Source: Chryseobacterium vaccae (lineage in GTDB: Bacteria; Bacteroidota; Bacteroidia; Flavobacteriales; Weeksellaceae). Taken from it: a stretch of DNA of 64,000 bases. This document shows positions 1 through 64,000 of this stretch, one piece after another (the first letter of the stretch is position 1; every line of letters begins with the position of its first letter). The stretch covers positions 3,472,001 through 3,536,000 of the forward strand of contig NZ_VSWH01000001.1 of assembly GCF_009602705.1 (NCBI RefSeq), written 5' to 3'. Under the pieces are notes generated by a model. It made no database searches, was not told the origin of the DNA, and saw nothing but the letters and a program-made list of their open reading frames with translations. Made by a program: the position numbers and the translations under genes.

Positions 1-1
1 G

Positions 2-1096
2 AGTAGGAGTACGGCCAACTCTGGAAAGAAAGATCAGATCGCGAATTTCGGAAGGGAATCAGGCCATTCAGAGGTCCCGGATACTGCACCAGGTATCAAA
101 ACCGCAGATCCGGAAAAATTTAGTGTTTCAAAAGGCATGGTCACAGGGAAAAATATAGATGAAAAAGTACAGAAGAATACTTTTGAAAGTAATATCAACA
201 AAGAAATTTCAGAAGAGAAAAGGAATGTTTTTGACTTAAGATCACTGCAAAATAAAGAGATTCCCGGCCAGAATTATGTTCTTACTCCAAAAGAAGAAAA
301 AGAAAAAATTGATGAGGTATCTGTTGCGGATGAAACATCTTTACAGGAGAAATATGTCAGAAATGATAAATCCAATCAAGGAAAACAACATTCTAAGAGG
401 TCATGGATGCTGAGTATGTTGACGGGAAATGCTTCTTCAAATTCTTCCGTACAGCAGTTTTCGGGATATGCTTCTATGAGTGGAAATCCAATGATTGTTG
501 ATGAAGTGTGGAGTGCTACAAGTACCGAAGACGACCCGTTAACCGAAATTTTACTGGCCAATCAGAGCAAAGAAGTAGAAGCAAGAATAAGACATAAAAT
601 CCCTGTTACTTTTGGCCTTTCGCTCTACTATAATCTTGGAAAAAGATGGGGCGTTGGAACAGGAGTGAACTATACCAAGCTTTCGTCTGAACTTCATTCC
701 GGAACCAGCTCCAACTATATCAAAGGGGAGCAGACCGTTCATTATATCGGCATCCCTGTTCAGATCAATTATAATGTGGTGAAAAAAGGGAGGTTTACAG
801 GATATGTTACGGGAGGAATGATTGCGGAAAAACCTGTGGCAGGAAGTCTCAAAACAAAATATATTGTCAACGATGAGGTAAAGGAAACCTCAGAAGAACG
901 CCTGGATTCAAAACCAATACAGTTTTCAGTCAATACGGCGGCCGGACTTCAGCTGAAGGTGATTGATAAATTCGGAATATATGCAGAACCGGGAATCGGT
1001 TATCATTTTAAAGATAATAGTGGACTTAACACGATCTATAAAGAAAAACCCTTACACTTCAATGTAAAATTCGGGGTCAGGCTGCTGCTGGACTGA
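2..1096 (+). CDS. outer-membrane beta-barrel protein, 5' partial
   Basis: The frame is open from base 2 with no stop, so the gene starts before the window; the ATG at 137 is internal. The visible N-terminal half is polar and probably disordered (rich in Glu, Lys, Asn and Ser). From about base 590 it has alternating aromatic and glycine strands (FGLSLYYNLGKRWGVGTGVN, later AGLQLKV, GIYAEPGIGYHF) and ends VKFGVRLLLD, as in porin-like outer-membrane barrels. In flavobacteria such proteins with a long disordered N-terminus often follow an ECF sigma factor gene; that upstream context cannot be seen here. The barrel call is from pattern, and the function is unknown. Confidence 0.72.
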   Translation, partial: SRSTANSGKKDQIANFGRESGHSEVPDTAPGIKTADPEKFSVSKGMVTGKNIDEKVQKNTFESNINKEISEEKRNVFDLRSLQNKEIPGQNYVLTPKEEKEKIDEVSVADETSLQEKYVRNDKSNQGKQHSKRSWMLSMLTGNASSNSSVQQFSGYASMSGNPMIVDEVWSATSTEDDPLTEILLANQSKEVEARIRHKIPVTFGLSLYYNLGKRWGVGTGVNYTKLSSELHSGTSSNYIKGEQTVHYIGIPVQINYNVVKKGRFTGYVTGGMIAEKPVAGSLKTKYIVNDEVKETSEERLDSKPIQFSVNTAAGLQLKVIDKFGIYAEPGIGYHFKDNSGLNTIYKEKPLHFNVKFGVRLLLD

Positions 1097-1132
1097 CCTG
1101 TTTACTTGATTAACCCTTAACGATTTATATAT

Positions 1133-2098
1133 ATGAAAGCAAAATTAATGTTTTTGGCTTTTCTATTCATCAGTGCCATGAGTATAAAAGCCCAGTGTAA
1201 TCCTACCATCACCAGCCCGAGGCTTGGCGTAAAGTTTCCGGACAAAATTTTGTTCTGCAATACGGAAAACGAAGTCCTTTCTACACAGGCATTCGGCACC
1301 TATCAATGGTATAAGCAGGCATGGACCTGGCAGACGCCTAATAACAATCCTTGGGAACCCATTCCGGGAGAAACTTCACAAACCCTCACCATTAACGGGA
1401 ATGATGACCAGCTTTATTATTTTAAAGTAGCGGTAACCCAGGGAGACTGTTCAGCAGAAAGCCCTGCGGTAATGGCAGACGGATTTGTTTATGGACTTCC
1501 TTCCATGATCAGCACATTCACTCCCGGAACTTTTGAGCAGATAGGAGACGGGGAATTTAACATTTGTGCAGGAGCATCCGTACAGTTCAGCAATGCGTTT
1601 CCTGTGGTATACGGAACCCATACCTGGTACAAATGTATTCCAAGTATTGCGCCGCCTTCTGTGGGAGATGAGTGTGTTATTGAAGGCGAAACAGGAGATT
1701 CCTATACTGCGACAGAGTCCGGGGAATACGGTTTTTATGCCTGTACAGAATATTGTCCGGATCAGTGTGAGTTTTTAGGAACAGCATCATTCATCAAACT
1801 GAATTTCGGAAATTTTGAATTTTGCAGTAACCTGGGAACAGGAGAAACAAAAGCTAAAGACAACAATCTGAAAATTTATCCGAATCCAACAGCTCAGTTC
1901 CTGTACATCGGAAAAGAATCAGATAAAACGTACAGCGAAGTTTCTATCATTGATGTATCCGGAAAAGTGGTCCTGAAGAAAAACGGACATCAGTATAATG
2001 AAGCAATTGATGTAAGCAGATTGGTTCCCGGAAATTACTTCGTTCTTTCGACCGATACAAAAGGAAATGTTTACAAAAACAAGTTCATCAAAAAATAA
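1133..2098 (+). CDS. T9SS type A sorting domain-containing secreted protein
   Basis: The 321-residue protein has an N-terminal signal peptide (MKAKLMFLAFLFISAMSIKAQ cleaved after AQ or thereabouts). The middle has Trp/Tyr-rich, Cys-containing stretches (YQWYKQAWTWQ, HTWYKC) like Ig/PKD-type surface modules. The C-terminal ~75 residues are a classical type A sorting domain: LKIYPNPTAQFLYI, a VSIIDVSGKVV strand, LVPGNYFV and a basic end KNKFIKK. It is therefore expected to cross the outer membrane by T9SS and be anchored or released. It starts 36 bases after the barrel gene and is followed by a strong terminator. The ligand or activity is not recognisable. Confidence 0.9.
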   Translation: MKAKLMFLAFLFISAMSIKAQCNPTITSPRLGVKFPDKILFCNTENEVLSTQAFGTYQWYKQAWTWQTPNNNPWEPIPGETSQTLTINGNDDQLYYFKVAVTQGDCSAESPAVMADGFVYGLPSMISTFTPGTFEQIGDGEFNICAGASVQFSNAFPVVYGTHTWYKCIPSIAPPSVGDECVIEGETGDSYTATESGEYGFYACTEYCPDQCEFLGTASFIKLNFGNFEFCSNLGTGETKAKDNNLKIYPNPTAQFLYIGKESDKTYSEVSIIDVSGKVVLKKNGHQYNEAIDVSRLVPGNYFVLSTDTKGNVYKNKFIKK

Positions 2099-2138
2099 AA
2101 GATCAACATGATCATCCTGAGTTAGTTTTTTTATGCTT

Positions 2139-2173
2139 AATAAGCCGGTAATCCTATACCGGCTTATTTTTTA
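2139..2173 (+). terminator. rho-independent terminator
   Basis: An 11-bp perfect stem, AATAAGCCGGT pairing with ACCGGCTTATT around an 8-base loop, is followed by a T run on the plus strand. It ends the T9SS gene and sits between that gene and the convergent minus-strand gene. Confidence 0.85.
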
Positions 2174-2196
2174 TACAGGGAATTATATCAGTCTGA

Positions 2197-3300
2197 TTAA
2201 AATATTCTGTAGCTGATTCCAAGCCAGAATCCACCTTTCAGAACTTTTTTATAAGCGATCTCAGGCTGCTCCGTATATTCTTTATCCTGCTGTAATTTGT
2301 CAGATAAAACTTCTTTAAAAGCCCAGTTATAACCGGCATTAAACGTAATGTTATTAGTCATAAAGGTTCCTCCGAGCAGAAACCTGAGCTGTGTATCCAG
2401 ATCAATTCCTGCTCCGACATTAAAGCCTATTTTGGTTGTTGAATTCCTGAAACCATACAAGAAGTGAGCTAAAGTCATGGCCCCTAAAGACATTTTACCC
2501 CGGTCTTCTTCCCTGATGGTATAGGCATTATTTGCGTTTTTATCAGATACATAATACTTACTGTTGACAGGAGCAGCAAGAAATAGCCCGGAACTGAAGT
2601 AAGCCTTAAATTTACTTTTTGAAGTGAAAGTTGTTACATCTTTTTTTTCAGACTGTTTAATTGAATTATCTTCAGGAGGGGTGAAGGTCAGTTCAAAAGT
2701 ATAATCGGTACCGGCGGTTGTAAATTTTCCCAAATCCATTGTTGAATGCTTCTCATGGACAAAATAGGAAACATCGTTCATAAGGGAATTGAGCTTTTGA
2801 ACGTCTGTAAAGGTATATGATGAGGGGTTGTCAGAACTTTGATAAGCCGCTAACAGAGTATTTTCTTTTTTAAATTTTTCGATTTTAGTCTTTATATCTT
2901 TTGAAAAATAGGAGTTTTTCAATAGTGCATCTATTAATATTGCCTCATTATAAAGTTTTTTAAAGGCTGCATCTCTTTCTCCTTCTACTACATTCATAAT
3001 TTTAAGATCGGGAGAAATATCTCCGGACATTGCTTTTCGCAGAAAATCAAAAATTTCTTTGATTTTATCCTGCTGCTTTATCTGCAGTGATATTTTATAG
3101 TAAAACGGATTAATATTGATCATTTTCAGCTGATATTCTGTATTATTCTTAAGCTCATGAGGAGTTAATTCTTTCAGCTCGGATTTAGTATTTTTCACAA
3201 AATAACCGGATCTTTCAAAATCATAATAAATGGTATTTTCTTGGGAATGAATTATGCAGTACACGCATAGGAGCAGCATAAATAAAATTTTAGTTTTCAT
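2197..3300 (-). CDS. secreted protein of unknown function, possible outer-membrane C-terminus
   Basis: The start is placed at the ATG giving a signal peptide (MKTKILFMLLLCVYCIIHSQ) rather than the in-frame ATG 17 codons upstream; this gives 367 residues. The first two thirds are polar and mostly helical, with Lys-rich segments. The last ~130 residues have short glycine/aromatic strands (FLYGFRNSTTKIGFNVGAG, FNAGYNWAFKEV) and end in FWLGISYRIF, the aromatic terminus typical of outer-membrane strands. The family is not recognised. It lies downstream of the amidase gene on the same strand but is separated from it by 184 bases with a hairpin. An envelope-located immunity role is conceivable from position alone; nothing in the sequence shows it. 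Confidence 0.7.
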   Translation of the reverse strand: MKTKILFMLLLCVYCIIHSQENTIYYDFERSGYFVKNTKSELKELTPHELKNNTEYQLKMININPFYYKISLQIKQQDKIKEIFDFLRKAMSGDISPDLKIMNVVEGERDAAFKKLYNEAILIDALLKNSYFSKDIKTKIEKFKKENTLLAAYQSSDNPSSYTFTDVQKLNSLMNDVSYFVHEKHSTMDLGKFTTAGTDYTFELTFTPPEDNSIKQSEKKDVTTFTSKSKFKAYFSSGLFLAAPVNSKYYVSDKNANNAYTIREEDRGKMSLGAMTLAHFLYGFRNSTTKIGFNVGAGIDLDTQLRFLLGGTFMTNNITFNAGYNWAFKEVLSDKLQQDKEYTEQPEIAYKKVLKGGFWLGISYRIF

Positions 3301-3403
3301 GACAGAGGTATTTAGTATCACAAATTTTACATTTTTGCTGGCTTGGCGCAATACCCCAAAAGGGTAATCTTATTTCTTTGAAAACCTCCTGCATGAAATA
3401 GAA

Positions 3404-3435
3404 AAGAGACTATCTCAAAAGTGAGATAGCCTCTT
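3404..3435 (-). terminator. hairpin downstream of the amidase gene
   Basis: An imperfect stem (one mismatch) of AAGAG plus CTATCTC pairs with GAGATAG plus CTCTT around a six-base loop. On the minus strand it is followed by a short T-rich tract. It is probably the terminator of the 625-residue protein/amidase transcription unit. Confidence 0.55.
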
Positions 3436-3484
3436 GATTTTATCAGAAAAATATAATAACTGAATTTGAAGCCGGAAAAAAAAG

Positions 3485-4255
3485 TTAACGTTTTTCCCCT
3501 TTCAGAAGCCATATATAGACTTCTAGCTGAGAGTCACTGTTAAACCAATCTCCGTTACGCCAGTCTATATAGTTATCCAGTTCTTCATCCATGCCATATA
3601 TACGGGCGTCACCGCCTGAATCTTCATACACCAGATCTACATGTCCTGTTGCACCGTATTCTTCGTAATTATGAGAATCCAGATAAATAATACCTCCATA
3701 ACTTTTCCATTTTTTTGTTTCTGCAATGAAGGTGTCTAATTCATCGTCCGATTTAATAGGTCCGTCTGATTTAAGAGTCGGTGTACCCAATTTCTGTTTC
3801 AGGTAAGTTCCCATTTCATCAGCAGAAAGAATATACTGATGTTTGGGGTTGATATTGCCTGTCCAGGTACTTCTTTTATTTGAGGTAGTATGCTCAGGAA
3901 TATAATATCCTGCATTGTTGAGTGCCCACGAGAGTTTAATAGCACAGGTGTTTTCTCCAAATAAGCTTTTCCATCGGTCTTTCATAGGACCTGATGTTCC
4001 GGCATTATATTCCTTTTTTAATATCAATTGTCCGTCTTTTTGATAATTCTTTTTAATCTTATCATAATCCCAGATCGTTTTAATGCTTCCGCTTTGAGAT
4101 TCAGGAGAAAAGAAATCAAGATCATTTGCACTTTCACCCGTATTGGGATTAACCCCTGTAAAATAGGCGGCATCTTCAGGCAGCCATCGGGTAAATGCTT
4201 CGCTGCCTTGTCCCCATGTATTACTTTCCCAGGGATTTTTAAAATTATTTGCCAT
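3485..4255 (-). CDS. Tae4-like peptidoglycan amidase, putative antibacterial effector
   Basis: The protein has 256 residues and no signal peptide. Residues 101-120 (ENTCAIKLSWALNNAGYYIP) match the catalytic-Cys motif of the Tae4 (T6SS_amidase) family, with Cys104 at the start of the helix. Residues 187-210 carry GGIIYLDS and TGHVDLVY, matching the family's catalytic His block, with His205 and Asp207. Tae4 enzymes are NlpC/P60-fold amidases that cleave the gamma-D-Glu-mDAP bond and are injected into rivals. A ~90-residue N-terminal extension rich in Asn/Trp/Gly precedes the core and could be a loading region. It lies 61 bases after the 625-residue gene on the same strand, with a strong hairpin in the gap. 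No T6SS structural gene and no recognisable Tai4 immunity protein is adjacent. The fold call is confident; the secretion route is inference. Confidence 0.78.
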   Translation of the reverse strand: MANNFKNPWESNTWGQGSEAFTRWLPEDAAYFTGVNPNTGESANDLDFFSPESQSGSIKTIWDYDKIKKNYQKDGQLILKKEYNAGTSGPMKDRWKSLFGENTCAIKLSWALNNAGYYIPEHTTSNKRSTWTGNINPKHQYILSADEMGTYLKQKLGTPTLKSDGPIKSDDELDTFIAETKKWKSYGGIIYLDSHNYEEYGATGHVDLVYEDSGGDARIYGMDEELDNYIDWRNGDWFNSDSQLEVYIWLLKGEKR

Positions 4256-4276
4256 AGTAATGTGATTTTTTTGAAA

Positions 4277-4305
4277 ACCCGTTATGGCGTTTCACCATAA
4301 CGGGT
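4277..4305 (-). promoter_or_regulatory. perfect 11-bp intercistronic hairpin before the amidase start
   Basis: ACCCGTTATGG pairs perfectly with CCATAACGGGT around a 7-base loop. It lies wholly between the stop of the 625-residue gene and the amidase ATG. The run of T after it on the minus strand is short (TTTC), so it could be an attenuator, a processing or stability element, or a weak terminator that lowers effector expression relative to the upstream gene. Confidence 0.6.
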
Positions 4306-4316
4306 AAGGTGATTAT

Positions 4317-6194
4317 TTATACTTTTTCTGCAGTAGGGCTACAGCCACATCCTCCGCTTTGGGGTACATCGCAGCATTCTGAGAATATCTTTTTGTACAG
4401 TTTTGCCTGTTCAGCAGCGTCGTTAATCTGACTAATGATTTTCATTGCCTGGCTGATTCGTTCTTGTTCCTGCTCCCATTTTTGGGTTTCTATCTCCAAA
4501 CGCTTATCAGATTGCTCTATGGAAGATTTCATTCCTGAATTCTGTAATCCTAAAGCCTCATTGTTTAATTCAGCGGCTTCTACAGCAGAACCCTGTAAGT
4601 TCTGGTTGTAGCAATCCAGTGCTTCTCCCTGGCCTAATAACGCGTCTACAACAAGGGAAGGAGTACGCATTACCCTGTGGGTAACATCCAGTATAATCCC
4701 ATCTACCGATTTGTCTTTATAAACCTGCTTTAAGCCTTTACGCTTACGTACATAATACGTTGTTTTTGCCGGAATTTCAGGATTGATGCAGTTTCCAAGC
4801 TTTTCTTCAACTTTTTCAATAAAGCTCGATGGGGTACCTTGGAAATCGTAAATGCTGCATAGATAGCTATATACTTGGTTTTTAACTTCATTTACCGCAG
4901 AGTCATCCACTAATATTTCATTAAGCAGTTCCGGAAGCTGAGCCAATTTTACCGTTCTTTTGCTTTCAGGGAAACCGTTATAATAAACAAATGAAACATC
5001 GTACAGATAGGTGATACTGAAATATTCCTGTAATAACTGGCGGAAAACGAAGTTCAGCACACGGCTTTTATTGATGTTTTCAAGTTCGCGGACAATAGTC
5101 TCTTCGTTTTCATTAATACGAACGCTGCTGCTTTCAGAATTCACTTCAATCTGACGCATGCTGTCAGCCTTGGATACGTGATGGCTTACAGATCCTACAA
5201 GATTGCTCACCTGCGTCTGTACGCTGGAATTGAAAGTAGATCCTTCGGTATTGCTTCCCTGTCCGCCACCGCCACCACCGATGGATAAGAATCCAAGGTT
5301 AAGACCAATGCTACCACCGGCATTCCATCCTCCGGTTTTAGAAGTGGTTTCTTCTTTGGAAGATCCTGTTGTAAACTGGGTTTCTTTTTCTACAGTATTC
5401 TGAAGATCGTCTGCACTTGATTCGCTGTAGCTGTCCAGTACGTTCTGCGACTGTTCTTTTTTGGTTTCATCGTGCTGATAGGAACGGACGGTGATGGTTG
5501 TTTTTTCTCCCGGAAGCAATGAGAATGTTTTAACGGTTTGTCCCGCTCCGTAATCTCCAAGATAAGAAGCCATTTTAAGATGCAGAACCATACTCAAAGT
5601 GGGAGTGGCCTCCTTGGGTCTCGGAATATACAAGACTTCCGGTTTTTTTGAAAAACGTTCAACAGCTATAGGCATCAACCCTTTGGATAGTTTTTGTGCA
5701 ATTAAATCATCATCAATGAATTCTGCTTTTACTATATCCTTAATGTTGACAGTGGGAAGTATACTTTTCACTTCTGCAATTCTTGTTCCGTCATTTTTTA
5801 CAGCCTGCAGCTGGATAAGCTCCGGTGAAATAGTTTTTGCCTGTTGCAACTTGTTCAGTAAAGTTGTTTTGGTAATGGCTGATAATTCCGTTGCCTGAAG
5901 CTTAATGTTTTTATCAAGAACAGCAAAGTTCTGAATAAGGTTATTATCCGTTTTGATAGCCTCTTTGATTCCCTGTGTATTGAGCTGTTTTATCTCATCA
6001 ATTGCTGTCCAGTAAGTAGATTGTGTTTGCGTATACTGTTCTTTTTTAAATAATTCCTTACGGATATTAAGTCCGACGTAACTTACAGAATTGTAAGTGG
6101 TTTGCTGAGGCAGGTTATAATTTAAGATTGATGCCTCTCCATTATCCTCCAGCTTTACAAAAGGAGGTTTTATAGTACATGATGATTTGTCCAT
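4317..6194 (-). CDS. unrecognised 625-residue glycine-rich/coiled-coil protein paired with the amidase
   Basis: There is no signal peptide and no family I recognise. In order: an N-terminal polar helical region (to about residue 180); a beta-looking segment with LSMVLHLKMASYLGDYGAGQ and LLPGEKTTITVRSYQ (about 200-240); a Ser/Thr/Gln/Glu-rich stretch; a glycine-rich stretch (GGWNAGGSIGLNLGFLSI followed by six Gly) flanked by Ser/Asn-rich sequence; a mixed domain with LQEYFSITYLYDVSFVYYNG; a basic YYVRKRKGLKQVYKDK segment; then a ~50-residue C-terminal coiled coil and a Cys-rich tail (CC and CGC). The glycine-rich loop resembles membrane-inserting or fibre segments, but this is only resemblance. 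Its position directly upstream of a leaderless amidase suggests a carrier, partner or toxin component of a contact-dependent system. Confidence 0.6.
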   Translation of the reverse strand: MDKSSCTIKPPFVKLEDNGEASILNYNLPQQTTYNSVSYVGLNIRKELFKKEQYTQTQSTYWTAIDEIKQLNTQGIKEAIKTDNNLIQNFAVLDKNIKLQATELSAITKTTLLNKLQQAKTISPELIQLQAVKNDGTRIAEVKSILPTVNIKDIVKAEFIDDDLIAQKLSKGLMPIAVERFSKKPEVLYIPRPKEATPTLSMVLHLKMASYLGDYGAGQTVKTFSLLPGEKTTITVRSYQHDETKKEQSQNVLDSYSESSADDLQNTVEKETQFTTGSSKEETTSKTGGWNAGGSIGLNLGFLSIGGGGGGQGSNTEGSTFNSSVQTQVSNLVGSVSHHVSKADSMRQIEVNSESSSVRINENEETIVRELENINKSRVLNFVFRQLLQEYFSITYLYDVSFVYYNGFPESKRTVKLAQLPELLNEILVDDSAVNEVKNQVYSYLCSIYDFQGTPSSFIEKVEEKLGNCINPEIPAKTTYYVRKRKGLKQVYKDKSVDGIILDVTHRVMRTPSLVVDALLGQGEALDCYNQNLQGSAVEAAELNNEALGLQNSGMKSSIEQSDKRLEIETQKWEQEQERISQAMKIISQINDAAEQAKLYKKIFSECCDVPQSGGCGCSPTAEKV

Positions 6195-6567
6195 GAAAAT
6201 AAATTTTTAAGATTAATAAATAGTTTTTTTTGCGCGCTTTTGATAAGGTGTAATCTCTTAAGTGATTGAATCAAAGGTATTACAGCATAGCGCCAAAACT
6301 TGACGTATAATATTTTGTCTTGAATTTATTTTATAGAAAGAGGGTAGAGTCGGGATGAATCTTTTAACTCAGGAAAATTTGAAATTTTTAATAATTGGAC
6401 TTAATAGAATGTCTTATACCAATGGATTTGGATTTCTTATGAAGGAATAATATCAAAATATTTCACACAAATTAAAAGCAGAAATATCCCATCAATAATC
6501 GATTAAAACAAAAGGATATGCTCTGCGAAATATACACTTCCGAAGAGTACATCTTTATATTGACGGA
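6195..6567. other. gene-free stretch upstream of the 625-residue gene
   Basis: This AT-rich stretch separates the DoxX-like gene from the 625-residue gene, both on the minus strand. It should hold the promoter of the latter, but no clear TAnnTTTG box was found. No strong terminator hairpin, RNA gene or small conserved reading frame was seen. Confidence 0.5.
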
Positions 6568-7809
6568 CTATCTGTTAAACGGATATTCATTAACCCAGTG
6601 AAAACCACGCTTGTTAAGCGGGTAATCTTCCTTTTTCTTTGTTTTTGTCTCTATTCTTACCATGTCGCGGCCTATATTTCCTGTGAAAACAACAATGTCT
6701 TTCTGAGTATTGTAATGCAGAGATGCATATATATTGTCCTGTTCCGTTTTACGGAGTGTAAGTGTTTTTTTGCCCGTATCTATAATCCCCTGAAAAGCCT
6801 TAGTACTATCGTTGTTACGAATTATACTTGCCCGGCCGGCATAGCTGATTAATAGTTTTTTCCATCCGAGAGAATCAGTGCTGCAGGGCGGTACTTCCCG
6901 ATTGTTTACCGTAAATTTTTTAACAATATAGGCCCCTTCCATAGGTACAGCAGGAGGGGTATAGAAAAACATGGATGAAAAACTGAATATAAAAAAAACA
7001 AATACAAAACACTTCAGACAGATAAGGGTAATACGCTTCCACCTTTTGTCGGCGGTTCGTTTTTGGAAACGCAACTGTGATGGCTGATGGAGAACAAAAA
7101 AACGATACAGCGCAATGGCATCACCACTTACAATAAACAGGCAAAATAAAACAATATGGCTGGAAAATATTTTTACAGGGACATCGTAAAAAAAGTTCAG
7201 CAGAGCCACATTGATCATCACGGTCATGGAAAAAAGGGCACCAAAAGTCTTGGTACGTCTGAAAAGAAGCAAAAGTCCGCCAATACTTTCCAGCAGTCCG
7301 GAAACAAAGGTGTATCCTTTGGAAGCACCCATCATAGTCCATACCACACCCATGGGCGACATATCGCCAACCTTTTTTTCCAGTCTCCCAACGGTGTTTG
7401 CAGGGAACTGCCCGTCATGCAGCTTTGCAAATCCATATGAAAGCATAATCATGGCTACATAATAGCGTACTACTACCACCGTAAACCAATGAAGGTCTTT
7501 AAAGGTGCGCTGTCTTTTATCAGCAAGAAGTACAACGAGTGCAACCACTGCCGCTAAACCAATATTGATAAGTACTACCCAATAATCTAATGTGGTATCG
7601 CCGCTGCCGGTCATTTGTATATATTCTACCTTCTGCTGCTGAAAAATATTTTTACACAACCACAGTACTCCTTTTTTATATACCTCAGCCAAAGGTGAAA
7701 ATTGCGAGCTAAGCATAAAAATGTACACATAAGCAATAGAATACAAATGCAGGAAACGTAATGCAACATTACGTTTTCCTGGGTTGGAAAAATTGGAGGT
7801 ATTATCCAT
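6568..7809 (-). CDS. DoxX-like integral membrane protein
   Basis: The 413-residue protein has about seven or eight hydrophobic segments in its first 280 residues. These include a WFTVVVVRYYVAMIMLSYGF segment followed by KLHDGQFP and a GLLESIGGLLLLFRRTKTFG segment, the arrangement seen in DoxX/DoxD-type and vitamin K-dependent gamma-carboxylase-like membrane proteins of Bacteroidota. After the last membrane helix (FVFFIFSFSSMFF) comes a ~130-residue soluble domain with short beta strands. The function is unknown. The relation to the downstream amidase locus is only positional; 373 bases separate them. A near-consensus box (TATCTTTA) lies just upstream of the start. Confidence 0.65.
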   Translation of the reverse strand: MDNTSNFSNPGKRNVALRFLHLYSIAYVYIFMLSSQFSPLAEVYKKGVLWLCKNIFQQQKVEYIQMTGSGDTTLDYWVVLINIGLAAVVALVVLLADKRQRTFKDLHWFTVVVVRYYVAMIMLSYGFAKLHDGQFPANTVGRLEKKVGDMSPMGVVWTMMGASKGYTFVSGLLESIGGLLLLFRRTKTFGALFSMTVMINVALLNFFYDVPVKIFSSHIVLFCLFIVSGDAIALYRFFVLHQPSQLRFQKRTADKRWKRITLICLKCFVFVFFIFSFSSMFFYTPPAVPMEGAYIVKKFTVNNREVPPCSTDSLGWKKLLISYAGRASIIRNNDSTKAFQGIIDTGKKTLTLRKTEQDNIYASLHYNTQKDIVVFTGNIGRDMVRIETKTKKKEDYPLNKRGFHWVNEYPFNR

Positions 7810-8012
7810 GGCAGTAGTATTTCATTTTTAAAGATAATGAAATTGAGTTTACTTATACTAGCAAATAACAACAAAAAATGATGGAAGAACTGGCTGATAA
7901 TGTTTTACAAAATCTATAAACCCTGCACGAAAACGGTAATTTATTTTAGCAACAGATACTTTAGGCTTATATATACCCAAAGATATGAACAATGCATCAG
8001 ATAGATATAAAC

Positions 8013-8042
8013 ACAGACGGTACGAATTAACGTACCGTCTGT
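8013..8042 (-). terminator. 12-bp perfect hairpin, probable terminator
   Basis: ACAGACGGTACG pairs perfectly with CGTACCGTCTGT around AATTAA. It lies downstream of the 120-residue gene on the minus strand. The following T tract is interrupted (GTTTATATC), so termination is likely but not certain. Confidence 0.6.
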
Positions 8043-8095
8043 AGTGTCTTTTATTTGGATTTATTAGAGCCTTGTACGGGCTATTGAATTAAATG

Positions 8096-8458
8096 CTATT
8101 GAAAGATAGATCCGCAATCTACTCCCACAGTTTCCATTTTTTCTTTTATACCCATTTTTTCAGCCTGCTTTATCAGTTCTTTTGGAGGTGTTTGTCCGGA
8201 TTTTAGGCTATTCAGCTTATAAAACACTTTAAGCTCTTCAAGACTTAATTTTTCACCTAAATCTTTTGTAAAGCAATCCGCAAATTTTTCAGACTTTTCT
8301 TTAGAGGTACCGTCTTTCATGGTCTCTTTAGCAAGATTGTTATGCATTGTTTTCAACATTGAAGCTTTAGTGTCAGTTGACTTTGCTTTTGATTGTGCCA
8401 TTGCCATCTGAGTACTGCCTAAGATGATGATGCAAAATGCAAAAAATAGTTTTTTCAT
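8096..8458 (-). CDS. small secreted two-cysteine protein, unknown function
   Basis: The protein has 120 residues with a clear signal peptide (MKKLFFAFCIIILGSTQMAM then AQ). The mature part is Lys/Glu-rich and predicted helical, with exactly two Cys (62 and 115) that could form a disulfide in the periplasm. The family is not recognised. A periplasmic helical protein near an amidase effector could be an immunity protein, but it is about 4 kb away behind another gene and lacks recognisable Tai4 features, so I do not assign that role. Confidence 0.65.
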   Translation of the reverse strand: MKKLFFAFCIIILGSTQMAMAQSKAKSTDTKASMLKTMHNNLAKETMKDGTSKEKSEKFADCFTKDLGEKLSLEELKVFYKLNSLKSGQTPPKELIKQAEKMGIKEKMETVGVDCGSIFQ

Positions 8459-9134
8459 GGTTATTCAGTTTAAAAGTTAAAAATAAGATTATTTTTGATA
8501 ATCATATTGTGCGCATTTAAAATACAGCATACTGATCAAAATCTATGGCAGACTGTTCACTGACTCCCATAAAAAAAATATGAATCTTTATATCAAAATT
8601 ACTTCATATCAGACATAAATATACCACTCAATGAATAAACGTTGGCGTTGGAAGTATTTTCGTTAATTAAAGACATAGTTGAAAACATGAGTCTTAAAAT
8701 GAAACTTAAGAGCAATAATTCCAGACGACGATAATTTAGCTCCACAATCTCAAATGTCTCACTTGTGTCATTGTATTAAAATCTTTCCGTCTATTCTTTG
8801 TATCATAGAATATTATCCGCTTAACCCTATGATTTTCAAAGTATCAATTTTATCAAAATAAATTCGGGCGAAATTTTATGCTTTCAGATAGACTATACTG
8901 TCTTTTTATATTTTTATTATGATAAACGGAAAAAATGTATTATATTTATTTCACAAACAGTTGATTAAGCCCTAATGATCTTCTGAATTTTTAATCAGGA
9001 TTTTTAAACATAATTAAATTGCGCATTCTTACGTCCTGAAATGACTTAACGTAAAACTATTCCAGGAATAGACGGAGAGAGGCTTCATTTAAAAAGTAAA
9101 AACAATTTACATAACCAAATAAAATTTATTAATC
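8459..9134. other. 676-base gene-free stretch with a comM 5' remnant
   Basis: No convincing gene was found. It contains a 31-base decayed copy of the comM start region (8521-8551) and the AT-rich upstream region of the Cys-rich leader peptide. No perfect TAnnTTTG promoter box was seen before the peptide gene. Confidence 0.55.
8521..8551 (+). repeat. decayed direct repeat of the comM start region
   Basis: Twenty-seven of 31 bases match 9663-9693, which spans the comM start codon and its first seven codons (CTGATCAAAAT then TATGGCAG). The start codon position reads ATA instead of ATG, and one difference is synonymous (ATC versus ATT). Similarity fades downstream. It looks like a remnant left by a local duplication or insertion that placed the Cys-rich leader peptide gene between the two copies. 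Confidence 0.65.
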
Positions 9135-9362
9135 ATGAAAAAATTTAAAACATTTAAATCAGGTACACATGAAGTACTTACAAGATCACAATTAAAAAAC
9201 ATACTGGGGGGAGGTAGTTGTTGTTGGCATACAACAGATTGGAAAATATCACAATGTGGCCTTAGTATGTCAGATGCACAAATGCTTGCTAGTGGGGATC
9301 TTAAGTGGTGTTGTAGCAGTTGCTCAAAATCTTTTTCCACCTCCTTAACAAACCCTGACTAA
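9135..9362 (+). CDS. Cys-rich double-glycine leader peptide (bacteriocin-like precursor)
   Basis: The peptide has 75 residues. The leader MKKFKTFKSG...LTRSQLKNILGGG fits the Bacteroidota/Chryseobacterium pattern of a basic start, L(T/S)R..LK.I.GG, and a double-glycine cleavage site. Such leaders are normally cut by C39-peptidase ABC exporters during export. The ~48-residue core holds six Cys (29, 30, 41, 59, 60, 63) in a CC..C..CC..C layout, enough for three disulfides or for modification. A terminator follows at 9422. No exporter, modification enzyme or immunity gene is adjacent, so it is an orphan precursor. The role (bacteriocin, signal or surface peptide) is not shown by the sequence. Confidence 0.75.
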   Translation: MKKFKTFKSGTHEVLTRSQLKNILGGGSCCWHTTDWKISQCGLSMSDAQMLASGDLKWCCSSCSKSFSTSLTNPD

Positions 9363-9670
9363 GGTTTTTTCTTTTGCGACCGATAATTAGAAATTATCTT
9401 AATAACTAACTTTATAACTCAAACTTCGGCAAAATTGCTGAAGTTTTTTCTTAATGTTTTAGGGATAGATCTGTGTAGATGATGAACTTTCCTGTTTTGT
9501 TGTATAGTGACGGCTCAGAAAGAAGTAACTCCGCTTATGTCACACCTTGAAAAACCAGTACGTTTTTATTAAAATATTTCCCCATCATCCATTTTCTGAT
9601 AGAAAACTATCCACCCAAACTCCTGATTTTCAAAATAACATATTCATTATTTTTACTTCAAAAACACACC
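9363..9670. other. gene-free stretch between the leader peptide and comM
   Basis: This holds the terminator of the leader-peptide gene (9422-9449) and the upstream region of comM, including a near-consensus -7 box (TATTTTTA). Nothing else was recognised. Confidence 0.5.
9422..9449 (+). terminator. rho-independent terminator after the Cys-rich peptide
   Basis: An 11-bp stem with one G-U pair (AACTTCGGCAA with TTGCTGAAGTT) is followed by six T. Confidence 0.8.
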
Positions 9671-11203
9671 ATGCTGATCAAAATTTATGGCAGTGCCATT
9701 CACGGAGTTGCTGCGCAAACGATTACCATTGAAGTAAATGTTGATACCGGAGTAGGATACCATTTAGTGGGACTTCCGGACAATGCAATAAAAGAAAGTA
9801 GTTACAGGATCTCTGCGGCCCTGAAAAATGTAGGCTATAAAATTCCGGGAAAGAAAATTACCATCAATATGGCACCGGCGGATCTTCGTAAAGAAGGATC
9901 TTCTTATGATCTTAGTATTGCGATTGGGATCCTGGCGGCTTCAGATCAGCTTCAGGCAGAAAATATTCATGACTATATCATTATGGGTGAACTTTCCCTT
10001 GACGGAAGTCTGCAGCCCATTAAAGGAGTGCTTCCCATTGCTGCTCAGGCAAAAGAAGAAGGGTTTAAAGGAATTATCCTACCGATGCAGAATACCCGTG
10101 AGGCAGCCATTGTAGAAGGTCTTGAAGTATACGGAGCCGAAAATATAAAAGAAGTTATTGATTTTTTCAACGAAGGACAGCCGCTCAGGAAGATAAAATT
10201 AGACGTAGAAAAGGAGTTTCAGGAGAAAATTGCCCATTTTCCCTTTGATTTTTCTGAAGTGAAAGGGCAGGAAACGGCCAAAAGAGTAATGGAAGTAGCC
10301 GCAGCCGGAGGGCATAATATTATTCTTATCGGACCTCCGGGAAGCGGAAAAACGATGCTGGCTAAAAGGGTTCCGAGTATTCTGCCTCCACTGACATTGA
10401 AGGAAGCTCTGGAAACCACCAAGATCCATTCAGTAGCCGGAAAAATGGGAGCAGAAACATCTTTAATGACAGTAAGGCCTTTCAGATCGCCGCATCATAC
10501 CATTTCAGATGTTGCTTTGGTAGGCGGAGGAAGCTATCCCCAACCCGGAGAAATTTCTCTTGCCCACAACGGAGTTCTTTTTCTGGATGAAATGCCGGAG
10601 TTTAAAAGGACTGTCCTGGAAGTGATGCGCCAGCCCCTCGAAGACCGTGAAGTAACCATATCCAGGGCCCGGTTTACCGTCAACTATCCTGCAAGTTTTA
10701 TGCTGGTGGCTTCCATGAATCCAAGCCCCAGTGGTTTTTTTCCTGATGATCCTAATAATACCTCATCAGCTCTCGAAATGCAGCGTTATATGAACAAGCT
10801 TTCAGGACCGCTTTTGGATAGAATTGATATTCATATTGAAGTACAGAAAGTTGAATTCGAGCAGCTTTCAGAAAAGAGAAAAGGAGAAAAAAGTGAAGTG
10901 ATCAGAGAACGGGTACTGAAAGCAAGATTTACTCAAAATGAAAGATATAAAAATTTGAATATCAGTTATAATGCTCAGATGGGACCTAAAGAAATTGAAG
11001 CTTTCTGTAGTCTGGATGATACTTCGCTTACCCTCATCAAATTAGCCATGGAAAAACTTAACCTTTCCGCAAGAGCATATGACCGCATTCTTAAAGTTGC
11101 CAGAACCATTGCAGACCTTGAAGGAGAGAGAAATATACTTTCCGGACATATTTCGGAGGCTATACAATACAGAAGTTTAGACAGAGAATTTTGGAATGGA
11201 TAA
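9671..11203 (+). CDS. comM: YifB/ComM family Mg-chelatase-like AAA+ ATPase
   Basis: The 510-residue protein has the family's usual length and order: an N-terminal Lon-protease-like ChlI domain (VDTGVGYHLVGLPDNAIKES, GELSLDGSLQPIKGVLPIA), a AAA+ core with Walker A GPPGSGKTMLAKR and Walker B VLFLDEMPEF, and a C-terminal Mg_chelatase_C helical domain (LSARAYDRILKVARTIADL). ComM is a branch-migration helicase that extends recombination of incoming DNA during natural transformation. dprA, another transformation gene, is also in this window at 32.6 kb. The start MLIKIYGSAIHG is the typical family N-terminus. A decayed copy of this start lies 1.1 kb upstream. Confidence 0.95.
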   Translation: MLIKIYGSAIHGVAAQTITIEVNVDTGVGYHLVGLPDNAIKESSYRISAALKNVGYKIPGKKITINMAPADLRKEGSSYDLSIAIGILAASDQLQAENIHDYIIMGELSLDGSLQPIKGVLPIAAQAKEEGFKGIILPMQNTREAAIVEGLEVYGAENIKEVIDFFNEGQPLRKIKLDVEKEFQEKIAHFPFDFSEVKGQETAKRVMEVAAAGGHNIILIGPPGSGKTMLAKRVPSILPPLTLKEALETTKIHSVAGKMGAETSLMTVRPFRSPHHTISDVALVGGGSYPQPGEISLAHNGVLFLDEMPEFKRTVLEVMRQPLEDREVTISRARFTVNYPASFMLVASMNPSPSGFFPDDPNNTSSALEMQRYMNKLSGPLLDRIDIHIEVQKVEFEQLSEKRKGEKSEVIRERVLKARFTQNERYKNLNISYNAQMGPKEIEAFCSLDDTSLTLIKLAMEKLNLSARAYDRILKVARTIADLEGERNILSGHISEAIQYRSLDREFWNG

Positions 11204-11403
11204 TTCCGGAAATCTTGTTTAGTGATGGCAGATAATGACAATTTTGGGTGTGTTGGTTTTGTGATATATTGTTTTTGTTTGTCGTAACTAATTAAAATTC
11301 AGGTTAAAAGTATTGTTTGTTTTAGATTTATTTCTATATTTAGGGAATTAAAGCGTTGCCCGAAAAGCTGATAGAGTAGGGACCATAAAAAAATTAATTC
11401 AAT

Positions 11404-11598
11404 ATGAAAAATCTAAAAAAATTAACAAGAGAGAACATGAAATCTGTACAAGGTGGTTTTGCCTGCTATTGCAATGGGACTTACAAAGGTGAGTACTCAT
11501 CCGTTATAGCATGTGTTAATGATTGTGGCGTAAGTACAGGGCCTACTAAACCCACAGAACCTACAGAGCCCACAAAACCTGTATTAACAGCCAGCTAA
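11404..11598 (+). CDS. bacteriocin-like double-glycine leader peptide with Thr-Pro tail
   Basis: The peptide has 64 residues. MKNLKKLTRENMKSVQGG is a near-ideal Chryseobacterium-type leader ending in Gly-Gly (17-18). The core FACYCNGTYKGEYSSVIACV has Cys at 21, 23, 37 and 41 and is followed by a TKPTEPTEPTKP repeat tail. NCBI-style annotation usually calls these bacteriocin-like proteins; their real function is unknown. A terminator follows. The convergent neighbour is a YdeI/OmdA gene. No C39 exporter is in the window, so export would depend on a transporter elsewhere. Confidence 0.78.
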   Translation: MKNLKKLTRENMKSVQGGFACYCNGTYKGEYSSVIACVNDCGVSTGPTKPTEPTEPTKPVLTAS

Positions 11599-11618
11599 AA
11601 AATATTTCCTTTTTTAGG

Positions 11619-11654
11619 CTGCCCTTAGCTCTATGCTTTGGGCAGTTTTATTTT
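11619..11654 (+). terminator. terminator of the second leader peptide
   Basis: CTGCCC pairs with GGGCAG around a 15-base loop and is followed by TTTTATTTT. It overlaps the 3' end of the convergent YdeI gene. Confidence 0.65.
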
Positions 11655-12130
11655 CCTTTCTTCCCGTTTAAGATCATCTGGATCATCTTCACTTTCCTGC
11701 TGTCTCGGGTCTCGGGCTTCTTAGCCTCTTCAATCCAACGGATATATTCTTTTTTATGCGTGTAACTCATCTTTTCAAACAGCTCTTTTGCATCAGGATT
11801 TTCATTGAAAACCGCATCAATATCTTCTGCGATGTCTACAGTTCTTTCTTCTTTATCCTCCATGATAGAAACTATTACTTCATCTCCAAACGTTTTTCCA
11901 AGCTGTTTTCTGATCTCCTGGGTGACTCCAATAATATGGCTGTCAGATTTCATTTTGGCCAGACTTCCATGGTATTCCACTACACCATCAAATAGGGCTT
12001 TGATCTTTATCTGTCCCTTTTTACCGAAAAGTTCTTCCACAGAAAAAGGAAATTCTACAAATGCAGCGTTTAGTTCTCCATTTTTCTGAATCAATGCCTT
12101 AAACTCTATTGCTTTAGTTTTCATGATCAT
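11648..12130 (-). CDS. YdeI/OmpD-associated (OmdA) family protein with DUF1905
   Basis: The 160-residue protein has an N-terminal DUF1905 beta-barrel domain (VEFPFSVEELFGKKGQIKIK, later IGVTQEIRKQLGKTFGDEV) and a C-terminal OmdA helical domain (ELFEKMSYTHKKEYIRWIEE, AKKPETRDSRKVKMI). Members are often labelled bacteriocin-protection proteins from weak early data; the biochemical role is unknown. Start: ATG at 12130, with a second ATG two codons in. It is transcribed towards the leader peptide at 11404, but the shared bacteriocin wording in databases is not evidence of a functional link. Confidence 0.85.
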   Translation of the reverse strand: MIMKTKAIEFKALIQKNGELNAAFVEFPFSVEELFGKKGQIKIKALFDGVVEYHGSLAKMKSDSHIIGVTQEIRKQLGKTFGDEVIVSIMEDKEERTVDIAEDIDAVFNENPDAKELFEKMSYTHKKEYIRWIEEAKKPETRDSRKVKMIQMILNGKKGK

Positions 12131-12140
12131 TTATTTAAAT

Positions 12141-12178
12141 CAAAAATAAAAAAACCGTGGAAATTATTTCCACGGTTT
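12141..12178 (-). terminator. terminator of the S46 peptidase gene
   Basis: A 12-bp perfect stem (AAACCGTGGAAA with TTTCCACGGTTT) with a 3-base loop is followed on the minus strand by a long T-rich run. Confidence 0.9.
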
Positions 12179-12197
12179 CATTATAGATCAGATAAGA

Positions 12198-14408
12198 TTA
12201 TTTTTTCTTCTTTTCTTTCTTAGGCATTTGAGTTGTTCCTGAATTTTTAGTCTTGGTATCAGGAGGTGTATTTTCTCCTCTTACAAGCTTTAATTCGTCA
12301 ATCAGCCTTCTTGCACCAGCATACTTGTCAATCGTCCAAAGAACGAAACGTACGTCAACATTGATCGTTTTCTGCCATTCCGGTTCAAATACGATATCAC
12401 CGCTTAATGCTTCACTATTTCCGTCGAATGCAATACCGATAAGGTTTCCATCTCCGTCAATTACCGGAGAACCAGAGTTACCTCCAGTAATGTCATTGTT
12501 AGAAAGGAAGTTTACAGGCATATATCCTGCAGCATCAGCATACTGCCCAAAATCTTTAAGGTTATAAAGATCAATCACTCTTTGAGGCAGATCAAATTCT
12601 TCATCATTTTTCTTGTATTTTCCTACAAGACCGGCCATATCCGTATAATAGTTATCGGTAACTCCGAAGTAATTTCTGTCTTCTCTGATAGGTAATTTAT
12701 CTACCGTTCCGTAAGTTAATCTCATGGTAGAGTTAGCATCCGGATAGAATTTTTTCTCAGGCATAGCTTTCATCAGACCAGCTAAGAAAAGACGATTGTT
12801 TTTAGCAAAATTATCATCTACATTTACATAGCTTTCTGCAACTGCTTTTTGATCTGCTACAATTCCTTTTGACATTTTCCAAAGCGGATCAGCATCAAGC
12901 TTCAATGCATCCGGGTTCAATAAGAAATTCGTTGCAGATGTCTTGTTGGCAAAAATTGAAGAGTAAGCTATATTAGAAAGATTCTTAGCATCTAATCCTA
13001 AGATTGTAGCAGAAGCGATGTCTTTGTTTGTTACTCTTGCCTGGTAAAGTGTAGTCATTGCCACTAGCATTTCTCCTTCCAGAGCCGGATTGAAGTTTTC
13101 ATAAGCTGCTTTGATGGCTGCTTCAGTTTTAGCCTTCATTGCAATTCTTCCCTGCATATCCTGGGCAGCGTATGTTTTAAGAACAGAACCAAGCTGAAGA
13201 GCTAGGCTCATATACTTTGCATTTCTTGTGAATTGTGATGCATAGTTTCTCTCAACATTTCTGTCAGAAACCTGCTTGTAATAAGCTGAAATATTTTCTA
13301 AAACACCGTCATACATATCATTTCCAGCCATCATAGACCATGTTCTGTATGTACTTTCGATTTTCTGTTTGTCAGAAATTGTTCCATTCTTTTCTACCGC
13401 ATCAATAGTTCCCTGTCTGTTTTTCCAGTAGTTGGCTACAGAAGCATATTGAGAAGCATAATTAAGCTGAGTTGCTTTATCTTTATCCATATACTTCTTC
13501 ATGACATCCATTGCCATTTTAGAAGCTTCTACCCAGGCCGGATAATCTTTGTTTACCATCTGCTGGATTCCATAAGAAGTCAGGTAACGGTTGGTTCTTC
13601 CCGGATATCCCATGATCATAGAGAAGTCTCCCGGTTTGATTCCTTTAAGAGAAACCGGAAGGAAGTGTTTAGGCTTCAATGGGGTATTGCTTGGAGAATA
13701 TTCTGCTGGATTTCCGGCAGCATCAGCATATACTCTGAAAACAGTGAAGTCCGCAGTATGTCTTGGCCACTCCCAGTTGTCTGTATCACCTCCGAATTTA
13801 CCTAATGATGAAGGTGGAGCACCTACCAATCTGATATCTTTGTAATCCTGATATACGAAATAATAAAATTCATTTCCGTTGAAGAAATCTCTTACCACAA
13901 CAGTGTATTTCCCATTTTCAGAGTTTTCTGTCTGGATCGCTTTCGTTTCAGCATCAATAATTGCTTTTCTCTCAGCTCCAGTCATATTGTTGTTCAGCTT
14001 GGAAGTGATTCTTTGGGTAGCATCATCCATTCTTACTAAAAATCTTACATAAAGATCTTTTGCATTGAATTCATCTTTCTGCTTCATTGCCCAGAAACCA
14101 TTCTTAAGATAGTCTTTTTCAGGAGTAGAAGCTGCTGCTACAGCACCATAACCGCAATGGTGGTTGGTGAAAATAAGTCCTTTATCAGAAACAATTTCAC
14201 CAGTACAGAAACCTCCAAAGCTTACAATTGCATCTTTTAAACTGGAATTGTTTACAGAATAGATTTCATCAGGTGTCAGATGCAAGCCTTCCTTTTGCAT
14301 GTCGACCCCGTTAAGTCTTTTGATGAGCATTAACAGCCACATCCCCTCATCCGCCCTCATCTGAGCAAAGCCCAGCAAGAAAGTGAACAGTAGAAATAGT
14401 CTTTTCAT
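12198..14408 (-). CDS. S46 family dipeptidyl-peptidase, DPP7-like
   Basis: The start is set at MKRLFLLFTFLLGFAQMRA, a signal peptide cleaved before DEGMW; the open frame extends 36 codons further but that part is not signal-like. This gives 736 residues, close to the usual ~710-720. The chymotrypsin-like triad is visible: His in FTNHHCGYGAV, Asp in GGDTDNWEWPRHTADF, Ser in TGGNSGSPVID. Eighteen residues after the catalytic Ser the sequence is AFDGN; Gly here is the DPP7 type and Arg the DPP11 type, so a preference for hydrophobic rather than acidic P1 residues is inferred. The enzyme removes dipeptides in the periplasm for peptide nutrition. The C-terminus is a Lys-rich tail. Confidence 0.92.
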   Translation of the reverse strand: MKRLFLLFTFLLGFAQMRADEGMWLLMLIKRLNGVDMQKEGLHLTPDEIYSVNNSSLKDAIVSFGGFCTGEIVSDKGLIFTNHHCGYGAVAAASTPEKDYLKNGFWAMKQKDEFNAKDLYVRFLVRMDDATQRITSKLNNNMTGAERKAIIDAETKAIQTENSENGKYTVVVRDFFNGNEFYYFVYQDYKDIRLVGAPPSSLGKFGGDTDNWEWPRHTADFTVFRVYADAAGNPAEYSPSNTPLKPKHFLPVSLKGIKPGDFSMIMGYPGRTNRYLTSYGIQQMVNKDYPAWVEASKMAMDVMKKYMDKDKATQLNYASQYASVANYWKNRQGTIDAVEKNGTISDKQKIESTYRTWSMMAGNDMYDGVLENISAYYKQVSDRNVERNYASQFTRNAKYMSLALQLGSVLKTYAAQDMQGRIAMKAKTEAAIKAAYENFNPALEGEMLVAMTTLYQARVTNKDIASATILGLDAKNLSNIAYSSIFANKTSATNFLLNPDALKLDADPLWKMSKGIVADQKAVAESYVNVDDNFAKNNRLFLAGLMKAMPEKKFYPDANSTMRLTYGTVDKLPIREDRNYFGVTDNYYTDMAGLVGKYKKNDEEFDLPQRVIDLYNLKDFGQYADAAGYMPVNFLSNNDITGGNSGSPVIDGDGNLIGIAFDGNSEALSGDIVFEPEWQKTINVDVRFVLWTIDKYAGARRLIDELKLVRGENTPPDTKTKNSGTTQMPKKEKKKK

Positions 14409-14494
14409 TTTATAATATAATTTTTGTGTCGCTAATTTACTAATTTTTACGATATTCTGTCCCGGATTGGTATGAAAATGGAATGATAATCCGC

Positions 14495-14929
14495 ATGAAA
14501 AAGATACTATTGGCACTTTTTGCAGTTTTACTCCTGGGAGTTGTTATCAATTGTTCATCAATACCTGAAAAAAATCCGGGTCTTCAGAGGCAGTGGATGC
14601 TGATTTCGTTTGACAAATTTTCAAAAGAAGAATTGATGAAAAATAAAGCAGAAGTAAATCTTACAGCAGAAATGAAAGGCGGAAAAATTCACGGAGGGGC
14701 CTATATGGGATGCAACAATATGTTCTTTACTTCCGAATTTAAAAACGGGGGGAAGGTAAAAATTTCCGGTGTGGGAAGCACAATGAAAGCCTGCCAGAAT
14801 ATGGATCTGGAAAGCGCCTTCATCCAGAAATTTGACAAAATGACGAAATACTCCGTGGAAGGACATTTTCTTACTCTATCTGATGAGAACGGGAATTCAA
14901 TGAAGTTTGTTGCAGCAGATTGGGATTAA
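14495..14929 (+). CDS. META-domain lipoprotein
   Basis: The start is taken at the ATG giving MKKILLALFAVLLLGVVINC, a lipobox with Cys20 (four codons inside the longest frame). The mature part has the META/HslJ features: QWMLISF near the start, GAYMGCNNMFFTSEF, GVGSTMKACQNMDLE with a second Cys, and LTLSDENGNSMKF. META domains are small beta-barrel modules in envelope and heat-shock-related proteins; the exact role is unknown. It is convergent with the 138-residue gene through a shared bidirectional terminator. Confidence 0.85.
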   Translation: MKKILLALFAVLLLGVVINCSSIPEKNPGLQRQWMLISFDKFSKEELMKNKAEVNLTAEMKGGKIHGGAYMGCNNMFFTSEFKNGGKVKISGVGSTMKACQNMDLESAFIQKFDKMTKYSVEGHFLTLSDENGNSMKFVAADWD

Positions 14930-14975
14930 GTAATACGGGAAACTACACTAAAAATAAAAAATATTATGAAAATAG

Positions 14976-15004
14976 AAAAAAGTCCGCAGCACGCGGACTT
15001 TTTT
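14976..15004. terminator. bidirectional terminator
   Basis: AAGTCCGC pairs with GCGGACTT around a 5-base loop, with an A run on the left and a T run on the right. It can serve both the META gene and the minus-strand operon ending at 15020. Confidence 0.88.
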
Positions 15005-15019
15005 AAACCTGGAAGGTTA

Positions 15020-15436
15020 TCAGTTTTTGGGAATAGTCTTTTTAATCTCCGCTAAAGTTGCAGTATTGGATAGCCCAGTCTGGTTCCGGGCATTTTGTGT
15101 TTTTACTGCGGTGCTTCTGGAGGCCTGTCTGTTGGGAATTGATCTTTTAATTTCATCAAGACTGGCTGTATTGGGAAGCATTGTTCCTGAATTGCCGGAT
15201 GTAGCTTTAGGCTTTTGCTCCTGTTTTTTTACTTCCAGTCCCTGTTCAGAGACAAGAGCTGTCTGAGGTGTTTTCTTCTCAGCATTTAGCTGTGCTTCTT
15301 TCATCATTTTAGATTCAAATTCTTTAATCTGTTTTAAAGCAAGGGTTTGATCTTCTGTTTGGGAAACTTGTTTGTTTTCCTGAGCATAAATCCCAGCTCC
15401 TATCAGAAGAAATAGAGTAATATATATTGATTTCAT
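15020..15436 (-). CDS. small secreted protein with duplicated EIK..IP motif
   Basis: The 138-residue protein has a signal peptide (MKSIYITLFLLIGAGIYAQ). A Gln/Lys/Glu-rich helical part is followed by two copies of a 15-residue unit, LPNTASLDEIKRSIP and LSNTATLAEIKKTIP, separated by a basic Arg/Ser/Thr linker. The second copy ends the protein. It is the last gene of a three-gene unit, 9 bases after the repeat-protein gene. The family is not recognised. The repeated unit could be a docking peptide, for example to the neighbouring surface protein, but that is inference. Confidence 0.68.
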   Translation of the reverse strand: MKSIYITLFLLIGAGIYAQENKQVSQTEDQTLALKQIKEFESKMMKEAQLNAEKKTPQTALVSEQGLEVKKQEQKPKATSGNSGTMLPNTASLDEIKRSIPNRQASRSTAVKTQNARNQTGLSNTATLAEIKKTIPKN

Positions 15437-15445
15437 GACAATTTA

Positions 15446-17992
15446 TTATTTGATGTTAACTAATACCTGAATTTTTCCGGGCTCATTCTGGCTGTAATCC
15501 TGAAGTGCTTTACCGATGACCTGCCCTATTCTGACTTTTTCAGGATCAGCTTTCATCGCAGTACCGGGTTTTGATGAGGTTACCAATAAGTCTCCTCTTT
15601 TTATGGCACCACCTTCCAGACATACTTTGGTGGGGATTACTCCGATTACTCCCATTGGAACTTTACCGGAAAGGTCAGAGTCAATATGTTCTTCTGCGAG
15701 AAGTACTCCCGGTTTGGTAGCATACACTCCGGCCACAAGATCAGAATATGGCTCTGAAGACTTTTCAACTGTACGGTCAGTATTCGTTGAGATTACCAGA
15801 ATATCTCCCATTTCATATTCAGAAACAGAACCTTCTACATCAAAGGCTTCTGCAACGTCCGCTCCATTGGTTTGAGTTCCTCCGTTAAAGAATCCCCGTC
15901 CGGCTTTATTAATTCGGGCAACATTCGCATTGGCACTTTGGAAGACTGCAAGATTTCCTGAAGCACCCGTATGATTAATAAGAATTCCGGAACCTGTACC
16001 TGTAGTTGTTACATGAACTACTGGCTGGCCATTGCTGGTATTGTAATTGGCGAACCTTCCTGCTTTACCGGTTCCAAAATTAGGAACAAAGCCTGAAACA
16101 GCATTGCCGGTTCCGTCGCATGATGCCTCAATACCATCACCGTTTCCTCCGGCATTGGCAGTCATTCCATTTCCGTTTCCTTCCGTTAAGGCTAATAAAG
16201 CAGGACCATTTCCTGTTGCATTGCTGGAGTAGAATAATCCGCCGTATCCTCCGGTACCGGAAGACAGCCCGTACACACCAGCGGTACCAAAATTGGCAAA
16301 AATTGAATTTACTTCACCCTTTACAGCCGCTGAAGTCCCTGTAGTACGGTCTACTTTGAAATTTCCGGCGATTCCGTTACCTATGGTGGTCACGGTAATT
16401 ACATCACTGTTGTTGTCTTCATTGAAAATATTGAATCTTCCTGCTCTTCCCGTAGCAAAAGAAGGAACCCAGGCGTACAGAGCATTTCCGGCTCCGTCAA
16501 TATTAGTTTCTACACCATTACCGTCTTTACTGGCGTTGGCAGTAATAGCATTTCCGTTTCCGTCGTTAATAGAGACCAGCGAAGCTCCGTTTCCGGCAGG
16601 ATTGGAAGCATGAAATAATCCGGCAAACCCTCCTGTACCTGAAGAAACACCAAAAACTCCGGCAGCTCCAAAGTTTCCGAATATGGTTTTTACTTCGCCT
16701 CTTACCGCTGCTGCAACACTATTGGTATTGTCTACAAGGAATGAAGACGCATTACCAAGAGTATTATCCGGAATGTTACCATTGCCGTTGGTGATCACTT
16801 CGAAAGTATTTTGTGGGTTGGTTTGGTTAAAGTTTTCAAATTTTCCGGCACGTCCGGTACTATTATTCAGTCCTACCTGTCCGTAAACCCCGATCGCAGT
16901 TCCTGCTGTATTCGTAGCAACAAATCCACGTACTCCATATCCGCCTCCATCGTTACGGCCTACAACAGCTCCTGCAATATCACTGGTTGTTCTTCCCACT
17001 ACAGCTTCTCCGGCGCCATTGTTGTCTCCCACAACCCCAGCTGAAGTCTGGGCACTGGTCATTCCATGCATACTGAAACCACTGGCTGTTGAACTTTTAA
17101 CTCCGGCTCCGTTTCCTGTTGTGGTTACGTTTATTATCGTTCCGTTTCCTACACTGGAAGCATTAAGAACATTATTGGCGTTAGCATTATTGAAAATAGC
17201 TAGGCTTGCAGGAATTCCACTATTACTGGTGGCAGTAAGCCCTGTTCCTGTATTGCTGTTGGCATATACTCCTGTTCCGTTAGCGCTTGAATTCCCATAA
17301 ACCCCTAATCCGTTGGGAGTAACCCCATAAACTCCCCAACCGCTTCCGTTCTGGCTTCCCCAGGTACCAATTCCTAATCCTCCTGTACCATTATTGATAC
17401 CGCGGACAGCAGAAGAAAAGCCGCCGGGAGCTGTACTGTTGACAATTCCCCTTACAGCAGAAATACTTGAGGTCGTAGTATTGTTAACACCTTCAAGAGA
17501 GGTTCCGTCTCCGTCATTGGTTAATGAAAACAGTGTTGCGGCATTATTTACTGTAGCAGCATAGGGAATTGCAAAGCTACCACCTCCACCTCCAGCAGAT
17601 TTTGCATACATAGCGTAAGGAACACTTAACAGCTGGCTGGTTCCTGTGATGGTATAATTGGTTCCTCCTGCAGGATCTGTTTCTGTTTTAAGATAATAAT
17701 TTCCTGAAGGCCAGTTGATGGTTGAAAAAACTCCTGAAAGAACAGTTCCTGTCCCTATTTCAAGGCTGATAAGACCATTAATATTGGTATTTCCGGTAAG
17801 TCTTTCCGAATAAACCAGTGTTCCGGCAGGAGATCCCTCCAGTACACTTACTTTTACGGCAACATTCTGATTAGTTAAAAGCTGGCCGGAGCCGTTTCTC
17901 ATGACGGCCTGATAGCTCATTTTTTCCGGAGCCTGTGCAAGGCCCATAAATAAGCCCAGCATGATCCCCAGTGAAAGTAATATTTTTTTCAT
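15446..17992 (-). CDS. large repeat-containing fibre-like surface protein
   Basis: The 848-residue protein has a signal peptide (MKKILLSLGIMLGLFMGLAQ). An N-terminal domain common in Bacteroidota fibre-like proteins follows (KMSYQAVMRNGSGQLL, later LLSVPYAMYAK). The long central region has Gly/Asn/Thr-rich short strands (GVYG, GNGTG), including two near-identical ~127-residue tandem units beginning AAVRGEVKTIFGNFG and AAVKGEVNSIFANFG (about 16700 to 15945). The C-terminal ~130 residues form a conserved-looking domain (GADVAEAFDVEGSV, MGDILVIST, IGQVIGKAL). There is no T9SS sorting domain. The pattern suggests a trimeric, tail-fibre-like stalk. It sits 5 bases after the 160-residue T9SS gene. 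The function is probably adhesion or cell-surface display; this is inferred. Confidence 0.72.
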   Translation of the reverse strand: MKKILLSLGIMLGLFMGLAQAPEKMSYQAVMRNGSGQLLTNQNVAVKVSVLEGSPAGTLVYSERLTGNTNINGLISLEIGTGTVLSGVFSTINWPSGNYYLKTETDPAGGTNYTITGTSQLLSVPYAMYAKSAGGGGGSFAIPYAATVNNAATLFSLTNDGDGTSLEGVNNTTTSSISAVRGIVNSTAPGGFSSAVRGINNGTGGLGIGTWGSQNGSGWGVYGVTPNGLGVYGNSSANGTGVYANSNTGTGLTATSNSGIPASLAIFNNANANNVLNASSVGNGTIINVTTTGNGAGVKSSTASGFSMHGMTSAQTSAGVVGDNNGAGEAVVGRTTSDIAGAVVGRNDGGGYGVRGFVATNTAGTAIGVYGQVGLNNSTGRAGKFENFNQTNPQNTFEVITNGNGNIPDNTLGNASSFLVDNTNSVAAAVRGEVKTIFGNFGAAGVFGVSSGTGGFAGLFHASNPAGNGASLVSINDGNGNAITANASKDGNGVETNIDGAGNALYAWVPSFATGRAGRFNIFNEDNNSDVITVTTIGNGIAGNFKVDRTTGTSAAVKGEVNSIFANFGTAGVYGLSSGTGGYGGLFYSSNATGNGPALLALTEGNGNGMTANAGGNGDGIEASCDGTGNAVSGFVPNFGTGKAGRFANYNTSNGQPVVHVTTTGTGSGILINHTGASGNLAVFQSANANVARINKAGRGFFNGGTQTNGADVAEAFDVEGSVSEYEMGDILVISTNTDRTVEKSSEPYSDLVAGVYATKPGVLLAEEHIDSDLSGKVPMGVIGVIPTKVCLEGGAIKRGDLLVTSSKPGTAMKADPEKVRIGQVIGKALQDYSQNEPGKIQVLVNIK

Positions 17993-17997
17993 GGTAA

Positions 17998-18480
17998 TTA
18001 TTTTTTGATGATTTTAAATGTTTTCAAATGTTTTCCGCTCTGATTGATCCGGATGATATACATGGCGGAAGGAAGAGAAGAAAGATTAAGTTCAGATTTG
18101 ATCTGTAGAATAACGTCTTTTCTGATCAGTTTGCCCTGAGCATCAAATAGCTGATATTCTGCATTTTTGTAGTTTTCTGAAGTGAAATCAATGTACAGGT
18201 AATCCCTGAAAGGATTGGGGTAAAGTAGAATACCTTCCTGTTGTACTGTATTTTCATAAACAGAGAGCGTTGTGATTTCGTAGGCTTGCTGTACACCCTC
18301 TATGATCTGGGCACTGGAGCCTTTGTAAAGATAAGCGGTCTGTCCGATACTGTAAGAAACTGAGCCTCCGCCTCCTGATGCATCTGTTCCTGTGGCAAGA
18401 ACGGCTGACTGTGCATTTAAAAGGCTGACGGAAAGAGTAAACAGAATGAGAAAGAAGCCTTGAATAGATGTTCTTTTCAT
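17998..18480 (-). CDS. T9SS type A sorting domain protein, first gene of the fibre operon
   Basis: The 160-residue protein has a signal peptide (MKRTSIQGFFLILFTLSVSL up to NAQ). A Ser/Gly-rich N-terminal part (GGGGSVSYSIGQTAYLYKG, EGVQQAYEI), frequent in Bacteroidota proteins, leads to a sorting domain: ILLYPNPFRDYLYI, YQLFDAQGKLI, LPSAMYIIRI and the basic end KTFKIIKK. It starts the unit 18480 to 15020. The near-empty N-terminal region before the sorting domain suggests an adaptor rather than an enzyme. Confidence 0.85.
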   Translation of the reverse strand: MKRTSIQGFFLILFTLSVSLLNAQSAVLATGTDASGGGGSVSYSIGQTAYLYKGSSAQIIEGVQQAYEITTLSVYENTVQQEGILLYPNPFRDYLYIDFTSENYKNAEYQLFDAQGKLIRKDVILQIKSELNLSSLPSAMYIIRINQSGKHLKTFKIIKK

Positions 18481-18642
18481 ATGAATTGATTTTGTGGTTA
18501 TTAATAGGTTATCCCGTTTTTTTAATGAAATTTGGGATTACTAAATTACCACATATCAAAACCGGATATGGGGAAAATAGACCAACGGCAGAAAAAATCG
18601 ACCAACGCCGTTTTTGAGTAAAAATGTTGGTATTCAGATATT

Positions 18643-19350
18643 TTACTGGTCAAAGAAAGAGAGATTGTCTTTGTAGGTTCTGCCGATAGGGAGTTTTATA
18701 TTGCAGGTTAGTTCTACTTCGTGGTAGTTTTTTCCACGGATGAGGTACCGTGGGATGGCATAGCTTCTGTGTATTCTTACAAATGATGAAAAGACGTTTT
18801 TGTGAAGAAGGCTTCCTAACGAATCCAGAACACAGTGTTTTTTTTCGTAGGTGATGATACGGGTATAATCCTTCAGGGCCTCCAGGTATAAAATATCCGT
18901 TATTCTGATGTGGGAGATATTTCCGTTTTCTTTTATTCTGATGCAGTTGCCACCGAGAATGGCATCAAAACATTTACATTTTTCTTTCGTTTCAAAAAAA
19001 TCAAAAACTCTTTGCATAGAATCATGAAAGCGTTCCATTTTCAAAGGCTTGGTAAGAAAGTCCAGTGTATTGAGTTCAAACGCGCTGACTGCTGATTCGG
19101 GGTGGGAACTGATGAAAATGCAGGCGGGTATCTTATGGGCTATTTTTTTGAATTCCAGTCCACTCATTCCGTTCATAACCGTTTCGGAAATCAAAAGATC
19201 TATGGGGAATTCAAGATAAGGAATTGCTTTTTCTGCCGAATCGAAAGAAGCTATAATCTCTATGTTTTTGTATTGTCTGAGATAATGCTGAAGAACCAAT
19301 CTGTCCAGTTCATCATTATCAATGATCATACATCTGATATGGGGAGTCAT
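18643..19350 (-). CDS. LytTR-type response regulator with Glu in place of the phosphoacceptor Asp
   Basis: The start is placed at MTPHIRCMIIDNDE (22 codons inside the longest frame), typical for LytTR regulators; this gives 235 residues. The receiver domain has D11 and D13 with Asn12 between them, and the conserved Lys101 (FLTKPL). The segment that normally reads L-D-x-x-M-P-x-x-S-G is LLISETVMNGMSG, so the phosphorylated Asp is Glu56 and the following Pro is Asn. The C-terminal LytTR DNA-binding domain is intact (ITDILYLEALKDYTRIITYE, FVRIHRSYAIP). Glu can mimic phospho-Asp, so constitutive activity is possible. No histidine kinase is adjacent. It is upstream of and co-oriented with the fibre operon (163-base gap). 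Confidence 0.88.
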   Translation of the reverse strand: MTPHIRCMIIDNDELDRLVLQHYLRQYKNIEIIASFDSAEKAIPYLEFPIDLLISETVMNGMSGLEFKKIAHKIPACIFISSHPESAVSAFELNTLDFLTKPLKMERFHDSMQRVFDFFETKEKCKCFDAILGGNCIRIKENGNISHIRITDILYLEALKDYTRIITYEKKHCVLDSLGSLLHKNVFSSFVRIHRSYAIPRYLIRGKNYHEVELTCNIKLPIGRTYKDNLSFFDQ

Positions 19351-19556
19351 GAGCTGTTGGATGTTAGTTTTATATTTAAATCTGAATTTAAATGTTTTAA
19401 AATCAGAAAATTGCAATATAAAGTTAGTGTTTTTTCATAAAAAAGAAATATTATAATCTTAAATTAACATTAAAAATGCAGTTAATTAAAAATAGATTTT
19501 GTTTTTTTTCCTGAAAAATGGTAACTTGTGAAAATCACAAACATAGATAGAACTTA

Positions 19557-20780
19557 ATGCTAGAAAAGAAAGAACATAATTATGAAAAGGCGGTTTTGGT
19601 AGGTTTGGTTACCAAAGACCAGGACGAGGAAAAACTAAAAGAATATATGGACGAGCTGGAGTTCCTTGCCTACACGGCAGGAGCAACAGTTGAAAAAAGG
19701 TTCACCCAAAAATTATCACAGCCGGACTCCAAAACGTTTGTAGGGAGTGGGAAAGCACTGGAAATTAAAGACTATGTGAAAGAACATGAGATTGGAACAG
19801 TGATCTTTGATGATGAACTTTCCCCTTCACAGCTTAAAAACCTGGAAAGGGAAATGGAAGTCAAAATATTAGACCGGACCAATCTTATTCTTGATATTTT
19901 TGCGCAAAGAGCGCAAACGTCTTATGCAAGAACCCAGGTGGAGCTGGCACAGTACGAATACCTGCTTCCAAGACTGACAAGAATGTGGACCCACCTTGAA
20001 AGACAGAGGGGGGGAATCGGGATGAGAGGTCCGGGGGAAACCGAAATTGAAACAGACCGTCGTATCATCCGTGACAGGATCTCTTTGCTTAAAGAGAAAC
20101 TGAAGACCATAGACAAACAGATGGCCACCCAGCGTAACAACAGAGGAAAGATGGTGCGTGCTGCTTTGGTGGGATATACCAACGTAGGAAAATCTACGCT
20201 GATGAACGCCCTTTCAAAATCAGAAGTTTTCGCTGAAAATAAGTTATTTGCAACGTTGGATACTACCGTAAGAAAAGTGGTGATTGGAAATCTTCCGTTC
20301 CTGCTGACGGATACCGTAGGGTTTATCAGAAAGCTCCCTACTCAGCTGGTAGAATCATTTAAATCTACTTTGGATGAGGTGAGAGAATCGGATTTACTAA
20401 TTCACGTGGTAGATATCTCGCATGAAAGCTTTGAAGATCATATTACGTCAGTTAACCAGATTCTTCAGGAGATTGATGCCCACAGAAAGCCTATGATCAT
20501 GGTTTTCAATAAAATTGATGACTTCAGCTATGAGAAAAAAGATGAGGATGATCTGACACCTTCTACCCGTAAAAATATTTCATTAGAAGAGTGGAAAAAG
20601 ACCTGGATGGCTAAATCCAAATATCCAACCGTTTTCATTTCTGCTCTTACGAAAGAAAATTTCCCGGAGATGAAGAAAATGATCTATGATGAGGTAATGA
20701 AGATTCATATTTCCAGATTCCCATACAATGATTTTCTTTTCGAATATTTCGATAACGACGACGAAGAAAACAACGATTAA
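19557..20780 (+). CDS. hflX: ribosome-associated GTPase HflX
   Basis: The 407-residue protein has an N-terminal HflX domain (FVGSGKALEIKDYV, FDDELSPSQLKNLE), the family signature RTNLILDIFAQRAQT and a Gly-rich linker (RGGIGMRGPGETEIETDRR). The G domain has G1 GYTNVGKST, G3 DTVGF, G4 NKID and G5 SAL. HflX splits stalled or hibernating 70S ribosomes after stress. The start AATGCTAG at 19557 gives the normal N-terminus. Its stop codon overlaps the start of the next gene by one base, so the two are translationally linked. A weak TAACTTG-type box lies upstream. Confidence 0.96.
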   Translation: MLEKKEHNYEKAVLVGLVTKDQDEEKLKEYMDELEFLAYTAGATVEKRFTQKLSQPDSKTFVGSGKALEIKDYVKEHEIGTVIFDDELSPSQLKNLEREMEVKILDRTNLILDIFAQRAQTSYARTQVELAQYEYLLPRLTRMWTHLERQRGGIGMRGPGETEIETDRRIIRDRISLLKEKLKTIDKQMATQRNNRGKMVRAALVGYTNVGKSTLMNALSKSEVFAENKLFATLDTTVRKVVIGNLPFLLTDTVGFIRKLPTQLVESFKSTLDEVRESDLLIHVVDISHESFEDHITSVNQILQEIDAHRKPMIMVFNKIDDFSYEKKDEDDLTPSTRKNISLEEWKKTWMAKSKYPTVFISALTKENFPEMKKMIYDEVMKIHISRFPYNDFLFEYFDNDDEENND

Positions 20781-21409
20781 TGAAATATCACTTTTTCCTT
20801 TTATTCCTTCTGTTTTCGGTTTTTGGATTTAGCCAGAAATCAAAAATTGATTTAAAAAGTATTGAGAAAAACCTCAAAAATCCGGACTCTCCTTACAATT
20901 ACGAGAAGCTTATCTTTAAGTACAAAGGATTTCCAAAATCTCTGGACAGCATCGAAGCCCAGCATCTTTACTACGGAAGGAATTTTAGAAATGATAAAAT
21001 TTCGACAACAGACGACCGTTTTAAAAGCCTTGCGGATGCCTTTAAGCAGAATCATTTTGCAGATTGTATCAAGCTGGGTAAAGATTTGTATGATAAAGAC
21101 CCTACCAATCTGGACGTTCTTCTTATCCTGCTCCGTACCTATGACTCCCTGAAAGATGCCAATAACTTTGTCCATCATTTGAGCCAGCTTCGGGCACTGA
21201 CTAACGGCATCAAAGATTCCGGAGACGGAAAATCCGAAAAAACAGCTTACCTGGTCAATTCTGTAGGAGACGAATATATTCTGCTGAACATTCTGAACAT
21301 TGGAAATGGTTATACCCGAAGTTCAAAACCTGCCAAAGACGGAATGTTTGATATCTGGGAAAAAGACAGTCAAAAACTTTATATTAAAATACTTTATTTA
21401 GACTTTTAA
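20780..21409 (+). CDS. DUF4919 family secreted protein
   Basis: The 209-residue protein has a signal peptide (MKYHFFLLFLLFSVFGFSQ). The body reads KSLDSIEAQHLYYGRNF, a helical repeat-like middle (FADCIKLGKDLYDKDP) and a C-terminal beta segment DGMFDIWEKDSQKLYIKILY, which match DUF4919 of flavobacteria. The function is unknown. It starts within the hflX stop codon, and the antiporter gene follows 22 bases later, so all three probably form one transcript. Confidence 0.8.
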   Translation: MKYHFFLLFLLFSVFGFSQKSKIDLKSIEKNLKNPDSPYNYEKLIFKYKGFPKSLDSIEAQHLYYGRNFRNDKISTTDDRFKSLADAFKQNHFADCIKLGKDLYDKDPTNLDVLLILLRTYDSLKDANNFVHHLSQLRALTNGIKDSGDGKSEKTAYLVNSVGDEYILLNILNIGNGYTRSSKPAKDGMFDIWEKDSQKLYIKILYLDF

Positions 21410-21431
21410 AATTCAATAAAAAAAACACTTA

Positions 21432-22715
21432 GTGGAGTTATATTATTCATTTTCAGCATTAATAGTGCTAGCGTCCATATTTGCCTACCTGAATTACAGA
21501 TTTCTGAAACTCCCGAGTACGATCGGAATTATGGTAATTGCCATTGTGGTTTCCATTTTTCTGGTGATGTTTGGGGAAACAGTACTTCCGAGAACATTCG
21601 GACATCTCAATAAATTGATGAACAGCATTGATTTTACAGAAGTCCTGATGGGGGCCATGCTTAACTTCCTTCTCTTTGCAGGAGGAATTCACATTAATAT
21701 CAACGATCTTAAGGAACAGTTTCGTCCAGTACTGATATTTTCTACAGTAGGTGTGGTAATTTCTACATTTGTTGTAGGATTTGGAATGTTTTATCTCTTA
21801 CCGTTCGTAGGGATCAAGCTTCCTTTTATCTATTGTCTGGTATTCGGAGCCCTGATTTCTCCTACCGATCCGGTGGCTGTCCTGAGTGTTTTGAAGCAGG
21901 CTAAAGTTTCAAAATCATTAGAAACAAAAGTAGCCGGAGAATCTCTTTTCAACGACGGTATGGCTGTTGTGGTATTTACCGTAGTTATGCAGCTTGCGAT
22001 TGGAAAAGAAGTGGATCTGGGCGTTGAAAGCATAGGATTATTACTGATGAAAGAAGCCGGGGGAGGAATCCTGCTTGGGGTCCTTCTGGGATGGATAACC
22101 TCCAGGCTGATGCGTGAAGTGGATGATTATATTATTTCGGTTCTGGTAACTCTTTCTGTAGTAATGGGAGGATATCTTATCGCCAGACAGATGCATATTT
22201 CAGGACCTTTGACGATGGTTGCTGCTGGTCTGTTTATGGGGAATTTCAATGTGAGGTTCAAAATGAAGTCTGTTACTCAGGATTATCTGATTAAGTTCTG
22301 GGAACTGATTGATGAGATTCTGAACGCTGTTTTATTCCTGTTCATAGGATTTGAACTTCTGATGATCAAAGATCTTAAGCATTTTATGCTGCCTGGTCTT
22401 CTTGCTATTATCGTGGTTTTACTAGCCCGTTTTATTTCGATCTGGGGACCAACGAAATTCATGTCTTTAAGAACAAGGTTTAGTCCGCAGACTGTAAAAG
22501 TGCTTGTTTGGGGAGGAATCCGTGGAGGGGTTTCCATTGCATTGGCGATGTCTATTCCGAAGAGTGAATACAGCGAAATTATTTTAAGTATTACCTATTG
22601 TGTAGTCGTCTTTTCTATTATTGTTCAGGGACTTACCATTGCTAAAGTGGCCAATCCTAAGCAGATTGCAAAAGAAGAGGAGGAGCAGGAAAGTATTGTT
22701 CTGGAAGAGCATTAA
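21432..22715 (+). CDS. cation:proton antiporter, NhaP/CPA1 type
   Basis: The 427-residue protein has about 12 membrane segments. Diagnostic parts are FAGGIHININDL, FGALISPTDPVAVLSVLKQA (the CPA1 TDPVA motif) and GESLFNDGMAVVVFTVVM (the ND ion-binding motif), plus a late WGGIRGGVSIALAMSIP motif. It exchanges Na+ or K+ for H+ across the inner membrane. The start is a GTG at 21432; no in-frame ATG lies near it and the first helix begins immediately after. The C-terminus is a short Glu-rich cytoplasmic tail. It is probably transcribed with hflX and the DUF4919 gene. Confidence 0.92.
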   Translation: MELYYSFSALIVLASIFAYLNYRFLKLPSTIGIMVIAIVVSIFLVMFGETVLPRTFGHLNKLMNSIDFTEVLMGAMLNFLLFAGGIHININDLKEQFRPVLIFSTVGVVISTFVVGFGMFYLLPFVGIKLPFIYCLVFGALISPTDPVAVLSVLKQAKVSKSLETKVAGESLFNDGMAVVVFTVVMQLAIGKEVDLGVESIGLLLMKEAGGGILLGVLLGWITSRLMREVDDYIISVLVTLSVVMGGYLIARQMHISGPLTMVAAGLFMGNFNVRFKMKSVTQDYLIKFWELIDEILNAVLFLFIGFELLMIKDLKHFMLPGLLAIIVVLLARFISIWGPTKFMSLRTRFSPQTVKVLVWGGIRGGVSIALAMSIPKSEYSEIILSITYCVVVFSIIVQGLTIAKVANPKQIAKEEEEQESIVLEEH

Positions 22716-22756
22716 TATCATAACTTGATCTGTTCATCATAAATATCGTTTTAAAG

Positions 22757-23479
22757 ATGGCCAATAATATAATCAAAGAGATTAAGGAAGCCTTAGCTGT
22801 CTTGTCCATTCCTGAAAAAGCGGAATTCTTTCCCAGATTTTTCAAAACAGGAAAGGGAGAATACGGAGAAGGAGATCTCTTTCTTGGAGTGAAAGTTCCG
22901 GATCAAAGGTCTGTAGCGAAAGAGTATTATGATAAAATAAGCCTTGAAGAATTGAGCATACTGCTTTCATCAGAGTATCATGAGCATAGGCTTACAGCTC
23001 TCTTTATGCTGATCACCAAGTTTGAAAAAACAAAAGACATCAGAATAAAAGAAAGAATTATTACTTTTTACCTGAACCATCTTCCCCATGTCAATAACTG
23101 GGATCTGGTAGACTCAAGCTGTTATAAAATATTAGGACGGTATGCTTTTGAAAATCAAAAAGAAAATTTATTGAGAGACCTTTCAGATTCTGATGAAATG
23201 TGGCATAAAAGAATAGCCGTTGTGGGAACGATGCATTACGTTAAAAAAGGGTCGTATGAACTGACTAAAGAATTTGTCACCAAAAACCTGAAACATCCGC
23301 ATGATCTGATGCACAAAGCAAATGGCTGGCTGCTAAGGGAAATGGGGAACAAAAACGAACAGGAACTGATCTCTTACCTCAATCAATATTACAAAGAAAT
23401 GCCAAGAACCTGCCTGAGATATGCCATTGAAAAACTTGATGAAGACCTTAGACAGGATTATCTGAAAGGGAGAGTATAA
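22757..23479 (+). CDS. AlkD-like DNA alkylation repair protein
   Basis: The 240-residue all-helical protein consists of HEAT-like repeats. Recognisable parts are FKTGKGEYGEGDLFLGVKVP near the N-terminus, EHRLTALFMLITKF, NNWDLVDSSCYKILG, MWHKRIAVVGTMHYVKKG and DLMHKANGWLLREMGNK, with the final LRYAIEKLDEDLR. These fit the AlkD family, whose members excise N3- and N7-alkylated bases without base flipping. The WDLVD Asp and the RIAV and GWLLREMG segments are the usual DNA-contact region. It is a stand-alone gene 41 bases after the antiporter. Confidence 0.92.
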   Translation: MANNIIKEIKEALAVLSIPEKAEFFPRFFKTGKGEYGEGDLFLGVKVPDQRSVAKEYYDKISLEELSILLSSEYHEHRLTALFMLITKFEKTKDIRIKERIITFYLNHLPHVNNWDLVDSSCYKILGRYAFENQKENLLRDLSDSDEMWHKRIAVVGTMHYVKKGSYELTKEFVTKNLKHPHDLMHKANGWLLREMGNKNEQELISYLNQYYKEMPRTCLRYAIEKLDEDLRQDYLKGRV

Positions 23480-23544
23480 AGGCATCCCTTCAGATCATAA
23501 AAAAACCAATGGAATCCGGTATTTTACACCGATAAAAAATTAAG

Positions 23545-23552
23545 TAGTTTTG
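23545..23552 (+). promoter_or_regulatory. -7 box of the 222-residue lipoprotein gene
   Basis: TAGTTTTG fits TAnnTTTG and lies 18 bases before the ATG at 23571. It overlaps a possible TTG start, which argues for the ATG. No clear -33 TTG was seen. Confidence 0.5.
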
Positions 23553-23570
23553 TATTTTAAAAACTCAATT

Positions 23571-24239
23571 ATGAAGAACGTAATCAGGTTGTTTTTACTT
23601 TGCTTTCCTTTGATGCTGCTCACAAGCTGTTTTGATATTGTAGACAAAGCCTCCGTAAAAGCAGACGGAACAGGGGAATATACCATCATTGTGAATGCCA
23701 GCAAGAGCAAAACAAGACTGGCTTCGATCTCTAAAATGGAAACGATCAATGGGAAAAAAGTTCCGAAAAAATCTGAAATTGAAAATAAGATCAGTGAAGC
23801 GGCCAGAATTTTCAAGGCAACCCCGGGAATCAGCAATGTAAAGACTACGATGGACTTTGATAATTACATCATTAAGCTAAGCTGTAATTTTAAGAAAATT
23901 GAAAACATCAATGCCGGGCTGGAGCAGCTGAAATCAAAAAATATTCTTGGGAAAATGATTCCTACCCAGATTTACGGACAGAGCCTTGAGAAAAAATCGT
24001 TTACCAGAAATAAAGTAAACACTTTTAAAGCAGACTACGATAAAATGAGCAAGGCAGATAAAGAAGTATTCAATAATGCTAAATATACTTCTGTTTTGCA
24101 GTTTGAAAACACTATAAAATCGCAATCTAACAGTTCTTACCAGCTTTCTCCCAATAAGAAAGCCGTAAAACTTGAAGCAGATGTTTTAGACCTGATCCTT
24201 CAGAAAAAACAGATGCAAAATATTATTATCTTTCAATAA
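23571..24239 (+). CDS. lipoprotein of unknown function
   Basis: The protein has 222 residues from the ATG at 23571. A lipobox LMLLTSC is preceded by a basic start (MKNVIRLFLLCFP), so this is an inner- or outer-membrane lipoprotein. The mature part begins FDIVDKASVKADGTGEYTII, a beta-type segment, followed by a Lys-rich middle and a helical end. The family is not recognised. It is followed 16 bases later by the DUF4836-like gene and then by the 415-residue gene; the three probably act together at the envelope. Confidence 0.7.
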   Translation: MKNVIRLFLLCFPLMLLTSCFDIVDKASVKADGTGEYTIIVNASKSKTRLASISKMETINGKKVPKKSEIENKISEAARIFKATPGISNVKTTMDFDNYIIKLSCNFKKIENINAGLEQLKSKNILGKMIPTQIYGQSLEKKSFTRNKVNTFKADYDKMSKADKEVFNNAKYTSVLQFENTIKSQSNSSYQLSPNKKAVKLEADVLDLILQKKQMQNIIIFQ

Positions 24240-24255
24240 AAAGTACTTTTCAGCC

Positions 24256-26274
24256 ATGAAATCTATCCTATTAAAAACACAAAAGATCACCTTTTTACTT
24301 TTTGGTTTTGCGCTCGCTTTTGCACAGAACAGCATGAAGCTTCCTAAAGATGCCGTATTTTATATGGAAATCAATGGGAAACAGCTTAATAATAAAATAA
24401 ACTGGGAGAAATTTAATCCTTTACTGCAGGAAATAACGAAAAGCAGCAAAGAAAAAGCCTCATGGAATGATTATTCCAAAACCGGGATCAAATATGATGA
24501 AGTTCAGTACCATTATGCCTGCTTTAGTGATTCTGTAAAAACCTATACAGCTCATTTTATTTTAGATAACAAAGATAAATTCAAAGAGTTTATTAATTCT
24601 ACAAAGAAAAAAGGACAGGAAGTTTCCCAGAAAAATAACTACTCTTATGTTGATCTGGATGATGATGTATTTGTTGCCTGGAATGATAAGCGCGCAGTAC
24701 TGAGTCTTGTAAGCTATACCAAACCTTATAAGGATTTATGGGCAGAAGAAGCAGTGGCAGACAGCGCCGCAATTGCAGTAGATTCAACAGCTGAAGCAGT
24801 AATAGACAGTGCTTATGTAGTAGAACCGGAAAGACCTTTTAACTATAAAGAGGAAATAAAAGATCTGAAAGACCAGATCAAATATCTTAAAGAAAGCATC
24901 AAAGAAAGCAACACTGAAATTACGAGAATTCAGAAGGATATCAAGTATCTGGAAAAACACCATAAATATCCTGAAGAGAAAAAGCAGCCGGACTATGAAG
25001 GGGAAGACGAAATGACTGAAGAAGAGGAGTATTCTATTGCAGAAGCAGATTCAGCGTATCAAAAAGAACAGGATTCTATCAGAAGAGAAAACTTCAAGGT
25101 TGTGAAAAAACTGGCAGAGGATGCATTCGACCGGTATTTCAGTTCAAATTTAGAAATTGAAGTGCCTAAGGATAAACTTAATTTCCGCGATGCCAATTCA
25201 GATGTTTTTATCTATACAGACTACGGAAGAATGGTGAATGAAGGGCTTTATGGGAGAATGATGAGAGGATATAATTTCAGTCAGTTCCTTGGAAGAGCGT
25301 ACAACTCGGATTCTGCTTATAACCTGTATTTTGATAAGGATAAAGTAAAACTGATTAATAATTATCAGCATAAAAATTCCGATATTCAGAAGAGTATTTC
25401 AGAGGTTTATAAAGGAAAGAAAAACAAAAAGCTGGCAGCACTTATCAACGATAAAAGTTTAGGATATTACGTGATGAATATCAACGGAAGAAAATCTTTT
25501 GATATGATGTATGATCTGCTTAAAGATACAGGAGAAGGAGAATATCAGAAAGAAATGGAACTGGTGATGGAAACCATGAAGATCATTCTGGATGAAGAGG
25601 CGATCAGCAAAATAGCCCCAGGAAACGGGATTTTCGTTCTGAATGAGCTGAAGCCAAAAACAGTGGATTACACAGATTACGAATACGATGAAGATTACAA
25701 TGCAAAAGAAGTGAAAAAGACGAAGGAAGTAATGGTTCCTAACTTCACCTTTGCATTTGCTACGGAAAATGAAGGCTACTGGAACCGTGTTTTCAATTTA
25801 CTGGTGACCAATAAAGATCTGGCTAAAAAGTTTACAAAAACAGGAGATTTTTATGCTTTTAAAGATGAAAAGGGCGGAGGCTATCTTGACCAGATGTTCT
25901 TTACGGTGAAAGACGGTGTCGTTTATCTTACTTCTTTTAAAGATAATATCAATCCTAAAAACCAGTCCGAGGTTTCTAAAAAATGGGCAAAAGATTCATC
26001 TAAATATCCGTTGTCAGGAAGACTGGATCTGCAGAGAGTTTTAGTAGGTCTTGAAAGAGAATTCAAGAGCCCTTCAGAAAGAAAGACTTTGGATCTGATC
26101 AGAAAAAATGTAGGAGAAGTGTATTATAAAACAGAGGTGAAAAACAACAGCATTCAGACAGAAGCAGATTATAACATCAAAAATTCTTCTGAAAACAGCC
26201 TGATGTATTTCTTTGATCTTTTCGATGAAATTTATAAAATAAAAGAAGCCGATAAAAAGCCACCTATATTATAA
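24256..26274 (+). CDS. DUF4836-like secreted protein with a coiled-coil insertion
   Basis: The 672-residue protein has an N-terminal signal peptide ending FALAFAQ. The opening KLPKDAVFYMEINGKQLNNK resembles the start of DUF4836 proteins (P-x-D-A... then INGK). About residues 195-290 are a highly charged Lys/Glu coiled coil (YKEEIKDLKDQIKYLKESI, IQKDIKYLEKHH), then an acidic EGEDEMTEEEEYS linker, before the DUF4836-type pattern resumes (AALINDKSLGYYVMNINGR). The family role is unknown. The next gene starts immediately after the stop codon. A milder reading is simply a large secreted protein of unknown function. Confidence 0.65.
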   Translation: MKSILLKTQKITFLLFGFALAFAQNSMKLPKDAVFYMEINGKQLNNKINWEKFNPLLQEITKSSKEKASWNDYSKTGIKYDEVQYHYACFSDSVKTYTAHFILDNKDKFKEFINSTKKKGQEVSQKNNYSYVDLDDDVFVAWNDKRAVLSLVSYTKPYKDLWAEEAVADSAAIAVDSTAEAVIDSAYVVEPERPFNYKEEIKDLKDQIKYLKESIKESNTEITRIQKDIKYLEKHHKYPEEKKQPDYEGEDEMTEEEEYSIAEADSAYQKEQDSIRRENFKVVKKLAEDAFDRYFSSNLEIEVPKDKLNFRDANSDVFIYTDYGRMVNEGLYGRMMRGYNFSQFLGRAYNSDSAYNLYFDKDKVKLINNYQHKNSDIQKSISEVYKGKKNKKLAALINDKSLGYYVMNINGRKSFDMMYDLLKDTGEGEYQKEMELVMETMKIILDEEAISKIAPGNGIFVLNELKPKTVDYTDYEYDEDYNAKEVKKTKEVMVPNFTFAFATENEGYWNRVFNLLVTNKDLAKKFTKTGDFYAFKDEKGGGYLDQMFFTVKDGVVYLTSFKDNINPKNQSEVSKKWAKDSSKYPLSGRLDLQRVLVGLEREFKSPSERKTLDLIRKNVGEVYYKTEVKNNSIQTEADYNIKNSSENSLMYFFDLFDEIYKIKEADKKPPIL

Positions 26275-27522
26275 ATGAAGAAAAAGAAACTGATTGCCTG
26301 GCTGATCATTCCGCTGGCCGCCGTTATATATTTTGTGTTTTTTTATAAAGACAAAACCTTACAATTTGTCCCGGAAAATGCAGATGCTGTGGTTTTGATT
26401 GATGTGAAGAAACTGGCGGGACAGTACGTTTTCAGTCTTACAACACATCCATCGTTGTGGTTTAATGATGCAGAAGAAAAAAAAGAACATATTGCTTTAA
26501 AAGATTCGGGGATTCGTATCCCCGATTTTTTGCAGATATTCCACCTGAAGAATACGAAATTCACCGAGTGGTACACTGCGGTTGAACTCAAAGATCAACC
26601 CAAATTTCTAACCTATTTAAAGCAGCAGAAGTTTAAAGATAAGGGGAATAGTCTTTATCAGAAAGACCAGATTTTCATTAAAATCGGAAAGGGTTACTGT
26701 ATCTTCGGGACTTCTGACCGGGCTTTAAAAAATACGGATTCAGATTTTTTTAAGGCTTCAGAGAAGAAAAAATATAATGCAGATCATTTCATCAACAGAA
26801 CATTAGGAAGCTTTTCTTTTATTTCAGGACAAAACATCAGTAATTTTTCCATTGATCTCAGGGATGATGAAATTGAGATTAAAAATGCTGATGGATCGGC
26901 AGACTTTACTTCTGTTATTGCTGAATTTCAAGGGAAGAGCCACTTTTTAGAAATGCAATTGGATGCCGGAAATATGAAAAACCTTAGCCGTTTTTTTAAT
27001 AAAAGCATCAGTGATTCAGCTGGGATCAGCCATATGAAAGGTATCGCTGATCTGGAGCAGGTAAACGATACCATTATCACTTACGGGTATGATGATAATT
27101 TCAATGAAGTGGAGCAGAAAAGCTATCAGAAGATTGTTCAGCCTAAGTATGCTATTTCACTTCTAACTCCGGATCCTGAGAAAACATGGGCCTATTTTCA
27201 AAATAAAAAATGGATCAATGCACAGAACCAGCTGACGATTATTCCGTTTCAGCCGAATACGGTGTCTAAAAGTCAAAAAGCGGTCATCATAAGATCTTCC
27301 GGAAATCTGGAACCCCTGTCTCGGAATGAGAAGGAAAATTATATTTTTATCAGAAATAATGCTTTGCTCTATTCCTCTTTAAAAAGTTTAACAGAACGCG
27401 AGAAGAAATTGATGTCAGATATAGAGTATATCTTTTATGGAAACAAAGGGCAGGACCATTATATTAAACTGAAAGCAAAGAAAGGAGATCTTCCTCTCAT
27501 TTTAAGGAGATCATTTTTATAA
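26275..27522 (+). CDS. membrane-anchored protein of unknown function, distant relative of its upstream neighbour
   Basis: The 415-residue protein has an N-terminal membrane segment (LIAWLIIPLAAVIYFVFFY) and a large extracytoplasmic part. Its start, LQFVPENADAVVLIDVKKLA, echoes the P-x-(D/N)-A...I(N/D)-x-K opening of the preceding 672-residue protein, so the two may be divergent paralogues. Later features are alternating polar strands with no catalytic motif I recognise. Its ATG directly abuts the previous stop codon, which implies coupled translation. Confidence 0.65.
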   Translation: MKKKKLIAWLIIPLAAVIYFVFFYKDKTLQFVPENADAVVLIDVKKLAGQYVFSLTTHPSLWFNDAEEKKEHIALKDSGIRIPDFLQIFHLKNTKFTEWYTAVELKDQPKFLTYLKQQKFKDKGNSLYQKDQIFIKIGKGYCIFGTSDRALKNTDSDFFKASEKKKYNADHFINRTLGSFSFISGQNISNFSIDLRDDEIEIKNADGSADFTSVIAEFQGKSHFLEMQLDAGNMKNLSRFFNKSISDSAGISHMKGIADLEQVNDTIITYGYDDNFNEVEQKSYQKIVQPKYAISLLTPDPEKTWAYFQNKKWINAQNQLTIIPFQPNTVSKSQKAVIIRSSGNLEPLSRNEKENYIFIRNNALLYSSLKSLTEREKKLMSDIEYIFYGNKGQDHYIKLKAKKGDLPLILRRSFL

Positions 27523-27538
27523 TAAAAACGATTTGTAG

Positions 27539-27922
27539 ATGACGGTGCCTTCTGAAATTATATTGATAAAACAAATCACTCATTACTTTTTACATCTGGT
27601 GTTTCCGGTGTTTATTGCCTTGGTTTTTTTTCGTGAAAATTGGAAAAAGGCTTATTTTATTATGCTGGCTACCATGCTTGTGGATCTGGATCACCTTTTT
27701 GCCAATCCTATATTTGATCCGTCCAGAAACAGTATTGGGTTTCATTTTTTGCATTCATATTACGCTATTGCTGTTTATTTTTTAATGCTGTTCTTTAAAG
27801 GGAATATCAGGATTGCAGCTGTTGGTCTTTTATTCCATATGTTGACAGATTTTCAGGACTTTAATCTATGGGGCATTAAAATATCATTAATATTATCTCA
27901 GGATATTTCAAAATTCATATAG
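27539..27922 (+). CDS. DUF6122 family membrane protein
   Basis: The 127-residue protein has about four short membrane segments. The pattern HYFLHLVFPVFIALVFF, then DLDHLFANPIFDP, then HSYYAIAVYFL and FHMLTDFQDF matches DUF6122. The His/Asp pairs resemble membrane-bound metal-dependent hydrolases of the YdjM type, but no activity is established. It lies 16 bases after the preceding gene and 23 bases before chaA. Confidence 0.82.
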   Translation: MTVPSEIILIKQITHYFLHLVFPVFIALVFFRENWKKAYFIMLATMLVDLDHLFANPIFDPSRNSIGFHFLHSYYAIAVYFLMLFFKGNIRIAAVGLLFHMLTDFQDFNLWGIKISLILSQDISKFI

Positions 27923-27945
27923 TTTTTGTATTTTGTAGACACTTT

Positions 27946-29016
27946 ATGAAATTAAAAGAACTTTTACATTACACGTATATTTTTCCCATTCTGGCAGTAG
28001 TTTATTATTTTTCCGGATTGATGGGAGGAGGAGTCATTTATGATGTTATTGCAGGGATCCTGCTTACAGGAAGCGTTCTGTCAGCAGTGCATCATGCCGA
28101 AATGGTCGCTCATAAAGTAGGAGAACCCTTTGGAACCATTATTCTTGCGCTTTGTATCACTATTATTGAAGTGGCCTTAATTATATCACTTATGGTTGCC
28201 GGAGGAGATCAGGCCATCACGTTGGCCAGAGATACTGTTTTTGCTGCGGTAATGCTTATTCTGAATGGTATTTTGGGAATCTGTATTCTGGTAGGAGGGG
28301 TAAAATATCACGAACAGTTCTTTGCCAGAACATCTGCAACGACTTATCTGGTAAGTATTGTTTCTATTCTGATCCTGACATTGGTTCTTCCTAATTTTAC
28401 CTCAAGTGTCAACGGTCCTTTCTATAATGAAGCTCAGCTTGTTTTTGTATCCATTGCCTGTCTTGTCATTTATGGAGTATTCCTGATGGTTCAGACGGTA
28501 AGACACAGAAGCTATTTTATTGTGCCTGATGAACACCCGGAAGAACATTATATCCCGACATTCACGAAAACAGTGATAAGCTTTGGATTCCTGGTTGTCT
28601 GCCTGGCAATCGTTGTAATGATGGCAAAAGGACTTTCAGGAACTATTGAAGATATGGTTCAGAGTATAGGTGCTCCAAAATCTTTGGTAGGAGTGATTAT
28701 TGCTGCAGTAGTGCTTCTTCCTGAAGGGGTAGCGGCTATTCGTGCGGCAAGAAGCAATCAGATCCAGTCCAGTTTAAACCTGGCATTAGGTTCTGCACTG
28801 GCCAGTATAGGACTGACGATTCCTGCGGTTTCTACGGTGTGTATTCTGTATGATATTCCTTTGGTGCTGGGATTGGATAAAAAAGATATTATCCTGCTTT
28901 CGCTCTCCGTATTTATCGTAATGCTTTCATTAAGCCGTGGAAAGACGAATATTCTTTACGGAACAGTGCTTTTAGTGAATCTGGCAGCGTATATTTTTAC
29001 AGTAATCGTTCCTTAA
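27946..29016 (+). CDS. chaA: calcium/sodium:proton antiporter ChaA-like (CaCA superfamily)
   Basis: The 356-residue protein has about 11 membrane helices. The two CaCA alpha repeats are visible: HKVGEPFGTIILALCITIIE (GEP...T.IE) in the first half and GVIIAAVVLLPEGVAAIRAA (LPEG) in the second. This is the ChaA-type layout. Such proteins extrude Ca2+ (or Na+/K+ at alkaline pH) in exchange for protons across the inner membrane. Length matches the family. It is probably the last gene of the plus-strand run. Confidence 0.92.
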   Translation: MKLKELLHYTYIFPILAVVYYFSGLMGGGVIYDVIAGILLTGSVLSAVHHAEMVAHKVGEPFGTIILALCITIIEVALIISLMVAGGDQAITLARDTVFAAVMLILNGILGICILVGGVKYHEQFFARTSATTYLVSIVSILILTLVLPNFTSSVNGPFYNEAQLVFVSIACLVIYGVFLMVQTVRHRSYFIVPDEHPEEHYIPTFTKTVISFGFLVVCLAIVVMMAKGLSGTIEDMVQSIGAPKSLVGVIIAAVVLLPEGVAAIRAARSNQIQSSLNLALGSALASIGLTIPAVSTVCILYDIPLVLGLDKKDIILLSLSVFIVMLSLSRGKTNILYGTVLLVNLAAYIFTVIVP

Positions 29017-29080
29017 AAACAGGAAGTATAATTGTGGTTTTTTGAATTTATAGGCTAGGAATAATCTATTCTGGGGTCTG

Positions 29081-29461
29081 CTAAAGTCTTCTTGCCAGTT
29101 CCATTTTGAAGGCCATCAGTTTAGCGATATTTTCGGATTTGTAGACCGCCATATCAGCATTTTCTCCGATGAAATTTTCTTCAATGGTCTGTTTCCAGAG
29201 TTCCAGCCAACGGTTGAAATGTTTCTGTTCCATCGCCTGGATTTCATTGATGGGAAAGTGCACCCCCATAGGATTTCCTTTGTAAGTCATCTGTCCAAAC
29301 AGAATCGATTCCCAGAATGAATACATTTTAGGAAGATGTTTGTTCCAGTCTACTTTGGCGATATCGTTGAAGAAAAATCCAATCGTCTCGTCCTTAACTA
29401 CTTTGGTGTAAAATGAATTGACCAGATGTTCAATATCTTCTCGGGATTCCAGTTTTTTCAT
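29081..29461 (-). CDS. group III truncated hemoglobin
   Basis: The protein has 126 residues from MKKLESREDIEHLV (the frame extends eight codons further, not needed). The truncated-globin core includes LVNSFYTKVVKDETIGFFF, a Trp/Tyr distal region (LPKMYSFWESILFG) and the proximal His in EQKHFNRWLELW, as in group III globins. These bind O2 or NO and are suspected of a role in peroxide or nitrogen-oxide chemistry. It is a single gene, divergent from the YkgJ-type gene. Confidence 0.92.
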   Translation of the reverse strand: MKKLESREDIEHLVNSFYTKVVKDETIGFFFNDIAKVDWNKHLPKMYSFWESILFGQMTYKGNPMGVHFPINEIQAMEQKHFNRWLELWKQTIEENFIGENADMAVYKSENIAKLMAFKMELARRL

Positions 29462-29506
29462 AGTCCAAATGTACAGTAAATTCAATTGATAAATTCAATC
29501 CTTAGC

Positions 29507-29541
29507 TTGATAAATTTCATGAAAACAATATTTTATCTTTG
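29507..29541 (+). promoter_or_regulatory. promoter of the YkgJ-type gene
   Basis: The -7 box TATCTTTG (29534-29541) has a TTG 24 bases upstream, slightly longer than the usual spacing. It lies about 50 bases before the start codon at 29594. Confidence 0.55.
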
Positions 29542-29593
29542 CAAAAGAAAAGCAGACTGCCTCATGGGCAAATGACAATCAGGCAGAAAGAAT

Positions 29594-30082
29594 ATGGATT
29601 TAGATTTTTACAAAAAACAGGCTTTACAGAAGCAAAAGGAACATAAGAAGTTTTTGGACGGATTAAAGAAGAAACCGCCTAAAAACCTCGATTATATCGT
29701 CCAGGAAACCCATGATGAAGTGTTTGATGAAATCAACTGTCTTCAATGCGCCAATTGCTGCAAAACTACAGGACCTTTATACACCGAAAAGGACATTGAA
29801 CGTATTGCGAAGCACCTCCGGATGAAACCTGCAGATTTTGAAACGAAATTTTTAAGAGTGGATGAAGATCAGGACAAAGTGCTGCAACATCTTCCGTGTT
29901 TTTTCCTGAACAGTGATAATACATGCTCAATTTATGAAGTAAGGCCTAAAGCCTGCCGCGAATATCCGCATACCGACCGGAAAAAGATCTACCAGATCAA
30001 TCACCTGATGCTGAAAAATACAGTAATCTGTCCCGCAGCCTACGAATTTGTAGAGAAAATGATGAAGAATATTAGCCGATAA
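29594..30082 (+). CDS. YkgJ-type cysteine cluster protein
   Basis: The 162-residue protein has the cluster CLQCANCCKTTGPLYT near residue 50 and further Cys in HLPCFFL, NTCSIYEVRPKACREYP and TVICPAA, the arrangement of the YkgJ/CxxCxxCC family. It probably binds Zn2+ or an Fe-S cluster. The family role is unsettled. The N-terminal ~45 residues are a Lys-rich helix. It is a stand-alone gene with its own consensus -7 box. Confidence 0.9.
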   Translation: MDLDFYKKQALQKQKEHKKFLDGLKKKPPKNLDYIVQETHDEVFDEINCLQCANCCKTTGPLYTEKDIERIAKHLRMKPADFETKFLRVDEDQDKVLQHLPCFFLNSDNTCSIYEVRPKACREYPHTDRKKIYQINHLMLKNTVICPAAYEFVEKMMKNISR

Positions 30083-30462
30083 AGCCTGAAGAAAGGAAGT
30101 TTAAGAATTCTGAAAAACAAAAGATTGTCATTTTAACAATCCTTTAGGAGCAATCCGCCTCAATTAGTTATTCTATTGGAATACTTTCAGAAGTGCGCTT
30201 AACTGTGAGAAACTTCCATCCTCCATCTTCCTTTCTTCTCATCAAAAAATTTCATTAATTTTTGTATTCAATGTTCTGTAAATGGCTTTCATAATTAGGC
30301 TTAACCACAAATAACTCCCATTTTCTAACCTCCATCTTCCATCTCAACTGCATTTTCAAAATTCCTCTTAAATAATTATAAAGTACGTTAAATAAGGACT
30401 TTACAGATAATTTAATGAAAAATGTTTCGTTTAAACTAAACAACCATTTAAAATATTACATT
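30083..30462. other. gene-free stretch with two copies of a pyrimidine-rich repeat
   Basis: No gene was recognised. It contains two imperfect copies (30211-30243 and 30313-30345) of a CTCCATCTTCC-type sequence and a small GATTGT/ACAATC hairpin just after the YkgJ-type gene. The 3' end is the leader of the Thr/Ala-rich protein gene. Confidence 0.5.
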
Positions 30463-30801
30463 ATGAAAAAGTTAATCTTGGCGGCAGCATTTATGGCAGC
30501 CGGAATAGTTACCGTATCAGCCCAGACAGAAACAAAGAAACCAGCTGAGACTACCCCTGCTAAAACTACGACAGCCCAACCACAGACAACGATGCCTGCA
30601 GCTACAACTACCGGAACCGTTTCTACAGATGCCGGTGCAACAAAACAAAGCACTACAGCCACAGCGACCGTTGATGGCGCTACGGCTGCTCCAGCTACTG
30701 AGGCGACGATGAGCGCAGAAGTAAACACAGAAGCTACAAAACCTTCAAAAGCAACCAAAGAAGATAAAAAAGGCAAAAAGAAAGCAAAGTCATCAAAGTA
30801 A
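30463..30801 (+). CDS. Thr/Ala-rich low-complexity secreted protein
   Basis: The start is placed at MKKLILAAAFMAAGIVTVSAQ, a clean signal peptide, giving 112 residues; the frame upstream of it is not signal-like. The mature part is almost entirely Thr, Ala, Pro, Lys and Glu (KPAETTPAKTTTAQPQ, then a basic end KKGKKKAKSSK), so it is unfolded and probably periplasmic. Such proteins are frequent in Chryseobacterium, with no known role. It is a single gene, ended by a strong terminator. Confidence 0.75.
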   Translation: MKKLILAAAFMAAGIVTVSAQTETKKPAETTPAKTTTAQPQTTMPAATTTGTVSTDAGATKQSTTATATVDGATAAPATEATMSAEVNTEATKPSKATKEDKKGKKKAKSSK

Positions 30802-30822
30802 ATATTTCAGCAAACAGAAAGT

Positions 30823-30856
30823 AAGTCCTGAAGCATTCTTGTTTCAGGACTTTTTT
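30823..30856 (+). terminator. terminator of the Thr/Ala-rich protein gene
   Basis: AAGTCCTGAA pairs with TTCAGGACTT and is followed by a T run. Confidence 0.88.
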
Positions 30857-30993
30857 ATGGTAAAGCTTGTTTAATAAAAAAGTCTAAACAGCTTTTGTAT
30901 TAAAAATTGCCCAATAATAATTTTTGTCCTGCTTTTCGGCTCGTTTTATTACATTCATTTCACAGATAAAGAGCAGCCTATTTAAAAATAAAA

Positions 30994-31018
30994 AAAGCGC
31001 TGTACAATACAGCGCTTT
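30994..31018 (-). terminator. distal minus-strand terminator after gdhA
   Basis: AAAGCGCTGTA pairs perfectly with TACAGCGCTTT around a 3-base loop. On the minus strand a run of seven T follows, then ATTTTT. Confidence 0.8.
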
Positions 31019-31068
31019 CTCCTTTCACTTTTTACTTTTTTCCCATTGTCCCGGGAACAGGCTATATC

Positions 31069-31096
31069 AAAAAAGGCCGGGAATTTTCCCAGCCTT
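31069..31096 (-). terminator. proximal terminator of gdhA
   Basis: AAGGC plus GGGAA pairs with TTCCC plus GCCTT with one internal mismatch. Six T follow on the minus strand. It lies just after the gdhA stop codon. Confidence 0.8.
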
Positions 31097-31104
31097 GGTT
31101 TATT

Positions 31105-32463
31105 TTATACCACTCCTTGAGCTAACATGGCTTCTGCAACCTTCACGAATCCGGCAATATTGGCGCCTTTTACGTAGTTTACATAACCATCCTCATCTTT
31201 TCCGTAGTCTCTACAAGCTTTGTGGATACCGATCATGATTTCCTTCAATCTTGCATCTACCTCTTCAGAAGTCCAGTTAAGACGGATAGAGTTCTGCGTC
31301 ATTTCAAGACCTGAAGTAGCAACACCTCCGGCATTGGAAGCTTTACCAGGAGAGAATAACACTTTATTATCAAGGAAATAGTTGATAGCATCTAAAGTAG
31401 AAGGCATATTTGCAGCCTCAGTTACACAAAGACATCCGTTCTCAACCAATTTCTTAGCATCTTCAAGATCTAATTCATTTTGAGTTGCAGATGGGAATGC
31501 TACATCACATTTTACATCCCAAGGACGTTTTCCTGCGTGGAATTCAGCAGATGGATATTTCTTAGCATAATCCTCAGCTCTGTTGTTTCCTGAAGATCTT
31601 AGTTCTAATAAATAATCAATTTTTTCTCCACTGATACCATCTTTATCATAGATATATCCATCAGGTCCAGAGATGGTTACTACCTTCGCTCCAAGCTCAG
31701 TCGCTTTTTTGATCACTCCCCAGGCTACGTTTCCGAAACCTGAAACCGTTACTGTTTTACCTTCGAAATTCTGTCCGATAGTTTTAAGCATCTGCTCTGC
31801 GAAATATACTACACCGTATCCTGTAGCTTCAGGACGGATTAGTGAACCTCCATAGGCAAGACCTTTTCCTGTAAGTACACCGGTAAATTCATTTCTGATT
31901 TTCTTATACTGTCCGAATAAATATCCGATTTCTCTTGCTCCTACACCAATATCTCCTGCTGGTACGTCTGTTTCAGGACCGATGTGCTTGCATAATTCAG
32001 TCATGAAAGCCTGGCAGAAACGCATTACTTCCATATCAGATTTTCCTTGAGGATCGAAATCAGAACCTCCTTTACCTCCACCCATCGGAAGAGTCGTCAG
32101 TGAGTTTTTAAATACCTGCTCGAATGCTAAGAATTTAAGAACTGACAGGTTTACAGTAGGATGGAAACGGATTCCTCCTTTGTATGGTCCGATTGCAGAG
32201 TTCATCTGGATTCTGAAACCTCTGTTTACCTGGATCTCTCCTTTATCATCAACCCATGGAACTCTGAAAATAATAATTCTTTCAGCTTCAGCCATTCTCT
32301 CAAGAAGTTTCATGCCTGTGTATTCCTTTTTAGTCATAATAAACGGAATTACAGTTACAGCAACTTCTTTTACAGCTTGTAAAAATTCTGGCTCATTAGG
32401 ATTTTTTGCTTCAATTTTTGCAATAAACTCCTGGATTTTCTGGTCAATATTATATTGTTCCAT
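31105..32463 (-). CDS. gdhA: NADP-specific glutamate dehydrogenase
   Basis: The 452-residue protein matches the hexameric bacterial GDH length. Clear motifs are GGIRFHP, LPMGGGKGGSDFDPQGKS (substrate-binding Lys in GGGKGG), PAGDIGVGAREIGYLFGQYK, the Rossmann turn VSGFGNVAWG, and SNAGGVATSGLEMTQNS near the end. It catalyses reductive amination of 2-oxoglutarate in the cytoplasm to assimilate ammonium. The start MEQYNIDQKIQEFI is 27 bases downstream of an exact consensus -7 box. It is transcribed alone. Confidence 0.97.
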   Translation of the reverse strand: MEQYNIDQKIQEFIAKIEAKNPNEPEFLQAVKEVAVTVIPFIMTKKEYTGMKLLERMAEAERIIIFRVPWVDDKGEIQVNRGFRIQMNSAIGPYKGGIRFHPTVNLSVLKFLAFEQVFKNSLTTLPMGGGKGGSDFDPQGKSDMEVMRFCQAFMTELCKHIGPETDVPAGDIGVGAREIGYLFGQYKKIRNEFTGVLTGKGLAYGGSLIRPEATGYGVVYFAEQMLKTIGQNFEGKTVTVSGFGNVAWGVIKKATELGAKVVTISGPDGYIYDKDGISGEKIDYLLELRSSGNNRAEDYAKKYPSAEFHAGKRPWDVKCDVAFPSATQNELDLEDAKKLVENGCLCVTEAANMPSTLDAINYFLDNKVLFSPGKASNAGGVATSGLEMTQNSIRLNWTSEEVDARLKEIMIGIHKACRDYGKDEDGYVNYVKGANIAGFVKVAEAMLAQGVV

Positions 32464-32489
32464 ATACTAAGGTTGAATATTATTGTCAA

Positions 32490-32519
32490 CAAATTTAATT
32501 TTTTTTTCAAGATTCACAA
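32490..32519 (-). promoter_or_regulatory. gdhA promoter
   Basis: On the minus strand TTG (32517-32519), 19 bases, then TAAATTTG (32490-32497). This is the exact Bacteroidota -33/-7 arrangement, 27 bases before the gdhA ATG. Confidence 0.8.
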
Positions 32520-32653
32520 CACTCTATTTTAACATTGTTAAAAATTAAATAATAATGTTTCGAAATATTATTAAATTGATAATTTGTGTTTAAATTTTAT
32601 TAAAAATTAAATGTTATGTCTTAAATAATGCAATATTAAGAAATCGTTAATTC

Positions 32654-33763
32654 TTAAATTGCGGTAAATTGTCTCCCGGAAAATGATTTTACTTTCCCTA
32701 AAAGTTCTAATTCTAAAATAACAGGCAGTATTTTGTATGAAGAGATGGAAATTTTCTGCGCCAGATCATCCAGTGTGATCTGTGGATTCTCTTTGATGGA
32801 TTGATATACTATTTGTTGATTGTCAGAAAGTTGAGTGATTGTTTCACTGTATGGAAAGAGTTCCTCCATTTTCTCTCTGGGATTGTTGATCCCCAAAGAA
32901 TCTATAAGTTCTCTTACCATAGAAATGGTGGCGGCTTTGTTCTGGGAAATCAGCTGGTTGCATCCCTGGCTGTAAGGATCTGTGATTTTTCCAGGAAGAG
33001 CAAAAACTTCCCGGTTATAATCATTGGCAAAGCTTACTGTACTTATAGAACCTCCTCCGAATGCTGTCTCTACAACAATTGTAACAGGTGATAGTCCTGC
33101 TATGATTCTGTTTCTCTGGATGAAATTTTCCCGGTCAGGTTTTCTGGACGAGTTGAATTCAGTCAGTAATGCACCGCCTTCCTGAAGAATTTTTTCAGAT
33201 AGTTTTTTATTTTTTGATGGATACAGGGTGTGAAAGCCATGAGCCAACACAGCTATTGTAGGAATTTTATGATGAACAGACTGTTCATGAACTTCTTTAT
33301 CAACCCCTAAAGCCAAACCGCTTACCGATATATATTTTGAAGATTGAGTAGCCTCGAAAAAATCCTGAATGAATTGTTTGCCGTAGGAAGTCATATTCCG
33401 GGTGCCAACAATACTTATTTTGGGAGCATTTTCGTCAAAACTTCCCTTCTGGTAGAGAATTGCGGGAGCATCGGGACATTCGTTAAGCAGGGAAGGGGTT
33501 TCATTTAGGTGTCTCAGTCTGATCTGTACCCCGTTTTTTTCACAGAACTTCAGCTCCTGTTCTGCAAATTCCAGATGTTCTTTATTTCCGATATCAGAAA
33601 CCGTTTTCCGGCCCAGACCTTCCGTTTTAGAGTACTCTTTTTTTGCTCTTTTCCAGGCCTCTTCGGCACTTCCGAAAGTTTGTATCAGTCTGTGAAAAAG
33701 AATATCACCAATAAGGCTGCATTCGCGGAGAGCAATAGTGTAAAGGTGTTCATCAGAGATCAT
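32654..33763 (-). CDS. dprA: DNA-processing protein DprA
   Basis: The 369-residue protein has an N-terminal helical SAM-like region (LIGDILFHRLIQTFGSAEEA). The Rossmann-type DprA core follows, with KISIVGTRNMTSYGKQFI, SGLALGVDKEVHEQS, TIAVLAHGFHTLYPSKN, RNRIIAGLSPVTIVVE and a late FALPGKITDPYSQGCNQLI. A small C-terminal winged-helix-like domain follows (QITLDDLAQKISISSYKIL). DprA loads RecA on incoming single strands during transformation. comM is also in this window. It lies 34 bases after the rhomboid gene on the same strand, with its own -7 box. Confidence 0.96.
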   Translation of the reverse strand: MISDEHLYTIALRECSLIGDILFHRLIQTFGSAEEAWKRAKKEYSKTEGLGRKTVSDIGNKEHLEFAEQELKFCEKNGVQIRLRHLNETPSLLNECPDAPAILYQKGSFDENAPKISIVGTRNMTSYGKQFIQDFFEATQSSKYISVSGLALGVDKEVHEQSVHHKIPTIAVLAHGFHTLYPSKNKKLSEKILQEGGALLTEFNSSRKPDRENFIQRNRIIAGLSPVTIVVETAFGGGSISTVSFANDYNREVFALPGKITDPYSQGCNQLISQNKAATISMVRELIDSLGINNPREKMEELFPYSETITQLSDNQQIVYQSIKENPQITLDDLAQKISISSYKILPVILELELLGKVKSFSGRQFTAI

Positions 33764-33777
33764 TATGCGTTTTTTAT

Positions 33778-33785
33778 CAAATGTA
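33778..33785 (-). promoter_or_regulatory. -7 box of dprA
   Basis: TACATTTG on the minus strand, 14 bases before the dprA ATG, lies in the short gap after the rhomboid gene. No -33 TTG was seen at the right distance, so this may be a secondary promoter. Confidence 0.45.
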
Positions 33786-33797
33786 GTAAATTAAGTT

Positions 33798-34565
33798 TTA
33801 TTTTCTCCTTAATTCATCCAGATGATCCCAGATATCGTCTCTTTTTTTATAGGGAAGCTCCATGAAGTCCTCCGGGTGATTTTCTTTATATTCCTGCCAT
33901 AACTTGTCGTCTTTTTCATTGTAATAATTAGGAAACTCCCAAATAAACTTCTTTTTTTTCTCGCCTACTTTTTTAAAAGCAAATGCAATAATACTTCCTA
34001 CCACAGCTCCGGAGAGATGGGCCTGCCATGAAATCCTGCTCGGCTCCTGAAGGTTGTAGAACAACTCTTCAGGAAACATACCCCACACAAGACTGCCATA
34101 GTATAATACGACCAGCATGGATATGGTAAGCAATTTCATATTCCATTTGAATACTCCGCTGAAAAACAGGAAGAAAGCCAATACATACACCACTCCGCTG
34201 GCTCCTATGGTACAGGTATACATATATTCACCTGTGAGAATATCAATAGGAGGAAGCAGCCAGACCAGAAGCCCTGTAGCAAGCCATCCGGTAATGAAAA
34301 CTTTATTAGCTACCTGAGGGTAAAACTGGTATAAAAGAAACATCAGGACAGCAATCGGAATAGAATTTCCTATAATATGATCTATATTTCCGTGTAAAAA
34401 GGGTGAGGTGATTATTCCCAGCAATCCTTCAGGCAGCAGAGGAATAATAGCTCCGAAACAGCTTTGGAAAAAGCCCTGCATCTGGAGGAAATAGCCGAAC
34501 CACATGGCTGACAGCATCAGCAAAGGATAGAGAACAGCTCTTTTGGAAACAACGTTTTTAAACAT
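33798..34565 (-). CDS. rhomboid family intramembrane serine protease
   Basis: The 255-residue protein has six hydrophobic segments. Family landmarks are HGNIDHIIGNSIPI (the H-x4-N type helix), the catalytic Ser in IGASGVVYVLAFF and the catalytic His in QAHLSGAVVGSIIAFAF. Rhomboids cut single-span membrane proteins inside the inner membrane. A ~65-residue charged cytoplasmic tail follows the last helix (KKKFIWEFPNYYNEKDDK). The substrate is unknown. It is upstream of dprA on the same strand. Confidence 0.93.
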   Translation of the reverse strand: MFKNVVSKRAVLYPLLMLSAMWFGYFLQMQGFFQSCFGAIIPLLPEGLLGIITSPFLHGNIDHIIGNSIPIAVLMFLLYQFYPQVANKVFITGWLATGLLVWLLPPIDILTGEYMYTCTIGASGVVYVLAFFLFFSGVFKWNMKLLTISMLVVLYYGSLVWGMFPEELFYNLQEPSRISWQAHLSGAVVGSIIAFAFKKVGEKKKKFIWEFPNYYNEKDDKLWQEYKENHPEDFMELPYKKRDDIWDHLDELRRK

Positions 34566-34788
34566 GCGGAAAATATGTCAAATCAAAAGCCAATGATAAA
34601 TTTCGGAAAATTTGTCGAGGTATTTTTCCGGAACCGGTTATTTTAAGACAAAAGGGATTAAATTTTAACACGAAAACGTAATATTCTGACATTGAATTTA
34701 CTAAATCGAAATAGCATTTAACTGTTTAAATTCAATAGTACTACATGATTTTACAGACTGAATTTTTTTTAAACAAAAATTATATTAA

Positions 34789-34796
34789 TATTTTTG
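34789..34796 (+). promoter_or_regulatory. -7 box of the first DUF3078 gene
   Basis: TATTTTTG fits TAnnTTTG. The flanking sequence (ACAAAAATTATAT before it) is shared with the second DUF3078 gene at 35934. Confidence 0.65.
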
Positions 34797-34817
34797 CATT
34801 GAAAATTATTTATTGTA

Positions 34818-35744
34818 ATGAAGAAGTTTTTGTTGATTCTTTCCTTTTCTATAGGGATCTATACAAGTGCACAAGAAGAATTGAAAAAAGATTCGGTAGT
34901 GACAGATACCGTTAAATACTGGTCGGTTTTAGGAAAAAACAATTTAATGATCAATCAGGCGGCCTTTTCAAACTGGGTTGGCGGGGGAGCCAATAATGTA
35001 GGCTGGCTTGCCGGGGTAAACTATAATATCACGTATGAAAAAGACAAAGATCTTTGGGAAAATATTATCGTGATGGATTACGGCCAGAATGATACAAAAG
35101 GAGTAGGAGTAAGGAAAACACAGGACGTCATCAATATTTCAACCAATTACGGGAGGAAATTTTCTAAGAGCTGGTATTTTTCTTTAGGTGCCGGCTTCCA
35201 ATCTCAGTTTTCTTCAGGATATGAAGACGGCAACAACCCGGAAGCAAAGAAAATCTCAAACTTCATGGCTCCGGGATACCTTAATCTCGGTATGGGTATC
35301 ACCTACAGACCAAATGATAATCTGACTGTAACGCTTCGTCCTACCAATGCCAGATGGACCTTTGTGTTAGATAAAAATCTTCAGCTTGCAGGAAATTATG
35401 GTTTGAAAAATGATGGCGATTCTTCATTGCTTCAGTTCGGTTTCCTGGGAACAGCTTTGTATAAGGTAAAACTTATGGAAAATGTAAGCATCAGCAATAC
35501 TGCTTCCGTCTTTTCAAACTATCTGGATCATCCGGAAAGACTGGTTCTTGCCTATGGAGCAGTATTAAATCTGAAGGTTAATAAATATATCTCGTCCAAC
35601 ATTACCTTGGATTTGTTGTACGATCATAATCAGATTCAGAAAACACAGCTTAAGCAGACCTTGGGCATTGGTTTCGGATATACTCTGAATAACGGAGTAA
35701 AACGTTCGGATCGTAAGGACAGCCAATGGTGGCTTAAGAAATAA
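34818..35744 (+). CDS. DUF3078 family outer-membrane-type protein, copy 1
   Basis: The 308-residue protein has a signal peptide (MKKFLLILSFSIGIYTSAQ). The conserved DUF3078 opening is YWSVLGKNNLMINQAAFSNW followed by VGGGANNVGWLAGVNY. The rest is a set of amphipathic strands (ITYRPNDNLTVTLRPTNARW, NITLDLLYDHNQIQKTQL) ending GFGYTLNNGVKRSDRKDSQW, consistent with a small beta-barrel. The function is unknown. A close paralogue follows 215 bases later with the same promoter motif. Confidence 0.85.
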   Translation: MKKFLLILSFSIGIYTSAQEELKKDSVVTDTVKYWSVLGKNNLMINQAAFSNWVGGGANNVGWLAGVNYNITYEKDKDLWENIIVMDYGQNDTKGVGVRKTQDVINISTNYGRKFSKSWYFSLGAGFQSQFSSGYEDGNNPEAKKISNFMAPGYLNLGMGITYRPNDNLTVTLRPTNARWTFVLDKNLQLAGNYGLKNDGDSSLLQFGFLGTALYKVKLMENVSISNTASVFSNYLDHPERLVLAYGAVLNLKVNKYISSNITLDLLYDHNQIQKTQLKQTLGIGFGYTLNNGVKRSDRKDSQWWLKK

Positions 35745-35766
35745 TTTTTTTAAATATCCTATAAAG

Positions 35767-35793
35767 GCGCTTCATTATAGAAGCGCTTTTTTT
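35767..35793 (+). terminator. terminator between the DUF3078 copies
   Basis: GCGCTTC pairs with GAAGCGC around a 6-base loop, followed by seven T. Confidence 0.85.
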
Positions 35794-35933
35794 GTTCAGA
35801 AACAAAAATATTATAAGTTCATTTGGCATATTGTACGTTGTTTTTATGGTATTATTCAAGTTTTTAATGTATTAAATACTAGTTTTAGTATTTCAAAACA
35901 AAGTGATTAGTATTTTAACAAAAATTATATGTA

Positions 35934-35941
35934 TATTTTTG
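35934..35941 (+). promoter_or_regulatory. -7 box of the second DUF3078 gene
   Basis: TATTTTTG lies 18 bases before the ATG at 35960, in sequence very like that before copy 1. This supports the start at 35960 rather than upstream in-frame codons. Confidence 0.65.
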
Positions 35942-35959
35942 TATCGAAAAATCTTAATT

Positions 35960-36883
35960 ATGAAAAAACTTTTATTAGCTGCTTCCATATCTGTTGGAAT
36001 CGGCGTAATGGCTCAGGAGACAAAGACAGATGCTCCTGCAGCTGATACCGTAAAAGCCTGGTCTATCCAGGGACAGAATACATTAATGCTGAACCAGGCT
36101 GCCTTTTCTAACTGGGTAGGGGGAGGAGCCAATAACGTTGGTTGGCTTGCCGGAGTAAATTACAATCTGACTTATGAGAAGGGTAAAGATCTTTGGGAAA
36201 ACATTATCATTCTGGGATACGGGCAGAATAATACCAAAGGCATCGGAACCAGAAAAACCCAGGATGTTATTAATCTTTCCACGAACTATGGGCGTGAATT
36301 TGCTAAAAATTGGTATATTTCAGGCGGAATGAGCCTTCAGACGCAGTTTGCAGCAGGTTATGAAGATGGAAATAATCCGGATGCCAAGAAAATTTCAAAC
36401 TTCATGGCCCCGGGATATCTTAATGTGGGGGCTGGTGTAACGTATCGTCCTAACGATAACTTTACCATGACTCTTCGTCCTGCCAACGCCCGCTGGACCT
36501 TTGTTCTGGATAAAGAGCTGCAGACTGCCGGAACCTATGGTCTGAAAAACGATGGCGACTCTTCTTTATTTCAGTTCGGTTTCTTAGGGACAGCCATCTA
36601 TAAGCTTAAAATCATGGAAAATATGAGCTTGATCAATACAGCTTCTGTATTTTCCAATTACCTGGATCACCCTGAAAGATTGGTTCTTGGCTACAGCGGA
36701 ATCCTCAATATGAAGATCAATAAATTTGTTTCTACCAATATTACGCTGGATCTTCTATACGACCACAACCAGATTCAGAAAACCCAGCTGAAACAGACAC
36801 TGGGAGTTGGTTTTGCTTATAATATAGACAATGGTAGAAAACGTTCGGATAATAAAGATAACCAATCATGGTTAAAGAAATAA
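35960..36883 (+). CDS. DUF3078 family outer-membrane-type protein, copy 2
   Basis: The protein has 307 residues from MKKLLLAASISVGIGVMAQ, a signal peptide; the in-frame codons before it include the promoter and are excluded. It is highly similar along its whole length to copy 1 (shared QAAFSNWVGGGANNVGWLAG, TLRPxNARWTFVLDK, SNYLDHPERLVL). The main differences are near the N-terminus after the signal and in scattered strand positions. This is a recent tandem duplication that keeps separate promoters and terminators, so each copy may be expressed independently. Confidence 0.85.
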   Translation: MKKLLLAASISVGIGVMAQETKTDAPAADTVKAWSIQGQNTLMLNQAAFSNWVGGGANNVGWLAGVNYNLTYEKGKDLWENIIILGYGQNNTKGIGTRKTQDVINLSTNYGREFAKNWYISGGMSLQTQFAAGYEDGNNPDAKKISNFMAPGYLNVGAGVTYRPNDNFTMTLRPANARWTFVLDKELQTAGTYGLKNDGDSSLFQFGFLGTAIYKLKIMENMSLINTASVFSNYLDHPERLVLGYSGILNMKINKFVSTNITLDLLYDHNQIQKTQLKQTLGVGFAYNIDNGRKRSDNKDNQSWLKK

Positions 36884-36904
36884 CGCAGTCAGCATAAAAA
36901 ACAA

Positions 36905-36931
36905 AAAAGCACTTCATTTGAAGTGCTTTTT
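36905..36931. terminator. bidirectional terminator
   Basis: AAAAGCACTTC pairs with GAAGTGCTTTT around ATTT, ending both the second DUF3078 gene and the sufD end of the suf cluster. Confidence 0.88.
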
Positions 36932-36951
36932 ATGTATCAATTGTATATGGA

Positions 36952-38277
36952 TTAAAATTCTATATCTACTCCAAGCTTTTCCGCTAATAATTTTGATATT
37001 TTTTCTTTAAGCGGTTCAATATCGATGTTTTGCATCGCATCATTAGCAAAAGCATATAAAAGAAGAGCTTGCGCCTCTTTTTTAGAAATACCTCTCGCTC
37101 TTAAATAGAACAGAGCATCTTCATTCAGCTGGCCTACGGTACATCCATGAGAGCATTTTACATCATCTGCAAAAATCTCCAGCTGTGGCTTAGTATCGAT
37201 AGAAGCGCCTTCACTCAGCAATACGTTATTGTTTTGCTGATAAGCATTGGTTTTCTGGGCAATTTTATCTACAAAAACTTTTCCATTGAAAACACCGTGT
37301 GCATTGCCATCGAAGATCCCTTTATAGTTCTGGTAGCTTTCACAGTGAGGGAAGTTGTGGTGCACTGCTGTATGATGGTCAACCAACTGATCTTTTCCAA
37401 TGATCGTAATCCCATTCATGAATGAATTGATATTTGATCCGTTATGAATAAAATCAAGGTTGTTTCTTACCAGTTTACCCCCGAAAGAAAAGGTATTTAC
37501 AGTGGTTAAGCTGTCTTTTTCCTGTCTTGCAAAAGTATTGTCAATAAGATAAGACGTGTTGTTGTCATTCTGAAGCTTATGCCAGTCTGCTTTTGCATTG
37601 GGATGAGTAAAGATTTCAGTCACCGAGTTGGTCAGAACATATGTGCTGTCAAAATTGTGGTGGCTTTCAATAACCTCAACCTTAGCGCCTTCTTCTACGA
37701 TCAGTAAATTTCTGGTATTGTAGAAGGTGTTTTCTTCCTGGTTCTGAGAAATGTAAAAAACATGGATTGGTTTTTCAATGACCACATTTTTAGGAACCTT
37801 CAGGAAGAATCCATACTTGCAATAAGCAAGGTTTAAGTTCGTGAAAGCAGTGTCTTTAGAAGCAATTGTATTAAAATAAGTGTCAAAAACCTCTTTGTGT
37901 TTCTCATCATTCAAAGCATAGTTGAATGAAAGGAACTCTACATTTTCAATAGAAATTTTGGACAGTTCTTTATGAAGTTTACCATTTACAAAAACGATCC
38001 AGTCAAAATGTTCCTCACCTAAATGAAGCTGGTCAAGCTGTTCTTTAGTGATATTGTGACTTTCTTTCGGGAAAAAATTATAGTTTTTCTCTGTGATCTC
38101 TTTTAAGCTGGTATATTTATATTCTTCGTCTTTTTTGGTAGGGAAACCCAGGTTCTCGAATTTCTGAAGCGCCTCTTTTCTGTTTTCATCCAAAAATCTA
38201 TGACGAAGAGTCTCCAAGAATTCACCGTGGTTGTCAATAATTTGATCGTATAAAGCCATTACTGATATTTCGGCCAT
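36952..38277 (-). CDS. sufD: Fe-S cluster assembly protein SufD
   Basis: The 441-residue protein has an N-terminal helical part (MAEISVMALYDQIIDNHGEF), then the beta-helix core of SufB/SufD (VEVIESHHNFDSTYVLTNSV, HKLQNDNNTSYLIDNTF). The C-terminal motif block is KTNAYQQNNNVLLSEGASID, then DVKCSHGCTVGQLNEDALFY and RGISKKEAQALLLYAF. SufD with SufB and SufC forms the scaffold complex for Fe-S assembly. The start is the ATG at 38277 (a GTG lies one codon upstream and another ATG six codons in). It is last in the cluster, 95 bases after sufC. No sufS or sufE follows here. Confidence 0.95.
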   Translation of the reverse strand: MAEISVMALYDQIIDNHGEFLETLRHRFLDENRKEALQKFENLGFPTKKDEEYKYTSLKEITEKNYNFFPKESHNITKEQLDQLHLGEEHFDWIVFVNGKLHKELSKISIENVEFLSFNYALNDEKHKEVFDTYFNTIASKDTAFTNLNLAYCKYGFFLKVPKNVVIEKPIHVFYISQNQEENTFYNTRNLLIVEEGAKVEVIESHHNFDSTYVLTNSVTEIFTHPNAKADWHKLQNDNNTSYLIDNTFARQEKDSLTTVNTFSFGGKLVRNNLDFIHNGSNINSFMNGITIIGKDQLVDHHTAVHHNFPHCESYQNYKGIFDGNAHGVFNGKVFVDKIAQKTNAYQQNNNVLLSEGASIDTKPQLEIFADDVKCSHGCTVGQLNEDALFYLRARGISKKEAQALLLYAFANDAMQNIDIEPLKEKISKLLAEKLGVDIEF

Positions 38278-38372
38278 CACACCTGATTTATATATTTAAA
38301 ATAATAATAGTACCGCGGTTTTTCCGCATCTTCAGAAAGGTTTGATAAAATCCCTTCCAAAATATTTTCTTC

Positions 38373-39116
38373 TTAGTTAAGAAGCCAGTCGTAACCTTTT
38401 TCTTCAAGTTCTAATGCCAGAGACTTATCACCGGTTTTGATGATCTTTCCGTCTGCCAGAACGTGAACAAAATCAGGCTGAATATAGTTAAGCAATCTTT
38501 GATAGTGAGTGATCAAAAGTACTGCGTTTCCTTCATTTTTAAAATGATTAACACCATCTGCAACAATTCTTAAAGCATCAATGTCTAATCCTGAATCGGT
38601 TTCATCAAGAATAGCCAGTTTAGGATTAAGCATCATCATCTGGAAAATTTCATTTCTTTTCTTTTCTCCTCCTGAGAATCCTTCGTTCAGAGATCTTGAA
38701 AGGAAGTCTTTCTTGATACCTAGTTTTTCAGATTTTTCACGGATCAGGGCAAGCATTTCTTTAGCAGGCATATCTTCCAGTCCGTTTGCTTTTCTGTTTT
38801 CATTCAAAGCTGCTTTGATGAAGTTCGTTACAGAAACTCCTGGAATTTCTACAGGATACTGGAAAGAAAGGAAAATTCCTTTGTGTGCTCTTTCTTCAGG
38901 GGCGTCTTCGCTGATTTCCTCTCCTTCGAAAAGAATTTCTCCGTCAGTTACCTCATAATCTTCTTTTCCTGCAATGACAGAAGAAAGGGTAGATTTACCG
39001 GCTCCGTTTGGCCCCATAATCGCGTGAACTTCACCCGGTTTTATTTCAAGATTAATACCTTTTAATATTTCTGCGCCATCTTCAATTTTGGCGTGAAGGT
39101 TTTTAATTTCTAACAT
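38373..39116 (-). CDS. sufC: Fe-S assembly ATPase SufC
   Basis: The 247-residue ABC ATPase has Walker [17 protein letters not shown], a signature [17 protein letters not shown], Walker [18 protein letters not shown] and an H-loop [10 protein letters not shown], all as in SufC. It powers the SufBC2D scaffold. It lies between the GNAT gene (18 bases upstream) and sufD, and is translated from the ATG at 39116. Confidence 0.97.
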
Positions 39117-39134
39117 TTTATTTGCTTAAACAAA

Positions 39135-39641
39135 TTATTTTTGAATTCTATATACTAAACTTTCAGGTTGACCCGGGACATCATTAAGGGTCCCGATTTG
39201 TATCATACCTGCCTTTTCCAAAACTTTAACAGAAGCTATATTACTGGGACGGACAATTGCGAGTATTTCTTCTTTATTTTCCTCATTAAGCCCAAAATCT
39301 ATAGCTTTCTTTGTGAACTCTGTGGCGTATCCTTTCCCCCATGCTTCGCAAGCCAGGCGATAACCTAAATTCAGCTTTTCTTCTTCTCCATAGAGTTTAT
39401 AGCTCAGTCCTCCAAAACCTATTGTGCTTTCGGGAATATCCTTTTCTGCAATCACCCAGCCTCCGAAATTATACTTTTCCCAATGCTCAAGCATTCTGGC
39501 AAATGTGCTTTCTGCCTTTTCAAAACTCATCGGTCCGCTTGGATTATGAATATTGGTCCCAGGATCATGATTAATTTCAAAGAATCTTTCAAAATCTTCT
39601 TTTACAGGTTTTCTTAAAATTAATCTTTCTGTAGCTATCAT
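39135..39641 (-). CDS. GNAT family N-acetyltransferase inside the suf cluster
   Basis: The 168-residue RimJ/RimL-type GNAT protein has an opening TERLILRKPVKEDFERFF, a beta-strand GGWVIAEKDIPESTIGFGGL, the acetyl-CoA pyrophosphate loop region LACEAWGKGYATEFTKKAID, and an end VRPSNIASVKVLEKAGM (N-x-x-S...EK.GM). The substrate is unknown. It is inserted between sufB (7-base gap) and sufC (18-base gap) and reads in the same direction, so it must be co-transcribed with Fe-S assembly genes. Confidence 0.9.
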   Translation of the reverse strand: MIATERLILRKPVKEDFERFFEINHDPGTNIHNPSGPMSFEKAESTFARMLEHWEKYNFGGWVIAEKDIPESTIGFGGLSYKLYGEEEKLNLGYRLACEAWGKGYATEFTKKAIDFGLNEENKEEILAIVRPSNIASVKVLEKAGMIQIGTLNDVPGQPESLVYRIQK

Positions 39642-39648
39642 CTCTTTA

Positions 39649-41097
39649 TTACCCTACTGATCCTTCCAATGAAATTTCCAATAGTTTTTGTGCTTCAATG
39701 GCAAACTCCATCGGAAGTTTATTTAAAACCTCCTTGCTGAAACCGTTAACAATCAAAGCAATGGCCCTTTCTGTATCAATACCTCTCTGGTTACAATAGA
39801 AGATCTGATCTTCACCAATTTTTGAAGTCGTTGCCTCATGTTCCAGTTGAGCGGTAGGATCTTTAATTTCAATATATGGGAAAGTATGAGCCCCACATTC
39901 ATTACCCATCAACAGAGAGTCACACTGAGAGAAGTTTCTGGCTCCTTTGGCAGAAGGCATTACTTTTACCTGACCTCTGTATGAGTTCTGAGATTTTCCG
40001 GCAGAGATCCCTTTGGAAATAATCGTTGATTTCGTATTTTTTCCGATGTGGATCATCTTTGTTCCTGTATCAGCATACTGATGATTATTGGTTACAGCGA
40101 TAGAGTAGAATTCTCCAATCGATCCGTCACCTTTCAGGATACATGAAGGATATTTCCAGGTTACGGCAGAACCAGTTTCAACCTGTGTCCATGAGATTTT
40201 TGCATTTTTCTCGCAAAGCCCTCTTTTCGTTACGAAATTGAAAACGCCTCCTTTTCCTTCTTCATTTCCAGGATACCAGTTCTGTACCGTTGAATATTTA
40301 ATTTCAGCATTATCCATTGCAATCAGTTCAACTACAGCGGCGTGAAGCTGGTTCTCATCTCTTGACGGTGCAGTACATCCTTCAAGATAAGAAACATAAC
40401 TTCCCTCATCGGCAATCAGAAGCGTTCTTTCAAACTGTCCTGTTCCGGCCTGATTAATTCTGAAATATGTTGAAAGTTCCATTGGACATTTTACTCCTTT
40501 AGGAATATAACAGAAACTTCCGTCAGAGAATACCGCGGAGTTCAGTGCAGAGTAAAAATTATCACCTCTCGGAACTACTTTTCCAAGATACTTTCTTACC
40601 AGGTCAGGGTGGTTTTTAATGGCTTCTGAGATGGAGCAGAAAATAATTCCTTTTTCCATCAGTGTTTCCTGGAAAGTGGTCTTTACAGAAACAGAGTCCA
40701 TTACAATATCTACAGCAACTCCTGAAAGCCTTTTCTGTTCCTCAATATTGATTCCCAGTTTTGCAAAAGTCTTTAATAATTCAGGATCTACTTCATCTAA
40801 GCTTGCCAGTTCCGGTTTTACTTTTGGAGCAGCATAATAACGGATAGCCTGAAAATCAGGTTTTTCATATTTAATGTTGGCCCACGTCGGTTCCGTCATT
40901 TTAAGCCAGATTCTGAAAGACTCCAGACGCCATTCTGTCATCCATTCCGGTTCTTCTTTTTTAGCAGAGATGGCACGGATGATATCTTCATTCAATCCAA
41001 TCGGGAAATCTTCATAATCAATTTTGGTTTCCCAACCGAACTCATATTTTTTATTTTCTAGATCGACTCTTAAATCGTCTTCAGTATATTTACTCAT
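39649..41097 (-). CDS. sufB: Fe-S cluster assembly protein SufB
   Basis: The 482-residue protein is the typical length. Landmarks are [100 protein letters not shown] and the last Cys region [20 protein letters not shown]. SufB carries the nascent cluster in the SufBC2D complex. It lies 83 bases after the SufA-like gene. Confidence 0.97.
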
Positions 41098-41180
41098 TAT
41101 TATTTTTTAGATTTCAGATTTTAGATTTCATTGGCCAGAAACATGCTGAGCCTTGAAATCTAGGATCTTATGTCTTTTCT

Positions 41181-41510
41181 CTAAAGACTAAATGATTCGC
41201 CGCATCCACATGTTCTGGATGCATTAGGATTGTTAAAAACAAACCCTTTTCCGTTCAGTCCTCCTGAATATTCAAGAATAGTTCCTGCTAAATATAGGAT
41301 CGATTTTTTATCTACAATAATTTTAATGTTATTGTCCTCGAAAATCTGGTCGGAATCTGTTTTTTGGTTGTCAAACTTCAAAACATACTCTAAACCAGAA
41401 CATCCTCCACTTTTAACCCCTACTCTTATATAATCTTCAAAAGGATTAAAGCCGTCTTCTGTCATCAGCTGGATGGCTTTTTCTTTTGCGTGATCTGATA
41501 CTTTTATCAT
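41181..41510 (-). CDS. A-type Fe-S carrier/scaffold (IscA/SufA family)
   Basis: The 109-residue protein has the three conserved Cys: VGVKSGGCSGLEYVLKF and the C-terminal RTCGCGESF. VDKKSILYLAGTILEYSGGL between them is the family core. It is the first gene of the suf cluster, 83 bases before sufB, and follows a near-perfect promoter. It likely transfers clusters from SufBCD to target proteins. Confidence 0.95.
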   Translation of the reverse strand: MIKVSDHAKEKAIQLMTEDGFNPFEDYIRVGVKSGGCSGLEYVLKFDNQKTDSDQIFEDNNIKIIVDKKSILYLAGTILEYSGGLNGKGFVFNNPNASRTCGCGESFSL

Positions 41511-41538
41511 TGTATTTATTTAGAATGATTTAATGATG

Positions 41539-41570
41539 CAAAAATACGAACTAATTTCCGCAATCTCAAA
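41539..41570 (-). promoter_or_regulatory. suf cluster promoter
   Basis: On the minus strand TTTG (41567-41570), 20 bases, then TATTTTTG (41539-41546), about 28 bases before the SufA-like start codon. No Fur- or IscR-type operator was recognised next to it. Confidence 0.8.
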
Positions 41571-41711
41571 TCGAAGATATCTATTTTAATGATTCTGTTC
41601 TTAATAGCATGTTTTTTAGTTAAAGTTATATAAATTTTTCCCCTGTCATCTGAGAGACTCTGTTTTGGTTTAACTTTGAATTATATTTTTCATCTATAAA
41701 GAAAATTAGTA

Positions 41712-42617
41712 ATGAGACAAAGATTACTTGGCTTTTTTGTGCTGTTAACAACACTGTTCTATGGGCAGACGACAAGATATATTTATGAAACATCTGTAAA
41801 TCCGGACTCCATTAATCTGGTGAGTATGAAGAAGGAAAGGACTTTTTTGGATATTAAGGGGGCCCGGTCTTTATTTATCAGCGAAAATAAATTGATCAGA
41901 GATTCTCTTTTAGCGTCTTTTAAACCGGAAGAAAAGGGAAGCAGCAGAAAAGAGGAGAAAAGTTTTTCTAAACTCAAATTAAAGAAACCTATTGAACCCA
42001 CTTTTTTTGAGTATTTTATCATGAAAGATATTCCGGAACAGAAAGTGCATTATTATGAAAGGGCAGCGGGAAAGCCTGTGTATTATCAGGAAGACAGACC
42101 TGTGAAATGGGAAATCACCAATATTGTGGAGAAACAAAATGGATATTCTGCTCAGAAAGCCATTGTTAATTTCGGAGGAAGAACCTGGACTGCGTGGTTT
42201 ACAAAGGACATCGCTATTTCAGACGGCCCATACAAGTTTTCCGGATTGCCGGGATTGATTGTTAAGCTCGAAGATGACAAAGGAGACTATAAGTTTGATC
42301 TTGTTAAAAAAATTATGGTTAATAATGCATTTGAAGAAGCTGTAAATGAAGAAGCCAAACAAAGTACAAGAATTAATTTTAATGGAGATAAGGCAGCGCT
42401 GGAGTTAGAGTTTAATAAAAACAGGAGAACAATGACAGCCGGGAATACTAATTTCACCGGCGGAAGACACGGAGGCGGAATAGATGGAGGCGGCCGTTCG
42501 GGAGGAATGCACAGGGGAATGGGAGGCGAAAATAGTAATCTCTCTATGCAGGGTTCCGAAATAGAAAACTTAACAATGAAACATGATGTCAATCAAAACC
42601 CAATTGAATTAAAATAA
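41712..42617 (+). CDS. GLPGLI family protein, copy 1
   Basis: The 301-residue protein has a signal peptide (MRQRLLGFFVLLTTLFYGQ). The family core is visible: GRTWTAWFTKDIAISDGPYK, then FSGLPGLIVKLEDDKGDYKF containing the namesake GLPGLI. A Gly-rich tail (GGRHGGGIDGGGRSGGMHRG) follows, and the protein ends NQNPIELK, the same last six residues (NPIELK) as its neighbour. It is exported to the periplasm or outer membrane; the function is unknown. The second copy starts 11 bases later, so the two form an operon. Confidence 0.9.
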   Translation: MRQRLLGFFVLLTTLFYGQTTRYIYETSVNPDSINLVSMKKERTFLDIKGARSLFISENKLIRDSLLASFKPEEKGSSRKEEKSFSKLKLKKPIEPTFFEYFIMKDIPEQKVHYYERAAGKPVYYQEDRPVKWEITNIVEKQNGYSAQKAIVNFGGRTWTAWFTKDIAISDGPYKFSGLPGLIVKLEDDKGDYKFDLVKKIMVNNAFEEAVNEEAKQSTRINFNGDKAALELEFNKNRRTMTAGNTNFTGGRHGGGIDGGGRSGGMHRGMGGENSNLSMQGSEIENLTMKHDVNQNPIELK

Positions 42618-42628
42618 AAAAAATATAC

Positions 42629-43492
42629 ATGAAAAAATTAGGAATCATTGCTTTGGCGTTCTTTATGCAGCATATTTCTGCCCAAACTAATAGGTTTGTG
42701 TATCAGGTGACTATGAAACCGGATGCAGAGAACAAAAGTGATATAAAAACAGAAAATGCTTATCTTGATATTTCACCTGAAAAGTCTGTATTTTACTCTG
42801 AGAACAGAATAAAAAGAGATTCTATTATGCGGAAAGCCTTTCAGGGTGGAGGTGACAGAGTAAACTTTAGCAGAGAGCAGATGGAAGGCCTGAGGAGCAA
42901 TATCAATTATTCTGTTGAAAAAGATAAGGCCAATCAAAAAACCTATTTTAAAGACAGAATAGGAAGGGATATTTATTCTTATGAGGAAGACAGACCTCTG
43001 AACTGGAAAATTTCTTCAGAAACGATGAAGATAGGAGAATATAAAGTTCAGAAGGCTGAAACTGATTTTGCAGGAAGAAAATGGACTGCCTGGTTTTCTA
43101 CAGATTTACCTTACCAGGATGGGCCTTATAAATTTGGAGGACTTCCGGGACTGATTGTGAAAATTGAAGATGACAAAGGAGATTATTCTTTTGACCTGAT
43201 GAAAAACTATAAGATTACTGAATCGCCAAGCCTGAATCAGTTTGGAAATATATTGAAAGTAAAAAGAGCAGATTATCTGAAGCAGCAGGAAAAATATAAA
43301 ACAGATCCGATGTCATTTATGATGGCTCAGGGCGGCGGCGGTTCCGGTGGTATTTCTGCTCCAATTAGAGTTGGAGGCGGAGGAAGAGGCCCTGGCGGAG
43401 GCAATCAGAATCCGGCAGATATGAAAAAGAGAGTAGAAGAAAGAGTAAAAGAGGAAGCTAAGAAAAACAGTAATCCTATTGAGCTGAAATAA
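42629..43492 (+). CDS. GLPGLI family protein, copy 2
   Basis: The 287-residue protein has a signal peptide (MKKLGIIALAFFMQHISAQ). The core GRKWTAWFSTDLPYQDGPYK and FGGLPGLIVKIEDDKGDYSF is shared with copy 1. It also has its own Gly-rich tail (GGGGSGGISAP, GGGGRGPGGG), then a basic helix and the identical terminus NPIELK. It is a tandem paralogue of the preceding gene, ended by a terminator at 43497. Confidence 0.9.
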   Translation: MKKLGIIALAFFMQHISAQTNRFVYQVTMKPDAENKSDIKTENAYLDISPEKSVFYSENRIKRDSIMRKAFQGGGDRVNFSREQMEGLRSNINYSVEKDKANQKTYFKDRIGRDIYSYEEDRPLNWKISSETMKIGEYKVQKAETDFAGRKWTAWFSTDLPYQDGPYKFGGLPGLIVKIEDDKGDYSFDLMKNYKITESPSLNQFGNILKVKRADYLKQQEKYKTDPMSFMMAQGGGGSGGISAPIRVGGGGRGPGGGNQNPADMKKRVEERVKEEAKKNSNPIELK

Positions 43493-43496
43493 AAAT

Positions 43497-43527
43497 AAAA
43501 ACCTGAAGATCCCTTCAGGTTTTTTTA
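43497..43527 (+). terminator. terminator of the GLPGLI pair
   Basis: ACCTGAAG pairs with CTTCAGGT around four bases, with A run before and seven T after. Confidence 0.88.
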
Positions 43528-43617
43528 TGTTCTTAGTGATTCAGAATAATAGTGTTCAAATTCACATGATGGCTGTTAGAAGTGGCAGGCAGGGTTGTAA
43601 CTTCCAGTTTCCATTCT

Positions 43618-44478
43618 TTATTTCAAAAGCTCATCAAATGTATTGCCCTGTCTGATATCTCCGGTATTATATCCTTTCATAAACCATTCTTTACGCTGTG
43701 CGGAAGAGCCGTGGGTAAAGCTTTCCTGGTTTACATATCCCTGAGATCTTTTCTGAATATTGTCATCTCCAACAGCTTGGGCAGCATCAATGGCAGACTG
43801 AATGTCTCCGGGCTCCAGAACTTTTCTGGATTGGTCTATTCTTTTCGCCCATACCCCTGCATAAAAATCAGCCTGTAGTTCAGTGGCTACTGAAACACGA
43901 TTCATCTGGGCTTCAGAATATTCTCCACTTCTTCTTAACTGATCTACTTTCTGGGTAGTTCCCAGTAGAGTTTGTACGTGGTGTCCTACTTCATGGGCCA
44001 TTACATAAGCTACTGTAAATTCGGTTACCTGTGCCCCGAACCGCTGCTGAAGTTCATTGAAGAAACTCATATCCATATACACCGTCTGATCGGCAGGACA
44101 GTAAAATGGTCCCATAGCCGATTGTGCAGGACCGCATCCTGAACGGGTAGCATCTTCGAAAAGAACAATCCTCGGAGCTTTATATTCCATATTGTTTTCT
44201 TTAAAGATCTGATCCCAGGTAATGATGTTCCATTTTCCCATCATATCTACCATTTCCCCGATCTTTTTTTCATTGGCTGTAAGCTCTCTTTGCTGGGAAC
44301 TGCCGGAAGACTGTACGCTGCCGGAATTCAGTATACCGGAAGGATCACCTCCCAGGAAAAAAACAATGGCTGCTATTATTAAGGTCCCGAGTCCGCCTCC
44401 TACAATCATTCCTCCTCCGCCACCTCCGGAACCACGGCGGTCTTCAACGTTTCCGCCTCTGTCGTCTGTCCATCTCAT
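43618..44478 (-). CDS. YpfJ-type neutral zinc metallopeptidase
   Basis: The 286-residue protein has an N-terminal Gly/Arg-rich part with one membrane helix (GLGTLIIAAIVFFLGG). The zinc-protease domain follows, with VAYVMAHEVGHHVQTLLG (HExxH) and a downstream ELQADFYAGVWAKR that supplies the third ligand. Other family marks are GCGPAQSAMGPFYCPADQTV and HGSSAQRKEWFMKGYNTGD. It probably acts at the envelope; the substrate is unknown. It is a single minus-strand gene between plus-strand units. Confidence 0.93.
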   Translation of the reverse strand: MRWTDDRGGNVEDRRGSGGGGGGMIVGGGLGTLIIAAIVFFLGGDPSGILNSGSVQSSGSSQQRELTANEKKIGEMVDMMGKWNIITWDQIFKENNMEYKAPRIVLFEDATRSGCGPAQSAMGPFYCPADQTVYMDMSFFNELQQRFGAQVTEFTVAYVMAHEVGHHVQTLLGTTQKVDQLRRSGEYSEAQMNRVSVATELQADFYAGVWAKRIDQSRKVLEPGDIQSAIDAAQAVGDDNIQKRSQGYVNQESFTHGSSAQRKEWFMKGYNTGDIRQGNTFDELLK

Positions 44479-44530
44479 AGTAATAAATTTTTTGAATTGT
44501 AAATTTAAAATAATATCGTTACTAAATGAC

Positions 44531-44538
44531 TACTTTTG
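44531..44538 (+). promoter_or_regulatory. -7 box of the lipoprotein/ygiBC-like operon
   Basis: TACTTTTG fits TAnnTTTG, 18 bases before the GTG start at 44557. Confidence 0.6.
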
Positions 44539-44556
44539 TGAAAAATTAAAAACTAC

Positions 44557-44877
44557 GTGAAAAAATTTAAATGTTGGCTGTTGTTGACTGGAATATTGTC
44601 ACTTACAGCATGTAAAGAAGTGAAAGAGGATGAAGTGAATACTGTAGACAAGAAAGGATCTGTTGAGACGCAGCTTTCTGTGGAACATATTGAAAATGCG
44701 GATGTTTTGGTTACCAAACATAAAATATGGAAAGACAATAAGCTTTTTAAAGAGATTATAAAAAAAGATACTATTCCAAGTCTTGGGGATACACTGGTAG
44801 GAGGAGATGACAATGACGGGAATAATCCTATTGCGAAGACGAAAAAAGATTACGAATTCTTTATAACGGTTCAATAA
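44557..44877 (+). CDS. small lipoprotein preceding the ygiB/ygiC-like pair
   Basis: The 106-residue protein starts at a GTG. The N-terminus KKFKCWLLLTGILSLTAC is a lipoprotein signal with the lipobox LTAC. The mature part is acidic and polar, with no recognised family. Its stop codon overlaps the next start by one base (TAATGA), so it belongs to the operon that ends with the glutathionylspermidine-synthase-like gene. Confidence 0.75.
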   Translation: MKKFKCWLLLTGILSLTACKEVKEDEVNTVDKKGSVETQLSVEHIENADVLVTKHKIWKDNKLFKEIIKKDTIPSLGDTLVGGDDNDGNNPIAKTKKDYEFFITVQ

Positions 44878-45203
44878 TGAAAAAGTCCGGTTCTATAAAA
44901 TTACTTTTTGTAACAGGAATTTTAGCGGCCTGTTCTCAGGAAAAACCCAAAAATCAGAATGAAAAGAAAGTCTATATGAGATCTGATACTACAGCTTCTT
45001 ATTCCAGATCACATGGTTTTGTGGCGGGGCTTCTTCTGTTTCATGCATTCAGACCTTACGGATCTTACAGCCATGGCTCTTATCAGAAAGCGGGATATTA
45101 CAGTGATGCAATTAGCAGCAAATCCAATATCGGAAGAAATACCTATAAAGGAAATGTAGTAAGAGGTGGATTAGGAAAAAGCGGTTTCAGAGCATCATCA
45201 TAA
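44877..45203 (+). CDS. YgiB-like small lipoprotein, tentative
   Basis: The 108-residue protein begins MKKSGSIKLLFVTGILAACS, a lipoprotein signal. The remainder is Ser/Tyr/Gly-rich (RSHGFVAGLLLFHAFRPYGS, YKGNVVRGGLGKSGF). The composition and the position just before a YgiC-like gene match YgiB (DUF1190) proteins, but sequence resemblance is weak, so the call is mainly from context. It starts inside the previous stop codon and ends 3 bases before the next gene. Confidence 0.6.
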   Translation: MKKSGSIKLLFVTGILAACSQEKPKNQNEKKVYMRSDTTASYSRSHGFVAGLLLFHAFRPYGSYSHGSYQKAGYYSDAISSKSNIGRNTYKGNVVRGGLGKSGFRASS

Positions 45204-45206
45204 ATT

Positions 45207-46334
45207 ATGGAAAGAATTCAGTCACCATTCAGAAAAAACTGGCAACATAAGCTGGAAAATCTGGGATTCGGATACCATTCTCTGGACGGCCTTTATTGGG
45301 ATGAAAGCCATTATTATCAGTTGAGTTCAGAAGAAGTTAATAAGATCGAAACGGCAACTTCGGAATTATGGCAGATGTGTCTGGAAGCCGTGGATTATAT
45401 TATTGAAAAAAATCTCTGGGCCAAATTCAATATCCCTGAATGGTTCCGGAAGTATATCATCACAAGCTGGGAAGAAGATCACCCTTCCGTATATGGAAGA
45501 TTTGATTTTGGATTTGACGGAAAGAACCTGAAACTGCTGGAGTTTAATGCGGATACACCCACTTCGCTGTATGAAGCATCGGTGATACAATGGTACTGGC
45601 TTCAGGAGATGTACCCGTATAAAGATCAGTTTAATTCCATTCATGAAAAACTGGTTGCTTATTGGAGCTATCTTAAAAAATACATGAATCCGCATCATAT
45701 TTATTTTGCCTCGCTTACCAATATTGAAGACGTAACGAATGTGGAATATATGCGAGATTGTGCTTCTCAGGCAGGATTTGATACGGAATTTATTCCTGTT
45801 CAGGATATCGGCTGGGCGGATGAAGCCGCAGAGTTTATTGCCGGAGACCATTCCATCATGGAATATATTTTTAAACTTTACCCCTATGAATGGATTCTTC
45901 AGGACGGTTTTGGAGAAAAATTAGTGAAAAACGATTTCAGATCGCAATGGATTGAGCCTGCCTGGAAAATCCTGCTCTCGTCGAAAGCGATTCTGCCTGT
46001 ACTCTGGGAAATGTATCCCGGGCATCCTTATCTGCTTGAGGCTTATTTTGAACAGAGACATCTGAAAGATTTTGCTAAAAAACCAATTTATTCAAGAGAA
46101 GGAGCCAACGTTACCCTCACCAGAAATCATATTCCGGTTGAGCAGAATTCAGGAGTGTACGGTAAAGAAGGTTTTATTTATCAGCAATTGTTTGATCTTC
46201 CTGCTTTTGAAGGAAATTATCCGGTCATAGGAAGTTGGGTCATAGGACAGGAGCCTGCCGGTATCGGGATCAGGGAAAGTATTCACCTAATCACCAATAA
46301 CCAGAGCCGTTTTGTACCTCACCTTATCGGTTAA
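45207..46334 (+). CDS. glutathionylspermidine synthase family protein (YgiC/YjfC type)
   Basis: The 375-residue protein shows the family ATP-grasp layout: DGLYWDESHYYQLSSEEVNK, VYGRFDFGFDGKNLKLLEFN then ADTPTSLYEASVIQWYWLQE, ILQDGFGEKLVKNDFRSQWI, LLSSKAILPVLWEMYPGHP, LKDFAKKPIYSREGANVTL and a late VIGSWVIGQEPAGIGIRE. In Gsp synthase this domain ligates glutathione and spermidine; YgiC/YjfC relatives lack proven activity. It is the third gene of the operon. Its 3' end overlaps the convergent LtaS-like gene by 11 bases. Confidence 0.9.
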   Translation: MERIQSPFRKNWQHKLENLGFGYHSLDGLYWDESHYYQLSSEEVNKIETATSELWQMCLEAVDYIIEKNLWAKFNIPEWFRKYIITSWEEDHPSVYGRFDFGFDGKNLKLLEFNADTPTSLYEASVIQWYWLQEMYPYKDQFNSIHEKLVAYWSYLKKYMNPHHIYFASLTNIEDVTNVEYMRDCASQAGFDTEFIPVQDIGWADEAAEFIAGDHSIMEYIFKLYPYEWILQDGFGEKLVKNDFRSQWIEPAWKILLSSKAILPVLWEMYPGHPYLLEAYFEQRHLKDFAKKPIYSREGANVTLTRNHIPVEQNSGVYGKEGFIYQQLFDLPAFEGNYPVIGSWVIGQEPAGIGIRESIHLITNNQSRFVPHLIG

Positions 46335-48402
46335 GCTGCTTTTCTTTAAGCCAGTATGACGTAGACTGATAGGCGGAAACTGTTTCGTCTACCAGTTTCT
46401 GCTCAGGCTTTTTCAGCAATTTTTCGTTATAATAAAGTTTGAATTCAGGAGCAAGGCTGCTTGGCTCCAGATCCAGACTGTACTGTTTTACTTTTTTTAC
46501 AGGCGAAATAATCGTCAGGCGGTTATCTTTTACAAATCCTAAATCCTGATATGTTGCAATATAAGCCTTCGGCTGAAATTCTTTTTTGAAAACATCCTGC
46601 CCTAAGAACTTCGATTTATAATTAAAATTAAGCATTCCGAAGAGAGTAGGCATCACGTCGATCTGTGACATCAGCCTGTCAAATTTCTGAGGCTGAATGA
46701 ACCCATCAGAGAAGATCATAGCCGGAATTCTGTATTTATCCATTGGAAGCTCTGTTTTCCCCGCACTGGAAGCACAGTGATCCGCAATGATTACAAAGAC
46801 TGTATTTTTATACCAGTCCTGTTTTTTAGCCATTTCAAAGAACTTTCTAAGGGAATAATCTGTATATTTTACACCTCCGTCCCTTGATTTTGCCGTTCCC
46901 GGAATATCAATTCGTCCTTCAGGATAAGTAAAAGGCCTATGATTGGAAACCGTCATCCAGTGGTTGAAAAATGGTTTCCCTGACTTAGCTTCTGCATTCA
47001 TCACCTGGATTGCTTTTTTAGCCATATCTTCATCAGCTACGCCCCAAACATTGGCAAAAGAGATTTCTTCCGGTTTAAAGCTATTTCTGTCAACAATATC
47101 ATAACCGTTTCCACCGAAGAAGTCTTCCATATTATCAAAATAGCTGTAGCCACCATACAGGAACTTCACGTCATATCCTTTGGATTTGAAAACACTTCCT
47201 GTGGTAAACTTGTTTTTATTATCATCTCTTTTGATAATACTTTCTCCGGCTGTAGGAGGAATGCAGAGGGTAAGGGCTTCAAGACCTCTTACGGTTCTGT
47301 TTCCGGTAGCATAGAGATTGGTAAACATCAATGAGCGGTCTGCCAGGCTGTCAAGGAATGGTGTGATCTTTTTGGTTCCGCCGTAATGTTCCATAAAATC
47401 AGCAGAGAGACTTTCAATAGAAATCAAAACAACATTCTTTTTAAGTTCAGGCTGTTCTGCAACAATGTTTCTCTGTAATGTCTGTTCAGCATATTGGCTT
47501 AAGAAGCTTTTTTCTGCCTGCTGTTGGTTGATTTGTTGGTAAAACTGAAAATAATCCAGCTCATTATGGGTGAATGCCCAATAAAATTTAGGAAGACCGT
47601 TGTCTTCAATTTCGTCAGCAAATACATTATCAGAACGGATCTGCATTAACGAAGATATGGCAAGAAGACTGATTCCGCAAAGCACAACAAAGGTTCCCAA
47701 CAGGATCATTTTCTGCTTGATATTCGGGAGATCCAGAAGCTCTCCTTTTGTTTTTTTATAGATAAACCATGTTACGATGGCTGTAAGAGCTATGATGATT
47801 GAAAATAACGGAATAATAGGGTAGCTTTCCATGATGTTTCCGATAACTTCGTTGGTATAGATCAGGTAATCTACGGCAATGAAGTTATAACGTACTCCGA
47901 ATTCGTTATAAAAGAAATATTCACTTACACAGTTGAAAATGATGAGAAGTACATACAGAAACAGGGTAATAAAGTATAAAACGTTCCGTATTTTAATCCT
48001 TTGAGTCGGAAGGAAAAGCATTAATCCGAAAAAGAGTGTCTTTATACCGACAAAAGTAAGAGCGACTTCTGAAATAGAACCTCCGTATTGCTTGAAAATA
48101 TTGTTAGGAATAAGCCAGATATATAGGAAGAACAGGACCAGAGCCCCGAAAATAAGGTAACCATATGGTTTTTTATACTTGGAATCGGAAATAAACAAGA
48201 AGTAAACAGCTAGCAATGAACTGGCGAGAATGAATACAAAAATATCATTCAGGAGGCCAATACCCAGCACTTTTATGATTTCAAAGAATCCGAAACTTGC
48301 TGTTGTGATCGGATGGAAAAAGAATACAATCCTTAGTATCAGTGATATAATAAGATAGAATATTCCTAAATACAAAAAAGGAGTTATTTTTTTTGAAAAC
48401 AT
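46324..48402 (-). CDS. LtaS-like membrane sulfatase (phosphoglycerol transferase family)
   Basis: The start is taken at MFSKKITPFLYLGIFYLIIS (692 residues), because a consensus -7 box lies inside the longer upstream frame. Five membrane helices occupy the first ~270 residues, then the extracytoplasmic sulfatase fold: KNVVLISIESLSADFMEHYG (metal-binding ESLS), a Thr nucleophile region (YATGNRTVRGLEAL), FNHWMTVSNHRPFTYP, and VFVIIADHCASSAGK with the late Asp/His ligands. Relatives transfer phosphoglycerol to polysaccharides or lipids. The target in this Gram-negative is unknown. The last 11 bases overlap the convergent YgiC-like gene. Confidence 0.9.
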   Translation of the reverse strand: MFSKKITPFLYLGIFYLIISLILRIVFFFHPITTASFGFFEIIKVLGIGLLNDIFVFILASSLLAVYFLFISDSKYKKPYGYLIFGALVLFFLYIWLIPNNIFKQYGGSISEVALTFVGIKTLFFGLMLFLPTQRIKIRNVLYFITLFLYVLLIIFNCVSEYFFYNEFGVRYNFIAVDYLIYTNEVIGNIMESYPIIPLFSIIIALTAIVTWFIYKKTKGELLDLPNIKQKMILLGTFVVLCGISLLAISSLMQIRSDNVFADEIEDNGLPKFYWAFTHNELDYFQFYQQINQQQAEKSFLSQYAEQTLQRNIVAEQPELKKNVVLISIESLSADFMEHYGGTKKITPFLDSLADRSLMFTNLYATGNRTVRGLEALTLCIPPTAGESIIKRDDNKNKFTTGSVFKSKGYDVKFLYGGYSYFDNMEDFFGGNGYDIVDRNSFKPEEISFANVWGVADEDMAKKAIQVMNAEAKSGKPFFNHWMTVSNHRPFTYPEGRIDIPGTAKSRDGGVKYTDYSLRKFFEMAKKQDWYKNTVFVIIADHCASSAGKTELPMDKYRIPAMIFSDGFIQPQKFDRLMSQIDVMPTLFGMLNFNYKSKFLGQDVFKKEFQPKAYIATYQDLGFVKDNRLTIISPVKKVKQYSLDLEPSSLAPEFKLYYNEKLLKKPEQKLVDETVSAYQSTSYWLKEKQLNR

Positions 48403-48428
48403 TTTGTGTAAATCTTTGTTAATTTTCG

Positions 48429-48436
48429 CAAAGATA
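48429..48436 (-). promoter_or_regulatory. -7 box of the LtaS-like gene
   Basis: TATCTTTG on the minus strand, 26 bases before the ATG at 48402. It supports this start over the upstream in-frame ATG at 48450. Confidence 0.6.
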
Positions 48437-48567
48437 GCTTTTGTACACAACTTTTAGTGATAAAAAGTAAAAACATGATATTTCTTATCCATTTTTTAAT
48501 TTTTTTTAAAATATGTTAAGGCAGAGAAAGTTCTGGAGATCATGATGTTTAAACGTGATCCAATAAA

Positions 48568-48593
48568 AAAGGACTATTGAAAAATAGTCCTTT
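48568..48593 (-). terminator. terminator of ribH
   Basis: AAAGGACTATT pairs with AATAGTCCTTT. On the minus strand it is followed by TTTATTGG. Confidence 0.8.
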
Positions 48594-48618
48594 GTATCGT
48601 TAAGCTGTATTAACAGGT

Positions 48619-49137
48619 TTAAGAGTGTCCGAAACCTATGTTTCCTTTCTTCTCTGAAAGGTTCTTTTTGAAATCGATCATTCTCAGAGCGGTTACGGCT
48701 GCTTCTACACCTTTATTTCCCAAATCACCGCCGCTTCTTGCTACAGACTGTTCTTTGGTATCGTCTGTAAGTACGCAGAAAATGGTAGGGGTATCTGTCA
48801 TGATATTGCAGTCTTTGATTCCTTGTGCTACTGCAGAACATACGTAATCAAAATGAGGGGTTTCTCCACGGATTACGCATCCTATAGCGATTACTGCATC
48901 ATATTTTCTCTCTTTGCAAAGCTGCATGCTTGCGTAATTCAGCTCAAAGGCACCCGGAACCGGGAAAAGTTTAACGTTTCCTGGTTTTACGCCTTCTTTT
49001 TCAAGAATTTCCAAAGCTGCATCACGAAGATTGTACGTTACAAAATCATTCCACTCAGAAAAAACAATGCCGATAGAAAAATCTTCGGCATTAGTTATAT
49101 GAAGTGGCTTGTAATCGGAAAGATTAACTGTTGCCAT
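48619..49137 (-). CDS. ribH: 6,7-dimethyl-8-ribityllumazine synthase
   Basis: The 172-residue protein has the substrate-binding SEWNDFVTYNLRDAALEIL, the loop VPGAFELNYASMQLCKERKY and IAIGCVIRGETPHFDYVCSA (the catalytic-region GETPHFDY, usually with a His), then CVLTDDTKEQSVARSGGDLG containing the phosphate-binding residues. It condenses the ribityl pyrimidine with dihydroxybutanone phosphate in riboflavin synthesis and forms icosahedral or decameric shells. It starts 3 bases after the TPR gene. Confidence 0.97.
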   Translation of the reverse strand: MATVNLSDYKPLHITNAEDFSIGIVFSEWNDFVTYNLRDAALEILEKEGVKPGNVKLFPVPGAFELNYASMQLCKERKYDAVIAIGCVIRGETPHFDYVCSAVAQGIKDCNIMTDTPTIFCVLTDDTKEQSVARSGGDLGNKGVEAAVTALRMIDFKKNLSEKKGNIGFGHS

Positions 49138-49140
49138 TTT

Positions 49141-49848
49141 TTAAAAGTATTTAGTCATTTCAATATAAGAATCAGACATTCCGTTGTCATAATCCTGATA
49201 TTTCTCGTCAATAGTAGAGAAGTATTTTTTAGCTTCAGCATTTTTCTTTAATCCTATTGCAACAATACCTGCTTTTCTTGTGAAATAGTAGGTTGTATAA
49301 GGATCACTTGATGCTCCTGCTGCTTTGTCTAATAAAGCTAAAGCTTCATCATTTTTATTAAGTCCGGATTTTGCATCTGCCATTGCTCCGTATTTCAGAG
49401 CCATTAATGTTTTATTGTCAGATGAAAACTGATCGAAAAGATCATAAGCCTCCTGGAATTTTCCTTCTTTGAATTTTAATAATCCGGCATTGTATCCTGA
49501 AAGTTTACCTACTTTTGTATTTGAATATTCGTTGTATGTTCCAACAAATCCAGGATTAGCTGCAGATTTTCCACCCAAAGCTTCTTTATCCTTTCCATCC
49601 ATCTGGTTTTTCTGAGCAGCTAGGAAACTTTTTACGGCTTCAGCGTTTTTAGGAGCTACTACAAACTGCTTGTAAGCAAAGAACCCTAAAACACCCAATA
49701 CCAAAGCACCAAAAACAATACTTAGTGGTTTTGAATATTTTTCAAGGAATCTTTCAGTGTTTAAAGCTTCTCTGTCAAGGTCTTTAAAAAACTCAACGGT
49801 TTCTTTACCTTCTTGCTCATTCTGAGCATTCTTTCCCAATTTTGCCAT
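49141..49848 (-). CDS. TPR-containing membrane-anchored protein (YfgM-like)
   Basis: The 235-residue protein has an N-terminal cytoplasmic Lys/Glu stretch, one membrane helix (PLSIVFGALVLGVLGFFAYK), then TPR-like helices (YNAGLLKFKEGKFQEAYDLF, LMALKYGAMADAKSGLNKND, EALALLDKAAG). The layout resembles YfgM/TolA-type periplasmic TPR proteins near the Sec translocon. It lies 3 bases upstream of ribH and has a strong consensus promoter, so it is probably co-transcribed with ribH. Confidence 0.82.
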   Translation of the reverse strand: MAKLGKNAQNEQEGKETVEFFKDLDREALNTERFLEKYSKPLSIVFGALVLGVLGFFAYKQFVVAPKNAEAVKSFLAAQKNQMDGKDKEALGGKSAANPGFVGTYNEYSNTKVGKLSGYNAGLLKFKEGKFQEAYDLFDQFSSDNKTLMALKYGAMADAKSGLNKNDEALALLDKAAGASSDPYTTYYFTRKAGIVAIGLKKNAEAKKYFSTIDEKYQDYDNGMSDSYIEMTKYF

Positions 49849-49869
49849 AAATTTCTAAAAATTGAAATG

Positions 49870-49900
49870 CAAATTTAATTGTTTCTGAATGATTTACAAA
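49870..49900 (-). promoter_or_regulatory. promoter of the TPR/ribH operon
   Basis: On the minus strand TTTG (49897-49900), 19 bases, then TAAATTTG (49870-49877), 21 bases before the start codon. It is one of the best matches to the Bacteroidota consensus in the window. Confidence 0.8.
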
Positions 49901-49970
49901 ATACTTTGTGAGTATTATTGATTTTATTTAAATAAATAGAGTGAATTGTCAATGATGAACCTTGAAAACG

Positions 49971-50052
49971 AATCGACTCCGCTCTGAACGACTTCTCTGA
50001 TGCTGCGTTTTTATATGCTTGTCAGTTGCTGTCATGCTGAGCGGAGCCGAAA
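49971..50052. repeat. imperfect inverted repeat with REP-like GAGCGGAG arms
   Basis: The left arm (49971-49992) and right arm (50031-50052) are reverse complements at 16 of 22 positions. Both contain GAGCGGAG in a GTCATnCTGAGCGGAGnCGAA-type context that recurs as an intergenic repeat in many bacteria. A 38-base loop lies between. It sits between the TPR/ribH operon and apt, after the apt stop on the minus strand. Confidence 0.6.
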
Positions 50053-50067
50053 ATATTTTTATAAGAT

Positions 50068-50604
50068 CTAATATTCTAAAATATGATAAACTTCTGCGTT
50101 AAATTTTTTCAGCTTTTCATCACCATTCAATCCTGTCAATCCAATCAGGAAGCTGAATTGGGATACAACTGCTTCTTGTTTTTCAACCAGTTTTGCTGCT
50201 GCTTCTGTGGTTCCGCCTGTGGCCAGAAGATCATCATGGATCAGAATTCGCTGCCCAGGTTTTATCTGCCCTTCACGGGTTTCAATGATGGCGCTTCCAT
50301 ATTCCAGATCATAGCTTTCTGAGATTACTGGGGGAGGAAGTTTTCCCGCTTTTCTGATGAGAATAAAAGGAACTTCTAACGCAACCGCAATGGCGATCCC
50401 GAAAAGATAACCGCGGCTTTCTATTCCACATACAGCATCTACCTTTCCTTTACTGAAAGCCACAAGATCAGCAATAACATCCTCATAAAGCTTCGGATTT
50501 AAGAAAATGGGGGATATATCCTTGAACTGTATTCCGGGAATAGGAAAATCAGGGATGTTTTCAATGGTTTCGTTAAGTCTTGTGATCAGTTCTGCTGATG
50601 CCAT
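50068..50604 (-). CDS. apt: adenine phosphoribosyltransferase
   Basis: The 178-residue protein is a type I phosphoribosyltransferase with IPDFPIPGIQFKDISPIFLN near the start, a flexible-loop region KAGKLPPPVISESYDLEYGS and the PRPP-binding RILIHDDLLATGGTTEAAAK. It salvages adenine to AMP. Its ATG directly follows the stop codon of the 402-residue lipoprotein gene on the minus strand, so the two are probably co-transcribed. Confidence 0.96.
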   Translation of the reverse strand: MASAELITRLNETIENIPDFPIPGIQFKDISPIFLNPKLYEDVIADLVAFSKGKVDAVCGIESRGYLFGIAIAVALEVPFILIRKAGKLPPPVISESYDLEYGSAIIETREGQIKPGQRILIHDDLLATGGTTEAAAKLVEKQEAVVSQFSFLIGLTGLNGDEKLKKFNAEVYHILEY

Positions 50605-51813
50605 TTATGGATTTATTTTATAGCTGGAAATTTTCCAGTCACCGTTTACATTTTTAAGTCCGAAAGTAACTTTTAATGAAGTTGTTTTTCCGTTTTTATC
50701 CGTTACATCATAAGTAGCATTTACGCTGGCACTGTTGGTTGTTGTTCCATTGGTACTGATGTTTTTTACGCTTACATTTTTCACAGAACCAAATCCTGAA
50801 TTAGGATTGGAGAAAGATTCATAGCTTCCCCATCCTGGGTTGTTGGAAGCATCATAAGCCGCTTTAAGGTTTTGTGAGCTTACATTGCTTAAGAACTTGG
50901 TTACCGTATTTTTCGGATCAGCAGCAGGTTGTTTAGGTGCTGCCGGTGTTGTTGGAGTCGGCGTTGCATTTGGATCTGTAGTAGTACCTGGAGTTGTAGA
51001 TCCCGGATTATTTGGATCAATAACAGCACTTGGATCTTGATTGACAGCGGTAGAGTCCGTTTTTGGAGCAGCCGGAACCTTAAGAGCGGAAGGATTTACA
51101 TCAAGCCCGATCTTAGACATTTTAAAAGTTTTAGCTGTTGTTTTTACAGACACAGTAATGTCAATTTTATTGTCTACCACTTTTGCAGCAGGAATGGATG
51201 AGAATTTAAGATTAAATCCTTTGAAATTATTATCCTGCATCAGGTTTTTAGCGGTAGCAAGCTTTACTCCGTTGCTGAATACCTCTAAAGTTGCTTCAAG
51301 ACCTGCTCCGGTGAATGAAACGGGTTTTCCTGCAATATCTACTAATCTTGGAACGATCTGGATAGCCGTAGCAGCACCTGTTCCGTCATCTCCTGTTGGA
51401 TTGGCAGTAATCGTTAATGAGCTTGCTTTTACGTCATTAGGGTCCGTTTCTTTTGCTTTGTCATCCCCGAAGATATTCATTTCTCCAAGAGATGGCGGGG
51501 CTGTACTTGCCCATTCAATGCCGTTTTTCTGAGCGACACCGTCAGCCATGGATAGGATCTCAGGTACTTTTTTACCATTGATAAGTTTTCCTAAGGCTTT
51601 AAGTTCCTCCACATCTCCATCAGCTTCCACACCAAAGGTCTTCAGAATATAAAGAGCTTCATTGAACTTGATCTGGTTAATCGTTGAAAGGCTGGAAGTC
51701 ATATCATTGATACTGGACTGCAGCGTTTTAGTATTCGTAGCATCTACATGATCTTTCTTGCATGCTGTAAACAGCAACAAACTGAAAATAAGTAGCAAAG
51801 AAAACTTTTTCAT
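50605..51813 (-). CDS. modular lipoprotein with Pro/Thr linker, unknown function
   Basis: The 402-residue protein has a signal and lipobox LLLFTACK. A helical segment (TSSLSTINQIKFNEALYILK) is followed by a beta domain (SLTITANPTGDDGTGAATAI, PVSFTGAGLEATLEVF). A Pro/Thr/Asn-rich linker (PGSTTPGTTTDPNATPTPTT) leads to a ~100-residue C-terminal domain with an NTF2/DUF4878-like pattern (KNTVTKFLSNVSSQNLKAAY, LKVTFGLKNVNGDWKISSYK). The role is unknown. It is first in a two-gene unit with apt and has a -7 box. Confidence 0.75.
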   Translation of the reverse strand: MKKFSLLLIFSLLLFTACKKDHVDATNTKTLQSSINDMTSSLSTINQIKFNEALYILKTFGVEADGDVEELKALGKLINGKKVPEILSMADGVAQKNGIEWASTAPPSLGEMNIFGDDKAKETDPNDVKASSLTITANPTGDDGTGAATAIQIVPRLVDIAGKPVSFTGAGLEATLEVFSNGVKLATAKNLMQDNNFKGFNLKFSSIPAAKVVDNKIDITVSVKTTAKTFKMSKIGLDVNPSALKVPAAPKTDSTAVNQDPSAVIDPNNPGSTTPGTTTDPNATPTPTTPAAPKQPAADPKNTVTKFLSNVSSQNLKAAYDASNNPGWGSYESFSNPNSGFGSVKNVSVKNISTNGTTTNSASVNATYDVTDKNGKTTSLKVTFGLKNVNGDWKISSYKINP

Positions 51814-51830
51814 TTTTATTTGGTTTGCTA

Positions 51831-51838
51831 CAAATTTA
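51831..51838 (-). promoter_or_regulatory. -7 box of the lipoprotein/apt unit
   Basis: TAAATTTG on the minus strand, 17 bases before the lipoprotein start codon. No clear -33 TTG was seen. Confidence 0.55.
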
Positions 51839-51910
51839 GTAAAACCTTTATTAATACTGGATTTTTATTTTACTTTATGTTTTCCAAAAGTCTGAATCCT
51901 GCTATTTTCA

Positions 51911-52927
51911 CTATTTTTTATTAGGCTGTTCCTTTAAGTCACCTTTAAAAAAGCTGCTGAAAATAGTCTGCATATTAGGGAATGAAGAGTCCTGCCAGTA
52001 GGATGCATTGTAATTGCTGTTATTTTTATCAAACTTCACTTTCTCAATATCATTGTCATTGCTGAAGCTAAATTCTGTAGGATAAAAATTATTATAAAGA
52101 ATGATCTGGGTATAATCCGGTTCGCTCTTATGTTTCAATTTTACAAAGGCTACTTCGTTATATTCCAGGAAATCCTTGAGTGTTTTTTCTGATTCTTTTT
52201 CGAAAGACATATTCAGGATGGTTCTAATATCAAAGAATCTAAATCCGAATAGGGAAAATTCTTTTTCCTGAAGAGCGGCACCGGTTACTTCAATCTGATC
52301 TTTACGGTCACCTTTCAGTTCTTTAATGGTATTTTTCTTTGTTTTATATTCTTCGGGATTTCCTACATTTTTTAGCTTAGGAATCTGAAGCGAACTTCCA
52401 TAATCCCAGGATGCTGTTTGTTTTTTCTCTTCTTTAGCATCGGTCAGTCTGAATACTCTGTATTGCTCAACATTGGCACTTTTCAGTTTTTTTGTTTTGT
52501 TGTCAAAAATATAGGTGGCAATACCGTCTGCATAACTGTTAAGTTTATTGTTAACTGTTACATAGGCATTAAAGTTTCCTTTAATGAAAATATATTTTGC
52601 AGGTTTTGTGTTTTTGATGATCACTGCTTCGATTTCTTTTACCTGATCATTGATCCTGATTATTTCCTGACTAAGGTCTGCATAAGAAAGAGTGGCAACA
52701 GGAAAATTGTTATACACCAGCTGGAATTTTTCCTGATCCGGGCTCAACACCTTTTTATCAATCTTTCCGTCAATATCAGAATAGGCGAGAATACTCCCGT
52801 CTTTGCCAAAAACTGAAACTTTGGGAAGAGGTTTATTTGTTTTTTCAGAAACGAAAGTAATGGTCTGCGCCTGGATAAAGTTGAACAGAAATATGAATAC
52901 GGAGTAAATTAATAGTTTTGTTTTCAT
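51911..52927 (-). CDS. secreted protein with carboxypeptidase-regulatory-like N-terminal fold
   Basis: The 338-residue protein has a signal peptide (MKTKLLIYSVFIFLFNFIQAQ). Residues ~22-90 resemble the CarboxypepD_reg-like beta sandwich common in Bacteroidota (TNKPLPKVSVFGKDGSIL, SDIDGKIDKKVLS). The remaining ~245 residues are mixed, with charged helices and Tyr/Phe-rich strands, unrecognised. It lies downstream of the act operon but behind a terminator, so it is a separate unit. Confidence 0.68.
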   Translation of the reverse strand: MKTKLLIYSVFIFLFNFIQAQTITFVSEKTNKPLPKVSVFGKDGSILAYSDIDGKIDKKVLSPDQEKFQLVYNNFPVATLSYADLSQEIIRINDQVKEIEAVIIKNTKPAKYIFIKGNFNAYVTVNNKLNSYADGIATYIFDNKTKKLKSANVEQYRVFRLTDAKEEKKQTASWDYGSSLQIPKLKNVGNPEEYKTKKNTIKELKGDRKDQIEVTGAALQEKEFSLFGFRFFDIRTILNMSFEKESEKTLKDFLEYNEVAFVKLKHKSEPDYTQIILYNNFYPTEFSFSNDNDIEKVKFDKNNSNYNASYWQDSSFPNMQTIFSSFFKGDLKEQPNKK

Positions 52928-53011
52928 AATAAGAAATTGTTTTTAGTGGTTATATCTTCTTTTTTATAGACGTACAAAATTCAGAATGGTTGCCTGATGA
53001 CTTTGGTCCAT

Positions 53012-53046
53012 AAAAAAAGACTGATCATTACAATCAGTCTTTTTTT
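53012..53046. terminator. terminator after the act operon
   Basis: A long stem (A run plus GACTGAT pairing with ATCAGTC plus T run) with a 7-base loop. It ends the act operon on the minus strand and can work in both directions. Confidence 0.9.
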
Positions 53047-53068
53047 CTTTATTTCTGTTACAAAATCC

Positions 53069-54400
53069 TTAGAAAGGATATTCATAAATTTCAGATTCGT
53101 GTAAGAATGGGTTTCCTGTAGGGATCAACTTCAGTTTAGATAAAGCTGAAAGTACAGTAAACATAAATAATCCAACAACAAATAGAACAGCTCCCAGAAT
53201 TAATAAGAATACTTCAGGAGTTTTCCAGTATGGTCCTACCGTTCCAGGCATTACCATGTTGAAGTAGTCTAAGATGTGTCCTAAAATAACTACAACAGCC
53301 ATTGTTGTTACTACTTTGTAATTTCTCTTGATGCTGCTGCTTACTAATACCAATAGTGGTAATAAGAAGTTGATGATCAGCATTGGTAAGAAAGTAGGAG
53401 AGTAGTGCTGGAATCTTCCGAAGAAGTAGTTCACCTCTTCCGGAACGTTGGCATACCAGTAAAGCATGAACTGTGCAAACCATGTATACGTCCAAAGCAT
53501 ACTTGTAGCGAATAGGAATACTCCTAAATCGTGTAAGTGGTTATCATTGAACTGTGGAAGGAAACCATTTTTCTTAAGATAAACACTTAAAAGAATGATT
53601 ACCGCAATACCACTTGAAAGACAGCTAACCATTGAATACCAGATATACATTGTAGAATACCAGTGAGGGTCAATAGACATCAACCAGTCCCAAGCCCAAG
53701 CTGCAGATGCAAATCCGAAGAATGCAATATAACCTACAGACCATCTGTAAAGCATTTGATACTCTACTTTAGACTTAGTTTCGTCTACTTTCTTAGATTG
53801 AGCCTTAAGTTTCCAAGCGAAGAAAGAAGCACCAATCACATAGATTAAAGTTCTTACTGCATAGAAAGGAATATTTAAGAATTTCTTCTTTTCAAATAGG
53901 ATCACATCAAAGTGAGGATCTTTAGGATCAGTTAAAGCCGGATCCATCCAATGGAAAAGGTGTCCGTTATGAGTGATATTTAAGATCATCATAATAATCA
54001 GAATAGCACCTCCGTAAGGGATAAAAGAAGCAATAGCCTCCATTACTCTTGTAATAATAATTGGCCATCCTGCGTGTGCTGCGTGCTGAATACAGTAGAA
54101 AAACAGTACAGCACAACTTACTCCAAAGAAAAAGACAGCTACAAAGTGAAGAGAAGCTAAAGGCTGGTTGTGAACCTGCATTTTAGCATGTTCCAAATGA
54201 GCCTGGTGATCCTGTGGACCTACCATTTCACTTGAGTGGGTAGGGGCAGTATGACCTGAAGCATGAACAGCTTCCATCATTTCTCCTATCTTAACATCAT
54301 CCAGACCATGGTTCATGAAATAACCGGCACCGAATAGAATTAAACCTACAACAAGAAGTATTATAGAAGTTGATTTTAATTTTGGTGAAAAACTATACAT
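53069..54400 (-). CDS. actF: Alternative Complex III subunit ActF (quinone-binding membrane subunit)
   Basis: The 443-residue protein has about 10 membrane helices. It starts with a helix (STSIILLVVGLILFGAGYFM) and a His-rich periplasmic loop (HASGHTAPTHSS). The NrfD/PsrC-like core follows (MEAIASFIPYGGAILIIMMI, AWDWLMSIDPHWYSTMYIWY, FGRFQHYSPTFLPMLIINF). ActF with ActC forms the quinol-oxidising membrane core. It is last in the operon, 8 bases after actE. No cox genes follow directly. Confidence 0.93.
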   Translation of the reverse strand: MYSFSPKLKSTSIILLVVGLILFGAGYFMNHGLDDVKIGEMMEAVHASGHTAPTHSSEMVGPQDHQAHLEHAKMQVHNQPLASLHFVAVFFFGVSCAVLFFYCIQHAAHAGWPIIITRVMEAIASFIPYGGAILIIMMILNITHNGHLFHWMDPALTDPKDPHFDVILFEKKKFLNIPFYAVRTLIYVIGASFFAWKLKAQSKKVDETKSKVEYQMLYRWSVGYIAFFGFASAAWAWDWLMSIDPHWYSTMYIWYSMVSCLSSGIAVIILLSVYLKKNGFLPQFNDNHLHDLGVFLFATSMLWTYTWFAQFMLYWYANVPEEVNYFFGRFQHYSPTFLPMLIINFLLPLLVLVSSSIKRNYKVVTTMAVVVILGHILDYFNMVMPGTVGPYWKTPEVFLLILGAVLFVVGLFMFTVLSALSKLKLIPTGNPFLHESEIYEYPF

Positions 54401-54408
54401 TTCTTTTC

Positions 54409-55110
54409 TTATTTTTTAGTTTCGGTAGTCGTTTCAGTTTTTGCTGCTGCTGGAGTTGCCGTAGCTGCTGCCGGTGCTGCTGCTCCTTTTTTGAAAGCAT
54501 TCATCACATACATGGCTACTCTCCATCTGTCACCAGGGTTTAGCTGTCCTGCATAAGACCCCATCGCGTTTCTACCGTTAGTTAATACATAATGAACAGA
54601 TCCTACAGTAATTTCTCTATCTGCATAGTTTGGAACTCCTGAATAGGCTCCGCTCTGTACTATTGGTCCTTGTCCATCTCCTCCTGTACCGTGACAAGCT
54701 GCACAGGTACGCTCAAATAAGAATTTTCCTCTTTCAATATCTTTCTCTGCATTAGCAGGATTCAAAGGAGAGGCAGCAATCTTTTTGGAAGCGTCATACC
54801 CTGCATTGTACTCGTCAACATTTTTAGGTAAAAGACTTTCTTCAAAAACTCCGTCTTTGTTCTGAGCTACGGTTCCTTCTACTGGAGAAAGTCCGGTTGC
54901 TCCGTTGTTTTTAACGAAAGCAGGAATTTCATTTTCATGATCGGAATAAGCATCCTCAGCTTTCATCAATGGATCGTAAGCTACAGGAAAATACATATCC
55001 GGGAAATATACTAATGGTGTATTTTCTTTTGGTCCGCAAGAGTTAAGTAAAACGGTTGTTAAACCTAAAACTGCTGTAATTCTTAATACGTTCTTTTTCA
55101 TTTTAAGCAT
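54409..55110 (-). CDS. actE: Alternative Complex III subunit ActE (membrane-anchored cytochrome c)
   Basis: The 233-residue protein has a lipoprotein signal with lipobox VLLNSC. One heme-c site CAACHGTGGDGQGP is followed by the axial Met region (GRNAMGSYAGQLNPGDRWRV). The C-terminal ~30 residues are Ala/Thr/Lys-rich. It receives electrons from the Fe-S subunit and passes them to the terminal oxidase or a soluble carrier. The start at 55110 overlaps actD slightly; an ATG at 55101 is an alternative. Confidence 0.93.
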   Translation of the reverse strand: MLKMKKNVLRITAVLGLTTVLLNSCGPKENTPLVYFPDMYFPVAYDPLMKAEDAYSDHENEIPAFVKNNGATGLSPVEGTVAQNKDGVFEESLLPKNVDEYNAGYDASKKIAASPLNPANAEKDIERGKFLFERTCAACHGTGGDGQGPIVQSGAYSGVPNYADREITVGSVHYVLTNGRNAMGSYAGQLNPGDRWRVAMYVMNAFKKGAAAPAAATATPAAAKTETTTETKK

Positions 55111-55624
55111 CTTTAACAGTTATTTCTTCAACTCCAGTTTCAATAAGCAACTGTTTTACAGATTCTACATCATCAGTTACAAATTCCATTAAAAACTTGT
55201 CATCGGTAGTTCTTGGATCTGGGTTCTGAGCCGGAGCTCCCGGATACATTTTGTTTCTAACCAAGAAAGTTAAAGACATCATGTGAGCGGCACAGAATAC
55301 CATTAATTCAAACATTGGAACTACGAATGCAGGCATATTGTGTCCCCAGTCAAAAGCTGGTTTACCACCAATATTCTGCGGCCAGTCATGGTTCATTACG
55401 TACCATGTTATAGTAGCACCGATGGTTACCCCATAAAGCGCATATATAAATGCGGCATCAGAAATTCTTGTTTTCTTTAACCCTAAAGCTTTGTCAAGTC
55501 CGTGAACCGGAAACGGAGTATAAACCTCGTTTATTTTGATTCCTTTATCGTTGAATGCCTTAACGCCGTTCATTAAATCGTCGTCGTCAGCATAAAGTCC
55601 GTATACAATTTTAGTGGTGCTCAT
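55103..55624 (-). CDS. actD: Alternative Complex III subunit ActD (DUF3341)
   Basis: The protein has 173 residues from MSTTKIVYGLYADDDDLMNG (the frame extends nine codons upstream into actC). The DUF3341 layout is a cytoplasmic N-terminal domain (INEVYTPFPVHGLDKALGL), two membrane helices (FIYALYGVTIGATITWYVM, FVVPMFELMVFCAAHMMSLT) and a C-terminal regulatory-looking domain. It overlaps the end of actC by 14 bases and the start of actE by 8. Confidence 0.93.
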   Translation of the reverse strand: MSTTKIVYGLYADDDDLMNGVKAFNDKGIKINEVYTPFPVHGLDKALGLKKTRISDAAFIYALYGVTIGATITWYVMNHDWPQNIGGKPAFDWGHNMPAFVVPMFELMVFCAAHMMSLTFLVRNKMYPGAPAQNPDPRTTDDKFLMEFVTDDVESVKQLLIETGVEEITVKDA

Positions 55625-57008
55625 CTCCTTCTTTTGCTTTATAAGTTTCACCTGAGATTTTCAAAATCGATTTTAATTCAGCCTGTGCAATTACAGGGAA
55701 TGTTCTCGCATATAATAAGAATAATACAGAGAAGAATCCGATTGTTCCTAAGTATACACCTACGTCAATGATCGTCGGCTTAAACATAGTCCATGATCCT
55801 GGTAGGTAGTCTCTTGAAAGGTTGATAACGATGATATCAAAACGCTCAAACCACATACCGATGTTGATGATCAATGCAACGATGAAAGTCCAGATAATGT
55901 TCGTTCTTAGTCTCTTAAACCAGAATGAAGCAGGAACTACAAGGTTACAGATAATCAGTGACCAGAAAGCCCACCAGTAAGGTCCAACAGCAGCACCTGG
56001 AGAAAGATAAGTAAAGTCTTCAAATCTTGATCCGGAATACCATCCGATGAAATATTCAGTAGCATAAGCTACAGTTACCATACCACCTGTTAAGATGATT
56101 ACGATGTTCATAATTTCGATATGATACATTGTAATGTACTCTTCTAAGTGACACACTTTTCTTGCAACCAACAATAGCGTCTGTACCATTGCAAATCCTG
56201 AGAAGATCGCACCGGCAACGAAGTAAGGAGGGTAGATTGTAGAGTGCCATCCTTTAATAACCGAAGTTGCGAAGTCAAAAGATACGGTAGTGTGTACTGA
56301 GAATACAAGCGGCGTTGCTAAACCTGCAAGAACCAAAGATAGTTCTTCGAATCTTTGCCAGTGTTTTGCTTTACCACCCCAACCGAATGCAAGGAATGTA
56401 TAAATCTTTTTAGTCCAAGGCGTTTTCGCTCTGTCTCTGATCATTGCAAAGTCAGGGATTAGTCCCATGAACCAGAATACTGTTGATACTGAGAAATACG
56501 TAGAGATTGCAAATACGTCCCAAAGTAGAGGAGAGTTGAAGTTCCCCCAAAGAGAACCGAATTGGTTTGGTAAAGGGAATACCCAATATCCTACCCAAAC
56601 TCTACCCATGTGAATTACCGGGAAGATTGCTGCCTGTACAACCGCAAAGATCGTCATCGCCTCTGCAGATCTGTTTACAGACATTCTCCATCTCTGTCTA
56701 AATAATAATAATACTGCGGAGATTAGGGTCCCGGCGTGACCGATACCTACCCACCATACGAAGTTGGTAATATCCCAACCCCAGTTAATAGTTCTGTTAA
56801 GCCCCCATGCTCCAATACCTGTTCCGATAGTATAAGCGATACATCCGAATCCATAGATGAATAGAACTAAGGCTGCATATAATGAGATCCACCATAATTT
56901 ACCTGCTCTTTCTTCGATAGGTCGTGCAATATCTTCTGTGATATCGTGATAAGTTTTGTGACCAATAATTAGAGGTTCCCTTATCGGAGCTTCGTAATGT
57001 CCTGACAT
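55611..57008 (-). CDS. actC: Alternative Complex III subunit ActC (NrfD/PsrC-like)
   Basis: The 465-residue protein is a polytopic membrane protein with ~10 helices. Conserved segments include RTINWGWDITNFVWWVGIGH, RSAEAMTIFAVVQAAIFPVI, VGYWVFPLPNQFGSLWGNFN, VFSVHTTVSFDFATSVIKGW then HSTIYPPYFVAGAIFSGFAM, and a late SYDYLPGSW-type LSRDYLPGSWTMFKP. With ActF it makes the quinol site. It lies 25 bases after actB and overlaps actD. Confidence 0.95.
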   Translation of the reverse strand: MSGHYEAPIREPLIIGHKTYHDITEDIARPIEERAGKLWWISLYAALVLFIYGFGCIAYTIGTGIGAWGLNRTINWGWDITNFVWWVGIGHAGTLISAVLLLFRQRWRMSVNRSAEAMTIFAVVQAAIFPVIHMGRVWVGYWVFPLPNQFGSLWGNFNSPLLWDVFAISTYFSVSTVFWFMGLIPDFAMIRDRAKTPWTKKIYTFLAFGWGGKAKHWQRFEELSLVLAGLATPLVFSVHTTVSFDFATSVIKGWHSTIYPPYFVAGAIFSGFAMVQTLLLVARKVCHLEEYITMYHIEIMNIVIILTGGMVTVAYATEYFIGWYSGSRFEDFTYLSPGAAVGPYWWAFWSLIICNLVVPASFWFKRLRTNIIWTFIVALIINIGMWFERFDIIVINLSRDYLPGSWTMFKPTIIDVGVYLGTIGFFSVLFLLYARTFPVIAQAELKSILKISGETYKAKEGDEHH

Positions 57009-57033
57009 TTTTTACCTATTTATTATTTAAACT

Positions 57034-60000
57034 TTATTTTTCTACTCTGTTTCTTACTTTAGCGTGATAGAACACATTTGGCTTGGTTCCGATCTCCTCT
57101 AGTAAATAATATCTTCTGTTGCTGGAGTATAATTCTCTAACTTCAGACTCTTTGTCATTCATATCTCCGAACGTCATTGCTCCGGTAGAACAAGCAGCAG
57201 CACATGCACAAGAGTTCTTGAACTCATTGTCTGTTACTTTTCTGTTCTCTCTCTTAGCAGCTAGAATCGTTGCCTGAGTTTCCTGGATACACATTGAACA
57301 TTTCTCCATTACCCCTCTTGTTCTTACAACTACGTCAGGGTTAAGTACCATTCTTCCTAAATCATTGTTCATGTTGAAGTCGAACTTATCATTCAGGTTA
57401 TATGTAAACCAGTTGAAACGTCTTACTTTGTATGGACAGTTGTTTGCACAATATCTGGTACCGATACATCTGTTGTAAGCCATGTGGTTCTGACCTTGCT
57501 TACCATGTGAAGTAGCCGCTACCGGACATACTGTTTCACAAGGTGCGTGGTTACAGTGCTGACACATTACTGGCTGGAAGATTACATCTGGATTATCTGC
57601 CGGGTGGTTCAATGCCCCTCCGTCTCCGAATGCTGTCCCATATAATTCAGGTACTGCCATTCCTTCTTTCAATCCTTCGTATACTTCTACCTTCTGTCTT
57701 GAAGAATAGTAACGGTCAATTCTTAACCAGTACATATCTCTTGACATTCTGATCTCTTCTTTACCTACTACAGGAACGTTGTTTTCAGCCTGACAAGCAA
57801 TAATACATGCTCCACATCCTGTACAAGAGTTCAGGTCAATAGATAGGTTGAAGTGAGGTCCGTCTGTATCATCAAAAGCATCCCAAAGGTCAATTTTTCT
57901 CGCAGGAAGTGCTCCACTGATGGTGTGGTATTCCAAAGGCTTGTTCCATCCTTTGTGTTCGTCATCGAAAGGTACGCTGATGAATTCTGCCAAAGGAACT
58001 TCTTTAGCAATCTCATAACGGCCCATTAATGTATTTTGAAGCTGGATACCTGCAAATTCATGGCTTTCTCCTGTTTTTTCGATCTTAACTCCTGAAACAG
58101 CTAAGTTAGAACCATCAAATAAAGGATATGCATTTACTCCGGTATCAGCAGTTGCTCCTGAGTTTTTCTTACCATAACCAAGCGCAAGACCTACTGATCC
58201 TTCTGCCTGTCCTGGTTGGATGAATACAGGAACATCTTTTATTGTTACTCCGTTTACAGTAAGGTTTACAATTGAACCGTCTAACTGCATTCTTGCATTA
58301 AGATCGTTATCGATAGCAAACTTTTCTGCATCTTTTGGAGAAATAGTCAGATAATTATCCCAAGACATTCTAGTCAACGGATCCGGTAATTCCTGAAGCC
58401 AAGGGTTGTTAGCCTGAGTACCGTCACCCATTGAAGGCTTGGTGTATAATACCAATTCTAAATCAGAAGCTTTGAAGTTTCCTAATTCAGCAACAGCCTG
58501 AGCTCCATTTCCTCCTGTATAAGCTAGTGTTGTAGCGTTAGAAGAAGTATTGATCCCGTTATATAAAGCTTTGTTGAAAGAGGTACCTCCTAAAACTGAA
58601 GGTGCATTGGCTTTTAAGTAATCGTAGTAGCTGTTGGCAGCATTATTTTTACCATTTTTCCAAACCAATAGAGATTCTTCAATCTGTCTTGATTTGTAGA
58701 TCTTCTGGATTGTAGGCTGCATTAATGAATATACTCCGGTCTGAGGCTCAATATCTCCCCAAGACTCTAACCAGTTAGCTACCGGAATAACAGCTTTCGC
58801 TGCCTTATACATTTCATTTTTCTTATCAGCAACAGCAATTACGTAAGGAACTTTAGTTAAAGACTTCTTGAAATCTTCTCCTTTCGGGTGAGAGTAGATA
58901 GGGTCTACATTGTTCGCGATCAATACGCCAACCTGACCACCGTTTACCCATCCTAAGAATTCCTGGTATCTTGCGTTATCAAATTCTTTAAGTAAGTTAG
59001 CTTTACCTGTGAAAGCAACTGAAGTTAACTTCTGGTTGATTAAGTGCGCTAAAACCTGAGCCCCTTTTGAACCGTCAGCGAAAACAACAGCTTTGCTGCC
59101 TTTTGCATTAAGTTCTTTCGCAATCTCAGAAGCTGCTTTATCTGAAGTGCTGGCTCCTCCTACGATTACATTGTAAACTTCAACTAAAGTTTTGTTTACA
59201 GCACTTGGCTTTAATCTGTATCTTGAATCTGCGTTAGCACCTGTTAAAGACATGTTGGCTTCCACCTGAATGTGTCTCAACATGTTCGGACCTGGCTTTC
59301 TAGCTGCCGCATAAGATGTTTCTAAGCTTGCAGCGTTGTAATCTCCTAAGAAATCAGCTTGGAAAGAAACTACCAATTCTGAACCTTTAAGGTCGTAAAC
59401 TGGTAAAGCTCTTTGTCCGAATACTTCCTGAGCAGCATCTAAAGCTGCAGAGTAAGGGAAAGCATCATAAGTTACTAATTCTGCTGTAGGATATTTAGCT
59501 TTGAATTCAGCAAATAATTTTTTGAAAGTAGGGGAAGGTAAAGAGTGTGATAAAAGTACAATCTTTTTACCTGCTGCCTTGGCCTCATCTAATCCTTTAA
59601 GAACGAAGCTGTCTACTTTATCGAAAGTTTCGTCTTTACCCTCAAATTTAGGCTGCTTTACTTTATCGTTATCATAAAGAGAAAGTACACTTGCCTGAGC
59701 TCTTGCGTTAGTTTTACCTAAATCACCAGCTGCCGGGTTCGGATCAATTTTGATTGGTCTTCCTTCTCTGGTTTTTACTAAAACGCTGGCGAAATCGAAA
59801 CCATCAAAATAAGTTGAAGCGTAATAATTTGGAACCCCCGGAATGATGTCATGCGGTTTTACCACATAAGGGATCGTTTTAATAACCGGAGCTTCGCAGG
59901 CAGCCAGTGTTACCGCTGCCGTTGAGAATCCTAATAATTTTAAGAAATCTCTTCTTGAAGTACTTGATCCGTTCTGTTCAGCATCTCCAAGGAAATCTTC

Positions 60001-60102
60001 TACCGGAATTTCTTCCTGAAACTCTTTCTGAGCCAGCTTATTATTTAAAGCTGGATCTTTAAGTTCATGAATACTTCTGAATTGTATTTTGTTTGAAGCC
60101 AT
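57034..60102 (-). CDS. actB: Alternative Complex III subunit ActB (Fe-S molybdopterin-oxidoreductase-like)
   Basis: The 1022-residue protein has a Tat-type signal with twin Arg at 50-51 (TSRRDFLKLLGFSTAAVTL). The large molybdopterin-oxidoreductase-fold region lacks the usual cofactor in ActB. The C-terminal ferredoxin domain has four cluster motifs: CTGCGACIIACQAENN, CQHCNHAPCETVCP, CIGTRYCANNCPYKVRRFNW and CSMCIQETQA with a late CACAAACSTGAM. It passes electrons from quinol to the heme subunits on the periplasmic side. Confidence 0.96.
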   Translation of the reverse strand: MASNKIQFRSIHELKDPALNNKLAQKEFQEEIPVEDFLGDAEQNGSSTSRRDFLKLLGFSTAAVTLAACEAPVIKTIPYVVKPHDIIPGVPNYYASTYFDGFDFASVLVKTREGRPIKIDPNPAAGDLGKTNARAQASVLSLYDNDKVKQPKFEGKDETFDKVDSFVLKGLDEAKAAGKKIVLLSHSLPSPTFKKLFAEFKAKYPTAELVTYDAFPYSAALDAAQEVFGQRALPVYDLKGSELVVSFQADFLGDYNAASLETSYAAARKPGPNMLRHIQVEANMSLTGANADSRYRLKPSAVNKTLVEVYNVIVGGASTSDKAASEIAKELNAKGSKAVVFADGSKGAQVLAHLINQKLTSVAFTGKANLLKEFDNARYQEFLGWVNGGQVGVLIANNVDPIYSHPKGEDFKKSLTKVPYVIAVADKKNEMYKAAKAVIPVANWLESWGDIEPQTGVYSLMQPTIQKIYKSRQIEESLLVWKNGKNNAANSYYDYLKANAPSVLGGTSFNKALYNGINTSSNATTLAYTGGNGAQAVAELGNFKASDLELVLYTKPSMGDGTQANNPWLQELPDPLTRMSWDNYLTISPKDAEKFAIDNDLNARMQLDGSIVNLTVNGVTIKDVPVFIQPGQAEGSVGLALGYGKKNSGATADTGVNAYPLFDGSNLAVSGVKIEKTGESHEFAGIQLQNTLMGRYEIAKEVPLAEFISVPFDDEHKGWNKPLEYHTISGALPARKIDLWDAFDDTDGPHFNLSIDLNSCTGCGACIIACQAENNVPVVGKEEIRMSRDMYWLRIDRYYSSRQKVEVYEGLKEGMAVPELYGTAFGDGGALNHPADNPDVIFQPVMCQHCNHAPCETVCPVAATSHGKQGQNHMAYNRCIGTRYCANNCPYKVRRFNWFTYNLNDKFDFNMNNDLGRMVLNPDVVVRTRGVMEKCSMCIQETQATILAAKRENRKVTDNEFKNSCACAAACSTGAMTFGDMNDKESEVRELYSSNRRYYLLEEIGTKPNVFYHAKVRNRVEK

Positions 60103-60125
60103 TTATACTTCTAATTTTTTAGTTA

Positions 60126-61481
60126 TTAATAATGACATTTACCACACTCAAGACCTCCAATTGCATCTACAGTGATCTTACCGCCGTCTTTAGGGTATTG
60201 TTTTTTCAACTTGTCGTGTAGATTCTTGAAGTACTCTTTATTATAACCGTTGTTCATATCAACCTCAGTTGTTCTGTGACATTCGATACACCATCCCATT
60301 GTAAAGTCGTTAGCCATCTGAACAACATTCATTGTATCGATTTTTCCGTGACAAGCTTTACAAACAACATCAATTTTGTTGTTAGGATTTTTCTTGTTGA
60401 AAGAGTTGATGATCGCCTGCTCACCTGCTACTACGTGCTGAGAGTGGTTGAAGTAAACGAAGTCTGGCATGTTGTGGATTCTTGTCCATTCAACTGGCTG
60501 TGTTTTTCCTGTGTACTGTTGTTTTGCAGGATCCCAGCCTGTTGCAGCATAAATCTTCTGGATTTCTCCGTCGTAGAATGCTTTGTCTTTTCCTGGCTCA
60601 AGGTATTTACCGTTGTATTCAGAAATGGTTCTGTGACAGTTCATACAAACGTTCATAGAAGGGATTTCAGATACTTTTCCGTATTTAGCACTTGAGTGGC
60701 ACAGCTGACAGTCGATTTTATTTTCTCCAGCGTGGATTTTGTGCGAGAAATAGATAGGCTGTTCTGGTTTATACCCTTTGTAAACCCCGATCCACATAAT
60801 CCAGTTCCAAACTCCATAAGCTGCTAAAATAGCAAGGATACCTAATGCTGCTTTACCTACATAGTGGTATTTCTGATAGATTTCACTGAAAGATCTAACT
60901 CTTGTTTCGTTTAGTCCGGCTAAGTCTTCAGATTGACCTAATTTAACCAATTGTCTTAGTTTAATTAAGATCCATACTAATAAACCTGCGATTGCTAAAA
61001 GAGAAATGATCACAATGTTTGTTGTGGATTTGTCTGCCGGAGCAGCTGCAGTCTCTCCTCCTGGAGTTGTTTCTGCTGTTTTTTCCGGTTCTGGTGCCGG
61101 AGGATTAGTTGTAAAAGCTAAAATGTCGTCAATATCCTTATCGGTAAGATTTGGAAAGACCTGCATTTCAGTCTTGTTATACTTTTCAAAAATTTCATTG
61201 GCGTATTTGTCTCCAGAAGCTCTCAGAGCTTTGTTGTCCTTGATCCACTTGTGAAGCCAATCTTTGTCTACACCACCTTCTGTCTTTACACGTTCTACAA
61301 CTCCTTTCAAAGGAGGTCCTATTACCTGTTTATCCAGCGCGTGACATGCAGTACAATTCGCTTTGAAAAGTTTCTCACCATTTTTTGGATCGCCGTCTTG
61401 CCCGTAAATTGAAGCACTGGTTGATAGCAATAAGCCTATTGCGATCAACGTTTGTTTATAATGCTTTCTCCAACTAATCAT
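60126..61481 (-). CDS. actA: Alternative Complex III subunit ActA (multiheme cytochrome c)
   Basis: The 451-residue protein has a signal peptide and an N-terminal monoheme cytochrome c domain (CTACHALDKQVIGP) followed by a Pro/Ala/Thr linker and a membrane helix (IVIISLLAIAGLLVWILIKL). The C-terminal multiheme part has five more CxxCH sites (CQLCH, CMNCH, CKACH, CIECH, CGKCH) with extra axial His. The N-terminal cytochrome c fused to the pentaheme unit is characteristic of Bacteroidota ActA. It is the first gene of the operon with a -7 box upstream. Confidence 0.95.
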   Translation of the reverse strand: MISWRKHYKQTLIAIGLLLSTSASIYGQDGDPKNGEKLFKANCTACHALDKQVIGPPLKGVVERVKTEGGVDKDWLHKWIKDNKALRASGDKYANEIFEKYNKTEMQVFPNLTDKDIDDILAFTTNPPAPEPEKTAETTPGGETAAAPADKSTTNIVIISLLAIAGLLVWILIKLRQLVKLGQSEDLAGLNETRVRSFSEIYQKYHYVGKAALGILAILAAYGVWNWIMWIGVYKGYKPEQPIYFSHKIHAGENKIDCQLCHSSAKYGKVSEIPSMNVCMNCHRTISEYNGKYLEPGKDKAFYDGEIQKIYAATGWDPAKQQYTGKTQPVEWTRIHNMPDFVYFNHSQHVVAGEQAIINSFNKKNPNNKIDVVCKACHGKIDTMNVVQMANDFTMGWCIECHRTTEVDMNNGYNKEYFKNLHDKLKKQYPKDGGKITVDAIGGLECGKCHY

Positions 61482-61528
61482 TTAAATTATCTTATGTTAG
61501 TAAAATATTGAACATTCAATCAATTCCG

Positions 61529-61536
61529 CAAAAATA
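61529..61536 (-). promoter_or_regulatory. -7 box of the act operon
   Basis: TATTTTTG on the minus strand, 47 bases before the actA start codon. No clear -33 TTG was found; sequence at that position is AT-rich. Confidence 0.55.
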
Positions 61537-61619
61537 ATATTTTTAACAGGAATTTAACGGTATATGGAAAAGGGAAAATATCATTTACGTTTAATTTGTA
61601 TTGATTCTAAATAACCATG

Positions 61620-61651
61620 TTTGGTATAATTTTTTAATTTGTATAAATTTG
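61620..61651 (+). promoter_or_regulatory. promoter of the SPOR-domain gene
   Basis: TTTG (61620-61623), 20 bases, then TAAATTTG (61644-61651), 15 bases before the start codon. Confidence 0.75.
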
Positions 61652-61666
61652 CGGAAACAAGTTTAA

Positions 61667-62215
61667 ATGAGAAATTTAATCAAAATATTTTCGATAATAT
61701 CTTTATTCGGATTTTATACCATTGAGGCACAGCAGGTTGTTAAAAAAGATACCCTTGCGGGAACTGAGCTTACCATGACTATGGACTCCAAAGTGAGTGC
61801 AGCTTTGGAAGGCATCGAAGGAAAGTGTTCTAAAACTGTATCTACAGGTACGGTGAAAGACAATACTGTGGATAGTGGTACAACTATTCCCACAAAGCCT
61901 TCTAAAATTTATGTTCCGAACAGAGAACTTACGAATGCGGAAATCTGTCGTAAAAATCCTAGAATTTTAGGATTTAAGATCCAGATTACTACAGTGAAAA
62001 GTAATGAAGAAGCAAATGAGGTAAAAGCATATTTCAGAAAGCGATTTCCTAATCTGAAAGTGGAGACGGATGCTTCTTTAAGGCCCAACTATAAAATTCT
62101 GGCGGGAAGTTATTTTACAAAACAAAGTGCAGCCTCTGACCTTTCGAAAATAAGAGAATACTTTAAATCGGCTCTTGCAGTACAGTACAGAATTTTCTGT
62201 TCAGAAGCAAAATAA
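61667..62215 (+). CDS. SPOR-domain-containing secreted protein
   Basis: The 182-residue protein has a signal peptide (MRNLIKIFSIISLFGFYTIEA). A Thr/Ser-rich middle with one Cys is followed by a C-terminal SPOR-like domain of ~75 residues: GFKIQITTVKSNEEANEVKA, YFRKRFPNLKVETDASLRPN and YKILAGSYFTKQSAASDLSK. SPOR domains bind peptidoglycan lacking stem peptides, often at the division septum. A second Cys near the end (IFCSEAK) could pair with the first. It is a single gene with a strong promoter and terminator, divergent from the act operon. Confidence 0.87.
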   Translation: MRNLIKIFSIISLFGFYTIEAQQVVKKDTLAGTELTMTMDSKVSAALEGIEGKCSKTVSTGTVKDNTVDSGTTIPTKPSKIYVPNRELTNAEICRKNPRILGFKIQITTVKSNEEANEVKAYFRKRFPNLKVETDASLRPNYKILAGSYFTKQSAASDLSKIREYFKSALAVQYRIFCSEAK

Positions 62216-62235
62216 ACCAATTATAATACAGTATA

Positions 62236-62262
62236 AAACTCCGGAATTTCCGGAGTTTTTTT
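62236..62262 (+). terminator. terminator of the SPOR-domain gene
   Basis: AAACTCCGGAA and TTCCGGAGTTT form a stem with a minimal loop, followed by a T run. Confidence 0.85.
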
Positions 62263-63539
62263 TATTGATAATAGCGATTCAGAAACCAGAAAAAGTCTGA
62301 CATCCGCAGGGTATTATTGACTGCCAGAAAAATGAATAAAATGCCTGTCGAAACGGTTAAAAATGTCACGATCTGAGGCTGTTTTTTATAGGCATAAAAA
62401 AGCCATCCCAACAACAACGGATAGAGGAAAACGAAGTGTCCGCCGTAAATATATGACGTGTGGAGCCCGAACCTCATGATGCAGTGAATGACAATGTCTA
62501 CAAGGAAAGAAATCATCAGGATCTGGACCAGTTTATTGTTGAAATTTTTAAAATAACTCCAACATATCAGAGCTAAAAGAATGACTATGAAAATATAAGG
62601 AAACAGGGATGAATAAGGTTCCATTAAAAGACCTTTGAAATCAAATCCTTTCATATTGTGTTTATCGGTAATCATGAAGCTCGGAAACAGAATATTACCT
62701 CCGAAAAAGTAAGAAAGGATCATATCCCAATCCGGAATAGATTCTACATTGGAGAACTTTTCATATTGCTGGTTGGTTTTTGAAAAAATGTTCTGGTATT
62801 TAAAATCAATCCTGAATAAGTATAAGAATACAAAGCTGGCTGTCGTAAGCATTACTCTGAAAACAGCATTCCCAAATTTTTTCCAGTTTCTGAAAAGATC
62901 TTTTTCAAAGGCTACCGGAATAAAAACTTTGACCAGATTGGTGATGGTAAGCCCTCCGATTGAAATTCCGGCCAATACCATCGCGGATCCTGCAATTTTT
63001 CCGTCTTTTTTAAGTTTTATGGCTGCATAATAGTTATATAAACTTAGCAGGAAGAGCGTATAAGTGAAGTTTTCAGGAGTGAATGAAAGAATAATATTGG
63101 TCGAGAAAAATCCAAAAAATAGAAGGATCAGAAGACTGATTTTAAGCGGCAGCTCGATAATATTTTTAAGATATTTAAAAATTTGAAGCATGCACAGACT
63201 AATGGCTGTATTGCTGAACCAAGCCAGTGTTAGTCTGAAATTAGCGTCCATTTTTCCGCCTGAAATAAAAAGAGCAGTCTCTCTTATCCAGTTGAAGAAA
63301 TAATAGGAGAGAGGGTGCCTTTCAAAGCTTCCGCCGGACATTACAATCGCTTTATTATCAAAGCTAAAATAGGCATCCCACGGAATCCTGCTGTCAAAAA
63401 TAATTCTGTAGTTAAGGGCGATGTAAGTACCTAGAATTCCATAGCAGATAAAGAAAAACAGGAAAACAGCCAGCTCAGTACGAGAGGACGGGAATGCCAA
63501 CCTTAAAAAATGGATGATTTTTGTTTTAATAAAAGACAT
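62262..63539 (-). CDS. polytopic membrane protein, possible GT-C glycosyltransferase
   Basis: The protein has 425 residues from MSFIKTKIIHFLRLAFPSSR, chosen because a consensus -7 box lies upstream inside the longer frame. About ten hydrophobic segments are present. An early loop has FDSRIPWDAYFSFDNKAIV and FERHPLSYYFFNWIRE, with acidic residues and HPLSYYFF in the first extracytoplasmic loop, as in GT-C-type lipid-linked sugar transferases. Similarity is weak, so this stays a membrane protein of unknown function. It is convergent with the SPOR gene. Confidence 0.65.
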   Translation of the reverse strand: MSFIKTKIIHFLRLAFPSSRTELAVFLFFFICYGILGTYIALNYRIIFDSRIPWDAYFSFDNKAIVMSGGSFERHPLSYYFFNWIRETALFISGGKMDANFRLTLAWFSNTAISLCMLQIFKYLKNIIELPLKISLLILLFFGFFSTNIILSFTPENFTYTLFLLSLYNYYAAIKLKKDGKIAGSAMVLAGISIGGLTITNLVKVFIPVAFEKDLFRNWKKFGNAVFRVMLTTASFVFLYLFRIDFKYQNIFSKTNQQYEKFSNVESIPDWDMILSYFFGGNILFPSFMITDKHNMKGFDFKGLLMEPYSSLFPYIFIVILLALICWSYFKNFNNKLVQILMISFLVDIVIHCIMRFGLHTSYIYGGHFVFLYPLLLGWLFYAYKKQPQIVTFLTVSTGILFIFLAVNNTLRMSDFFWFLNRYYQ

Positions 63540-63554
63540 GGATCTATTTTTTTG

Positions 63555-63562
63555 CAAAAGTA
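63555..63562 (-). promoter_or_regulatory. -7 box of the polytopic membrane protein gene
   Basis: TACTTTTG on the minus strand, 15 bases before the ATG at 63539, immediately after the upstream gene's terminator. Confidence 0.6.
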
Positions 63563-63570
63563 AAAATAAA

Positions 63571-63594
63571 AACCTCACCGGATTGGGTGAGGTT
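63571..63594 (-). terminator. terminator of the partial T9SS gene
   Basis: AACCTCACC pairs with GGTGAGGTT around six bases. A T-rich run follows on the minus strand (GTTTTTATTTTTAC). Confidence 0.85.
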
Positions 63595-63615
63595 TATGAT
63601 ATTTAATAAATAAAA

Positions 63616-64000
63616 TTATTGTTTGATTACTTTTTCAGAAACAGATGTTCCGTCAAGGAAGTCTACTTTTAATAAATAGATTCCTTTTGGAAGTGAAGAA
63701 ATATCTGTTTTTTCAGAATTATTTATTAATAAAGATTTACCAGTCATATCAAATACCGTAGTGGATTTGATTTTTTTGTCTGTCTTTATGTTAATTTCAC
63801 CTTTGGTAGGATTCGGGTAGATGTTTGTTGAGTGATTAGCTTTACCATTTGCTTCCTGAGTAGACAGTGTTCCACTTGCTAAGACTCTTATATCATCAAT
63901 TGAAAGGCTGTCTGCATCGGTAGCTACATAACGGAATCTAATTTTGACATTTGCCTGACCAGCATATGGAGTTAAATTAACAGTAATTGCTAATGTTTCA
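63616..64000 (-). CDS. T9SS type A sorting domain protein, N-terminus beyond the window
   Basis: An open minus-strand frame runs from the window edge to a stop at 63616, about 128 residues. The part nearest the edge (ANVKIRFRYVATDADSLSID then DIRVL) looks like the end of a jelly-roll/choice-of-anchor J domain. It is followed by a sorting domain: STNIYPNPTKGEINI, TTVFDMTGKSLLI, ISSLPKGIYLLKVDF and the end VSEKVIKQ. It is a surface or secreted cargo protein; the main domain lies outside the window. Confidence 0.85.
   Translation of the reverse strand, partial: ETLAITVNLTPYAGQANVKIRFRYVATDADSLSIDDIRVLASGTLSTQEANGKANHSTNIYPNPTKGEINIKTDKKIKSTTVFDMTGKSLLINNSEKTDISSLPKGIYLLKVDFLDGTSVSEKVIKQ

What the first reader, a model, noticed from the sequence alone, without database searches (positions are those of the whole stretch)
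3485..6194. Leaderless Tae4-like amidase paired with an unrecognised 625-residue protein
Seen: a 256-residue protein with a catalytic Cys motif (TCAIKLSWALN, Cys104) and a GHVDL His motif, no signal peptide and a ~90-residue N-terminal extension. It sits 61 bases after a large protein with a glycine-rich loop, a coiled coil and a Cys tail. Known: Tae4 amidases are injected by T6SS and need a periplasmic Tai4 immunity protein. Neither a T6SS gene nor a recognisable Tai4 is beside it. Inference: the 625-residue protein may be a carrier, adaptor or pore for amidase delivery, giving an unusual toxin-delivery pair; the 367-residue envelope protein downstream is the nearest immunity candidate.
Basis: partly seen in the sequence, partly recalled or inferred. 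Interest (0 to 1): 0.72.

Follow-up and report, generated by a model that had tools for sequence, protein, structure and literature searches.

The report
Toxin carrier with a swappable cargo
The 625-residue protein belongs to an unrecognised, widespread family whose members sit beside interchangeable toxin genes, often with a likely immunity gene, which points to a new kind of toxin-carrying partner; how it delivers the toxin is not known.

Summary
In detail: a Tae4 amidase domain on a leaderless ~100-residue N-terminal extension follows, after 61 bases, a 625-residue protein without a significant match in Pfam, NCBIfam, PHROGs, PADLOC or PDB sequences. But the pair is a slot, not a fixed pair. 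Two Chryseobacterium relatives keep the large protein (84-88% identical) with other genes after it; one shares only the first ~47 residues with our amidase. A genome scan kept 80 loci (these two included), from Bacteroidota and Proteobacteria to Paenibacillus, actinobacteria, cyanobacteria and Lokiarchaeota. In 53 of 74 a same-strand gene follows within 150 bases. Of 41 such products given to Pfam 14 matched over cut-off, 9 of them peptidoglycan enzymes. NPW or NPY is near the N-terminus in 11 of 58 next-gene products and 5 of 625 other ORFs. In Bacteroidota the third gene usually starts with a hydrophobic segment (19 of 28): a likely immunity protein. One toxin-immunity pair recurs beside a VgrG-like gene. 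T6SSiii and eCIS markers are both absent from 31 of 44 genomes. Best reading: a module of carrier, tagged toxin and immunity protein. A pore in the carrier is only hinted at: fold searches list beta-pore-forming toxins first, none significantly, and a hairpin test was negative.

The parts
4317..6194 (-). Carrier: 625-residue protein of an unnamed family; in the model long beta-strands 199-226, 380-405, 500-520, Ser/Thr/Gly-rich insertion about 258-346, C-terminal helix 524-588; Cys-rich tail
3485..4255 (-). Cargo: 256-residue Tae4 amidase with N-terminal FKNPW tag (residues about 1-47 are 77% identical to the start of a different cargo in C. vrystaatense)
2197..3300 (-). Immunity candidate: 367-residue protein with signal-peptide-like start, not Tai4-like by sequence; of 147 relatives only the window's genome has it

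Best explanation
Modular toxin system. Gene 1 encodes a conserved leaderless carrier. Gene 2 is a swappable toxin slot: here a Tae4 amidase, elsewhere other peptidoglycan enzymes, an Ntox44 toxin and unknown domains. Gene 3 is, in most Bacteroidota cases, a periplasmic, lipoprotein or membrane immunity protein. Shown by sequence: the family, the adjacency, the cargo turnover, shared N-terminal tags on otherwise unrelated cargos, and one toxin-immunity pair shared with a locus that bears a VgrG-like gene. Inferred: the N-terminal tag (FKNPW here) docks the cargo on the carrier; the loaded carrier leaves the producer by an unknown route (lysis or an unrecognised exporter) and brings the amidase into the envelope of a competitor, where it cuts peptidoglycan; kin are protected by the third gene. 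That the carrier itself forms the membrane passage is the favoured but weakest step (my estimate about 0.35).
For: Carrier kept at 84-88% in two same-genus genomes with different downstream genes. 82 of 210 pattern matches in genome contigs confirmed as relatives, 80 kept. Same-strand ORF of 100 or more residues within 150 bases downstream in 53 of 74 loci, against 13 of 67 upstream. Pfam over cut-off in 14 of 41 cargos scanned: Tae4 (window, L057, L043 second cargo), VanY, M15 types (three), Amidase_3, M23 (these nine act on peptidoglycan), Cellulase, DUF6973, DUF6402, M14 (L089, opposite strand), Ntox44. NPW/NPY in the first 60 residues of 11 of 58 next-gene products against 5 of 625 other ORFs, p 2e-9; two of those five are further tagged cargos in L048. 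N-terminal matches link cargos whose remainders do not match. Same tag on two different enzymes in L043 (64% over 36); same enzyme, different tags in L043 and L046 (38% over 259). L048 holds three tagged cargos, each followed by a protein with a signal-peptide-like start (my reading), around one carrier. Third gene with N-terminal hydrophobic segment 19 of 28, against 99 of 270 background, 1 of 37 carriers and 1 of 36 cargos; 18 of 25 with the same 100-residue floor as the background. Carrier-linked Tae4 of L057 is 51% identical over 202 residues to a Tae4 near a VgrG-like gene end (DUF2345, E 5e-6, below its cut-off) in L012, and its next gene matches the secreted protein that follows there (E 4.5e-6; 2.6e-8 against L013). 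Tag classes set by eye follow the carrier tree: 14 changes, shuffled mean 19.9, 0 of 200 as low.
Against: No physical interaction, export or killing is shown. In 21 of 74 loci no same-strand ORF of 100 or more residues lies within 150 bases, and at least five of the 58 counted next genes look like housekeeping or spurious ORFs (L029, L037, L070, L079, L097). 27 of 41 cargos scanned had no Pfam match over cut-off. Of the four Chryseobacterium cargos (window, L026, L027, L028) L028 lacks the NPW motif. In the three Bacillota loci printed (L056, L077, L083) no overlapping third gene is seen; immunity outside Bacteroidota was not tested further. Homologues in one Bacteroidota genus (L015, L016, L018) stand alone beside umuC/umuD-like genes (my reading). 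In the window the third gene starts 184 bases after the toxin instead of overlapping it. Tag classes were set by pattern after seeing the sequences; the pattern put four Paenibacillus/Cohnella rows of one cargo family into 'other'; NPW alone clusters only weakly (52 of 500 shuffles as low). Near-identical rows are not independent.
Confidence: 0.7

Rival explanations
1. Orphan effector of a known injection machine: the amidase is loaded on the T6SSiii or eCIS of the same genome, and the 625-residue protein is its chaperone or adaptor.
For: The genome has TssC and a CIS tube gene. All three Chryseobacterium genomes of the scan have TssC. A near relative of one cargo sits near a VgrG-like gene end. 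In C. endalhagicum a VgrG-type gene (Phage_base_V and Phage_GPD over cut-off) lies about 3.4 kb from the module.
Against: 31 of 44 carrier genomes have neither the TssC (T6SSiii) nor the CIS tube marker; many are drafts or MAGs, and proteobacterial T6SS types were not searched. C. indologenes CI_885, C. vrystaatense and C. endalhagicum lack the eCIS marker. The family is in Bacillota, actinobacteria and Lokiarchaeota, where a classical T6SS is not expected (recalled; contractile systems of haloarchaea are reported, PMC11566945, listing and abstract start seen).
Confidence: 0.15
2. Self-directed system: the carrier acts in the producer's own membrane (abortive-infection or programmed lysis) and moves the peptidoglycan enzyme into its own periplasm; the third gene is a restraint.
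For: Carriers and cargos are leaderless (all but one of 37 and of 36); 9 of 14 recognised cargos act on peptidoglycan. Patchy distribution: own genome plus two distant hits in an even draw of 395 genomes of the phylum.
Against: No PADLOC model matches any of 45 carriers. Recognised cargos include a cellulase, an Ntox44 toxin and, on the opposite strand, an M14 peptidase. A toxin and immunity pair shared with a VgrG-bearing locus points to rivals as targets.
Confidence: 0.1
3. The carrier is an unrelated neighbour, and adjacency reflects a shared mobile region.
For: Close same-strand adjacency is lacking in 21 of 74 loci; one genus has solo copies.
Against: Adjacency on the same strand recurs across phyla, cargos share tags, and tags track the carrier tree.
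Confidence: 0.05

Closest known systems
Tae4 amidase effectors of T6SS (Pfam PF14113)
   Same: Catalytic domain over the curated cut-off, catalytic Cys and His conserved
   Different: N-terminal tag and a carrier gene in place of an adjacent VgrG or Hcp; immunity candidate not Tai4-like by sequence
Polymorphic toxins with TANFOR domain, Bacteroidetes (PMC7073777, passages read)
   Same: Conserved delivery part, variable toxin, immunity gene; toxin sometimes in the adjacent gene
   Different: TANFOR proteins are large, proposed T9SS substrates, almost only in Bacteroidetes; the carrier here has no signal peptide, no TANFOR or other meaningful NCBIfam match and is found in many phyla
T6SS adaptors and co-effectors such as DUF4123, Eag and MIX (recalled; PMC7073777 names MIX and FIX in the passages read)
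   Same: A separate protein helps load a variable effector
   Different: No Pfam match of the carrier to these; most carrier genomes tested lack the T6SSiii and eCIS markers
Two-component toxins with a pore-forming carrier (anthrax-type, Tc toxins; recalled)
   Same: Idea of a carrier plus exchangeable enzyme
   Different: No sequence or significant fold match; pore formation untested

Membership tests
Tae4 amidase family | PF14113 match over curated cut-off | tested here: met
   57 bits against 27
Tae4 amidase family | Catalytic Cys and His conserved | tested here: met
   Cys104 and His205 invariant in 7 of 7; their catalytic role is recalled
Tae4/Tai4 T6SS effector-immunity pair | Tai4-like immunity gene next to it | tested here: not met
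   The window's 367-residue and 120-residue proteins match none of seven secreted proteins that stand next to other Tae4s at E 1; no Pfam Tai4 match
Tae4/Tai4 T6SS effector-immunity pair | T6SS genes adjacent | tested here: not met
   None among the neighbouring genes given to Pfam; TssC 1.2 Mb away
Polymorphic toxin system | Conserved delivery part with variable toxin part | tested here: met
   Carrier plus variable cargo, with the delivery part in a separate gene; that it delivers is inferred
Polymorphic toxin system | Immunity gene following the toxin | tested here: inconclusive
   Position and leader fit in 19 of 28 Bacteroidota third genes; protection not tested
eCIS cargo | eCIS locus present in carrier genomes | tested here: not met
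   CIS tube in 10 of 49; present in the window's own genome
T6SSiii effector | T6SSiii present in carrier genomes | tested here: not met
   TssC in 4 of 44, but in all three Chryseobacterium genomes of the scan and in the window's own
Beta-pore-forming toxin | Fold match | tested here: inconclusive
   No match at E 0.001 or better in two models; best E 0.013, probability at most 0.30, TM-score at most 0.25 in the printed rows
Beta-pore-forming toxin | Amphipathic transmembrane hairpin | tested here: not met
   Hydrophobic moment above shuffles (p under 0.05) in 3 of 45; the test is weak for short strands

The most novel reading that the evidence does not exclude
The carrier is the core of a new, machine-independent toxin-delivery class, found in bacteria and archaea with one giant-virus homologue: a soluble protein picks up any enzyme bearing a short N-terminal tag, oligomerises on a target cell and passes the enzyme through its own beta-barrel pore.
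Probability: 0.3. Interest if true: 0.95.

Novelty: new variant of a known kind. Interest (0 to 1): 0.8.

Why it matters
It names an unannotated protein family that marks toxin genes across many phyla, so new toxin and immunity families can be read from its downstream slot. If the tag-carrier link holds, it would be a simple delivery route for antibacterial enzymes that needs no contractile machine, and the tag could be tested as an address label for loading.

Tried and rejected
eCIS as the delivery machine: attractive because the family's distribution resembles that of eCIS (recalled) and the window's genome has one, but 39 of 49 carrier genomes lack the tube marker, all three Chryseobacterium of the scan among them (G022 and G081 also). 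T6SSiii: 40 of 44 lack TssC. Amphipathic hairpin as evidence for a pore: not significant, 3 of 45. Viral scans with three alignments: no relatives confirmed (28, 81 and 13 pattern matches). Phage records: none for two queries. Plasmid records: one, Sinorhizobium. G317 hit: taken as a coiled-coil false match to an SMC-like protein (my reading); it is gone with the 45-row profile. Profile search of PDB sequences: none. PADLOC: none; NCBIfam: one chance match among 45 members. Weak family hits at E 0.001-0.3, among them LAP1_C and a tail protein for the 367-residue protein, are below cut-off or have none and are taken as chance. Yasminevirus: the eCIS survey PMC8213781 (passages read) mentions this virus for Afp13 tail fibres, not for this family as far as those passages show. 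Literature: eight searches (listings and abstract starts seen, passages of two papers read) showed nothing that describes this family; preprints and most subscription papers are not held, so this is no proof of absence. No Foldseek control with an unrelated long-stranded protein was run.
Full report
1. What is there. The window lies in a 5.1 Mb genome whose same-genus relatives include G081 and G022; their contigs have the same lengths as those of Chryseobacterium vrystaatense (L027) and C. endalhagicum (L028), so I take the genus to be Chryseobacterium. Reading on the minus strand, a 625-residue gene (4317-6194) is followed after 61 bases by a 256-residue gene (3485-4255). The latter matches Pfam Tae4 over residues 101-213 (57 bits, cut-off 27); it is the only Tae4 match in the genome. 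Cys104 and His205 are invariant among seven Tae4 proteins aligned. Its closest match among the Tae4 proteins compared is in G072, in an ORF with an Rhs-type core (my reading of the sequence), 31% over 233 residues. The 625-residue protein has no significant match in Pfam, PHROGs, NCBIfam (one chance match among 45 members), PADLOC or PDB sequences.

2. The pair is a slot. In 147 relatives the 625-residue protein occurs in three genomes: the window's, G022 (88%) and G081 (84%). In G081 the next gene shares 77% over the first 47 residues with our amidase and then departs; in G022 it is a different 397-residue protein. Pfam finds nothing over cut-off in either. A distant relative (21% over residues 206-566) on the Sinorhizobium meliloti plasmid pAK76 is followed after 33 bases by a protein annotated polymorphic toxin type 44, which matches Pfam Ntox44.

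3. A widespread family. A genome-contig scan with the core alignment gave 210 pattern matches, 82 confirmed, 80 kept, the two relatives above among them: Bacteroidota, Alphaproteobacteria, Nitrosomonas and other Proteobacteria, Paenibacillus, Cohnella, Fictibacillus, Evansella, actinobacteria, Leptolyngbya, MAGs of Thermoanaerobaculia, Terriglobia, Planctomycetes, Zixibacteriota and Gemmatimonadetes, and three Lokiarchaeota MAGs. It is nevertheless rare: with the 45-row profile only the window's genome and two distant hits in an even draw of 395 genomes of the phylum. A Foldseek match to a Yasminevirus protein (E 4e-11, 21% identity, TM-score 0.23) suggests a giant-virus homologue.

4. Neighbourhood. 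I took 75 loci with a carrier ORF of 340 residues or more; 74 have a downstream ORF of 100 or more residues. It is on the same strand in 64 and on the same strand within 150 bases in 53; upstream, 43 of 67 are on the same strand and 13 of 67 within 150 bases. The next-gene products (58 within 300 bases on the same strand) are diverse. At least five of the 58 look like housekeeping or spurious ORFs (L029, L037, L070, L079, L097; my reading). I gave Pfam 41 cargos: the window's, three and 37 of the scan's loci. Fourteen matched over cut-off: Tae4 (window, L057, L043 second cargo), VanY (L041), M15 types (L044, L080, L082), Amidase_3 (L065), M23 (L083), Cellulase (L077), DUF6973 (L076), DUF6402 (L030), Ntox44 (L014) and M14 (L089, which lies on the opposite strand and begins like the cargo of L104). 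Nine of the fourteen act on peptidoglycan. Twenty-seven had none, among them sub-threshold matches to YkuD (L063), M43 (L052) and M23 (L048). The C. indologenes copy (L026) is Tae4 too and is not counted.

5. Tags. NPW or NPY is in the first 60 residues of 11 of 58 next-gene products and in 5 of 625 other ORFs of the loci (p 2e-9); two of those five are further tagged cargos upstream of the carrier in L048. BLAST of the first 70 residues links L026, L027, L031, L041, L042, L046, L048, L057, L058 and L059, while their stretches from residue 91 on do not match each other at E 0.01 (L026 and L057 are both Tae4 by Pfam). L043 has two cargos with the same N-terminus (64% over 36) and different enzymes, and its first cargo is 38% identical over 259 residues to that of L046, which bears another tag. 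Other lineages show other shared starts. Classes that I set by pattern follow the carrier tree better than chance (51 rows; 14 changes, shuffled mean 19.9, 0 of 200), NPW alone only weakly (52 of 500 shuffles as low). The patterns are crude: four rows of one Paenibacillus/Cohnella cargo family fell into 'other'.

6. Immunity. In Bacteroidota loci the third gene has an N-terminal hydrophobic segment in 19 of 28, against 99 of 270 other ORFs (p 0.002), 1 of 37 carriers and 1 of 36 cargos; with the background's floor of 100 residues it is 18 of 25. Many overlap the toxin stop by a few bases. L057 is the clearest case: its Tae4 is 51% identical over 202 residues to one in L012 that stands a few genes after a VgrG-like gene end (DUF2345, E 5e-6, under its cut-off), and its next gene matches the secreted protein that follows there (29%; E 4.5e-6, and 2.6e-8 against the L013 copy). 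In the window the 367-residue protein with a signal-peptide-like start (2197-3300) occurs in 1 of 147 relatives, the window's own, and is absent from the two that keep the carrier with other cargos; C. indologenes CI_885 has the carrier, the amidase and an 83% copy in the same order. This is consistent with immunity, on two genomes only.

7. Which machine? The window's genome has T6SSiii (TssC) and eCIS (CIS tube), both more than 1 Mb away. Across carrier genomes, the CIS tube is in 10 of 49 and TssC in 4 of 44; 31 of 44 have neither. All three Chryseobacterium of the scan have TssC, so for this genus a link to T6SSiii is not excluded. Many genomes are MAGs, so absences are soft; only these two markers were used and T6SS of the proteobacterial type was not tested.

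8. Structure. AlphaFold2 models of the window's carrier (pLDDT 69, pTM 0.60) and of a Paenibacillus carrier (74, 0.66) agree in secondary structure: very long beta-strands, an insertion between two of them with helices and a low-confidence hairpin, and a long C-terminal helix. Foldseek against PDB gave no match at E 0.001 or better. By my count of the 50 printed rows of each (of 87 and 157 matches), 40 and 48 are beta-pore-forming toxins or crystal proteins of such folds by name and recall, but with E 0.013 or worse, probability at most 0.30 and TM-scores of 0.25 or less. No control was run, so this is a lead. A test for an amphipathic hairpin was negative (3 of 45); the insertion's middle is rich in Gly/Ser/Thr (44% against 23%) and poor in charge (15% against 23.5%).

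9. Verdict. A module of carrier, tagged toxin and immunity protein is well supported by comparative genomics; docking and delivery by the carrier are hypotheses.

Noticed in passing
G000:C1:5078794-5079333 and C1:4669784-4671058: The window's genome carries both an eCIS tube gene and a T6SSiii TssC.
   Followed up: partly
L015, L016, L018: Distant carrier homologues in one small-genome Bacteroidota genus stand alone beside umuC/umuD-like genes (my reading), with no toxin slot seen; in L018 the frame is split in two.
   Followed up: no
L048:821-3587: Two further FKNPW-tagged cargos (one weakly M23-like, below cut-off), each followed by a protein with a signal-peptide-like start, lie upstream of the carrier: an array of three cargos.
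   Followed up: partly
L055, L060, L068, L071, L073, L090: Paenibacillus and Cohnella carriers are about 790-1030 residues long as ORFs and are followed by a conserved ~240-residue protein instead of a variable toxin.
   Followed up: no
L038, L039, L040: Kiloniella-type loci have a conserved ~360-residue gene directly upstream of the carrier and no clear cargo downstream.
   Followed up: no
BFVD A0A5K0U6Q4: Foldseek finds a likely homologue of the carrier in the giant virus Yasminevirus (E 4e-11).
   Followed up: no
L089:8432-9616 (minus): An M14 carboxypeptidase near an actinobacterial carrier, on the other strand, begins like the cargo of L104.
   Followed up: partly
L011:1945-2382: A lipoprotein-like Tae4 of another genome in the genus is followed by a gene with a sub-threshold Tai4 match (19.8 bits, cut-off 27.1).
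   Followed up: no
window 1133-2098: A protein with a T9SS sorting tail (Por_Secre_tail) lies beyond the immunity candidate and is kept in C. indologenes in the same order.
   Followed up: no
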